Below, in pieces: positions 1 through 42,666 of a stretch of DNA of 42,666 nt. The notes beneath the pieces are model-generated. The model did not search any database. It had not been told where the DNA came from and was given only the letters and a program-made list of their open reading frames with translations. Each line of letters opens with the position of its first letter. Positions within the stretch are counted from its first letter, which is position 1. Origin of the DNA: Gammaproteobacteria bacterium (lineage in GTDB: Bacteria > Pseudomonadota > Gammaproteobacteria > JABXHR01); NCBI GenBank assembly GCA_013373515.1, contig JABXHR010000123.1, positions 1 through 42,666 on the forward strand, in the 5' to 3' direction. Both the position numbers and the translations under genes were made by a program.

Positions 1-2
1 CG

Positions 3-218
3 GCCAAAGACGCTGGCGACTTTGAGGCGTTTCGCAGCCGCCAAGCCGTTTCGGCGCTGTGGCGCGATGTCCATCAAGGCATCGAGCACTGGCTGCAAAG
101 CGACCCGGCCCTCAAAGCCAAGCTGCAGCAGCTGCAAACCGAAGTCAGCACACATAGTCTCGCCCCGGCAGCGGCCGCAGAAATCTTCTTAACCCTACTT
201 AAAAAGGACGCCAAATGA
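3..218 (+). CDS. MeaB/ArgK-type GTPase, C-terminal end (partial)
   Basis: This is the 3' end of a gene that begins before the window; the readable frame encodes about 71 residues and ends at the TGA at 216-218. The tail is helical and rich in Ala, Gln and Leu, and ends in LTLLKKDAK. It resembles the C-terminal region of MeaB-type GTPases, which protect and load adenosylcobalamin on methylmalonyl-CoA mutase. No GTPase motif lies in the visible part, so the call rests mainly on context: the stop codon overlaps the start of methylmalonyl-CoA epimerase (ATGA), and meaB and mce are commonly paired. Moderate confidence. Confidence 0.6.
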   Translation, partial: AKDAGDFEAFRSRQAVSALWRDVHQGIEHWLQSDPALKAKLQQLQTEVSTHSLAPAAAAEIFLTLLKKDAK

Positions 219-619
219 TCGGACGCCTTAACCACGTCGCCATTGCGGTGCCAGACCTCGACACCGCCACGGCGCAATACCGAGACACGCTCGGCTGCGA
301 GGTCAGCGAACCACAAACCCTGCCGGAACATGGCGTTACGGTGGTATTTGTGATGCTGCCCAACACCAAGATCGAGCTGCTATTGCCTTACGGTGAAGAT
401 TCGCCGATTGCCAGTTATCTGGCCAAAAACCCCGCGGGCGGTATTCACCATGTCTGTTACGAGGTGGACGATATCTTAGCGGCGCGCGACAAGCTCAAAG
501 CCGACGGCTTGCGCGTCTTGGGCAGTGGTGAGCCGAAGATTGGCGCGCACGGTAAGCCCGTCTTGTTCCTGCACCCCAAGGACATGAACGGCACGTTGGT
601 GGAGTTAGAGCAGGTCTAG
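215..619 (+). CDS. mce: Methylmalonyl-CoA epimerase
   Basis: A 134-residue vicinal-oxygen-chelate (glyoxalase-fold) protein of normal length. It interconverts (R)- and (S)-methylmalonyl-CoA in the cytoplasm, linking propionyl-CoA carboxylation to the B12-dependent mutase. The two beta-alpha-beta modules begin at NHVAIAV (residue 6) and at HHVCYEV (residue 77). The metal ligands His7, His77 and the Glu in the C-terminal VELEQV motif are visible. The start overlaps the stop of the MeaB-like gene, so the two are co-translated. The 3' end overlaps the convergent BatD-like gene by 4 bases. Confidence 0.93.
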   Translation: MIGRLNHVAIAVPDLDTATAQYRDTLGCEVSEPQTLPEHGVTVVFVMLPNTKIELLLPYGEDSPIASYLAKNPAGGIHHVCYEVDDILAARDKLKADGLRVLGSGEPKIGAHGKPVLFLHPKDMNGTLVELEQV

Positions 620-1626
620 GGAGCGAACGCCGTGGCCTCTAGCGCCCGTAATTCACGGGCTTTGACCAGAGGCTTGCCGCGTTGCTGCTGCCACGCTTGC
701 AGCCAAGGGTCTACCGCCAAATTCGCCGCCATACCAAGTTCAGTCGCCAGCAGATCCATACAATGCCGTGCCTTCAAATAGTCTGTTGATGCGATTGCTG
801 CCAGCAATCTTGAATGCTGCCAATGAATGCGAAAGCGTGATCGAACCGCAGGCAAGACGCGCCTAAGGGCCACCCCCCCGCCGAGCAACAACACCAGCAT
901 CCCAAGCACTTGCTGCCACACAGCAAACACCCAAACCGTAGGCGCAACGTAGCGTTGACTCGATAGCCGACGTGTCTTTGGGTCGAATTGCTGCCATTCA
1001 ATGCTGGGCAAACGCAAGCGCGGCCCATGCGGCACAATAAAAGCGATCTTATAGTGTGCACCAAAGAAAGGGCGGGCCTCAACCTCGGCGTATTCAACCG
1101 TGCTATGCAGCCACTCAATGTCGCTGTGCTGCTGAAGTTGCGAGATCACGCTGGGAAACTGAATCGGGTCAACGGAGTTGCTCTGTACGTCTATGGCCCA
1201 TACCGCAAGCTCACCGGGGCGCAGCACCGAGTCCGCCGACAAATTGCACGACCACTCGAGCTCGCCCACAATCGTTGAGGCGGGCAAGTAGCTTGGCAGT
1301 GCAGTCACTGACAGCCTTAGCGGAGGAGGATCGTAGCGCACGGGTCGTTTGCCGCCGAGATAACGCACCTCGGGTAAATCGATCACAATTTCCCCGTCAC
1401 GGTGCGGCACCAGCAGCCAGCGCATGCTCAGCTCTGTTCCCGCTTGTGCAGTGTGACGCGTCATGCCCAGCGGGTACACTTGCACCCCATCTATCTGGGG
1501 AAACTGCAGTTTTAATCGCCCAAAGGACTCGGGACCCGTTGCCGAGAGTTGAAGCTCGACGACTTGTCGCGTCAACACGTCGTCGTGGCTTAAGCTGACT
1601 TGCCAATCGATACCGTCGATCACCAT
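616..1626 (-). CDS. batD: BatD-like protein without a signal peptide
   Basis: A 336-residue protein in the last position of the Bat operon. The N-terminal ~225 residues are beta-rich. A WQQFDPKTRR segment followed by a membrane helix (about 232-255, WVFAVWQQVLGMLVLLLGGG) and a basic cytoplasmic tail match the end of BatD (oxygen-tolerance) proteins. BatD normally has a cleaved signal peptide that places its domains in the periplasm. Here the ORF opens directly with MVIDGIDWQVSL, and an in-frame stop lies about five codons upstream, so no signal can be added. The start overlaps the stop of the BatB/C gene. It may be decayed, or inserted through its single helix. Family call likely, topology uncertain. 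Confidence 0.7.
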   Translation of the reverse strand: MVIDGIDWQVSLSHDDVLTRQVVELQLSATGPESFGRLKLQFPQIDGVQVYPLGMTRHTAQAGTELSMRWLLVPHRDGEIVIDLPEVRYLGGKRPVRYDPPPLRLSVTALPSYLPASTIVGELEWSCNLSADSVLRPGELAVWAIDVQSNSVDPIQFPSVISQLQQHSDIEWLHSTVEYAEVEARPFFGAHYKIAFIVPHGPRLRLPSIEWQQFDPKTRRLSSQRYVAPTVWVFAVWQQVLGMLVLLLGGGVALRRVLPAVRSRFRIHWQHSRLLAAIASTDYLKARHCMDLLATELGMAANLAVDPWLQAWQQQRGKPLVKARELRALEATAFAP

Positions 1627-3248
1627 GGCAACACGCCTTCAATCGATTTCGGTGCATCTAGTGGCGCAGGGATGCCCTCTTCGATCTCAAACAAGCGAAT
1701 GAACACCGTTGCATCTTCTCGCCCAATCCCCTGCAGCCGCAGCATCGCGTCATCGAGGGCGAAGTTGCGTCGCTGCCACGGTTGATCGCCGAGCGTTGAG
1801 TTGTTGAGATAGGCGCGACCTCGATCGAGATAACCCTGCAGTGTCAGCTGATCTAGCGCACTTAGATCAGCTCGCGGTGCCGCCTTGCTCCGATTAATGG
1901 AAGCCCGCGATCCGGAGTCTGGCATGGCATCTGATCGACGTTCAAACTTCGCGCCGACCGCATCGCCTGCGCGTCCCTCCAACTCATCATCGACCTGGAT
2001 GGCTTGGAAAATGGCAAGCGCCAAGGCTTGGTTATCGATCGAAGGTCGATGCTCGGGGCGATAGATCAAGCTGTCAGCAAACGCCTCTGCGGCGCGTGCA
2101 AAATCCCCTAGCTCGAAGTAGCTGTTGCCAAGGTTGTAAAGCGCACGTCCGCGCTCTTCGTCCACGTCCGTCTCCAACACGGCCTTGGTGAAAGCATCCA
2201 CCGCAAGGGCATAGTCACCGCCTTGGTAGGCGGCGACGGCCTCGTCGAAACTCGCCGCCTGCGCGACTGGAAAGCAGAGTATGCACATTAAAATGGCCGC
2301 CGCCGAGGCAGGCACTCGCCAGAGCCACATCAGTGCTCCCATTGCCCCCAATAAGGGCAGCCAAAACCACTGGGTGTACTGCGTGCCGCCATCGGGCTTG
2401 CCCGCGTCAACCGCTCCTTCGATTTGATCCCAGTTCGCCCCCGGATTCTTTGCCAGCACCACGCTGCCGCCGGCCAAAGCGGCGAGAGCCTCCAGCGGTG
2501 CAAGTTGCATACGAGAACGATGCGGCACGCCGCCATGGGCCAAAAAGCCGCCGCGTTGGTCCGGTACCAGATCACCATCTGCGCTGCCAAAGGCATAGAT
2601 GAAAACGGGGATTCGGCGCGCACGCAATTGCTCAAACAGTGGTTGGAGTGCCGCCGCTTCGTCAGCGGTGATATCGCCATCGCTCATCCAAACCACTGAG
2701 CGGGACGTCGCCTCGGGCATGGCCAATATTGCCTCAAATGCCAAATTCGGTCGACTGCCTGCGGTCGGTGGACGCAATTGGGCCAGTTGCTGAACATAGA
2801 ACTCAAAGGCGCGCTGATCGGTGGTGTTGGGCAGCAGCCAGTGAGGCTGAGCAGCGTAGGCCAAGAGAGCCGTTTGGTAAGGGTGCTTTCGCTTGGTCCA
2901 CTGCGCCAGCGCCGTCACCATGCGCATTTGGCGGGTTTGGCCCAAATCCGCCACCTGCATCGACGGTGAAATATCTACCACAAACACGCGCTGATGCTCG
3001 GTCACTTGCGACGTGTGCAGAAGGGGCGTTTGTGGTCCCGCCAACGCCGCTGTCAACAAGCCCCACGCCAAGGTATACACGGCCCAACGCCGCATCGAAC
3101 CGAGCGAATCGTGCTTCGATACAATCCACGGCAGCAGCGCAGGGTCGGCAAATCGTTTGAGCCGAGACTGTGCGTGTCCAGTCTGCCAAAGCCAGTGCGC
3201 CAGCGGCACCAACGCCAGCCAAAACCATAGCGGCGACGCAAAGCTCAT
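1620..3248 (-). CDS. batB: BatB/BatC fusion: membrane VWA domain plus TPR protein
   Basis: A 542-residue protein starting at MSFASPLWFW; this ATG overlaps the batA stop (ATGA), which fits better than the ATG 12 codons upstream. Order: N-terminal membrane helices (about 5-25 and 55-75), a von Willebrand A domain with MIDAS motif DISPS near residue 92, a second helical pair near 295-335 ending in a signal-like segment, then TPR repeats (YNLGNSYFELGDFARAAEAF), then a polar tail. BatB and BatC are separate proteins in some bacteria; here they are fused. Bat proteins form an envelope complex linked to MoxR ATPases and stress tolerance. No frameshift seen. Confidence 0.85.
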   Translation of the reverse strand: MSFASPLWFWLALVPLAHWLWQTGHAQSRLKRFADPALLPWIVSKHDSLGSMRRWAVYTLAWGLLTAALAGPQTPLLHTSQVTEHQRVFVVDISPSMQVADLGQTRQMRMVTALAQWTKRKHPYQTALLAYAAQPHWLLPNTTDQRAFEFYVQQLAQLRPPTAGSRPNLAFEAILAMPEATSRSVVWMSDGDITADEAAALQPLFEQLRARRIPVFIYAFGSADGDLVPDQRGGFLAHGGVPHRSRMQLAPLEALAALAGGSVVLAKNPGANWDQIEGAVDAGKPDGGTQYTQWFWLPLLGAMGALMWLWRVPASAAAILMCILCFPVAQAASFDEAVAAYQGGDYALAVDAFTKAVLETDVDEERGRALYNLGNSYFELGDFARAAEAFADSLIYRPEHRPSIDNQALALAIFQAIQVDDELEGRAGDAVGAKFERRSDAMPDSGSRASINRSKAAPRADLSALDQLTLQGYLDRGRAYLNNSTLGDQPWQRRNFALDDAMLRLQGIGREDATVFIRLFEIEEGIPAPLDAPKSIEGVLPW

Positions 3249-4237
3249 CGTTGCCGCGCCCCGATCAACATGATGCTGATCCATGGCAGCAGTGCTATCA
3301 CCAGCACCCAGCGGTACAGCGGAGTTTGCTCATAAGATGGCGGGCGATCGGCTTCATTTCGTGACGCGAGGGCAACGCGATCTAGCGCTTGCTCTATCGC
3401 TTGGGCGTCTTCGGCACGCCAAAGCTCGCCACCACCGGCTTTTGCGATAGCGCCGAGTAAACCCAAGTTCACGGGATGAAACAACAACTGCCGACTGTCT
3501 TGCTCGACCACTTGTTCGGCGGCTCCAATCGCCACCATGTTGACCGCAAGACCGGCTTGCGCGGCAAGCTGTGCGGCAGCAATCGGATCGGTCGCACCGA
3601 ATTGATCGTCGGCATCGGTGAACACCAACAGCGTTTGCTCGCGTTGGGGGTCCTTGGCCGCTTCATAAATCGCACGCAATAGCGCATCTCCGATCGCGCT
3701 TTGGCGCCCGGCCATACCAACTGAAATCCTGGCAGTCTGCTGACGCACCAACGCCATATCTTGCGTCAGCGGCACCAAGGTATGCGCCATATCACCAAAC
3801 ACAATTACCCCCACACGCTCACCATTCAACGCCGTGGCAAATTGGCGCACCAAAGCGCGCAAAAGATCGAGCCGAGTAACCGCTTGATCGTCCTGGCGGT
3901 AATCATCGATTTGCATGCTGACCGAGGTATCGAGCAACAACACGATGTCGCGCTCCGGCGGTGGCAGTGGCAACGCCGACCCCAACCGAACGGGCTGTGC
4001 GATCGCAACACACATCCCCCCCAATGCCACCCAAGCGGCCCAGCGCTGTGAACGTTGCCTAGGATTTTGCAGCGGTAACAATCCGGCCAAGGGGTGAAAT
4101 ACGACGGGGTGGCGATGGAGCCGACCATCGATGGCTAGACGCCGATGCAAGCCCAGCAGCCGTCCGAAAACTACCACGGCGAGTAGGGCAGTCAACCCCC
4201 AGAGCGGCGTTAGCCAAATCACGTCCCCAGAGCTCAT
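3245..4237 (-). CDS. batA: BatA, membrane-anchored von Willebrand A protein
   Basis: A 330-residue protein with an N-terminal hydrophobic pair (about 7-30 and 67-82), then a VWA domain whose metal site begins LLLDTSVSMQ (Asp103, Ser105, Ser107), with the later FTDADD motif also present. A membrane helix near the C-terminus (WVLVIALLPWISIMLI) completes the normal BatA topology: two N-terminal helices, metal-binding domain, one C-terminal helix. Its start overlaps the stop of the DUF4381 gene upstream, and its stop overlaps the start of batB/C, so the operon is tightly coupled. Confidence 0.9.
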   Translation of the reverse strand: MSSGDVIWLTPLWGLTALLAVVVFGRLLGLHRRLAIDGRLHRHPVVFHPLAGLLPLQNPRQRSQRWAAWVALGGMCVAIAQPVRLGSALPLPPPERDIVLLLDTSVSMQIDDYRQDDQAVTRLDLLRALVRQFATALNGERVGVIVFGDMAHTLVPLTQDMALVRQQTARISVGMAGRQSAIGDALLRAIYEAAKDPQREQTLLVFTDADDQFGATDPIAAAQLAAQAGLAVNMVAIGAAEQVVEQDSRQLLFHPVNLGLLGAIAKAGGGELWRAEDAQAIEQALDRVALASRNEADRPPSYEQTPLYRWVLVIALLPWISIMLIGARQR

Positions 4238-4572
4238 TCGCCCGCCTCTAGCGCCAGAGCAATGCGCTGCAGTATTGGGCGCAACGCGGTCTCGGTGGGC
4301 GGCGTTGGCGCAAAGCGCAGGTGATCTAGCGCGTCTATTTCGGCAGTTAAGCGACGCTTTGCATCAGCGTCAAATCGACGCAAGGCAACACGCAGCGCAT
4401 CCAAACTCGCCAACGATGTATCGGTGTGGTCAATCTGTCTACGCAACCGAGCTGCCGGTTTACGCACGGCATGCCGGTACATCAACACAAGCAGTAGGGT
4501 TAGCGCTGCGATCAGCCAAGGCCACAGCGGTGTTAGTGGCGCCAACTCCAGCGGATGCAGCGTCTGTTGCAC
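4234..4572 (-). CDS. DUF4381 family small membrane protein
   Basis: I place the start at a GTG at 4572-4570, which shares one base with the stop of the preceding DUF58 gene (TAGTG). An ATG 25 codons upstream would lie inside that gene. The product, about 112 residues, has an N-terminal segment with many Leu and Pro, one membrane helix (LWPWLIAALTLLLVLMY), then a basic helical cytoplasmic region. DUF4381 proteins sit between DUF58 and BatA in many MoxR-Bat operons; their role is unknown. The position here is standard. Confidence 0.8.
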   Translation of the reverse strand: MQQTLHPLELAPLTPLWPWLIAALTLLLVLMYRHAVRKPAARLRRQIDHTDTSLASLDALRVALRRFDADAKRRLTAEIDALDHLRFAPTPPTETALRPILQRIALALEAGE

Positions 4573-5450
4573 TACTGACCCCAGCCGTGCGGTAGCGGCA
4601 CCGCGCTGAGTGCGGCGTCGATCGTCGAGATCGCAATCACCTGGCACCCGGCGCGGGTCAGTGTTTGCTCAATCTGTGCCATCCGCGAAGTGGCGGCCTT
4701 TGCATATCGCGCCCGATCATGGGGCAGAGTTTCGATGGCGCGAGCCGCGATGCCGTCGTTTAGCTCGATTTCTGCCACCTGGGGCAGTGTCAGCTCCGCC
4801 GGGTCAAACAGTCGCACTGCAATCACCGTGCAATGTGCCGCAATCGCTGCAAGTCGCGCTTCAGCCCGTGTATTTAGCGCAAAAAAATCTGATACCACAT
4901 ACAGCGGCGTGCCCGGTCGAATACGGCTGGCCAAGTGGTGCAGAGTGTGGGCCAGATCGCTTGGCTGCTCTAGCGTTGGCGCGATGACCAGCTGCGCCAA
5001 ATGTGCGGTTAAGCCCAAGCGATCATCGACGCGGGGGGCGGCCTCGATGCCTTGATCGAAGTGATAATGATCCACTACCCAGCCCTGTTCGACTGCGGCC
5101 ATCGCGAGCAACGCCGCGACCCGGTGTGCTTGCGCGGCTTTGATGCGTACTTGCGTCCCAAAACGCATGCTACGGCCCCGATCTACGGCCACCACGATGC
5201 TGGGTCGCCGCTCGGCCAAAAATCGTTTCTGATACGGCTCGCCGGTTCTGGCGCTAAGCCGCCAATCCATATGGCGCGGATCGTCACCCGTCTGATACGG
5301 GCGACTGTCCCAATAATCTAGCCCATCACCGACCGCGCTCGATAGAACGTCTCCAGATTGGCGGTGCTGCAACGGCTGATTTAAACGCAACTGCGCCGCG
5401 CCCGATTGCCCATACAACGCCCGCAGCTCCTGAGCATCTAAGAACTTCAC
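4572..5450 (-). CDS. DUF58 domain protein of the MoxR-Bat operon
   Basis: About 292 residues starting at the GTG at 5450-5448, which overlaps the moxR stop (GTGA); an ATG nine codons earlier is possible but would overlap moxR more. The core DUF58 signature is clear: DGLDYWDSRPYQTGDDPRHM, then DWRLSARTGEPYQK, then a degenerate VWA-like half with VAVDRGRSM. DUF58 proteins partner MoxR ATPases, probably as adaptor or substrate-binding parts. No membrane helix, so likely cytoplasmic. Confidence 0.88.
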   Translation of the reverse strand: MKFLDAQELRALYGQSGAAQLRLNQPLQHRQSGDVLSSAVGDGLDYWDSRPYQTGDDPRHMDWRLSARTGEPYQKRFLAERRPSIVVAVDRGRSMRFGTQVRIKAAQAHRVAALLAMAAVEQGWVVDHYHFDQGIEAAPRVDDRLGLTAHLAQLVIAPTLEQPSDLAHTLHHLASRIRPGTPLYVVSDFFALNTRAEARLAAIAAHCTVIAVRLFDPAELTLPQVAEIELNDGIAARAIETLPHDRARYAKAATSRMAQIEQTLTRAGCQVIAISTIDAALSAVPLPHGWGQ

Positions 5451-6391
5451 GGCAACGCAACCGCCGCCAGTACCCACTGGATGATCTCGTTGGCGGTGAC
5501 ACCTGCGCTTTGCGCTGCAAAGCCGAGCACCAAACGATGGCGGAGCACATCTGGCGCTAGTTGCTGAATATCGCTTGGAATTACGTGCGCACGACCCTGC
5601 AAAAACGCATAGGCGCTCGCCGCTTGCGCCAAGGCCAGCGAGGCCCGAGGCGATGCGCCAGCGCGTAGATAATCGCCATATTCTGGTCGAATCCGATCCA
5701 ATGCCCGAGTGGCACCCACCAGTTGGACAATATAGCGTTGCAATGCCTCATCGATATGCACCGTCTTTACTTCTGCGCGCGCCGCCAGAATGTCTTCGGT
5801 GCCGATCACTGCCGGGGGTGATGTGGACGCAGCGCGGTCGAGCTGTAAGATCGCAAGTTCCTGATCTTCCGAGGGATAATCAAGTACCACATGCAAGAGA
5901 AAGCGGTCTAGTTGCGCCTCCGGTAGCGGGTAGGTGCCGTTTTGCTCCAGCGGGTTTTGCGTGGCCAGCACAAAGAACACCTCAGGCAACGCGCGGGTTT
6001 GCCCACCGACTGTAATCTGCCGCTCTGCCATCGCTTCTAGCAAAGCAGACTGTACCTTTGGCGGTGCACGGTTGATCTCGTCGGCCAAGATCATTTGTTT
6101 AAATAGCGGGCCTTCGACAAACCGAAACGATCCCTGCTGGGCATCGTAGATCTCGCTGCCAGTCAAATCGCCTGGCAACAAATCCGGCGTGAACTGCACG
6201 CGCTTAAACTCTGCATTCACCCCACGAGCGAGCGCCGTGACTGCTGTGGTTTTGGCAAGCCCGGGCAGACTCTCTAGCAACACATGGCCGCCGGTCAATA
6301 GCCCGATCAATAAACGATCCAGCATGGCCTCTTGGCCGATGATTCGATCGGACAATTGCGCGCGCAGCTGCATTAATTTTGCGTGACTCAC
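5447..6391 (-). CDS. moxR: MoxR-family AAA+ ATPase
   Basis: A 314-residue cytoplasmic ATPase and first gene of the Bat operon. The Walker A region is LLESLPGLAKTT (about 38-49) and Walker B is MILADEINRAPP (about 100-111). Sensor 1 (FVLATQNPLEQNGTYPLPEA) and the lid domain (YGDYLRAGASPRASLALAQA) are intact, and the length is normal. MoxR proteins act as chaperone-like ATPases on VWA partners, here the downstream DUF58 and Bat proteins. The promoter should lie in 6392-6480, divergent from the cytochrome operon. Confidence 0.93.
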   Translation of the reverse strand: MSHAKLMQLRAQLSDRIIGQEAMLDRLLIGLLTGGHVLLESLPGLAKTTAVTALARGVNAEFKRVQFTPDLLPGDLTGSEIYDAQQGSFRFVEGPLFKQMILADEINRAPPKVQSALLEAMAERQITVGGQTRALPEVFFVLATQNPLEQNGTYPLPEAQLDRFLLHVVLDYPSEDQELAILQLDRAASTSPPAVIGTEDILAARAEVKTVHIDEALQRYIVQLVGATRALDRIRPEYGDYLRAGASPRASLALAQAASAYAFLQGRAHVIPSDIQQLAPDVLRHRLVLGFAAQSAGVTANEIIQWVLAAVALP

Positions 6392-6476
6392 GAGTGAACT
6401 TCCTATGGTGCAGCGAACAGTTTAATTCGCCGCCGTCCTGAACTAAGTGACGAATCGACGAATGACCCGCTCCGGC

Positions 6477-6517
6477 CTTAAGACGGTTTTAAGAATCGAG
6501 CTCTACATTGATATCAA
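6477..6517 (+). promoter_or_regulatory. PmrA/QseB-type direct repeat and promoter of the cytochrome operon
   Basis: Two hexamers, CTTAAG (6477-6482) and TTTAAG (6488-6493), are separated by exactly 5 bases. This matches the YTTAAK-N5-YTTAAK box bound by PmrA/QseB-class OmpR regulators. The second hexamer sits at a -35 position with a possible -10 (GATATC or TATCAA, 6510-6517). The operon it precedes encodes a regulator of this class, so autoregulation is the simple reading. No binding is shown by sequence alone. Confidence 0.6.
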
Positions 6518-6538
6518 ACTTAACCATGGAGCACGCAT

Positions 6539-6937
6539 ATGAAACACCATGTCTACTTAATCCTGCTGATGGCCAGCGGCGTACTCTACGCCGCCGACAC
6601 ACCTCAGTCGATGATGGAACGCTACGCCACAGAGGCAAAAGCCGAGCAATCCGATTTTCAGGGCTTTTCTGCCGAACGAGGAGAAGTGTTTTTCAAGAGC
6701 ACCCACGGTGGTGATTGGAGCTGTGCCAGCTGCCACACCAGCGTGCCAACACAGAGCGGCGAGCACGCAGGCACCGGCAAGACCATCAAACCACTGGCCC
6801 CTTCGGTCAACTCCGAGCGGTTTACTCGCCTGAAAAAAACTGAGAAATGGTTTAAACGCAATTGTAACGACGTCCTCGATCGGCCATGTACCGCGGTTGA
6901 GAAAGGGGATGTGATGACCTATTTGCTGAGCCTGTAG
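6539..6937 (+). CDS. SHP-type c-type cytochrome (DUF1924)
   Basis: A 132-residue exported monoheme cytochrome c. An N-terminal signal peptide (about 1-19, ending VLYAA) is followed by one heme site CASCH (Cys62, Cys65, His66). A C-terminal segment with two further cysteines (Cys109, Cys117) and Asn108/Asn110 ends in EKGDVMTYLLSL. This fits the DUF1924 family, whose type member is the sphaeroides heme protein. In that protein an Asn can be the labile axial heme ligand, and it binds oxygen and nitric oxide. The next genes encode a diheme cytochrome c and a cytochrome b, the known SHP gene neighbourhood. The start follows TGGAGC and lies in the periplasmic export context. Confidence 0.85.
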   Translation: MKHHVYLILLMASGVLYAADTPQSMMERYATEAKAEQSDFQGFSAERGEVFFKSTHGGDWSCASCHTSVPTQSGEHAGTGKTIKPLAPSVNSERFTRLKKTEKWFKRNCNDVLDRPCTAVEKGDVMTYLLSL

Positions 6938-6949
6938 GAGGACGCAATC

Positions 6950-7405
6950 ATGAAAAAACTCAAACCCATCGTTCTAACCACTACCGCTTTGAGCATGCTG
7001 CCGGTCATGGCCGATAGTGACGAAAATTTTGTGATGGCCAACATCGACCCCGACTGGCGCGCAGAATGTAGCGAATGCCATATCGCCTATCCGCCACAAT
7101 TGCTGTCCAAGCAGTCTTGGGGCGCTGTGATGAGCAATCTCTCCGATCACTTTGGCAGCGACGCTTCGCTCGATGACGAAACCACCGCCAAAATCACCGC
7201 TTTTTTGCTCGATCACGCGGGGCGTTCGCGCAAACAAAGCGAACCCGTGCTGCGCATCACCGAGACGCGCTGGTTTAAACACGAACATGACGAAGTCCGT
7301 GAAGTCACTTGGCAAAAGGCCGATGGTGCGAGCAATTGCGCCGCCTGTCATCAGGGCGCTGAGCAATTCAACTACGATGAAGATTTCATCAAATTACCGA
7401 GGTAA
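6950..7405 (+). CDS. Diheme cytochrome c (DHC type)
   Basis: A 151-residue exported protein with a signal peptide (about 1-21, cleavage near VMA-D) and two heme motifs, CSECH at residues 40-44 and CAACH at 130-134. The distance between hemes and the motif GRSRKQSEPVLRITETRWF between them match the DHC family, which passes electrons to SHP. A Shine-Dalgarno (GGAGGA) precedes the ATG, 12 bases after the SHP stop. Likely a periplasmic electron link between the cytochrome b561 encoded next and SHP. Confidence 0.88.
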   Translation: MKKLKPIVLTTTALSMLPVMADSDENFVMANIDPDWRAECSECHIAYPPQLLSKQSWGAVMSNLSDHFGSDASLDDETTAKITAFLLDHAGRSRKQSEPVLRITETRWFKHEHDEVREVTWQKADGASNCAACHQGAEQFNYDEDFIKLPR

Positions 7406-7411
7406 CTCGCC

Positions 7412-8026
7412 ATGAACAGAATACTCATTTGGGACATTCCCACCCGGGTTTTCCATTGGCTATTGGCCGTCAGTTTTGTTGGCGCCTATTTGACAGCGGA
7501 GACGGAAAAATTCCGCAATCTCCATTTGGCGCTGGGCTATACCATGCTGGGTTTGATTGTATTTCGAATCTTTTGGGGCTTTGCCGGCACTCGCTATGCA
7601 CGCTTTTCGAGCTTCCGATTTGGCATAGGTGACGTCAAAACTTACCTGCAAAGCCTGTTGTCATCGCCCAAGCACTACCTTGGCCACAACCCTGCCGGCG
7701 CGCTGGCGATCTTTGCCTTGATGAGCCTTGCTGTGCTGACGCCGCTGGTCGGCATCGCGCTTTATTTTGAAGTGGGTGGCTACTCGCTAGAGGAGCTTTG
7801 GGAAGAAAGCCATGAAATGTTGGGCAATGCCATGTTGCTGGTGGTGTTGGGGCATTTGGCTGGTGTGGTGGTCAGTAGCGTAATACACAAGGAAAATCTC
7901 GTGGGCAGCATGATCAACGGTCACAAGCAGGGCCCCGCTGAATTGGGCATTTCACGCGCCTATCCTTTGATTGGCATGATACTGGTACTGGCGGTACTCG
8001 GCTTTTGGTGGGTATATTTGCGCTAA
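7412..8026 (+). CDS. Cytochrome b561 family membrane protein
   Basis: A 204-residue protein beginning IWDIPTRVFHWLLAVSF, the usual N-terminus of prokaryotic cytochrome b561 domains with a heme-ligand His. Four membrane helices are visible (about 12-30, 40-58, 92-112, 142-165), with more His in helices 3-4 (HEMLGNAMLLVVLGHLAG) and a final C-terminal helix. It probably oxidises quinol and hands electrons to the diheme cytochrome c. The stop overlaps the start of the response regulator (TAATG), so redox genes and regulators form one transcript. Confidence 0.9.
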   Translation: MNRILIWDIPTRVFHWLLAVSFVGAYLTAETEKFRNLHLALGYTMLGLIVFRIFWGFAGTRYARFSSFRFGIGDVKTYLQSLLSSPKHYLGHNPAGALAIFALMSLAVLTPLVGIALYFEVGGYSLEELWEESHEMLGNAMLLVVLGHLAGVVVSSVIHKENLVGSMINGHKQGPAELGISRAYPLIGMILVLAVLGFWWVYLR

Positions 8027-8682
8027 TGCGAATTTTATTGGTTGAAGACGAACCCATTTTGGGCGATGCCGTTCAGAGTAGCCTGCGACTGGATGGTTAT
8101 GCGGTGGACTGGGTGCAAGACGGTCAAAGTGCACTGGCTGCACTCAGGACCACCGACTATGCCGCCATGGTACTCGATATTGGGCTGCCCAAACTCGACG
8201 GACTACAGGTGCTCAGCAATCTGCGCGCAGCGCACAACGCCATTCCCGTGCTGCTACTCACCGCGCGGCACACCATCGAAGACCGCATCACCGGTCTTGA
8301 TCGAGGCGCAGATGATTATCTGTGCAAACCCTTTGATCTGGGCGAACTTAGCGCTCGCGTCAGAGCGCTGACTCGCCGCCAGCCTGATCTTGCCCAATCG
8401 ATCATCACCATCGGCAACCTCAGTCTCAACACCAGTGCCAAGCAGGTACAACTCGATGATCAGACCGTCGAGCTGTCTGCCAAAGAGTTTAGTGTGTTAC
8501 ATGACCTGATGTGCCATGCCGGACAGGTGCGCTCGCGTGGGCAGCTCGAAGCCGCGCTATACGATTGGGCACACGATATTGAAAGCAATGCCATCGAAGT
8601 TCACATTCACCACCTACGCAAAAAGCTCGGCAGCCAGCGCATCAAGACAGTGCGCGGCATGGGGTACAAGATTGAACACTAA
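8026..8682 (+). CDS. OmpR-family response regulator (QseB/PmrA-like)
   Basis: A 218-residue protein. The start at MRILLVEDEP (8026) overlaps the cytochrome b561 stop and is better than an ATG seven codons upstream. The receiver domain has acidic residues EDE near 7-9, phosphoacceptor Asp51 (MVLDIGLP) and the conserved Lys in LCKPFDLGEL. The winged-helix domain (about 125-218) has VRGMGYKIE at its end. The KEFSVL and LRKKLG motifs place it in the QseB/PmrA branch. It probably controls its own operon through the TTAAG box at 6477-6493. Confidence 0.93.
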   Translation: MRILLVEDEPILGDAVQSSLRLDGYAVDWVQDGQSALAALRTTDYAAMVLDIGLPKLDGLQVLSNLRAAHNAIPVLLLTARHTIEDRITGLDRGADDYLCKPFDLGELSARVRALTRRQPDLAQSIITIGNLSLNTSAKQVQLDDQTVELSAKEFSVLHDLMCHAGQVRSRGQLEAALYDWAHDIESNAIEVHIHHLRKKLGSQRIKTVRGMGYKIEH

Positions 8683-10039
8683 TGCGCGCTCACTCAAGCA
8701 AACTTTGGTGCTGGGTAGCCTGCTGATAGTGGCGGGTATCTGGGCGGGCGCGCTATGGCTAAGCTATCAACGCGCCGCCGCACAAATCGAGCAATTGATG
8801 GACGCCCATCTAGCCCAATCGGCAGGGCTGCTGCTTTCACAGCTCAATGACGATCTCGATGACGACGACTTGGATTTATCCGCCTTTCGGATGCGTGCGC
8901 CGTTGGCGGTACAGGTGGCTTATCAAGTGTTCGATGAAGACGAGCTACTGATACGCTCTTCCAACGCGCCGCGCCAGGCGATGTCGAGACGACAGGGGTT
9001 CGATCACGTCGAAATCGACGGCAGCGTTTGGCGCGTTTTCACCCAGCGCCACCCCTATGAAGACGAGCTCAGCTTGAGCATTGCCGAGCATGCTGATGCG
9101 CGTGCCGATTTGCTAGACGCAATAATGCGCACCCAATTTTGGCCGATGCTAATTGCACTGCCCATCGTGGGGATCTTGCTGTTATTGTTGATCAATCGGG
9201 GATTCAAGCCCCTACAACGCGTGGCCGACGAGCTGGCTGCTCGTCGGCCTGATCAATTGACTTCGATCCAGCTTGCCGTGCCGAGTGAGCTTGCACCTGT
9301 GATTGAGCGAATCAATGGTTTATTCAGTCAAATCAACGCAATGCTCACCCGCGAAAGACGCTTTACCGCAGACGCAGCACACGAACTCAAAACACCACTG
9401 GCGGGTATCAAAGCACAACTGCAAGTTGCAGAGCGCCTCAGCGTCACCGGTGGCAATACCGCCGAACCTATCAATAAAGCGCTCAGAGCCACCAACCATA
9501 CTATCGCTCTCAGCGAGAAATTGCTGACGCTGTCCAAGCTCGACGCCGGTGCGTTTTCATTGACGATGCAGCCGGTTTCGCCAATTATCGAGGCAGTTGT
9601 CGACGAACTGGACTATGAGCGCCAAAGCCACGATGCGCAAATCAAAACACAGCTAGATCCGAGCATAGAGCTTCCCATTGAACCCACCCTCTTCGCCGCC
9701 ATGGTGCGAAACCTAATCGTCAATGCATGGCGTCACAATCAAACACCCGTTACGGTCAACATTGTGTTGAGCACACGGCCGGATGGTGTTCAGTTGACCA
9801 TTGGCGATGATGGCCAAGGCGTCTCGAACGAGGAAATTGAACACCTGACAGAGCGGTTCTATCGCGTAAACCATGACCAAGCAGCCACCAGCGGGCTAGG
9901 ATTATCGATTGTGGCGGGAATTGCTTCGCTGCATCAGGCCGCATTGACATTCCGGCAAAGCGATACCGCAGGTTTAGAGGTCGGGCTCTACTTCCAGGCC
10001 AAGTGCGATTCGGCCCTACACCAACCCCTCTGCAATTAG
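8672..10039 (+). CDS. Sensor histidine kinase (QseC-like)
   Basis: About 455 residues if translated from the TTG at 8672, which overlaps the regulator gene by 11 bases; no ATG is available before the first membrane helix. TM1 (TLVLGSLLIVAGIWAGALWL), a periplasmic region of about 130 residues rich in Asp and Glu, TM2 (FWPMLIALPIVGILLLLLI), a HAMP-like linker, H-box (ADAAHELKTPLAG), N-box (VRNLIVNAW) and G-boxes (GDDGQGVS, GLGLSIV) are all present. It senses an unknown periplasmic or membrane cue and partners the regulator. The 3' end overlaps the convergent AEC gene by 24 bases. Confidence 0.9.
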   Translation: MNTNARSLKQTLVLGSLLIVAGIWAGALWLSYQRAAAQIEQLMDAHLAQSAGLLLSQLNDDLDDDDLDLSAFRMRAPLAVQVAYQVFDEDELLIRSSNAPRQAMSRRQGFDHVEIDGSVWRVFTQRHPYEDELSLSIAEHADARADLLDAIMRTQFWPMLIALPIVGILLLLLINRGFKPLQRVADELAARRPDQLTSIQLAVPSELAPVIERINGLFSQINAMLTRERRFTADAAHELKTPLAGIKAQLQVAERLSVTGGNTAEPINKALRATNHTIALSEKLLTLSKLDAGAFSLTMQPVSPIIEAVVDELDYERQSHDAQIKTQLDPSIELPIEPTLFAAMVRNLIVNAWRHNQTPVTVNIVLSTRPDGVQLTIGDDGQGVSNEEIEHLTERFYRVNHDQAATSGLGLSIVAGIASLHQAALTFRQSDTAGLEVGLYFQAKCDSALHQPLCN

Positions 10040-10948
10040 ATATAACACCAAAGTCACCGATATAGAGGCGAGCACAGTTCCGAGTAACACAATGGTCGAT
10101 GCACGCGCCACGTAGGTGTCGTAGAACTGCGCTAGCACAAAAATATTGAGCGCTGGCGGCAAAGCGGCCATCAATACCGCTGTCTGCAACCAGATAGGAT
10201 CAAAGCCGCCAATCCAGTGCATCACCACAAAAATTAGCAACGGATGTAACACCATTTTCAGCACAAGTAACACCGCCACATCGGCGGTGCGGCGACTGGC
10301 GGTCTGTTGTGCAATCACCACGCCCATCGTAAATAGCGCCGCCGGGGCTGCGGAGTTTTTGAGGTTGTCGAGGATTTGATCAATGGCGGTTGGCACGGGC
10401 AATTCGATAAACGCAGCCGCAATTCCAGCAGCGCTCGCCAAAATAAAAGGGTGGAGCAATACCTTCTTCGTCAACACCGACACAATTGACTCTTGATTGC
10501 CGCTGCCCAGTGCCATCAATATCGGCACCAGCGTAAAAAGCAATGCGTTGTCAAAGCACAGAATTAGTGCGGTGGGCACAACGGCCGCTTCACCCAGTGC
10601 GGCCAAGGTCAATGCCGGCCCCATATAACCGATATTGGAATAAGCACCTGCCAGCGCCTGAATCGTCGCCGTACGCATGTCACTGGCGAACACTAGGCGC
10701 ACCAACACAAATCCCAAGACAAAAACCAAGGCCGTCGTGCCGGTTGCGGTGGCGACAAATTTGAAATTGGTGAGCTGCTCAACCGGTGTTTTGCGCAGAA
10801 TCTGAAAAAATAGCGCTGGCAGCGCCACGTACATAATAAAAAACTGCATCCACGCTAGGCCGTCGAGCCCAATGCGCCGTACCTTAGCCGACAGCCAACC
10901 GATCAACACCAACCCAAACAAGGGCAGTGACATATTCAAAACATCCAA
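10016..10948 (-). CDS. AEC-family transporter (auxin efflux carrier family)
   Basis: About 310 residues with ten hydrophobic helices. I choose the TTG at 10948 as the start: GGAG lies 7 bases upstream, and the product begins DVLNMSLPLFGLVLIGWLSA, the usual N-terminus of this family. An ATG at 10933 is the alternative. AEC carriers move small organic anions and related solutes; substrate unknown here. The start lies just after the soxR stop on the same strand, suggesting co-transcription with this redox sensor. The N- and C-terminal five-helix halves are both intact. Confidence 0.85.
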   Translation of the reverse strand: MDVLNMSLPLFGLVLIGWLSAKVRRIGLDGLAWMQFFIMYVALPALFFQILRKTPVEQLTNFKFVATATGTTALVFVLGFVLVRLVFASDMRTATIQALAGAYSNIGYMGPALTLAALGEAAVVPTALILCFDNALLFTLVPILMALGSGNQESIVSVLTKKVLLHPFILASAAGIAAAFIELPVPTAIDQILDNLKNSAAPAALFTMGVVIAQQTASRRTADVAVLLVLKMVLHPLLIFVVMHWIGGFDPIWLQTAVLMAALPPALNIFVLAQFYDTYVARASTIVLLGTVLASISVTLVLYLIAEGLV

Positions 10949-10952
10949 GACA

Positions 10953-11375
10953 TCACTCCAAATGCGGACCCGGGCCCAGCTGAGCCGCGTGATCCTCTGC
11001 ATTATAGAGCGTGCAATGCTCCAAACTCAGACATCCACAGCGCATGCAGCCGGTTAATGCGGACTTCATGCGCTCTAGATCCGTAATTCTTCTGTCAATG
11101 TCCACTGAAAACTCGGCACTAAGCTTGGCCCAATCCTGTATCGTGGGTGTCCTGTGATCCGGCAAAGTCGACAATACAGCCTGTATGCGCCGCAATGAAA
11201 AACCCAATTGCTGAGCAATTAAAATAAAAGAAACACGGCGAATGGCACTGCGCAGAAACACGCGATGACCGCTAGCATCGCGCTCGGCGTGAATGAGACC
11301 TTTGGACTCATAAAAGCGAAGGGTCGCCAAACTGACGCCGGTGCGCGCCGAAATTTCACCGATTTTGAGATGCAA
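10953..11375 (-). CDS. soxR: SoxR-type redox-sensing MerR-family regulator
   Basis: A 140-residue protein with an N-terminal MerR DNA-binding region (KIGEISARTGVSLATLRFYE), a dimerisation helix (about 80-108), and the SoxR iron-sulfur motif C-x2-C-x-C-x5-C (Cys110, Cys113, Cys115, Cys121). This motif holds a [2Fe-2S] cluster oxidised by redox-cycling compounds. The start is a TTG preceded by AGGA at 8 bases; no ATG is available there. The following AEC carrier gene starts within a few bases, so SoxR may control a carrier. I saw no clear SoxR operator upstream. Confidence 0.9.
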   Translation of the reverse strand: MHLKIGEISARTGVSLATLRFYESKGLIHAERDASGHRVFLRSAIRRVSFILIAQQLGFSLRRIQAVLSTLPDHRTPTIQDWAKLSAEFSVDIDRRITDLERMKSALTGCMRCGCLSLEHCTLYNAEDHAAQLGPGPHLE

Positions 11376-11474
11376 CGTCTTGTCCTATTGGTCAATTCAG
11401 CGGGTAGGCTGCGTCAACAAGACTGACGTCGTCAATGGCAAACTACCCCTGAGTGAGGCAGCTTGAGTGGCATA

Positions 11475-12437
11475 TCAACTCTTGGCGTGAAAATCCGTGA
11501 TGGTCACAGTCATATCAACGGTGCACGCCATTTCACCCTCTGCCGAGGCGACACACCAAAACTTATAGATATCGCCTTCAATGTGTCTTGGCTCAGAGAT
11601 CGTGATCTCTAGCTGCTTATCTCCGAGCGGTAGCGTGCCGGTGCCGACAATTGCATGCGTAATGCTAAACGACTTGTTAGGACGGCCATCAACATGTAGC
11701 GCAAAACGACCACAGGCACGACAAACCGCAAACAATACGACCGATAAAGGCGAGGCTGGCACCGAATCAAAATGACCTAAACAGCCGAAATCACCAAGCG
11801 GACCATAAGTCGCCGTGAGCTCGTGATCCGATACCAATACGTTATCAATGGCCGGCAACTGATCATACGGGTTGGTCGAATATGAGCGACGTTCAAAATT
11901 TTCTTTGCTGAAAATTCGCTTAAACACACCCTCTGAAATAATTGAAAACGTGCAATCGAGGCGGTGAATGGCATTGCCGTCATCATCCCAGGTATAACCA
12001 AAACCCTTTGCGGAGCGTTTTTCTTGAACAGAGAGTTGTGCACTAACATTGAGCGCCGTCGACTGGCTCGACGCGTCTGCACCAGACAAGCGTGTCAACT
12101 CAGCTGCCGTAACAAGGTAGTACTCCTTCTTCGAGGGCTGCCTGACCTTCCCCAATAATGCCGACAATAAGATGGCGACATGCCGCCCTGTTTCGGAGGA
12201 GACCATCGGGCCGTTTTCAAGACCCAATGGATATTGCGCATCCACTCTTGCAGTTAAACCACCATCCTCTGTTTCATGCACTGCCGAGAAATCGACATAG
12301 GGCGGACTAACATCGAGCCAGCTGTACACTTCATTGAGATCCAGACCTAAGCGCTCTGGGTTACTTAATTGATGATCAAAAAACAGTTTCACTGATTTAT
12401 CGTCGTTATAGTTATGGTTAAGAATTATTTTAACCAT
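11475..12437 (-). CDS. Uncharacterised protein, possible double hot-dog fold
   Basis: About 320 residues; no family recognised with confidence. The start at MVKIILNHNY (12437) has a GGA about 7 bases upstream and is preferred over an ATG four codons earlier. There is no signal peptide or membrane helix. Two halves look alike in layout: strand-rich stretches with a helix after PMVSSETGRHVAILLSAL and, in the second half, after CLGHFDSVPASPLSVVLFAV. The latter vaguely recalls the HFP-x-FP-x-MPG motif of FabZ-like hot-dog dehydratases. Transcribed after the chemoreceptor-like gene. Structure prediction would settle the fold. Confidence 0.55.
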   Translation of the reverse strand: MVKIILNHNYNDDKSVKLFFDHQLSNPERLGLDLNEVYSWLDVSPPYVDFSAVHETEDGGLTARVDAQYPLGLENGPMVSSETGRHVAILLSALLGKVRQPSKKEYYLVTAAELTRLSGADASSQSTALNVSAQLSVQEKRSAKGFGYTWDDDGNAIHRLDCTFSIISEGVFKRIFSKENFERRSYSTNPYDQLPAIDNVLVSDHELTATYGPLGDFGCLGHFDSVPASPLSVVLFAVCRACGRFALHVDGRPNKSFSITHAIVGTGTLPLGDKQLEITISEPRHIEGDIYKFWCVASAEGEMACTVDMTVTITDFHAKS

Positions 12438-12603
12438 AGTGGTTTCCATTACAACAGCTAAGTAACCAACAATACATGTTTATTCAGTTAACGAACGGAA
12501 CTAGAAGTGTTTTTTCCTTTGAAAATCAGCAGGCTAAATTCAAGACCAAATCTCAAAAACAATTTTGCCCAACGCTTAAATTTTCGGCGCTTTTAAGCCA
12601 GCG

Positions 12604-14031
12604 TCAGCCAGCCAATTTGTCAGCCAAATTAATCAATACGCGGTTGCCCTCTGAAAGTGAAGATGAGTGCATGCGAACGTCAGCACCGAGCTCTGTCACA
12701 TACTCGACGCAACTAACCGTTTCATGGTGCTTCGCCAGAAATGCCTTCAGATCTTCATCACGGTTAACAATGTCCGACATAATCGCATCAATCTCCTGAT
12801 TAATCGTTCCACTGTTGCGATGCATATCATCGAGGTGCGTAGAGGTACCTTCCACCAAATGAGTAACCGTTTCAATCGCCTGACGAGTTAAGCCAATGCG
12901 TTCTCTGATGGCGTCTGTGCTTTGTCTATTTCGATGGGCAAGCTGACGAACCTCTTGGGCAACAACAGCAAACCCTGCAGCGCCCTCGCCAGCACGTGAG
13001 GATTCAATCGATGCATTCAACGAAAGCAGATGTGTTTTTGCAGATATCTCATTAAGCTCTTGAATAGATTGAAAAATTTCATCTGCTGCTTTCTGAGCCA
13101 GGTTGACTGCCTGCACGATTTCAGAGACGTTTTTCTCACTTTCTGCAATTTGCTTGGCCGACAAATCGACATGACCACCGATGGCTTCCAAGCGCTGACG
13201 ATTCACACCAAACTCTGTGCTGATCTCGGCAATCGTCTCATGCGCTGATCGCGCTGAGGCATGCATCTGCTTAGTCGCCATATCAAGCCGTACCGATAGA
13301 TTTTCAAATGAATCACCGGTTTGATTGATCTTGATTGCAATATTTCGTGCATGGCGCGAGTGGACCTTCATCGCATCGAGCAGTAGCCTTGTCTCCTCAG
13401 ATTTCTGCTGACGTACGAGGCTTTCACGTTTCAAATCACGATTGATTTGGTCAAGGTCTTGGTAGAACTGATCTGTACCCCATTGCATCAGAAACACCAG
13501 CACAGTGAGCACGGGAAACAACCCAAGCTCGATGATTAATTCCAACAGCGCGATATTTTCGACGTGGATGGTTGAGCCCAACCCGATATAGGCCGCAACT
13601 GGTTCGATTGAGGCCCAGAGCAACACACCAAGCAAAAACGCAACAATTCCTCTGCGCCAGCCCAAAACCCAAGTTACCGCAATTGGCCAACCCACAAGAT
13701 ACAAGTTGGCCGCATCAGTATACGGCTGCAACAGCAGGATCGAGGTCAGGATGGCAGAGCACGCAGAAAATGCTGAGATATATTCTTGAATTCTCAAAGA
13801 GAACGTCTGCGCGAGAAACGCCGCCACCATCAATAGGAACATACAGGCTAGCAATCCGGTTGCCACTGAATACAACCCAAGCAACGCGTAACTGGCTGCA
13901 AACAACACACAAGATGCAACGACGACCACGTTCAAGGCAATCACTGCCAAGGAGCGACGAATCAGCTCAGAGGAACGTCTATCCAACGTCCTTTTCAGCC
14001 GCTCCTTTTTTCCGAATACTCCCGACAGCAT
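12604..14031 (-). CDS. Methyl-accepting chemotaxis-like transducer with polytopic membrane domain
   Basis: A 475-residue protein. The N-terminal ~190 residues contain about six membrane helices and almost no periplasmic domain, unlike classical chemoreceptors with a ligand domain between two helices. A coiled coil follows, then a signalling domain whose hairpin tip (LLSLNASIESSRAGEGAAGFAVVAQEVRQ) matches the MCP consensus, including the AGEG and VAxEVR motifs. No HAMP recognised. It lies between PseC and the unknown gene; pseudaminic acid often modifies flagellin, so a motility link is plausible but unproven. Confidence 0.85.
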   Translation of the reverse strand: MLSGVFGKKERLKRTLDRRSSELIRRSLAVIALNVVVVASCVLFAASYALLGLYSVATGLLACMFLLMVAAFLAQTFSLRIQEYISAFSACSAILTSILLLQPYTDAANLYLVGWPIAVTWVLGWRRGIVAFLLGVLLWASIEPVAAYIGLGSTIHVENIALLELIIELGLFPVLTVLVFLMQWGTDQFYQDLDQINRDLKRESLVRQQKSEETRLLLDAMKVHSRHARNIAIKINQTGDSFENLSVRLDMATKQMHASARSAHETIAEISTEFGVNRQRLEAIGGHVDLSAKQIAESEKNVSEIVQAVNLAQKAADEIFQSIQELNEISAKTHLLSLNASIESSRAGEGAAGFAVVAQEVRQLAHRNRQSTDAIRERIGLTRQAIETVTHLVEGTSTHLDDMHRNSGTINQEIDAIMSDIVNRDEDLKAFLAKHHETVSCVEYVTELGADVRMHSSSLSEGNRVLINLADKLAG

Positions 14032-14172
14032 GTATGCGCTCTGGTTTAACTCAATTGTGGTCTATGTCGGTGGGTAGCGGCGACCCAAGCTGAATAATTG
14101 ATTAAACAATGGCGATAACGTGACGCAGCGCAATGTAGTGGACGAATTTAGAGGATAAGTACGACCCGATGC

Positions 14173-15306
14173 TCACCAGTCAAACCGCGTCAGACAGCCA
14201 ATGATCCGCTCCATAGCATCATCAGACAGCTCAGCAAACAACGGAAGACTCAACGCAGCGCTGTAATGATTTTCCGCATTTGGAACGTCGGCACCGATGG
14301 CATAAAAAGGCTGCACTGCCACAGGAATATAATGCACATTGACATCAATACCCTGCCGCTTCAGATGTTGGTACAGCAACTCGCGCCGTGTCGCCGACTT
14401 CACACGGATTACATAAAGATGCCATGCGCTATCGGCTGAAAATACGGGCAAGCACAAAGGCAAATCCACCAAGGCATCACGGTATTGAGACGCCAAAGCG
14501 ATACGCTTCGAAATAAATCCATCCAGCTTACGCAACTGACTAATCCCAAGCGCTGCATGGATATCAGACATCCGATAGTTAAATCCAAGCACCTGCTGCT
14601 CGTAGTACCAAGGGCCGTCATCGCGGTTCATTTTCTGGCGGTCACGGGTGATACCGTGGCTTCGAAACAGCTGCATGCGCTCGGCTAATTGCGGGCAATT
14701 GGTCATCGCCATGCCGCCTTCACCACTGGTAATCGACTTGACTGGGTGAAAGCTAAAACAGGTAATTACACTGTATTGACAACAGCCGACCGGACGCCCT
14801 TGGTAGTGCCCGCCAAGGGCATGCGCAGCATCTTCGATGATAGCAATATCATATGACGCGGCCAACGCTGCGATCTGCTGCATATCTGCGCTCGCGCCAG
14901 CCATATGCACCACTATCAATGCCTTAGGCAGCGTGCCGACCCTCGCGGCCTCATACAGTTTTGCCGCTAAGCACGACACACTCATATTGAAAGTATCTGG
15001 ATCAATATCGACAAAATCGACTTCCGCCCCACAATACAGCGCAGCATTTGCGGACGCGACAAAAGAGATTGGCGAGGTCCAGACACGATCGCCCGGCCCG
15101 ATCTCTAGCGCCAGACAAGCGACATGTAATGCCGCTGTGCCACTACTCACCGCAATCCCGTACTTGGCGCCAACATACTGCGTCACGGCCGCCTCAAACT
15201 CCGGCACCTTGCTACCTTGAGTAAGGAAGTCAGATTTTAGGACTTCAACAACTGCATCGATATCATCTTGATCGATGCACTGCCTCGAATAGGGAATACG
15301 CTTCAA
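14173..15306 (-). CDS. pseC: UDP-4-amino-4,6-dideoxy-N-acetyl-beta-L-altrosamine transaminase
   Basis: A DegT/DnrJ/EryC1 PLP aminotransferase of about 377 residues. I choose the TTG at 15306, which overlaps the pseB stop (GTTGA); the ATG at 15339 lies inside pseB. Motifs: SDFLTQGSKVPEFE near the N-terminus, SSGTAALHVA (cofactor phosphate), IIEDAAHALGG (Asp at the PLP ring), and the catalytic Lys in FSFHPVKSITSGEGG. It makes the second intermediate of CMP-pseudaminic acid synthesis in the cytoplasm. Directly downstream of pseB; later pathway genes are not in the window. Confidence 0.9.
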   Translation of the reverse strand: MKRIPYSRQCIDQDDIDAVVEVLKSDFLTQGSKVPEFEAAVTQYVGAKYGIAVSSGTAALHVACLALEIGPGDRVWTSPISFVASANAALYCGAEVDFVDIDPDTFNMSVSCLAAKLYEAARVGTLPKALIVVHMAGASADMQQIAALAASYDIAIIEDAAHALGGHYQGRPVGCCQYSVITCFSFHPVKSITSGEGGMAMTNCPQLAERMQLFRSHGITRDRQKMNRDDGPWYYEQQVLGFNYRMSDIHAALGISQLRKLDGFISKRIALASQYRDALVDLPLCLPVFSADSAWHLYVIRVKSATRRELLYQHLKRQGIDVNVHYIPVAVQPFYAIGADVPNAENHYSAALSLPLFAELSDDAMERIIGCLTRFDW

Positions 15307-16298
15307 CCGCCGATTTCTCCCTCGTAATTGGCCAGCCATTGGCCAAATGCAGCATCCGTCATCCAGCGGTCGTTGCTCGCACTGTCGTAGACGAATCCAT
15401 TTGGCACTTTACGGCCATCCTTGATGCGTTTGGGGTCGGTGGCCCAACTGTTGATCGGTGGTAAGATTTTGTAGTAATCAGGGTATTCGTAGGTGTAATG
15501 CGAGTCTTCCTCGCTAACCATCTGCTCGTGCAGCTTCTCACCCGGGCGCATGCCGATGATCTTTTGCTCTGCGTCAGGGGCGATGGCACTGGCCAGCGAA
15601 GTGATTCTCATCGACGGAATCTTTTTGACATAAATCTCGCCGCCCACCATGTCTTCAAAGGCATGCCAAACCAGCTCGACGGCTTGGTCTAACGAAATCA
15701 TAAACCGCGTCATTCGAGTGTCGGTAATGGTCAACGTACCGCTTTGCCTTTGTCCAAGAAAAAACGGTATTACCGAGCCCCTTGACCCCATAACATTGCC
15801 ATAGCGAACCACGCCAAAACGCGTTCCGTGCTCACCCGAATAGGCATTGCTGGCCACAAATAGTTTGTCGGAACACAGCTTGGTTGCGCCGTATAAATTG
15901 ATTGGGCTGCTGGCCTTATCCGTCGACAACGCAACCACGCGGCGCACTCCTTGATCAATACAGGCATCGATCAAGTTCATTGCGCCATTGATGTTGGTTT
16001 TGATGCATTCAAATGGATTGTACTCAGCCGTGGGAACAATCTTGGTCGCCGCTGCGTGGATCACATAATCTACCCCGTCGAGCGCACGGTACATTCTGTC
16101 GCGATCTCGCACATCACCGATGAAGAAACGCACGCGACGGTCGCCGGCAAAACGCTTTGCCATCTCCCACTGCTTCATCTCATCGCGCGAAAATATGATC
16201 ACTTTCTTGGGTTGATATTTGGCCAGTGTCATGGGCAAAAATTTGTGCCCAAATGAACCGGTGCCGCCGGTAATCAGTAGCGTCTTATCTGAGAGCAT
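15303..16298 (-). CDS. pseB: UDP-N-acetylglucosamine 4,6-dehydratase (inverting)
   Basis: A 331-residue Rossmann-fold enzyme. The start is at MLSDKTLLITGGTGSFG (16298), with GGAG five bases upstream; an ATG 15 codons earlier lacks one. NAD-binding GGTGSFG, a catalytic region with STDKAS and LYGATK, and FSRDEMKQWEMA are typical of PseB/FlaA1. It removes water from UDP-GlcNAc with C5 inversion, the first step to pseudaminic acid. It heads the pseB-pseC pair, with its promoter in the AT-rich gap 16299-16709. Confidence 0.92.
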   Translation of the reverse strand: MLSDKTLLITGGTGSFGHKFLPMTLAKYQPKKVIIFSRDEMKQWEMAKRFAGDRRVRFFIGDVRDRDRMYRALDGVDYVIHAAATKIVPTAEYNPFECIKTNINGAMNLIDACIDQGVRRVVALSTDKASSPINLYGATKLCSDKLFVASNAYSGEHGTRFGVVRYGNVMGSRGSVIPFFLGQRQSGTLTITDTRMTRFMISLDQAVELVWHAFEDMVGGEIYVKKIPSMRITSLASAIAPDAEQKIIGMRPGEKLHEQMVSEEDSHYTYEYPDYYKILPPINSWATDPKRIKDGRKVPNGFVYDSASNDRWMTDAAFGQWLANYEGEIGG

Positions 16299-16709
16299 GG
16301 TTCTCCATCGATTTCGGGGCGCAAAAAAAGCGGCATTGAGCAAGGTTTACAACCCCCAAAGTATATGACCGCATAATCAGATAGCGACCCACAATTGATC
16401 AAAAACGAAATTTTGAAGTAATTTTTCCACAATACTGAGGCCTATCGACCAAAAATACCTTTGCTTTGCGCACACAATCTATTATTTTTTGCCAAATTAA
16501 TCTGCAATTTTGCACACCAAATAATCCCTACATCAAATTACAAGTCTTTGTATTTTATGCCAAAAAATATAAAAATAACACAACCTGACAAACCAACACA
16601 CCGCCAAATAGCTTTACTACAAGCCTACTCAAGATCTAGTGATAGCGCTTGTGACAACATTCGATTAATGTAGCGACATTTCATCGCTTATCTTCTGGAG
16701 TTTTCCACC
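16299..16709. other. AT-rich divergent intergenic region between pseB and purU
   Basis: About 410 bases with no convincing gene. It is much richer in A and T than its flanks, with many A and T runs. A 71-codon frame exists (16461-16673) but its composition and the lack of a Shine-Dalgarno argue against it. It should carry the promoters of pseB (leftward) and purU (rightward). The purU Shine-Dalgarno CTGGAG lies at 16695-16700. I see no clear riboswitch or terminator. Confidence 0.6.
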
Positions 16710-17594
16710 ATGTCCAACCACGTACTGACCGTTCAGTGCCCCACCCAACGCGGCGTTGTCGCAGCCATTGCCAGCTTTTTGGCCGAGAACGGATGCAACA
16801 TCACCGATTCAGCGCAATTCGATGACAGTGCGACCGGTCAGTTTTTTATGCGTGTGAGTTTTGCTTCTGAGAAAGGCGAAACCCGAAGCACCCTTGAGGA
16901 AGCCTTCACCAAAGTTGCCCAAAGCTTGGACATGACATTTTCGTTTCATAATTCGGACGAGCGCATGAAAGTCTTGTTGATGGTGTCGAACTTCGGGCAC
17001 TGCATCAATGACTTGCTGTATCGCTGGCGTATTGGCGGTTTGCCAATTGATATTGTCGCTGTCGTCTCAAATCACCACACATACCAAAAAGTTGTGGTCA
17101 ACCACGACATTCCTTTCCATCACATCAAAGTCACCAAAGAAAACAAGCCAGAGGCCGAAGCGCGATTGATGGCACTGGTCGATGAAACGGGTGCGGAGCT
17201 GGTGGTACTTGCACGCTATATGCAGGTGCTATCGGATGCATTTTGTGAAAAGATGTCGGGCAAAATCATCAACATTCACCACAGCTTCTTACCGAGTTTT
17301 AAGGGCGCAAACCCTTACAAACAAGCCTTTCAACGAGGTGTCAAGCTGATTGGGGCAACCGCTCACTACGTCACCGCCGATCTCGACGAAGGTCCAATTA
17401 TCGAACAAGACACGGTGCGCATTACGCATGCACAATCACCAGAAGATTATGTGAGTTTGGGTAGAGACGTTGAGGCCTCTGTATTGTCGCGCGCCATCCA
17501 TGCGCATATTCATCACCGAGTGTTCCTCAATGGCAACAAGACTATCGTCTTCCCTGCCAGCCCAGGCAGCTATGCAAGCGAACGAATGGGTTAA
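16710..17594 (+). CDS. purU: Formyltetrahydrofolate deformylase
   Basis: A 294-residue cytoplasmic enzyme hydrolysing 10-formyl-tetrahydrofolate to tetrahydrofolate and formate, which balances one-carbon pools and feeds PurT. An N-terminal ACT domain (LTVQCPTQRGVVAAIASFL, about 5-85) is followed by a formyltransferase domain with catalytic motifs NIHHSFLPSFKGANPY and TADLDEGPIIEQD. Normal length and order. The start follows a good CTGGAG. The 3' end overlaps the convergent GNAT gene by 4 bases. Confidence 0.95.
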   Translation: MSNHVLTVQCPTQRGVVAAIASFLAENGCNITDSAQFDDSATGQFFMRVSFASEKGETRSTLEEAFTKVAQSLDMTFSFHNSDERMKVLLMVSNFGHCINDLLYRWRIGGLPIDIVAVVSNHHTYQKVVVNHDIPFHHIKVTKENKPEAEARLMALVDETGAELVVLARYMQVLSDAFCEKMSGKIINIHHSFLPSFKGANPYKQAFQRGVKLIGATAHYVTADLDEGPIIEQDTVRITHAQSPEDYVSLGRDVEASVLSRAIHAHIHHRVFLNGNKTIVFPASPGSYASERMG

Positions 17595-18049
17595 AGCGCT
17601 AACACCATAAACACACTATGCGGGTCTTCAACATAATCTGCGAACGGCCCGCAGAGCACAAACCCACGACGCAAATACAATCGCCGCGCTGGCGCAAAGA
17701 ACTCTGCAGTTCCGGTTTCGAGATACAACCGCCCAATCCCCTCGCACTTGGCCACATCTATCAAATGATTCAGCATCGCCGTACCTGCTCCCTTGCCTCG
17801 CGCCAAGGCGCATGTTCGCATCGATTTGATCTCTGCAGCATCACCAGATAGTCGCTTGAGCGCACCACACCCCAGCACGACATCGCCATCCCGGGCAGTG
17901 AAAAAACTGACTCCCTCAGCATTTAGCGCCGACGCATCAAGCGCATGCACACTCTCAGCGGGCGCGGTCGCATGCATATCGTCCAGATGCGCTTGGCGCA
18001 GCGCAATCACTTGTGGCTGATCCAGCCCACCGGCTCTGATCTCGATCAT
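17591..18049 (-). CDS. GNAT-family N-acetyltransferase
   Basis: A 152-residue protein with the GNAT acetyl-CoA site, LARGKGAGTAMLNHLIDVAK (about 83-102), matching R/Q-x-x-G-x-G/A. LYLETGTAEFFAPARRLYLRRGF forms motif B. It resembles small acetyltransferases of the ElaA/YhbS type, but the substrate cannot be told. The start overlaps the stop of the TSUP gene by one base (TAATG), so the two are co-transcribed. Confidence 0.85.
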   Translation of the reverse strand: MIEIRAGGLDQPQVIALRQAHLDDMHATAPAESVHALDASALNAEGVSFFTARDGDVVLGCGALKRLSGDAAEIKSMRTCALARGKGAGTAMLNHLIDVAKCEGIGRLYLETGTAEFFAPARRLYLRRGFVLCGPFADYVEDPHSVFMVLAL

Positions 18050-18825
18050 TATCCAACCAACATTTTCAAGCTTACTGCCAGCAATAGTGCCACCAACAGC
18101 CCACGTGAGACCAGCTCAGGCAATCTGCTCACCAACATTGCCCCAGCGGTAATCCCCGGAATAGACCCCAGCAATAACCCTAGCAGCAACCCCCAATCGA
18201 CATTACCGCTAACAATGTGCACCAGCGACGCGACCACCGTTAGCGGCACCGCATAGGCGATATCTGTCGCCGCAAGACGCGATTGACTCAAGGTGGGATA
18301 AAGCCAGATCAACGCAGTCATACCAATCGCGCCTGCACCGATCGACGTCAACACCACCAGCATGGCAATCAACATCCCCACGACGCGGGTCTTCATTGCA
18401 AGCCAGTCTCGACTGAGCGCGTTAACCGGAGATGGATTCGCTTGGCGGCGGATGTAGGTTTGCCATAGCAAGATCAGCCCCGTTGCGCCAACCGTCACGC
18501 CAATCAGGGGCCTGAGCAAAGCATTGGCTTGCTCTGCATCGAGCACAGTCATCAAGACCACCCCGAAGACCAGCCCAAGCGCAGACCCTTCAAGCAGCCG
18601 ACGCAAAATCACACCATTAATATTACCCGAACGCCGATGCGCCCAAACGCCAGCAGACTTGGTGATTGCCGCAAAGCAAAGGTCTGTACCGACCGCCACC
18701 AAAGGGGGATATCCGAGCCAGAGGGTTAGAATCGGTGTCATCAGCGAGCCACCGCCGACCCCAGTCATCCCCACCATCACGCCCACCACTGCGCCAATCA
18801 AAATTAAGCTCAGCCAGTCCAACAC
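18049..18825 (-). CDS. TSUP-family (TauE/SafE) membrane transporter
   Basis: About 258 residues if it starts at the GTG at 18825 (VLDWLSLILIGAVVG); a TTG at 18891 would add 22 residues that look unlike a membrane N-terminus. The start is uncertain. The first repeat has the TSUP signature GMTGVGGGSLMTPIL, and the second half has SIGAGAIGMTALIWLYP. Seven or eight helices. TSUP proteins export sulfite, sulfonates or related anions in several bacteria; no substrate can be inferred here. Co-transcribed with the acetyltransferase. Confidence 0.85.
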   Translation of the reverse strand: MLDWLSLILIGAVVGVMVGMTGVGGGSLMTPILTLWLGYPPLVAVGTDLCFAAITKSAGVWAHRRSGNINGVILRRLLEGSALGLVFGVVLMTVLDAEQANALLRPLIGVTVGATGLILLWQTYIRRQANPSPVNALSRDWLAMKTRVVGMLIAMLVVLTSIGAGAIGMTALIWLYPTLSQSRLAATDIAYAVPLTVVASLVHIVSGNVDWGLLLGLLLGSIPGITAGAMLVSRLPELVSRGLLVALLLAVSLKMLVG

Positions 18826-18993
18826 AACCACCGAAATCAAAGGGTCCAATGGAAATGCACTCAAATGAAATTGGCGAGAATGTAGCCTCAAGCAGACACG
18901 GCGGCAAACAATTTATTCACTGACAGTGACGCTAAACACGCACCAAGAATTGCTACACTAGCGCTTTGTCACTTACGTCGCCTTGGAGAGACC

Positions 18994-20037
18994 ATGAAAA
19001 CCAAAAAACTCGGCCGCTCAGACTTAGAAGTCACACAGCTTTGCCTAGGTTCCATGACCTGGGGCAGCGTGCAAAATGATGAAGCCGATGGCCATACCCA
19101 AATCAGCCACGCCTTGGCCAATGGGATCAACTTTATGGACACCGCCGAGATGTATCCGGTCAACCCTGTCAGCGCAGAGACCTGCGGCAACACCGAAATC
19201 ATCATCGGTAATTGGTTCGCCAATAATGGTCAGCGCGATAAATGGATCGTGGCCACCAAAATTGCAGGCTACAACAAAGCCTTTATCCGCCCCGGCCAAA
19301 CCATCAACGAAAAAACCATCGTCGAAGCCGTCGAGGGCTCACTCAAACGCCTACAAACCGACTATATCGACTTGTACCAATTGCATTGGCCAGACCGCGG
19401 CTCATACCATTTTCGCCAGAATTGGTCATTCGACCCCACCGCTCAGCCGCGCGACCAAGCCCAAAACATGGAAGCCGTCCTTCGAGCTGCCGACCGATTG
19501 GTAAAAGAGGGCAAAGTCCGTTATCTTGGCCTATCAAATGAAAGCGCGTGGGGCACCGCAAAATGGCTCGAAGTCAGCGAAAAATTCGGCCTGCCACGTA
19601 TGCAAACCATCCAAAACGAATACTCTTTGCTCTGCCGACTTTACGACAACGACCTCGGTGAGTTATCACACCAAGAAGAAGTAGATTTGATCTGCTACTC
19701 CCCGCTGGCATGTGGGCTTTTGAGCGGCAAGTATGCCGATGGCACCATCCCCGCTGGCACACGTCGCAGCCTCAACGAAAACCTCAATGGCCGCATGACC
19801 GACAACGCGGTCAAAGCCATCGACGGCTACCTCGCCGTCGCCGCCAAATACGGACTCAACCCCACCCAAATGGCGCTGGCCTGGTGCATGCGCAGGCCAT
19901 TTATGGGTTCGGTGATCTTCGGGGCGACCAGCATCGCGCAGCTCGATGAAGTCATGGGCGCCGATAGCTTAGAGCTCAGCGACGAGGTAATGACCGAGAT
20001 CGCAGAAGTTCACAGAACTTATCCAATGCCTTATTGA
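18994..20037 (+). CDS. tas: Aldo/keto reductase, Tas-like
   Basis: A 347-residue NADPH-dependent oxidoreductase with a TIM-barrel fold. The N-terminus MKTKKLGRSDLEVTQLCLGSM, Asp and Tyr in FMDTAEMYPVNP, Lys in WIVATKIAG, and HWPD identify the family; Tas-like proteins have this length and the PVNPVSAETCGNTE insertion. The cofactor-binding GATS motif is near the C-terminus. The start follows GGAGAGACC. The physiological substrate is unknown. Monocistronic, convergent with the DUF418 gene. Confidence 0.88.
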   Translation: MKTKKLGRSDLEVTQLCLGSMTWGSVQNDEADGHTQISHALANGINFMDTAEMYPVNPVSAETCGNTEIIIGNWFANNGQRDKWIVATKIAGYNKAFIRPGQTINEKTIVEAVEGSLKRLQTDYIDLYQLHWPDRGSYHFRQNWSFDPTAQPRDQAQNMEAVLRAADRLVKEGKVRYLGLSNESAWGTAKWLEVSEKFGLPRMQTIQNEYSLLCRLYDNDLGELSHQEEVDLICYSPLACGLLSGKYADGTIPAGTRRSLNENLNGRMTDNAVKAIDGYLAVAAKYGLNPTQMALAWCMRRPFMGSVIFGATSIAQLDEVMGADSLELSDEVMTEIAEVHRTYPMPY

Positions 20038-20180
20038 TTTTTCGCGCAAATTTTGTGCTGGCGGCAACATCAAATGCGTGTCGCGAGCACTCTGCGTTCG
20101 CAGCAGATAATGACGGATCAAGAGGCTGTATTCTAACGACCCAAAAGTCGAAATATCGCAACACCCCAAGTGCCAAGCGA

Positions 20181-21260
20181 CTAACTTGCCAGCTTACGAA
20201 AGACCCACTCCAATGGGCCGGATCTAAAAAACTTAAGCCAAGCCACACTAAAACCCACGCCAAACAAACAAAATACCAGCGAGGCCAATAATGAGACCTC
20301 GATACTTTGCCCCTCTAAACGCCCCAGCACCTCAAGCACCCCCATCCCAAGGACAACATGTGCCACATACAAAGTCAGCGATAGCTGTCCTGTGACATAT
20401 AGCCACTGTGTGATTCGGCTCTGGGCGTAACGCTCTGACACCACCACACAGGCGACCAAAACGACAACCGCAGAACTGCTCGCAGATAACAGATACTGCG
20501 GCAGGGGCGGGATGATAGATGTTGACAACAAAAACGCGACCTCTTCACGATGGAGCACAGTGGTCGCACCCTGGCCCAATGAGTCGCGAAGAAAGTAAAA
20601 CATCACTTCGGTCACCACCAACACCCCCAACGACCATACCACTAAGCTCTTGCGGACAGGGGTCTGCGAGAAATCTAAACGCCCCAACCACATGCCAAAA
20701 GTCAAGAATGCAGCCCACGGGAACACGGGATGAAACCCATTAAACAAAATGTGCCGCACCATACCGTCAATTGACCAGAAATTTTGATACGTCAGCGTCT
20801 GCCAGTTCCAATTCTGACCGTAATCGAAAAGTAACATCAGCACAGGAAACAACAGCATTATCGCGGCTGAAACCCACAACAGCCCGCGATCGTTAACCGT
20901 AAATACCATCGTCGCAATGAGAAAATAAAACCCATAGAAATGTAGAATATCCGCTTCCCAAATCGGGACATAGGCCAGCCCCAGCACGATCAGTAGCAAG
21001 GCTCGCTTGACCAACAGCCAGCGCGCGCGTGCAATGACGGAAAGATCTGAGGAGACGCGTGCAGCATTGGTTAAAAAGGTAACGCCAACCCCAGCGAGAA
21101 TGACAAACAGCGCCGACGCTCGACCTTCAAATAACGCCGAAAATTGCACCAGCACAGCGCTGCCGGTGGTGGCTCCCATGGCAAGCTTAAAATTCACGAT
21201 CACCATTCCAAAAATCGCGAGCGCACGGGCAACATCAAAACCAATCGTCCGTTGTTTCAT
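20181..21260 (-). CDS. DUF418 family membrane protein (YeiB-like)
   Basis: A 359-residue polytopic protein of about ten helices. It begins RTIGFDVARALAIFGMVIVNF, the N-terminal signature of YeiB-like acyltransferase-related membrane proteins, with SALFEGRASALFVILAGVG following. It ends in the DUF418 motif RSGPLEWVFRKL. Function unknown, though the N-terminal half is related to membrane acyltransferases. It stands alone on the minus strand; promoter probably in 21261-21580. Confidence 0.82.
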   Translation of the reverse strand: MKQRTIGFDVARALAIFGMVIVNFKLAMGATTGSAVLVQFSALFEGRASALFVILAGVGVTFLTNAARVSSDLSVIARARWLLVKRALLLIVLGLAYVPIWEADILHFYGFYFLIATMVFTVNDRGLLWVSAAIMLLFPVLMLLFDYGQNWNWQTLTYQNFWSIDGMVRHILFNGFHPVFPWAAFLTFGMWLGRLDFSQTPVRKSLVVWSLGVLVVTEVMFYFLRDSLGQGATTVLHREEVAFLLSTSIIPPLPQYLLSASSSAVVVLVACVVVSERYAQSRITQWLYVTGQLSLTLYVAHVVLGMGVLEVLGRLEGQSIEVSLLASLVFCLFGVGFSVAWLKFFRSGPLEWVFRKLAS

Positions 21261-21580
21261 CGTAATCCCAAGGTAGGAAAAATATTAGTAGACAGTGCTT
21301 CAGTAACGGCTCAATCTTTGGGGGCTCAGTGCTGGTGTGTCTGCGTGGCGACACAGTTGAGGTTGTGTGTCACCTTTGCAAGTTGAGCCTGAACCTGCCT
21401 TTCGAAGCATAAAGCACTCCACCCAAAAAGTTCAGCTCATTTGCAAGGAACCAGAAGTTTAGGCAGTTAACTTAGCGTGTATCTCTGAGACCTTTTCTTC
21501 AAGTGTGTGTCGTGTGAGCAAGTCAGCGACTGCCAGACTCAAACCCATGGAGCAGATAGGACAGCCCCCTTAAAATGAGG
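21261..21580. other. Intergenic region upstream of the DUF418 gene
   Basis: 320 bases between the 5' end of the DUF418 gene and the 3' end of the YegD-like gene. I see no coding frame with supporting features, no clear intrinsic terminator with a T-run, and no RNA motif I recognise. The AGGCTAGCCT palindrome near 21581-21590 overlaps the stop of the YegD-like gene and has no loop, so it is not a convincing terminator. Confidence 0.5.
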
Positions 21581-22804
21581 CTAGCCTGCGCTGTAGGCCA
21601 AGCCTTCAACCACAGCAGCAAACACGTTATGACTTTGCGTCTTGGCCGCAGGAAAATGCTGACCAACCTGTCGCTGCACCATATCCATCAAGCTTGAACC
21701 GCCCACTAATAAAACATCAGAAACATCGGGATGCTCCTTAGCAATCGCAGCCAACACTTTTTGCATGCGCCGCTCACAACTGGCCAGCGACTCGGACAGC
21801 TGTCGATAGCTGAGGCCGATATTCAGGTCCGCCTCGATCAGTGAAAGATCAATTGAGGAGGCAGCATCCGGAACGTTGGCCTTAATTTTGGCGGCTTCCA
21901 CTTGGGCGGCGATGTCGTGGCCGAGCTCTTCTTCCAGCACGCATTGTAATCTAGCGAGTTTGTGCGGCTCGGTGGCCATGGCATGCCAATCGTCGACTTC
22001 AGCGCGAGTTTGGGCGTTGTACAGCTGCGGGATGCGCTCCCAAGTGGCGAGTTCGACAAATAGCGAGGCTGGCATCGGGAGCTCACCCTCAACCATGGCA
22101 CGCTTTAGCGTGCTGCCATGGCCCAGCTCGGGCATCACGTGATTGAGGCTCAGCTCACGGTCAAAATCAGTGCCGCCCAGACGGATACCCTCGGAAAGGT
22201 GGATATCGATCTCGCCATTTTGCACCTTAAACACAGTGAAATCGGAGGTGCCGCCCCCGATATCCACCACCAATCCCTTGCCACTGAGTAGGATGTCTTG
22301 CTGGACGCAGCGAGCCGCTGCTTCGGGCTCGGGCAAGAAATCAACAGATTCAAAGCCCGCATGAAGATAGCAAGCGACAAGATCGTCTGCGGCCGCTGCA
22401 TTGCGTGCATCGTCGTCTGAGTGAAACTTCACGGGTCGGCCCGAGAGCGCTCGGGTAATCGGCTGGCCGAGTTGCGACTCGGCCTCGCGGCGCACAAACG
22501 CCAACAGGTTGCCAATAATGTCGACGAAGGTCATGGGCCGGCCGTTGAGAATGCGCGTTTCGTGCATCAGCGGCGTACCGAGCACGCTTTTGAGGGCTTT
22601 CATATAGCGCCCGGCTTCGCCGTCCAGCATCATTCGGTTGGCCGTGTTGCCGTAGTGCACTTTGCGATTTAGAGCGTCGAAAAACACCGTGGTGGGCATA
22701 CTGGCATCGCCGCCCAAAATAATGGGCTTTGGCACACTCGACTCAAGCACCGCTGCAGCGGTATTCGAGGTGCCAAAATCGACGGCGAGGACAGGGCTCG
22801 CCAC
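21581..22804 (-). CDS. yegD: Hsp70-family protein, YegD-like
   Basis: A 407-residue actin-fold ATPase. The phosphate 1 motif is VLAVDFGTSNTAAAV (residues 5-19), phosphate 2 is VVDIGGGTSDF, and the adenosine motif is VLLVGGSSLM; all present. The C-terminal substrate-binding domain of DnaK is absent, as in YegD. The start is a GTG sharing one base with the stop of the M48 protease gene (TAGTG), so the two are translated together. Role unknown. Confidence 0.88.
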   Translation of the reverse strand: MASPVLAVDFGTSNTAAAVLESSVPKPIILGGDASMPTTVFFDALNRKVHYGNTANRMMLDGEAGRYMKALKSVLGTPLMHETRILNGRPMTFVDIIGNLLAFVRREAESQLGQPITRALSGRPVKFHSDDDARNAAAADDLVACYLHAGFESVDFLPEPEAAARCVQQDILLSGKGLVVDIGGGTSDFTVFKVQNGEIDIHLSEGIRLGGTDFDRELSLNHVMPELGHGSTLKRAMVEGELPMPASLFVELATWERIPQLYNAQTRAEVDDWHAMATEPHKLARLQCVLEEELGHDIAAQVEAAKIKANVPDAASSIDLSLIEADLNIGLSYRQLSESLASCERRMQKVLAAIAKEHPDVSDVLLVGGSSLMDMVQRQVGQHFPAAKTQSHNVFAAVVEGLAYSAG

Positions 22805-23526
22805 TAGCGCAGCGCGTCGATTCGCGCTTGGGATGATGGATGCGAGCTCAAGAATCCGCCACCTGTGTCACCGTCTGCTAGGAGCACCATCAACGACTGA
22901 CGCATGGCATCTGGGTTGACGCCGCGCTCGCGCAAAAACGCCACCGCAAATCGATCAGAGGCCAGCTCATCCTGCTGTGAAAAACGCGCATTCAGGGCCA
23001 CTTCGCTCAGCTCGCCGACCATGCCTGCCGCCAGCGCGCCAGACTCTGTGCTGGCAATGGCTTGGCGCACCCCGCGCGCCAACATGGCTTTGCGCATTTG
23101 TTGATAAGAATGTTCTTGGACAACATGGCCGATTTCATGGCCAATGACCGCGAGCACTTGGTCATCGCTCATTCGATCCATTAAGCCGGTGTGCACCCGT
23201 ACCGAGCCATCCGGCGTCGCAAAGGCATTGATCGAATCATCGATATACACCGCAAAATTCAATGCCAAACCTTGGTACTGATCCAAGCCTTGGGTCAATC
23301 GCGCCAAGCGCTGTGCATAGCGAGTACCGGCGGGGGCAATCCGCGCCTGTCGATCAAGTTGGCGTACCGCCATTTTGGATTGCGCTTGCACTTGCGCTTT
23401 GTCGAGCGTGGCCGCTTCAAGTACCGATCCGGCACCGGCGACGAAGGCATTGTTAAGATCAGTGGTGCTGCAACCGGATGCGGCATACAACGCCGCGCCA
23501 CAGATCATTGTCGACCAAATCTTCAT
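22804..23526 (-). CDS. M48-family metalloprotease, lipoprotein
   Basis: About 240 residues from the ATG at 23526, which has GGAG five bases upstream. The N-terminus is a lipoprotein signal (MKIWSTMICGAALYAASGC), with Cys19 the expected lipidated residue. A longer frame upstream would destroy the signal. The zinc site is HEIGH in VIGHEIGHVVQEHS, with the downstream Glu in QQDELASDRFAV. Related to YcaL/LoiP outer-membrane-facing proteases. A terminator-like hairpin sits just before its ribosome site. Confidence 0.88.
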   Translation of the reverse strand: MKIWSTMICGAALYAASGCSTTDLNNAFVAGAGSVLEAATLDKAQVQAQSKMAVRQLDRQARIAPAGTRYAQRLARLTQGLDQYQGLALNFAVYIDDSINAFATPDGSVRVHTGLMDRMSDDQVLAVIGHEIGHVVQEHSYQQMRKAMLARGVRQAIASTESGALAAGMVGELSEVALNARFSQQDELASDRFAVAFLRERGVNPDAMRQSLMVLLADGDTGGGFLSSHPSSQARIDALR

Positions 23527-23540
23527 ACGATCTCCATTAG

Positions 23541-23562
23541 AAAAGCGGGCCTTGGCCCGCTT
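23541..23562 (-). terminator. Intrinsic terminator after the 97-residue membrane protein gene
   Basis: On the minus strand a 9-base GC-rich stem, AAGCGGGCC with GGCCCGCTT separated by two bases, runs into a TTTT tract. It follows the stop at 23576 by about 14 bases. Its T-tract is only about 6 bases before the Shine-Dalgarno of the M48 gene. Confidence 0.8.
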
Positions 23563-23575
23563 GAATGGGGTTATT

Positions 23576-23869
23576 TTAACGCCGACGTCTGAACTGATAG
23601 CGAATATTGCTACTGCGCCCAGTGAGGATGTTGAAGCCGACAATCAAAAACGCGATGGCAATCAAGCCGCCGATGATCGCCAGCCCGATAAACGACAGCG
23701 GCAGCACCACAAAAATGACAATCGCCGTCGCAACGACCGCCATCACGGCGATCTTAAGCTTTTGCTTCCAGCTTGGCACCGTACGACCGGCACGTTCCTC
23801 GTAGACCACTTCGCCATCTTCGATGATGACGGTGGTGCGCTTGGTTTCGTTTGGGTCGTGTTGCTGCAT
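23576..23869 (-). CDS. Small two-helix membrane protein of unknown function
   Basis: A 97-residue protein; family not recognised. A polar N-terminus (about 1-36, TTVIIEDGEVVYEER) is followed by two adjacent hydrophobic helices (about 38-58 and 60-82) and a very basic tail ending YQFRRRR, so both ends probably face the cytoplasm. It starts 10 bases after the leuS stop, so it is likely the last gene of the leuS transcript, and is followed by an intrinsic terminator. Confidence 0.7.
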   Translation of the reverse strand: MQQHDPNETKRTTVIIEDGEVVYEERAGRTVPSWKQKLKIAVMAVVATAIVIFVVLPLSFIGLAIIGGLIAIAFLIVGFNILTGRSSNIRYQFRRRR

Positions 23870-23878
23870 AACGCCTCT

Positions 23879-26458
23879 CTATTTGACGACGAGGTTCACG
23901 AGCTTGCCCGGAACCACGATCTCTTTGACCAAATTGCCGTCCTCAAGAAACTTGGCAATGGCAGGATTGGCTTTGGCAGTGGCGAGTACAGATGCTTTAT
24001 CCGCGTCGGCGGCCACGTCGATTTTGCCGCGCAACTTGCCGTTGACTTGCACCACGATCTCCAAGCTATCGCGGGCCAACGCAGACTCGTCGACTGAGGG
24101 CCAAGTGGCCTCGGCAATAATGCCGTCATTGCCCAAAATTCCCCAAAGCACATGACAAATATGCGGGGTTATGGGCGACAACATCAACAGCAACATACGT
24201 AAAACTTCGTGCGCCACAGCTTTGCGGTTGTCATTGCTAAGCTCAAATTTTTGCAGATCGTTGCTCACTTCCATCAATGCGGCGATGGCGGTGTTAAACG
24301 CATAGCGACGACAATAGTCATCAGTCACTTTGCCCAGCGCTTCGTGTGCTTTGCGACGCAAATCCTTGCTCTCTTTGTCGAGTTTGGCGGCATCCACCGC
24401 AAAGGCAGGCTCAGTGGCCAGCTCGACCGCTTGACGCCACAAACGGCGCAAGAAACGCTGCATGCCTTCGACACCAGACTCACGCCACTCCAGCGATTGC
24501 TCCGGCGGCGAGCCAAACATCGAGAACAAGCGCACGGTGTCCGCGCCAAACTTGCCAATCATGTCGTTGGGATCAACGCCATTGTTTTTGGATTTGGACA
24601 TCTTCTCGATATTGCCGACGGTGACAGGCTGACCGTCGGCGGTGAGCTTGGCACCCACGATGCGACCGCGCTCGTCGTGTTCGACTTCGACTTCGGTGGG
24701 GTAGAAGTATTTCTTGCGGCCATCCACTTCACGATAAAAGGTCTCAGAGACCACCATGCCTTGGGTGAGCAGATTGGTGCAAGGCTCGTCGCTGGTCACC
24801 AAGCCGATATCGCGCATCAGCTTGTGGAAGAAGCGGAAGTACAACAAGTGCATTACCGCGTGCTCAATACCACCAATGTATTGATCGACCGGCAGCCAAT
24901 AGTTGGCGCGATCGTCGAGCATACCGTCGGCATCGGGACAGCAATAGCGCGCGTAATACCAAGAGCTTTCAAAGAAGGTATCGAAGGTATCGGTTTCGCG
25001 CTTGGCTAGGCGGCCATCCGGGAAAGTGGTCGCCGCGAAGGTATCGCTGGTCTTTAGGGGGGAGACCACACCTGTAAACTCGGCGTCTTCTGGCAATATA
25101 ACCGGCAGATCACTTTCGGCCACTGGGAATGGATTGCCCGCGTCATCGTAAATAATCGGGATTGGGCAGCCCCAATAACGCTGACGCGAGACCAACCAAT
25201 CGCGCAGACGGTAATTCACCTTGCGCTCACCGCCAGCGTTGGCTTCTAAGTAGGTGGCAATCGCATCAAAAGCAGCATTGAAATCGAGGCCATCAAACTG
25301 CCCAGAATTCACAAGCTTGGTCGCGCCGCCTTTGGCCAGATAGGCCTCTTCGTCCAGGGTGACTGGCGATTCAGTGGAGTCGACGACCTGAACGATCTCG
25401 ATACCGTATTTTTTGGCAAAATCGTAGTCGCGCTGATCGTGCCCCGGCACGCCCATGACCGCGCCGCCACCGTAGGTGATCAACACATAGTTACCGACCC
25501 ACACCGGCACTTCTTCGCCAGTGACCGGATGAATCACTTTCAGGCCGGTATCCATGCCCTTCTTTTCCATGGTTTCCACCACGGCTTCTGAGGTACCGCT
25601 GCGCTTACATTCCTCACAGAATGCAGCGAGCGCTGGGTTGTTTGCTGCAGCTTGAGATGCCAATGGATGCTCGGCAGCCACGGCCATAAAGGTCACACCC
25701 ATCACGGTATCGGGGCGAGTGGTATATACACGCACCTTGGCATCGCTACCTGCAACCGCCCAATCAAATTCCACGCCTTCGGAGCGGCCAATCCAATTGC
25801 GCTGCATGGTTTTGACCGACTCAGGCCAACCGTCTAGGTTGTCGATTTCGTTGAGTAGCTCTTCGGCGTAGTCGGTGATTTTAAGATACCACTGTGGAAT
25901 CTCACGGCGTTCGACCGGCGTCCTACAGCGCCAGCAGCAGCCTTCTTCGACTTGCTCGTTGGCAAGCACGGTTTGGTCCACTTCACACCAATTGACGAAG
26001 CCACCCTTTTTGTAGGCGATGCCCTTTTCCACCAGCTTGGTAAAAAACCACTGCTCCCAGCGATAGTAATCGGGGCGGCATGTCGTGACTTCCCGCGTCC
26101 AATCGTAAGCAAACCCGAGCTGCTGAAGCTGGGATTTCATGTTGGCGATATTGGAATAAGTCCATTTGGCCGGATGCACGCCTCGGTCTATGGCGGCGTT
26201 TTCTGCAGGCATACCGAATGCATCCCACCCCATGGGCTGCATGACGTTAAAGCCCTGCATTTTTTTGAAGCGAGAGATCACATCGCCAATGGTGTAGTTG
26301 CGAACATGGCCCATATGCAGTGCGCCACTTGGGTAAGGCAGCATCGACATGCAGAAATATTTGGGTTTATTGGGGTCTTCGGTGACAACAAAGGTATTGT
26401 TGTCGGCCCAATGTGCCTGGGCTTCGCGTTCTACTTGCTCAAAATCGTAATGTTGCAT
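23879..26458 (-). CDS. leuS: Leucyl-tRNA synthetase
   Basis: A class I synthetase of about 859 residues, starting at [12 protein letters not shown]; a TTG four codons earlier is less likely. The HIGH-like motif is [14 protein letters not shown], and the KMSKS loop is [13 protein letters not shown]. The editing domain (about 225-415) and the LeuRS-specific insertion before KMSKS are present, and the length is normal for bacteria. It charges tRNA-Leu. A small hairpin lies between pepP and leuS. Confidence 0.97.
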
Positions 26459-26460
26459 TG

Positions 26461-26501
26461 TGAGTTCCAACTCAAGATCCGCCTATGATAGCAAGGCGGA
26501 T
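26461..26501 (-). other. Two dyads in the pepP-leuS junction
   Basis: On the minus strand, ATCCGCC and GGCGGAT (26477-26501) can pair across an 11-base loop. TGAGTT and AACTCA (26461-26474) form a second tight dyad just before the leuS start and over its ribosome site. Neither has a T-run, so this is not a clear terminator; a translational role is possible. Confidence 0.35.
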
Positions 26502-26511
26502 GGGGTGTGGG

Positions 26512-27840
26512 CTATTTGCGATCGGCGTCCTGGCCGACGATGGCCTCGATATCGGCCACTGATTTGACGCAGTCTGCGGTGAGATTTTCAATGCCATTGG
26601 GCAGGATATGGATATTGTCCTCAATACGCACACCGGTGTTTCTAAAGCCTTCGGGCACATCGACACCGTCATCGATATACAAACCGGGCTCAATGGTCAG
26701 CACCATCCCTGGGGCCAGCGCCCTTGATTGACCGTCGAGCTTGTATTCGCCCACATCGTGGGTGTCAAGTCCAAGCCAATGCCCGAGGCTATGCATATAA
26801 AAACGCCGATAAGCTTGCGATTCGATCAAATCGTCAACCTTGCCTTTGAGCAGCTTCAGATCGACCAAGCCCTCGGTAAGCACTTTTACCGCTAACTCAT
26901 TGAGTACTTGGAAGGTTTGCCCTGCATGCGTAGCCTCAATGGCCGCTTCATTGGCTGCCAACACCACTTCGTACAGCGCTTTTTGCTCGCCGGTGAATTT
27001 GCCGTTAATCGGGTAGGTGCGGGTAATATCCGAGGCGTAACACTGAAATTCAGCACCCGCGTCAACCAGCACCATATCGCCATCATGCAGCAGCTGGTTG
27101 TTCTCGATGTAGTGCAAAATGCAGGCGTTCTTGCCGCCGCCAATGATGGAGGTATAAGGCTCTTCGCAATTGGCATAGGCCAGCTCATAAGCCAACTCTG
27201 CACCGAGCTGATACTCCATCATGCCGGGGCGAACTTTCTGCATCATACGGGTTTGCGCCCGCACGGCCACACGCGCAGCTGCGCGCATCAGCTCAAGCTC
27301 ATGCGCTGATTTGAGCAGGCGCATCTCATGCAATAGGGTCGATAGCGCCACAAACTCGCTCGGCGGCAATGCACCGGTGCGGGTGCGGGCGCGTATGCGG
27401 TTCACCCAACCCATCAAGCGCTGATCAAACTCAAAGTCGTCGCCCAATGCCGAGTAGACCTTGTCACGACCTTCGATCAGGCCAGGCAGGATGTCGTCGA
27501 TATCGTCGATAGGAAAGGCATCGTCGGCGCCCACCCACTCACCGGCACGCTCGACGCCCATGATCACGCCGTCCCATCGCTCCCGATCGGGGTCGCGGTC
27601 GCGGCAGAACAAAATAAACTCGCCCGCCGCACGACCCGGCGCCACCACCATCACGGCATTGTGCTCATTAAACCCAGTGAGATAGAAGAAATCGCTGTTC
27701 TGGCGGTAGCGATGGTGACCATCGCCGTTGCGCTTGACCTGCGGCGCAGCGGCCACAATGGCAATGCTGTCTTCACCGATCAAATCGGCCAGCTGACGGC
27801 GGCGCGCGGCCGTCTCATGTTTGTGCAATGCGTCCAGCAT
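26512..27840 (-). CDS. pepP: Xaa-Pro aminopeptidase P
   Basis: A 442-residue metallopeptidase removing an N-terminal residue ahead of proline. The N-terminal domain contains RQNSDFFYLTGF. The pita-bread catalytic domain shows metal ligands in LVDAGAEFQCYASDITRTYP, HSLGHWLGLDTHD, TIEPGLY and VRIEDNI. The ATG at 27840 shares its A with the ygfB stop (TGATG), the usual ygfB-pepP coupling. In many relatives ubiH follows; here leuS does. Confidence 0.95.
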   Translation of the reverse strand: MLDALHKHETAARRRQLADLIGEDSIAIVAAAPQVKRNGDGHHRYRQNSDFFYLTGFNEHNAVMVVAPGRAAGEFILFCRDRDPDRERWDGVIMGVERAGEWVGADDAFPIDDIDDILPGLIEGRDKVYSALGDDFEFDQRLMGWVNRIRARTRTGALPPSEFVALSTLLHEMRLLKSAHELELMRAAARVAVRAQTRMMQKVRPGMMEYQLGAELAYELAYANCEEPYTSIIGGGKNACILHYIENNQLLHDGDMVLVDAGAEFQCYASDITRTYPINGKFTGEQKALYEVVLAANEAAIEATHAGQTFQVLNELAVKVLTEGLVDLKLLKGKVDDLIESQAYRRFYMHSLGHWLGLDTHDVGEYKLDGQSRALAPGMVLTIEPGLYIDDGVDVPEGFRNTGVRIEDNIHILPNGIENLTADCVKSVADIEAIVGQDADRK

Positions 27841-28394
27841 CAATGCTTTGTCTCCGCGACAATATGTTTGGGTTTGAGCTCTGCGTGCAGGAGCCGAATC
27901 GACACCGCCAAGTAGTCGGACAACTCCTCAAACGCGTCTTCATTGTCCTCGCCTTCGGTGGCCTCGATATGGCATAGCTGCGTTAAATCTTCGATGATTT
28001 CTTGGGTGTCTTCAATCAAATCGACACTGGCATCCACCCCACCAGCCGCCAGCCCGAACAGCACGCCGCGACTGAGATCCGCCAATGCTGCTGTCCGCTG
28101 CTCGATATCGGCCTCATGCGGCAATAACAAGGGCAGCTCGAACTCGTCATCGCCGATGGTTTTGGCCGTGGCCACATGAATATGCGCCAAACCTTTGAGC
28201 GCTTCTTGGTAGGCCGAGTCGGGGGTTTCTACCATCGGCATAAACTCGTTTATCCACTCCATAAAGCCGGGGTGCCCTTTGGCCGCCATCAGGCCCAGCA
28301 AAATGCCGTGCACCTCAGAGGCTGGATGATCACACTCCGCCGACGCGAGCAGCGATTCAATTGTTTGGTGTTGAGGTAATTTTGCCATCGTCAT
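27840..28394 (-). CDS. ygfB: UPF0149 family protein YgfB
   Basis: About 184 residues from MTMAKLPQHQTIESLL (28394; 28388 is an alternative). A longer open frame upstream is not family-like and would run over the divergent coiled-coil gene. The UPF0149 core is visible: SAECDHPASEVHGILLGLMA, a middle LSRGVLFGLAAGG, and an acidic helix. It is a cytoplasmic protein linked to antibiotic-tolerance regulation in Pseudomonas. Head of the ygfB-pepP pair; promoter in 28395-28517. Confidence 0.9.
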   Translation of the reverse strand: MTMAKLPQHQTIESLLASAECDHPASEVHGILLGLMAAKGHPGFMEWINEFMPMVETPDSAYQEALKGLAHIHVATAKTIGDDEFELPLLLPHEADIEQRTAALADLSRGVLFGLAAGGVDASVDLIEDTQEIIEDLTQLCHIEATEGEDNEDAFEELSDYLAVSIRLLHAELKPKHIVAETKH

Positions 28395-28517
28395 AGTGTA
28401 AACCGACTCGCAGGATTGCACCCAGCCTCGCAAAGACTTTTTTGGCTTCGCCACTCGGCGAATGGCGCAAAATTGCGCTAATATTGGACAAATCGACATC
28501 GCGTACAGACCTGCATT

Positions 28518-28742
28518 ATGGCAAGCCAAAAGCAAGCACTGCTCCAAATCGCCAAGCTTTCCGACAAAATGGAAGTGTTGGTCGAGGAAATCCAACGTTT
28601 ACAGGAAGAGAAACGTACGTTACAAAACGAGAACAAAGCGCTATTGGATGAGCGCAAATCGCTGATCGAGAAAAACGAACTGGCACGTTCACGCGTCGAA
28701 GCCATGATTAGCCGGTTGAAAACTATGGAGGACGAGGCATGA
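28518..28742 (+). CDS. TIGR02449 family coiled-coil protein upstream of zapA
   Basis: A 74-residue protein that is almost entirely one coiled coil (KMEVLVEEIQRLQEEKRTLQ and so on), with Leu and charged residues in heptads. It matches the small protein encoded next to zapA in gammaproteobacteria (TIGR02449), similar in length to ZapB though not clearly orthologous. Its stop overlaps the zapA start (ATGA), implying joint translation and perhaps a joint role in the division ring. Confidence 0.85.
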   Translation: MASQKQALLQIAKLSDKMEVLVEEIQRLQEEKRTLQNENKALLDERKSLIEKNELARSRVEAMISRLKTMEDEA

Positions 28743-29047
28743 GCAGCAAAACCGCCGTCGCGGTGAAAATTCTCGATCGTGAGTACAAGCTCGCCTGCGA
28801 ACCGGGCCAAGAAGACAACCTCAAACTTGCCGCCGAAGAGTTGGTCAGCCGCCTCAAAACGGCTATGCGCCAACCTAACGTCACCAGCGAAAGAGCCGCC
28901 ATTCTGGTCGGTCTCAACTTAGCGCACGAGCTCATGTTGCTTGAACAAGGCAATGAGGACTGGGCTTCGGTTAAAGAAAATCTCGACGAACTAGAACGAC
29001 TTGTCGATAGCGGCATCGCCAATGCTAAACATTACAAATCCTCTTGA
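28739..29047 (+). CDS. zapA: Cell division protein ZapA
   Basis: A 102-residue protein, normal length. VAVKILDREYKLACEPGQEDNL at the N-terminus is the ZapA signature (beta strands plus helix), followed by a long C-terminal helix for the antiparallel coiled-coil tetramer. It crosslinks FtsZ protofilaments at midcell. Followed by 6S RNA and ygfA, the conserved gammaproteobacterial order. Confidence 0.95.
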   Translation: MSSKTAVAVKILDREYKLACEPGQEDNLKLAAEELVSRLKTAMRQPNVTSERAAILVGLNLAHELMLLEQGNEDWASVKENLDELERLVDSGIANAKHYKSS

Positions 29048-29052
29048 TGGGT

Positions 29053-29080
29053 AAGGCGCCCGCATCAGCGGGTGCACCTT
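29053..29080 (+). terminator. Stem-loop after zapA
   Basis: GCGCCCGC and GCGGGTGC pair over an ATCA loop (one G-U pair), and AAGG/CCTT can extend the base. It lies 6 bases after the zapA stop. There is no T-run, so Rho-independent activity is uncertain; it could be a 3' end stabiliser. Confidence 0.45.
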
Positions 29081-29159
29081 CGCCGCATTCACGCCTAGAA
29101 CACTTCACGCCAAACCGCACAAAAATCACCAAATTTCCCACACACCAAGATGTGAGGTC

Positions 29160-29165
29160 TATACT
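29160..29165 (+). promoter_or_regulatory. -10 element of the 6S RNA promoter
   Basis: TATACT lies about 7 bases before the predicted 5' end of 6S RNA, a good sigma-70 -10 hexamer. No strong -35 hexamer is visible at the right distance. Confidence 0.5.
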
Positions 29166-29169
29166 TTCG

Positions 29170-29355
29170 CCCTGGTGGCTCTGCGGCTTTTGCCATGGTG
29201 GGGTTATCCTTGGGCCTTAATACTTTACCCAGGAACTTTCCATTCAGTCGGTGTGCATGCTCGCTACGGGGAGAAGCCTAAAGCCTGATTCGGGGGTTCC
29301 GCCCTGAACCTTAGGTTCAAGGTGCAAAGCCAAGCGGAGCTCGTGGAGTCACCTT
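29170..29355 (+). ncRNA. ssrS: 6S RNA
   Basis: The region between zapA and ygfA holds a 6S-type RNA of about 185 bases. The terminal stem pairs GGTG (29174-29177) with CACC (29350-29353), CTCTGC with GCGGAG, and GGCTTTTGC with GCAAAGCC. The 3' half has the conserved block with GAGAAGCCTAAA, then CCCTGAACC and GGTTCAAGG, as in gammaproteobacterial ssrS. It mimics an open promoter and sequesters sigma-70 RNA polymerase. A short T-tract follows the terminal stem, and ygfA lies about 50 bases on, the usual processing pair. Confidence 0.9.
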
Positions 29356-29405
29356 TTCGTCGCACTTAGATCAATCGCTTTGAGGCGCGTGGCTATACTG
29401 CCGCC

Positions 29406-29984
29406 ATGACAGATCAACACACCATCCGGCAGCGCATCAACGCAGAGCGGAAAGCACTCGATGCCGATACCCTTAGCCGTCACGCAGACGCCTGCGCGGC
29501 GCAAGTGAAAACGCTAATCCCAGATTCGGCGCTACTTAAGGTTGCAGCCTATCGAGCCGTGCGCGGGGAAATGGATCCAAAGCCCGCCATTGAATGGCTG
29601 TGGGCGCAGGGCCACCATGTATACCTACCGATCGTTGACGGCGAAGACATGCGGTTTGCCCGCTGGCACGCAGATCAGCCCTTGGTGAAACGCGGCTTAG
29701 GGCTCTATGAGCCAGATGTCCCTCGTGACGAATGGCTGCACGGCATGGATTTAGATGTCATTTTGGCGCCACTGGTGGCATTTGACCGTCGGTGCCAGCG
29801 CATTGGGATGGGTGGTGGTTTCTATGACCGAACATTTGAACCAAGACGCCAAGGCATCGCGACGCCAACGCTGATCGGCATTGCCCACGCGTTGCAAGAA
29901 ACGCCTCAGATTGAGGCGCAAGACTGGGATGTACCGCTAGATTACATCGTCACCGAGGCCGAAATCATTCAGCGACCACTCTGA
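29406..29984 (+). CDS. ygfA: 5-formyltetrahydrofolate cyclo-ligase
   Basis: A 192-residue enzyme that turns 5-formyl-tetrahydrofolate into methenyl-tetrahydrofolate with ATP. The N-terminal R-x-R region (IRQRINAERKAL), VAAYRAVRGEMDP, and the ATP-site motif RIGMGGGFYDR near residue 137 are all seen. It complements purU in folate one-carbon balance. Downstream of 6S RNA, as in many gammaproteobacteria. The 3' end overlaps the remains of a convergent P450 gene. Confidence 0.95.
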   Translation: MTDQHTIRQRINAERKALDADTLSRHADACAAQVKTLIPDSALLKVAAYRAVRGEMDPKPAIEWLWAQGHHVYLPIVDGEDMRFARWHADQPLVKRGLGLYEPDVPRDEWLHGMDLDVILAPLVAFDRRCQRIGMGGGFYDRTFEPRRQGIATPTLIGIAHALQETPQIEAQDWDVPLDYIVTEAEIIQRPL

Positions 29985-30691
29985 AACCCTTGCCTTTTGA
30001 CTCCAACGCCGTCGCCTCGTTCGCCGCCACGATAATGGCCATCATCATAGAGTGCAGGTAGCAATCGGTCACAATCTCCGGCTGCTTGGCGTTTTGGCGT
30101 ATCCCAAAGTTCATCCAGCCTTCGCCATCGGGCTCAGCGCGCATTTTGTCCAGCACTTCGCCTGCATATTGCCAAAACTTGCCCACCGCATGCGCCACTT
30201 CCAGCTGCTGTTCTGGCGTCGGCCCCAAGTGTTAACGGTATGCGCGACAGAAAACGCCTCGAGCTTTGGAAATCGTCTTCCGACGCCCAAAAAATGCAGC
30301 GCCACTGTCAACGGCACCTCGTAGAGCATGTCGACCACCAAATCGGCCTTGCCCCACGAGGTAAACGTATCGACTTTTCCACAGGTTAGGCGGCGGACCA
30401 TCGCGTAGCCATAAGACATCAGCATTGCCATCCCTCGTCGCTAAACGGTGTTATTTTTTCGAGCGCAATTGAGGGCGAATAGGTTTGATTGTCGCGGAAA
30501 ACCGACTTCACATCGTCGTAGCGACTAACCAACCATTAGCCCAGCTTAGGGGCAAAAGAGAAAGGCGCCAGCTCGCGAGACCACGCCAGTGTTTGTGCAG
30601 GATCGAACACATATTCCGCCGAAAATGGGGCGAAAGCTGCCGCCAAATCTGCGGTAGAAAAGGGGCAAGCAGTTTGAGTTGAGGAGTCCAT
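29965..30691 (-). pseudogene. Decayed cytochrome P450 pseudogene
   Basis: Three pieces in different frames read as one bacterial P450. From an ATG at 30691: a CPF... N-terminus, then an in-frame TAA (30538-30536) just before WLVSRYDDVKSVFRDN and TYSPSIALEKITP, ending at TGA 30421. The frame shifts near 30430 to MLMSYGYAM, then VRRL with KADLVVDMLYEVPLTVALHFLG. It shifts again near 30225 to PTPEQQLEVAHAVGKFWQYA, then VTDCYLHSMMMAIIVAANEA, the I-helix region. Compared with the family as I recall it, about 35 residues seem lost after SYGYAM. The helix K ExxR and heme-cysteine regions are absent. The remains run into the end of ygfA. Confidence 0.88.
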
Positions 30692-30764
30692 TGCGGCGTT
30701 ATGTCTTTATTGATCTATCCCTGAACTTACGACACAGCACAACCGAAAATCTAACCGACCTTCG

Positions 30765-31673
30765 TCAAAAAGATCGCCCTTGATCGTCAGACAAGGTCCA
30801 CAAACCGAGCAAACACTCCGCCATGTCATCGCTGCGATTTGCATAAATCACGACATCGAGGCTCTCTTGACCATATTGATTGGCCAGCGAAACCATCTCG
30901 CCACTTTCGATCTCTTTGTGAACCATGCTAAACGGCAGCCAGCCCACGCCGAGTCCAGAGCGAACCATTTCTTTCATGCCGCTGGCAAATGCTGTTTGGC
31001 AAAAGGGATTGGCACTCAAGCCCGTGGTGCCAAAGGTACGATTGCCCTTTTTGAGCACCTCGGCAAAAAAGCTGCCATCGGGGTACACAATGCTGGGCGC
31101 ATCCAAAGAAATTTCTCGATGCTCTTTGACGATGTAGCGAAGCGGCCCACCAACAACCGGAATTAGATAGTCGTGCCCCCACTCACCACGCATCACATTG
31201 GCGCCAAATTCAATGGGCTCAATACTCTCTGCTTGGTAACACAACAGCATAGTCGTGTCTCCGCGTAAGAACATCGCGACGCAATCGCTGAGATTGCCGG
31301 CTCGAATCCGAAAACGCACACCGGCAAAACGGGCCTTGGCACGCAAAGCCATACTGGGAAATGTCGAAAATACCGCTGTGTGCTGCGCCGCAATCGACAC
31401 CACAGACGCAGCGGGGTCATGGTGCGCAATTTTCATCCTAAGTTCGTTTAAATGCGCCAAAAATGCACGAATTTCGGCTTCATTGTCGCCTAGCGCCGGG
31501 TTGATTTCGATACGGTTTTTCTGTCGATCCAAAATGTCGACACCGAGCCAATCTTCAAAGCTTCGAATGCGCCTTGAAAACGCAGGCTGCGTGATATGAC
31601 GCCGCTGTGCTGCTCGAGTCATATTTCGCTCTTCGAGCAGCACCAATACATCATCCAGCCATCGAACATCCAT
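30765..31673 (-). CDS. LysR-family transcriptional regulator
   Basis: A 302-residue regulator starting at MDVRWLDDVLVLLEE, with GAGGAGG about 5 bases upstream. The helix-turn-helix is NMTRAAQRRHITQPAFSRRI, and the effector domain (about 90-300) is intact. It is divergent from the PLP lyase gene at 31793 and probably controls that operon; its effector may be the lyase substrate. The P450 pseudogene lies downstream, so it may once have read into that region. Confidence 0.92.
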   Translation of the reverse strand: MDVRWLDDVLVLLEERNMTRAAQRRHITQPAFSRRIRSFEDWLGVDILDRQKNRIEINPALGDNEAEIRAFLAHLNELRMKIAHHDPAASVVSIAAQHTAVFSTFPSMALRAKARFAGVRFRIRAGNLSDCVAMFLRGDTTMLLCYQAESIEPIEFGANVMRGEWGHDYLIPVVGGPLRYIVKEHREISLDAPSIVYPDGSFFAEVLKKGNRTFGTTGLSANPFCQTAFASGMKEMVRSGLGVGWLPFSMVHKEIESGEMVSLANQYGQESLDVVIYANRSDDMAECLLGLWTLSDDQGRSF

Positions 31674-31692
31674 CGCAAACCTCCTCTTGCCC

Positions 31693-31706
31693 ATACAAAT
31701 TGTACG
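31693..31706. promoter_or_regulatory. Possible LysR operator in the divergent promoter region
   Basis: The palindrome TACAAATTGTA (31694-31704) lies in the 119-base gap between the regulator and the lyase gene. A dyad with T and A at the ends fits the loose LysR operator pattern. Single copy, no proof. Confidence 0.35.
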
Positions 31707-31792
31707 AGTGAGCTTAATTTTTAGCACTGTTTTTTCTGATTGAGCTTTGCGACTGTTTGGCCAACCGCCCCACCCTTCAGGAGACCCAATTC

Positions 31793-32890
31793 GTGGCTGA
31801 GCAACAAACTACCGATTTAGATCATTTTTCCACCCATGCCTCAGAGTTAATACTGAGCCGCTGCAAAGATCTTTCAATCACGCTCGCCAAATTCCCGCGT
31901 ACCGCACTCGGCCACCTGCCGACACCGTTGGAGCCGATGGATCGATTGAGCGAGAAACTCGGCGGACCAAGACTTTGGGTCAAGCGCGATGACTGCACAG
32001 GGCTATCATCGGGCGGCAACAAAACACGCAAGCTGGAATTTTTGATGGCCGATGCTGTACAACAGGGCGCGGACACCATCATCACTCAGGGCGCGACGCA
32101 ATCAAACCACGCCAGACAAACCGCTGCTGCCGCTGCGAAACTCGGTATGGCTTGCCATATCCTGCTCGAAGATCGCACCGGTTCGGATGCCATCAATTAC
32201 ACCCTCAATGGCAATGTATTGCTCGACCGCTTGCACGGCGCCACTGTCTCCAAGCGCACTGGCGGCACCGACATGCAGCAAGAGATGGCGCAGATGGCAG
32301 ATGCGCTTCGCGCCTCTGGCAAAAAGCCTTATGTCATTCCCGGTGGCGGCTCCAACCCAATTGGCGCACTGGGCTATGTCAATTGCGCCCGTGAGCTGGT
32401 CGAGCAAGCAGCCAACAGCGGCCTCAAAATCGATGCGCTCGTCCACGCGACCGGCAGTTCCGGCACACAAGCCGGTTTGGTCGCTGGACTCGCCGCCTTA
32501 AAAAGCGAGATCCACTTGTTGGGCATTGGGGTGCGCGCGCCACAAGAAAAACAAGAAACCATGGTCTTCGACCTCGCCACGCGCACGGCCGACTTGATGG
32601 CCGACGGTACACGCATCGAGCGCGACCAGGTTAGAGCCAACTGTGATTACGTTGGCCCCGGCTACGGGCTACCCACTGACGGTATGATCAAAGCCGTCAA
32701 GCTGTTGGCTGAAACCGAAGGATTGTTGTTCGATCCGGTCTATTCGGGCAAAGGTCTGGATGGGCTCATCGACCAAATCAAACAAGGCTATTTCGATGGG
32801 ATGGACAACGTGGTGTTTTTGCACACCGGCGGTAGCGCTGCGCTATTTGGCTACGACCAAACCTTCGATCTGCCGGGCTACACCCACTAG
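31793..32890 (+). CDS. cuyA: PLP-dependent lyase, L-cysteate sulfo-lyase / D-cysteine desulfhydrase family
   Basis: About 365 residues from the GTG at 31793, with AGGAG 9 bases upstream; an upstream ATG at 31757 lacks one. Fold type II PLP enzyme: the cofactor Lys lies in [12 protein letters not shown] (about Lys77), the carboxylate-binding TQSNHARQT follows, and a Gly-rich phosphate loop ([10 protein letters not shown]) is later. The motifs [13 protein letters not shown] and DPVYSGKG resemble CuyA more than ACC deaminase, as I remember these families. CuyA splits L-cysteate to pyruvate, ammonia and sulfite; DcyD splits D-cysteine. Not distinguishable with certainty by eye. First gene of an operon with an ABC importer. 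Confidence 0.75.
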
Positions 32891-32921
32891 AACCAAACGA
32901 ACTCACCAAGGAGATAACCCC

Positions 32922-33881
32922 ATGTCAATGAAACATTTGATGATTTCCACCGCACTACTGACCGCCGCCAGCGGCGCTGTGATGGCGGAGGACGTAAAAA
33001 TTGGCGTCCCGAGCTGGACTGGTGCACAAGCGATTGCACATGTGCTCGGCGAAGTCGTCACCTCACGCATCGGAGGCACGGTGGATTACGTGCCGGGCAA
33101 TAACGCCACCATCTTCCAAGCGATGGATCAAGGCAAAGGCGATATCGATGTCCATCCAGATGTCTGGCTACCTAACCAAGAGAGCTTCACCAAGAAATAC
33201 GCGGATGACGCTGGCACCGTCACCCTGTCGTCCATGCCTTATGAAGGCAACCAAGGGTTTTGCGTCTCAAAGAACTTTGCCGAAGCCAATAACATTACCG
33301 ATATCGCCGATCTCGGTCGTCCCGATGTCGCCGCACTGATGGACAGCGACGGCAACGGCAAAGGTGAAATTTGGATTGGTGCACCGGGCTGGGCCTCGGC
33401 CAATGTCAACGAAGTCAAAATGCGCGACTATGGCCTACTCGACTTCCTAGAGCCAATTCGCGCCGAAGAAGCCGTAAAAACGGCGCGCATCAAAGACAGT
33501 ATCGCCAAAGACGAAGGCTATGCCTTCTACTGCTACAAGCCACATGCGGTCTGGTTTATGTTTGATGTGGTGATGCTGACCGAACCCACCTACGACCCAG
33601 AAAAGTACAAAATGGTGCAGCCCTCGGATGACGCGGACTGGTATGAAAAATCATACGTCGCCTCTAAAGATGCGCTCAAGCAAGTCCAAATTGCTTGGTC
33701 CAACTCATTAGGTGAGCGCTCACCCGCGATCGCCGAGTTCTTTGCCAACTTCCAGCTCACTGCAGATGATGTCAGCAGCTTGGCCTACGAAATCAGCGCC
33801 AAAGACCGCGACCCTGCCGACGTGGCAGCAGACTGGGTCGCTGCCAACACTGATCGCGTCGACGCGATGCTGGGACTCTAA
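32922..33881 (+). CDS. Substrate-binding protein of a glycine-betaine-class ABC importer (ProX/OpuAC type)
   Basis: A 319-residue exported protein starting after a strong AAGGAG. Signal peptide 1-22 (cleaves near VMA-ED). The OpuAC-like fold shows VPSWTGAQAIAHVL, DVHPDVWLPNQ, WIGAPGWAS and KPHAVWFMFD; the tryptophans (about 32, 82, 157, 211) could build the aromatic box that holds quaternary ammonium groups. The ligand is not known. Follows the PLP lyase gene by 31 bases and is followed by an attenuator-like hairpin. Confidence 0.88.
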   Translation: MSMKHLMISTALLTAASGAVMAEDVKIGVPSWTGAQAIAHVLGEVVTSRIGGTVDYVPGNNATIFQAMDQGKGDIDVHPDVWLPNQESFTKKYADDAGTVTLSSMPYEGNQGFCVSKNFAEANNITDIADLGRPDVAALMDSDGNGKGEIWIGAPGWASANVNEVKMRDYGLLDFLEPIRAEEAVKTARIKDSIAKDEGYAFYCYKPHAVWFMFDVVMLTEPTYDPEKYKMVQPSDDADWYEKSYVASKDALKQVQIAWSNSLGERSPAIAEFFANFQLTADDVSSLAYEISAKDRDPADVAADWVAANTDRVDAMLGL

Positions 33882-33896
33882 ACGCAACACCTCTCG

Positions 33897-33930
33897 CGGC
33901 GCAGCACTGAGGCTGCGCCGCTTCTTTTTC
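33897..33930 (+). terminator. Hairpin with T-tract between substrate-binding protein and ATPase genes
   Basis: A perfect 9-base stem (CGGCGCAGC with GCTGCGCCG) over a 6-base loop is followed by CTTCTTTTTC. It is an intrinsic terminator within the operon. Partial read-through would give more binding protein than membrane components, a common arrangement in ABC importers. Confidence 0.85.
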
Positions 33931-33952
33931 AGACCCCAACGAGGCTATACCT

Positions 33953-35008
33953 GTGACGCAAGAGACGGTCATCGAAATTTCAAATGTTTGGAAGATCTTC
34001 GGCGCAAACCCCGACATTACGCTAAAAGCCATCCGCGAACGCGGGCTTAGCAAGGCCCAAGTCCTGGCAGAGCTCAACGCCGCAGTCGGCGTGGCCGATG
34101 TGAGCTTCGACGTCAAACGAGGTGAAATCTTCTGCATCATGGGCCTGTCTGGCAGCGGAAAATCTACCCTCGTACGCCACTTTAATCGCCTACTAGAGCC
34201 GACCGACGGCAAAATCATTATCGAAGGCGTCGATGTGATGGCCTTATCGCCGCGCGAGCTACAGAAATTTCGCAACGAAAAAATCGGCATGGTGTTTCAA
34301 AACTTCGCACTGATGCCTCACCGCTCAGTGCTCGACAATGTCGCGCTGCCCTTAGAAATTCGCAAGGTACCCAAAAATGAGCGCATGCGCCAAGCTGCGG
34401 CCATTCTCGATATCGTCGAACTCGGCCCGTGGGGGGCAAAGTTTGCACACGAGCTATCCGGAGGGATGCAGCAAAGGGTGGGGCTAGCGCGCGCGCTGGC
34501 CGCAAACCCCGATGTTTTACTCATGGATGAGCCATTCTCCGCACTCGACCCCTTAATTCGCCGCCAACTGCAGGACGAGTTTATCGGGCTTTCCAAAGTG
34601 CTGAAAAAAACCACGATCTTCATCACCCACGACCTAGATGAAGCTGTGCGTATCGGCGATAGAATCGCCATCATGCGCGACGGCAAAATGGTCCAAATGG
34701 GCACCGCTGAAGACATCGTAATGAACCCCGCAGACGATTATGTGGCAGATTTTGTCGCGGGCATTTCTCGCTTGAAGGTCGTGCATGCCCACGCGGTCAT
34801 GCAGCCGCTTGAAGGCTATTTGGCCGACTGCACCACTCTGCCCGCAGATCTAAACCGAGTCGGCGCAGATGAAAACCTCAGCACACTGATTAACCTCGCC
34901 ATCGATAACGACAACCCCATTCTCGTCGCCGACGGCGCAAAAGACATTGGGGTTATTACCCGCAAAGACCTACTACGCACCGTTATCGAAGGGACGGAGG
35001 TTTCATGA
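33953..35008 (+). CDS. ATPase of the glycine-betaine-class importer (ProV type)
   Basis: A 351-residue ABC ATPase with GTG start preceded by GAGG. Walker A is GLSGSGKST, the Q-loop VFQNFALMPH, the signature LSGGMQQR, Walker B VLLMDEPFSALD, the H-loop THD. C-terminal CBS-like regions (about 275-345, ending DIGVITRKDLLRTVIE) fit the ProV/OpuAA class, where they sense ionic strength. The stop overlaps the permease start by 4 bases. Confidence 0.93.
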   Translation: MTQETVIEISNVWKIFGANPDITLKAIRERGLSKAQVLAELNAAVGVADVSFDVKRGEIFCIMGLSGSGKSTLVRHFNRLLEPTDGKIIIEGVDVMALSPRELQKFRNEKIGMVFQNFALMPHRSVLDNVALPLEIRKVPKNERMRQAAAILDIVELGPWGAKFAHELSGGMQQRVGLARALAANPDVLLMDEPFSALDPLIRRQLQDEFIGLSKVLKKTTIFITHDLDEAVRIGDRIAIMRDGKMVQMGTAEDIVMNPADDYVADFVAGISRLKVVHAHAVMQPLEGYLADCTTLPADLNRVGADENLSTLINLAIDNDNPILVADGAKDIGVITRKDLLRTVIEGTEVS

Positions 35009-36546
35009 GCACAGTGAATAAAAACCCGTTGCAAGACACCCAAAGCGAAGCCGCTCAGGCCTATGCCGCCGAGCGCCGCGAGGACATTCGTACATTCGTG
35101 CGCACGCACCCTGACTATTACATCCGCAACTTCGAGAAAATCGGTGCCTCCGCCCGATTTAACCCGACATTCAATGCATTTGCCGGTTTGTTTGGCCCCA
35201 TCTGGTTTGGCGCGCGCGGTTTGTGGGCTTGGGCATTGAGCTTCCTGATCCTAGAGGCGGTTGCGCTGGTTCAAATCTCTAGAGGGCTGTTTGGCAATCT
35301 TGCCGCTGATGCCATGGCGCGCATCGCCTCCATCGAAGGCACCTTAGAGCTGCGGCGCAAACAGCTCGCTGCAGCCATCGAAAACAATTCCGACCGCGTG
35401 GATGCCTTCCAGCGCACCGTCGATTCCTTGGAGGCCAATATCGGCGGTATTCGCGCCGAAGCCGAAGCAATGGCCGCCGAGGGCCCGATCATCGCACTGA
35501 CGGGGCTATGCATTCTCATCGTGGCCAAATTGGCCCAATCGTTGGTGGCCAACACCGCGCTGGAGAGCCGCTTTTCACATTGGCAAAGCAATCGCAGCCT
35601 CAGTCATGGACTGCCTATTGGGCACGTGGTGTTTAGTGCAATCTTTATTGTGGCCATCGTCTGCGCCGCCATGCTGCATTACAGCTTCCCCGGGCGGTTT
35701 GCCATGTTGAGCGACTTCCCGACCAACCCAGACATTCGCCTAGTGAGCATCGACGGTGTAGAAGCCTTCTTCAACTGGACCATTCTCAACGGCGAAGCAG
35801 TGTTCGACACCATCACCTACTGCATCCGCATCGTGCTTGATGCACTAGAAGTGGTGTTTGTCAGCACCCCTTGGGTGGTGATTGCGAGCTTGATCATCTT
35901 ACTTACCTGGCTCACCGCTGGCGTGCGCATGGCGATCTACTCCAGCGCCTTTTTGGCCTATATGGGATTACTCGGCTTCTGGGAAAAAGCCATGACCACC
36001 CTTGCCTTACTCGGCACGGCCGCCTGCTTGTCGATTTTGATCGGCATACCACTTGGGATGTTTGCCGCCAGACGCCGCCGCTTTTACGCCTTTATCCAGC
36101 CCATCATGGACTTTATGCAAACCATGCCCGCATTTGTCTTTATGATTCCCGTGATCGCCTTCTTTGGCACCGGCAAACCCGCGGCGGTCGTCACCACCAT
36201 GATTTTCGGCGGCACCCCCGTGGTGCGACTCACGGTCTTGGGACTGCGCGGCGTCCCCGAAAGCGTCCGCGAAGCCGCTATTAGCTTTGGTGCCAATAAA
36301 TGGTACTTATTGACCAAAGTCGACCTACCACTGGCAAGCCCATCGATCCGAGCGGGCATCAACCAAACCATCATGCTCTCACTGGCCATGGTCGTCGTCG
36401 CGTCACTCATCGGCGCAAAGGGACTGGGCGAAGACGTACTTGAAGCACTGCAGTACGCCAATGTCGGCCAAGGCATATTGGCCGGTTTCTCCATCTTATT
36501 CTGTGCCATGATCCTAGATCGCATTGTGCAGGGAGCACGCAAATGA
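35005..36546 (+). CDS. Permease of the glycine-betaine-class importer with long N-terminal extension (ProW type)
   Basis: A 513-residue protein. The C-terminal ~210 residues are a standard ProW/OpuAB permease with the EAA-type loop VPESVREAAISFGANKWYLLTKVDLPLA. The first ~270 residues are additional: a DUF2628-like stretch (FNPTFNAFAGLFGPIWFGARGLW), helices, a coiled coil (about 105-155), and two more helices. Typical ProW proteins have a much shorter extension. The ATG overlaps the ATPase stop (ATGA); no frameshift seen. Confidence 0.88.
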   Translation: MSTVNKNPLQDTQSEAAQAYAAERREDIRTFVRTHPDYYIRNFEKIGASARFNPTFNAFAGLFGPIWFGARGLWAWALSFLILEAVALVQISRGLFGNLAADAMARIASIEGTLELRRKQLAAAIENNSDRVDAFQRTVDSLEANIGGIRAEAEAMAAEGPIIALTGLCILIVAKLAQSLVANTALESRFSHWQSNRSLSHGLPIGHVVFSAIFIVAIVCAAMLHYSFPGRFAMLSDFPTNPDIRLVSIDGVEAFFNWTILNGEAVFDTITYCIRIVLDALEVVFVSTPWVVIASLIILLTWLTAGVRMAIYSSAFLAYMGLLGFWEKAMTTLALLGTAACLSILIGIPLGMFAARRRRFYAFIQPIMDFMQTMPAFVFMIPVIAFFGTGKPAAVVTTMIFGGTPVVRLTVLGLRGVPESVREAAISFGANKWYLLTKVDLPLASPSIRAGINQTIMLSLAMVVVASLIGAKGLGEDVLEALQYANVGQGILAGFSILFCAMILDRIVQGARK

Positions 36547-37265
36547 TCCCTTTGGTATTGGTCCACGGCTTTATGGGCGGATCGGCGCAGTGGGAACACA
36601 GCATTGACCGCCTAGAAGAGCATCTAGACATCATTGCAGTGGATTTGCCCGGGTACGGCAAAAACGCCCACCTAACCCCCATCGATAGCATTGTCGGTTT
36701 CGCAGACTGGGTCATTGATCACCTCAAACAACGCGGCGTGCGCCAGTATCACCTGCTCGGGCACTCCATGGGCGGCATGATTGTGCAAGAAATCGCGCGC
36801 CGAGACGCCGACGCGGTTCAAAAATTAGTCCTCTACGCCACCGGTGCCAAAGGTGTAATGCCGGGGCGCTTCGAGACCATTGCTGAAAGCAAACGCCGCG
36901 CCGCCGAGGACGGCCCAGACGCCACCGCCCGGCGCATTTCGGCCACTTGGTTTTTGCAGCTAGACAAAGCCGCGGGTTATAAGCACTGCGCCCAAGTGGC
37001 ACAACACTCAACCATTGGCTCAATTGACGCAGGACTCACGGCCATGGAAAACTGGGATGGCAGCAATGCCCTTGGCGATATCACCCAACCCACGCTCGTG
37101 CTCTGGGGCGATCGCGACCGAGCTTATTTGTGGCCGCAAATCGAAGCACTGTGGCAGCACATCCCGACTACCAACCTTGCGGTGGTGCCCAACTGCTCCC
37201 ATGCAGTGCACGCAGAAAATAAGACGATTTTTCAGCAGCATCTAATCGATTTTTTGATGGACTAA
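36543..37265 (+). CDS. Alpha/beta hydrolase
   Basis: A 240-residue cytoplasmic hydrolase overlapping the permease stop (ATGA), so part of the importer operon. HGFMGGSAQW forms the oxyanion region, the nucleophile elbow is GHSMGG with Ser75, the acid is in LVLWGDRDRAYLW, and the catalytic His is in NCSHAVHAEN. Substrate unknown; its place in the operon suggests it acts on the imported compound or a derivative. Confidence 0.88.
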   Translation: MIPLVLVHGFMGGSAQWEHSIDRLEEHLDIIAVDLPGYGKNAHLTPIDSIVGFADWVIDHLKQRGVRQYHLLGHSMGGMIVQEIARRDADAVQKLVLYATGAKGVMPGRFETIAESKRRAAEDGPDATARRISATWFLQLDKAAGYKHCAQVAQHSTIGSIDAGLTAMENWDGSNALGDITQPTLVLWGDRDRAYLWPQIEALWQHIPTTNLAVVPNCSHAVHAENKTIFQQHLIDFLMD

Positions 37266-37268
37266 CAT

Positions 37269-37290
37269 GCAAGCTGTACCCACAGCTTGC
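37269..37290. terminator. Stem-loop between convergent genes
   Basis: GCAAGCTGT and ACAGCTTGC pair perfectly over a 4-base loop, between the stop of the hydrolase gene (37265) and the end of the minus-strand gene at 37299. There is no strong T-run on either side, so it may work weakly or in both directions. Confidence 0.5.
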
Positions 37291-37298
37291 GCGCTAGA

Positions 37299-37676
37299 TC
37301 AGACAAAAAACGTCGCATACACAATAAATGCTATCAAGCACAAAATGACCAATCCGGTTACGATGCCACTATTGGATTTAATACGTGTATCTTCGTTGGA
37401 CTGAACGCTTGAGGACGAATGCCTTTCGTATACTGGCTCGCTGTCGATAGGTTCAAGCGGTTCAGCATCGATAACCTGACCCGAAGTTGGCACAGGCCCT
37501 TCATAGTCGAAAATTTCATACCCGCCCTGACCATCAACCTTAATCGATCTCGAGATATACACTGCGCTCTTAAGCGGTATATCCATCCTCTCATGAAGCG
37601 CCTTCACCGCCTCAAGTGTCCGACCCTCCGTCATTAAATCGATAATATCTTGGTCTATTTCAATATCCTTATCCAT
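37299..37676 (-). CDS. Tail-anchored protein with L7/L12-like N-terminal domain
   Basis: About 125 residues from MDKDIEIDQDIIDLMTEG (37676, preceded by AAGGA); a longer upstream frame lacks a ribosome site. Residues about 15-45 (GRTLEAVKALHERMDIPLK) resemble the C-terminal fold of ribosomal L7/L12 (G-x-x-x-EAIK), a motif seen in other small bacterial proteins. A polar linker leads to a single membrane helix near the C-terminus (IVTGLVILCLIAFIVYATFF), so the domain faces the cytoplasm. Base composition is AT-richer than the chromosome genes. Confidence 0.65.
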   Translation of the reverse strand: MDKDIEIDQDIIDLMTEGRTLEAVKALHERMDIPLKSAVYISRSIKVDGQGGYEIFDYEGPVPTSGQVIDAEPLEPIDSEPVYERHSSSSVQSNEDTRIKSNSGIVTGLVILCLIAFIVYATFFV

Positions 37677-37983
37677 ATCAAATCCTTTTAAAACAAAATC
37701 AGCCGCCGTGCCAGCTCTTGCTGGAGACTTTACCATTCTCGTCAACGCGAAAATGAGTATTTTGACTATAAATCCCCATGCACCCGTTGATTATTACATA
37801 TTTTCCTGAGGCTCAATAGAGCCCATATCCGCCCTCAAGATCAAAGACAATGAAATTATCAATAAAACTATGCATCGACTTCATAAAATAACTTCAACTC
37901 ATGCTTAGGGTAAAAAATCTCTCGGACCTACCAAATTGTGAGTAAAGAAGATACTTGGTCGCAAGTCGACCTTTAACGCAGCA
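37677..37983. other. AT-rich gap between small minus-strand genes
   Basis: About 300 bases, strongly AT-rich, without a convincing gene. At 37964-37979 the plus strand reads AGTCGACCTTTAACGC. It is nearly identical (14 of 16) to AGTTGACCTTTAATGC at 39192-39207, beside an attC-like site, so it may be a cassette boundary for the gene ending at 37984. The promoter for the gene at 37299-37676 should lie here. Confidence 0.4.
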
Positions 37984-38442
37984 TTATGCTCCACAATCTA
38001 GCTCAATAACCACTCCGTTTTCAATGACAGCTTTTAGGCTCTGCGCTGCCCCGCCTCCGGCAAAGTAATAAGTATCCCCTGATTTTAAAACCGGCATACC
38101 CAGATGAAAATACAATTCATTCTGCGCTATGCCAGTTTGAAGGGATTCACATATTGCAATATTCCTATAGCTTGGCTTACAGCTCTTATCCCGAGCGCAC
38201 TGACGATGTATGCAGTAATCACCATTGCTGGCCCACTTACCATCCGAATAAAGACACGCGCCCTGCAAAAATAATCTATTCGCTGGCTGCCAATAAAAAA
38301 CAGCAATAGCAGAAATTGCAAAAACGATAATGACCAATAACTTCAATTTACTTTTACTAAAAAATAAACATCGAAACACGTTTAGCCCGACCCAGCCCTT
38401 CCTTAGCACTGTTTGAATTTCGCCCTCTAGCATTGCCCACAC
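37984..38442 (-). CDS. Hypothetical single-helix membrane protein
   Basis: A 152-residue protein from a GTG at 38442 (an ATG at 38433 is also possible). Not recognised. One N-terminal membrane helix (LKLLVIIVFAISAIAVFYW, about 33-51) is followed by an outside-facing domain rich in cysteine: CLYSDGKW, CIHRQC, C in KSCKP, CESLQTG and the final CGA. The many cysteines suggest disulfides. AT-rich; likely a cassette gene. Confidence 0.55.
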   Translation of the reverse strand: MWAMLEGEIQTVLRKGWVGLNVFRCLFFSKSKLKLLVIIVFAISAIAVFYWQPANRLFLQGACLYSDGKWASNGDYCIHRQCARDKSCKPSYRNIAICESLQTGIAQNELYFHLGMPVLKSGDTYYFAGGGAAQSLKAVIENGVVIELDCGA

Positions 38443-38492
38443 TTAAAGCAAAGGCATGATCAGTTCGGCGTCCAGGCCAGTATTGATCATTT

Positions 38493-39188
38493 CTACCAAG
38501 GCAATGACCCTGATTCCATGCAAAGATAGTCCCGGTTTTCGATTTTTTTATTAACGATCAGCTCACTTATTAGCTCTGCCGATTTTTCCGGTGTCATATG
38601 GGCATCTTTTGGTGCCATTTTGGTAAGGAGTCGTCCAGGATGGATCGCTGCCACTCTGATACCATCTGCTTCCAAGTCATCTGCCAAACAGAGAGTAAGC
38701 ATGTTTTGAGCAGCTTTACCTATTCGATACGAGTAGGAACAACCAGAACCTTGCGCTGCTCCTGACGCCTGCATTGACATCGATCCACGCCGAGAGCTTA
38801 TATTAACGACCAAGGCGTTGTTAGATTTACACAGTGCAGTATGGGCACCTTTAACGGTAGAAAAAACACCTAAGCAGTTTGTTTCAAAGGCTGAAGAAAT
38901 CTGCTCTGTAGTCGCAGAGTCAAGACTGGAGCCTTTGCTACCTGAACCTGCATTATTTATCACTACATCGATCGATAAGTCGCCCAAGAAACCTTTGACC
39001 CTTAATTCATGCTCCGGCGACCGGACATCTGAAATAAGAATACTTGCTTTGGGGAATTCCTTTAACAACTCTTCTTTCGCATCAGAACTTCTGACAAGCA
39101 AAAACAAGGTCCACTGATAGCCATTGAAGGCACGCGCAAGTTCTCGCCCAAGCCCTCTTGAAGCTCCAGTGATTAAAATTCTAGGCAA
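38493..39188 (-). CDS. Short-chain dehydrogenase/reductase
   Basis: A 231-residue SDR. The frame opens with a TTG at 39188 about 9 bases after AAAGG; no ATG is available. The cofactor site is TGASRGLGREL, NNAG follows, and the catalytic Ser-Tyr-Lys are in NISSRR and YSYRIGK. A variable C-terminus replaces the usual substrate loop. The leader sequence AAAGGTCAACT directly follows an attC-like site, so this looks like a cassette gene. Substrate unknown. Confidence 0.8.
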   Translation of the reverse strand: MPRILITGASRGLGRELARAFNGYQWTLFLLVRSSDAKEELLKEFPKASILISDVRSPEHELRVKGFLGDLSIDVVINNAGSGSKGSSLDSATTEQISSAFETNCLGVFSTVKGAHTALCKSNNALVVNISSRRGSMSMQASGAAQGSGCSYSYRIGKAAQNMLTLCLADDLEADGIRVAAIHPGRLLTKMAPKDAHMTPEKSAELISELIVNKKIENRDYLCMESGSLPW

Positions 39189-39197
39189 TTTAGTTGA

Positions 39198-39254
39198 CCT
39201 TTAATGCCTAAGGCAGCTGTTAGAGAAGCGCATCAGCTGCCTTCGTTTGTTATA
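39198..39254 (-). repeat. Short attC-like site
   Basis: On the minus strand the site opens with TATAACAAACG, contains the perfect dyad AAGGCAGCTG / CAGCTGCCTT, and ends GGCATTAAAGG. The opening and closing boxes resemble attC R'' (AAC) and R' (GTTRRRY, here ATTAAAG). It is about 57 bases, near the minimum attC size. It overlaps the stop of the gene at 39233, as cassette genes often do. Confidence 0.5.
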
Positions 39255-39622
39255 GATTTCTTATGATATAACTCAATTTTGACAAGCGCCCAAGGAGTGC
39301 AGAAAACGACAAAAAATATCAGTAAACCCATGATGACTCCAAAAATTGGGTAATTCACTGTTGAAATGATTAATGCTATAACCCCGAGAATCAATCCAAC
39401 AAACCTTCTTCGGATAATTAGCCACATCGCAAATGACATCGTCAGCATACTTGCAAGCTCAACGTGCTTATTTAGATCAGAGCGTCTTGGGTCATACAAT
39501 AGATCAGGAAACCCAAAGAATAGATTTAGGAATGTCAAACATACGCTACCAGCAAAAGATACCAATAAAATCCAACCTAGGTAATCGCTTACTCTGAACC
39601 AAATTCTAGTGAGAGTCGTCAC
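39233..39622 (-). CDS. Hypothetical multi-helix membrane protein
   Basis: A 129-residue protein beginning with a GTG (39622) preceded by GAGG. Four hydrophobic helices are visible (about 13-38, 57-70, 74-92, 93-112) with short loops; family not recognised. It lies between two attC-like sites: the boundary GTTATAG is 19 bases upstream of its start, and its stop lies inside the next site. Likely a one-gene cassette. Confidence 0.65.
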   Translation of the reverse strand: MTTLTRIWFRVSDYLGWILLVSFAGSVCLTFLNLFFGFPDLLYDPRRSDLNKHVELASMLTMSFAMWLIIRRRFVGLILGVIALIISTVNYPIFGVIMGLLIFFVVFCTPWALVKIELYHKKSITNEGS

Positions 39623-39633
39623 GCAGCCATCCT

Positions 39634-39738
39634 CTATAACGCCCGGCTATGGCGCCGGAGTGCAGTTGGAATTTTTTGTGGTATCCACCACAAAAAAGGC
39701 CGACGGAACGGAGGTCGCCCATGAGCCGATTGTTATGT
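39634..39738 (-). repeat. attC recombination site of an integron cassette
   Basis: About 105 bases. Reading the minus strand: R'' box ACATAAC followed by AATCGG, and R' box GCGTTATAG at the end, the typical TAACAA...GCGTTA arrangement. The arms pair with small bulges (CGGCTCATGGGCG against CGGCTATGGCG in the opposite arm), as in attC extrahelical bases. The tip is a perfect 11-base dyad, TTTTTTGTGGT / ACCACAAAAAA, over a 4-base loop (39672-39697). It follows the stop of the GFA gene by a few bases. Confidence 0.7.
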
Positions 39739-39741
39739 GAA

Positions 39742-40149
39742 CTAGCCGCGATCTGCGGGATGGTTGACACCGTCATAAGTTGGAATACCGTTTATTTTTA
39801 GAGGATTAATGCCCTCCAGACAGGCCACATTAAAACCGTACTGACTGGGATTAGAGCGGCGCTGGTGGTGCGTATAAATGCCACAGTTGGAGCAAAAAAA
39901 GTGCTTCGCGGTCTTTGTGTTGAATTGATATAGCTTCAGTGTGTCGGCACCACGAACAATTTTGATATCTGACAATGGCACCGATGCAACAATAGCTCCT
40001 CTTCGGCGACACAAAGAGCAGTCGCAACGACGGACGTCTACCAAGCCAACAGGAAGGCTCAATTCAAGTTCGACCATGCCACAGTGGCATGTAGCCTTAT
40101 GTTTAGCTCGAATTGGCACTCCATCAACTTCGGTTAAATTTATTGCCAT
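39742..40149 (-). CDS. GFA-family (glutathione-dependent formaldehyde-activating-like) zinc protein
   Basis: A 135-residue protein with the GFA/CENP-V zinc pattern: CHCG near residue 21, CDCSLCRR near 42-49, and FFCSNCGIYTHH near 84-95. These motifs hold two zinc ions. The family is named after a formaldehyde-glutathione enzyme but most members have unknown roles, and GFA genes are common in integron cassettes. The gene lies between attC-like boxes at 39732-39738 and 40169-40177. Confidence 0.85.
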   Translation of the reverse strand: MAINLTEVDGVPIRAKHKATCHCGMVELELSLPVGLVDVRRCDCSLCRRRGAIVASVPLSDIKIVRGADTLKLYQFNTKTAKHFFCSNCGIYTHHQRRSNPSQYGFNVACLEGINPLKINGIPTYDGVNHPADRG

Positions 40150-40167
40150 ACTTTAATCCGTGGGAGC

Positions 40168-40231
40168 ACATAACAGTCGCTCTCAAGGGAATTTTTTCCC
40201 TCGAGAATTATTTATCCGTTTCCGTTGAGAA
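40168..40231. repeat. Weak attC-like dyad upstream of the GFA gene
   Basis: ACATAACAGTCGC (plus strand, 40169 onward) is matched near 40220 by CCGTTGAGA, with an internal dyad TCAAGGGAA / TTCCCTCGA. The outer box is the same ACATAAC heptamer seen in the site at 39738. Orientation is ambiguous, and this may be a partial or decayed site. Confidence 0.35.
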
Positions 40232-40352
40232 TTGAAAATCAGAACACCCTCAACGCCCACGATATCAATATCTTAGAGGATTTCTGGTAGCTATACTACA
40301 GGGATATCGAGAACCTAAACTCCAGGAAACCTTTAGCGACAAAAAGGCAAAA

Positions 40353-40598
40353 TCAAGCCGCTCGGCAAGTCTGCCGCACCAACCAAACAAACTCAGCCAG
40401 CGCGCCTTTAAAGCGCCCTTTTTCGGCTTTGTAGCACTCGGCTCGATCGAGCACATAACGCGCAGCATTTTGAGGGGTTACATTGGATGGCAATGACATT
40501 AACCATTCTAGGTAAACGCATTTTGCAGTGGTTTCTAGGGTTTTAGCGTCGCCGTGCACGGTGGCAAGACGATCGAAATATTGATGAAGATTAGACAT
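40353..40598 (-). CDS. Unrecognised 81-residue protein downstream of a cobalamin riboswitch
   Basis: Starts at MSNLHQYFDRLATVHGDAKT. I do not recognise a family. It is mostly helical by composition, with no signal peptide or membrane helix, two cysteines (in AKCVYLEW and AECYKAEKG) and a third near the end (RQTCRAA). Composition is like the core genome rather than the AT-rich cassettes. It is the first gene on the same strand after the cobalamin riboswitch, with GAGG 8 bases before the ATG, so B12 probably controls it. Confidence 0.7.
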   Translation of the reverse strand: MSNLHQYFDRLATVHGDAKTLETTAKCVYLEWLMSLPSNVTPQNAARYVLDRAECYKAEKGRFKGALAEFVWLVRQTCRAA

Positions 40599-40628
40599 GC
40601 CTCAAACCTCAGGGTTGAGGCGAGGTTT
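40599..40628 (-). promoter_or_regulatory. Two competing hairpins over the ribosome site of the 81-residue gene
   Basis: In the RNA, AAACCTC (40628-40622) can pair with GAGGTTT (40610-40604), while GCCTCAA (40621-40615) can pair with TTGAGGC (40605-40599). The two hairpins cannot both form as simple stems. The GAGG Shine-Dalgarno is within the first; the bases just before ATG are within the second. This looks like a translation-control platform. Confidence 0.6.
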
Positions 40629-40674
40629 ATTGGTGAGATCTTTTGATTTGCACCACTTGGACACCCCGCCAAGG

Positions 40675-40696
40675 TAAAACAATCGGTGGTAATCAC
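40675..40696 (-). terminator. Small hairpin with T-tract after the B12 box
   Basis: On the minus strand, CGGTG and CACCG pair over ATTAC and are followed by ATTGTTTT. The stem is short, so it may be a weak terminator or part of the riboswitch expression platform. Confidence 0.4.
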
Positions 40697-40862
40697 CGTC
40701 ATAACCTGGCAGGTCTCCTGACTTGGATGTCTGCAACACATTTCGCCTTCCCGCCGAAGCAGTGGCTGTGAAATGGTCTCGATCCTTACAGTTGCGGGGG
40801 CAGTGCTGGATTTTCACCAGCTTCCCTCTTAGCAGCGTAGTGCTGAACCAAGTATGGGCTGA
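40690..40862 (-). promoter_or_regulatory. Cobalamin (B12) riboswitch
   Basis: The minus strand contains GGTGAAAATCCAGCACTGCC directly followed by CCCGCAACTGTAAGG, the conserved core, then CGGCGGGAAGGC, then the B12 box AGTCAGGAGACCTGCCAG at 40705-40722. All conserved elements are in order and spacing. It binds adenosyl- or methylcobalamin and represses the gene below. It starts just after the ilvA stop (40902) and is followed by a 5-base stem, CGGTG / CACCG, with TTGTTTT. Confidence 0.93.
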
Positions 40863-40901
40863 GTATAGCGATTATTTTGTGACCGAGCGTCGCAATTGCG
40901 G

Positions 40902-42419
40902 CTAGCGCAGAAACGATAAATAGGCTTCGTTGTCGCTCTCTTCGTGGTACTGATAACCCAAGCCATCAATACAGGCCTCAAAAGCCGCACTATCGGCGGA
41001 CGGCACTTGGATACCCACCAACACGCGGCCATAGGCGGAGCCGTGGTTGCGGTAGTGAAACAGGCTGATGTTCCAATTTGAGGCATCGGCGATGGTGTCG
41101 AGAAACTTGGCCAAAGCACCTGGGCGCTCGGGAAACTCAAACCGAAATACACGTTCGTCATTGATCATCGGGGCCCGTCCACCGACCATATGCCGGGTGT
41201 GCAGCTTGGCCACTTCGTTGTCGGTCATGTCCATTACCTCTAGCCCGTGTCGGTGCAGCGTATCGAGCAAGGCTTCGCGTCCGGCAACACCCATCACTTG
41301 TACGCCTACAAAGATTTTGGCGTCTTCGCTATCGGAAAAGCGATAGTTAAATTCAGTGACCTGTCGCTCCCCGAGCAATTGGCAAAATGACCGAAATGAA
41401 CCGGGTTTCTCTGGGATGGTCACGGCGAGAATGGCTTCGCGTTGCTCGCCGATTTCGGCGCGCTCGGTCACGTGGCGTAAGCGATCGAAATTGACGTTGG
41501 CACCCGATGTGACCACTGCAATACGCTTGCCCTCCCATTGGTGAGCCGCGATGTATTTCTTGGCCCCCGCCAGCGCTAGGGCACCCGAGGGCTCCAGTAT
41601 GGCGCGCGTGTCGTCGAACACGTCTTTGATGGCGGCACAGATTTCATCGGTATTGGCCGTAATCACTTCGTCGAGGTATTGCGCACAGACGCGGTGAGTC
41701 TCGGTGCCAGCAATGCGCACGGCGCAGCCATCGGCAAAGATGCCCACGGGGCCGATATCCACTGGCTTGCCTGCCTTAATTGCAGCTTGCATACAGGCTG
41801 CATCGTGAGGCTCAACCCCGATGACTTTAGTGTTGGGCCATAAGGATTTGATCAACACCGATACGCCAGCGGCCAGTCCGCCCCCGCCAATTTGCACAAA
41901 GATGGCATCTAGAGGCTCGGGATGTTGCTGCACGATTTCCATGCCCACCGTCCCTTGTCCTGCGATAGTGTGCTCGGCATCAAAGGGATGCACAAAGGCA
42001 TAGCCATGCTGTTTTTGTAACTCGATGGCATGCGCATAGGCGTCGTCAAAGGCATCGCCGTGCAGCACCACTTCACCGCCGAGCGCTTTGACGCCCTCCA
42101 CTTTGAGTTGTGGTGTGGTTTTGGGCATGACAATGACCGACTTTAGCCCCAAATGTTTGGCGCCATTGGCTACGCCCTGGGCGTGATTGCCCGCAGAGGC
42201 GCAGATGACCCCCGTTAGCGCCGGATCAGCTTGCTTGAGGTGAAAAATGGTGTTGTAGGCGCCCCGATTTTTAAAGGAAAACACGCTTTGCTGGTCTTCA
42301 CGCTTGAGAAAAATCTCGTTGTGCAGTTTGCGGCTAATCGAATTCGCTTTTTGCAGGGGCGTTTCGATGGCCACGTCGTAGACGCGCGAGGTGAGAATTT
42401 TCTCAACGTAAGGATCCAT
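40902..42419 (-). CDS. ilvA: Threonine ammonia-lyase (threonine deaminase), biosynthetic
   Basis: About 505 residues, starting at MDPYVEKILTSRVYDVAIETPL, which aligns with Pseudomonas-type IlvA; another ATG lies four codons upstream. The PLP Lys is in SFKNRGAYN, the Ser-rich CASAGNHAQG loop follows, and GGGGLAAGV binds phosphate. Two C-terminal ACT-like regulatory domains (about 325-505) are present, so it is the isoleucine-inhibited biosynthetic form. It makes 2-oxobutanoate for isoleucine. Divergent from rpiA. Confidence 0.95.
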   Translation of the reverse strand: MDPYVEKILTSRVYDVAIETPLQKANSISRKLHNEIFLKREDQQSVFSFKNRGAYNTIFHLKQADPALTGVICASAGNHAQGVANGAKHLGLKSVIVMPKTTPQLKVEGVKALGGEVVLHGDAFDDAYAHAIELQKQHGYAFVHPFDAEHTIAGQGTVGMEIVQQHPEPLDAIFVQIGGGGLAAGVSVLIKSLWPNTKVIGVEPHDAACMQAAIKAGKPVDIGPVGIFADGCAVRIAGTETHRVCAQYLDEVITANTDEICAAIKDVFDDTRAILEPSGALALAGAKKYIAAHQWEGKRIAVVTSGANVNFDRLRHVTERAEIGEQREAILAVTIPEKPGSFRSFCQLLGERQVTEFNYRFSDSEDAKIFVGVQVMGVAGREALLDTLHRHGLEVMDMTDNEVAKLHTRHMVGGRAPMINDERVFRFEFPERPGALAKFLDTIADASNWNISLFHYRNHGSAYGRVLVGIQVPSADSAAFEACIDGLGYQYHEESDNEAYLSFLR

Positions 42420-42528
42420 GAGGCACAGCATTTGTGGAAAGCCTCAAGTGTGCCATATCGCGGGGGACAGTTCACCGTGCAAAGCGCATTTGCGTTAAAC
42501 TACGGCGGTATTTTTTTGGGTGTGAGCA

Positions 42529-42666
42529 ATGGATCAAGATCAAAAGAAGCAGTTGGTTGCAGAGGCGGCGATGGAATATGTCGAATCAGGCATGGTCGTG
42601 GGTGTCGGGACCGGTTCGACGGCCAACAAATTTATTGATCTATTGGGCAAGCGGGGCGACATCGAC
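42529..42666 (+). CDS. rpiA: Ribose-5-phosphate isomerase A, N-terminal part (partial)
   Basis: The start of rpiA, running off the window. [20 protein letters not shown] is followed by the substrate-site motif [16 protein letters not shown], the RpiA signature. It interconverts ribose-5-phosphate and ribulose-5-phosphate. Back-to-back with ilvA across about 110 bases. Confidence 0.93.

Follow-up and report, generated by a model that had tools for sequence, protein, structure and literature searches.

We describe here a gene that probably forms a monocistronic B12-responsive unit, in which a cobalamin riboswitch controls a small, basic, soluble helical protein of an undescribed family. It lies in a 42,666-nucleotide stretch of gammaproteobacterial DNA, hereafter the window (Table 1). 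The family is previously undescribed within the open-licence literature, an earlier mention being possible.

The original prediction had placed a complete cobalamin riboswitch directly before an 81-residue frame. An Rfam search of the window returned one cobalamin riboswitch only, a full-length minus-strand match to RF00174 (model positions 1-189) that passes the gathering threshold (122.7 versus 31.5 bits) and has the fourth-best score among the cobalamin riboswitches listed for 369 genomes of the class. Between the stop codon of the minus-strand gene ilvA (40902..42431) and the aptamer lie 34 nt, and the initial bases of the aptamer, TATACT (40867-40862), resemble a -10 box. A second cobalamin riboswitch in the same genome precedes a gene for a BtuB-like receptor, with BtuF/BtuC-like genes adjoining, so the B12 uptake target of this genome sits elsewhere. 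The window also contains a 6S (SsrS) RNA at 29175-29353 on the plus strand (78.5 bits), directly before a gene at 29406-29984.

Table 1. Features of the riboswitch-gene unit and of the adjacent cassette stretch, in window coordinates.
Feature	Position	Strand	Basis
Cobalamin riboswitch aptamer RF00174, complete	40691..40867	-	cmscan 122.7 bits, E 1.8e-30, model 1-189 of 189
Hairpin CUUGG-CGGGGUGU-CCAAG, 3' of the aptamer	40656..40673	-	Sequence
Putative expression platform directly 5' of the ATG	40599..40621	-	Sequence and folds; switching predicted from these
81-residue protein, member of a new small-protein family behind cobalamin riboswitches	40353..40598	-	ORF, homologues, profiles
Integron-like cassette stretch	37980-40168	-	Sequence and DNA folds
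GTTATGT, start of the cassette stretch, outside the riboswitch-gene unit	40162..40168	-	Sequence; DNA folds
attC-like site	39737-39636		Arms AACAATCGGCT/AGCCGGGCGTT, one arm with an extra base
attC-like site	39256-39195		DNA folds and sequence

The leader between aptamer and gene suggests how expression might be switched. The GCGGGG motif of the hairpin that follows the aptamer recurs behind 20 of 128 scanned riboswitch cores, including those of three other members of the small-protein family. Many gammaproteobacterial cobalamin riboswitches (L081, L100, L109, L014, L028, L010 and others) have a post-aptamer hairpin with a GGGCGGGGTG loop, which is apparently a shared expression-platform element. 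Closer to the gene, the Shine-Dalgarno sequence GAGG (40610-40607) can take part in two exclusive hairpins, being masked by CCUCA/UGAGG pairing in one and looped out by GCCUCAA/UUGAGGC pairing in the other. Adenosylcobalamin or a similar cobamide would fold the aptamer, and the cobalamin-bound state would mask the Shine-Dalgarno sequence; judging from the leader and the established behaviour of cobalamin riboswitches, the protein would be made when B12 is scarce. Because a weak terminator-like hairpin is also present (40698-40684), control may instead be transcriptional.

The 81-residue frame is the first gene past the riboswitch, 92 nt from the aptamer, and has an ATG start with GAGG 8 nt 5' of it. 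Its codon score (0.08) exceeds those of the neighbouring cassette genes and falls at the 95th percentile of spurious frames and the 5th percentile of true-gene pieces, which alone is suggestive; it is the existence of homologues that establishes the frame as a real gene. The prediction had also set the protein outside the BtuB, CbtA/B, MetE, Nrd and cobalamin synthesis families, and this was borne out, with no Pfam family found at E values up to 1, no NCBIfam family at E values up to 10 and no match in PHROGs or the PDB. Seed scans for close relatives across 85,000 genomes and in viral contigs returned nothing, as expected given the level of identity to the relatives described below, and searching with this protein alone against 369 genomes of the class and 398 of the phylum gave only noise. 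A Vibrio phage match (E 0.2) was rejected because the phage protein does not fit the family profile, and a Paenibacillus plasmid match (E 0.9) was rejected as weak. Structure prediction from the single sequence gave an all-helical model with low confidence (pLDDT 52), and Foldseek searches with this model yielded no usable fold match.

Relatives emerged from the DNA behind other riboswitches. RF00174 was located in 269 of the 369 class genomes, and we gathered the DNA behind 130 riboswitches, most of which precede TonB-type receptors or cobalamin genes (approximate keyword counts). Among the 1987 ORFs at these 130 loci, the best match to the 81-residue protein was a solo 90-residue ORF in genome G190, directly behind RF00174. 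This match is not significant alone (E 0.21 in 1987 ORFs); two-sequence BLASTP gave 1e-4, with PSAHDAIFAWLLWLPSEADPRKEALLELDR aligned to TTAKCVYLEWLMSLPSNVTPQNAARYVLDR. The G190 protein as query then identified an ORF in G052 (E 1e-3) directly behind another RF00174 riboswitch, and G294 has the same arrangement of riboswitch and small ORF. A four-member profile run against whole genomes in six frames added a fifth member in G747 (E 7.9e-18), where the riboswitch was looked for after the protein match and was found 81 nt upstream (RF00174, 96.2 bits). Restricting the search to DNA behind riboswitches can thus recover very divergent small proteins, as weak similarity turns significant there.

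Because the G190 link had been picked as the best hit, membership of the 81-residue protein needed an independent test. We therefore built profiles without it and scored them on 8390 six-frame segments. It was recovered by the profile of G190, G052 and G294 (E 4e-6), by that of G052 and G294 only (E 2.5e-5), by that of all four relatives (E 3e-5) and by that of G052, G294 and G747 (E 1.1e-4). Its scores against the profiles, 20.8-26.1 bits, exceed those of all 20,000 shuffles matched to it in composition, which reach at most 16.2 bits. Identity to the four relatives is 21-27% and is strongest over residues 16-61. The common core of the family is A-x6-W-L-x2-L-P followed by two predicted helices, and the invariant columns, in the numbering of the 81-residue protein, are M1, A25, W32, L33, L36, P37 and A46. 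In most pairs of members the second codon position shows the fewest differences and the third the most, a pattern typical of selection on protein.

Each of the five genes comes first after a cobalamin riboswitch, at distances of 92 (window), 104, 77, 85 and 81 (G747) nt. The proposed profile search and riboswitch check thus produced four homologues, where the prediction had allowed for there being none, and in none of the four does a known B12 gene separate the riboswitch from the frame.

The family is narrowly distributed. Its five members come from two gammaproteobacterial families, the four relatives being from four genomes of one family and the window from the other; the survey drew on draft genomes. 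No further member reached E 0.001 when the family profile was run against the 369 class genomes. Matches at E 0.002-0.05 in other genomes of the class were rejected as chance, none of 20 scanned loci having a same-strand upstream riboswitch. Profile scans of viral contigs and searches of plasmids and phages with the relatives as queries returned nothing.

We found no member in G001, the other surveyed genome of the window's family (58% complete). The one riboswitch of this genome (131.7 bits, at L038:6303-6910) precedes a different ORF, a small, Cys-rich 125-residue frame (MQHHLCACTRCTLTGEAC...) of no Pfam family, which is possibly another B12-linked protein of no recognised family; its placement as a DUF1636 relative was not supported. 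MetE above the family cut-off is absent from G001 and from all five carriers of the small gene, and the carriers therefore probably depend on B12 for methionine synthesis. Frames of ~380-400 residues that weakly resemble MetE in its C-terminal half occur in G294, G190 and G001 (L215, L216 and L217, respectively) and could be core-MetE type methionine synthases.

Gene neighbourhoods bear on whether the small gene is the true target of its riboswitch. In G052, G294 and G747 the unit lies between a ribbon-helix-helix-like small-protein gene and a convergent CmoM-like methyltransferase gene, with an RluA-like gene beyond the latter (names by sequence reading). In G190 the unit adjoins a peptidase-like gene of opposite orientation, and in the window it is flanked by ilvA on one side and integron-like cassettes on the other. 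All three neighbourhoods retain the riboswitch, and the small gene is the sole same-strand gene directly behind it, the cassettes of the window excepted. A locus comparison through IlvA, in which the best relatives were ~60% identical, gave none close enough for a synteny test.

The cassettes raise the alternative, included in the original prediction, that their arrival removed the original target and left an orphaned riboswitch before a chance ORF or remnant. Such cassettes do lie directly downstream, and the ORF resembles a gene only weakly in its codon usage. The stretch carries genes for a GFA-family protein, a small membrane protein, an SDR and a 152-residue protein of no assigned family on the same strand as the small gene, as well as near-repeats GCRTTAAAGGTCRACT at 39207 and 37979; no integron integrase above the cut-off was found in the genome. 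However, the GTTATGT boundary falls ~185 bp past the stop codon at 40353, and the cassettes therefore do not interrupt the ORF or come between it and the riboswitch. Nor does the ORF look like a gene cassette itself, as a boundary is recognised downstream only (~40168) and none between riboswitch and ORF. In four genomes, homologues with protein-like substitution patterns occupy this position behind a riboswitch, at loci where no cassettes are seen. Because the gene keeps its riboswitch in three different neighbourhoods, we consider loss of the original target very unlikely.

A related possibility is that the riboswitch acts by read-through on the GFA-family, membrane protein and SDR cassettes, the small ORF being incidental. 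The cassettes are on the same strand and only 0.2 kb downstream, but no such cassettes were seen in the four relatives and the small gene stands alone directly behind the switch, making this explanation likewise very unlikely.

What the protein does can be approached from its size, composition and solo gene arrangement, which lead us to prefer a regulator or adaptor produced when B12 is short. The five-member alignment has no conserved Cys or His, which is neutral with regard to cobalamin binding, and no catalytic-looking residues. For this reason the protein may act by binding a larger partner, as an adaptor or regulator in either B12 uptake or B12-dependent metabolism, a step less certain than the switching itself. 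The main alternative is a basic regulator that binds nucleic acids and, when B12 is short, tunes other genes. All five members are small, basic (pI 8.1-10.6) and soluble, as such a protein might be, yet they match no known DNA- or RNA-binding family and have no conserved basic patch except lineage-specific TAR and AFR motifs; we regard this role as rather unlikely. It is somewhat less likely still that the protein belongs to a known small family from which it has diverged beyond the reach of sequence profiles. Members diverge to ~21% identity, at which distant links are hard to detect, and there are some PDB sequence matches at E 0.01-1; however, these are partial helices in unrelated molecules, and the five-member consensus has no match in Pfam or NCBIfam.

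Returning to the regulator or adaptor reading, a more specific form of it is that this small helical family, made only in B12 shortage, acts on cobalamin-dependent metabolism as its dedicated regulator or chaperone and moves between genomic sites with its riboswitch, which we put forward tentatively as a possible but not the likelier outcome. Of the original proposal of an undescribed B12-linked protein, the part that stands is a new family behind riboswitches in five of five cases, while the B12-linked function is what we infer from riboswitch placement.

Uptake, synthesis or B12-independent isozymes usually account for the genes in cobalamin riboswitch regulons. That a conserved gene falls outside the usual regulon classes and keeps its riboswitch in three settings suggests that a part of B12 physiology is still missing from this picture. 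The regulon classes named for RF00174 are B12 biosynthesis, transport of B12 or its precursors, cobalt transport and isozymes of B12-dependent enzymes (PMC3766115). The new unit resembles these regulons in having a complete aptamer and a leader before one first gene, and the genomes that carry it have other riboswitches before BtuB, CobW, chelatase or CbiA/CobQ-type genes, but its protein fits none of the classes. A small protein behind a cobalamin riboswitch also occurs in the unit of a DUF1636-like metal-binding protein and CobW, found at another riboswitch in the genomes of two of the relatives (named by sequence reading); however, DUF1636-type proteins have conserved Cys residues (CTTC...C..C), whereas the proteins of the new family are helical, lack any conserved Cys and are encoded by solo genes. 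By analogy only, the family can be compared with the manganese-related MntS of E. coli (PMC4361602), which is likewise a small protein of cofactor or metal scarcity without catalytic residues, the new family differing in its control by a riboswitch.
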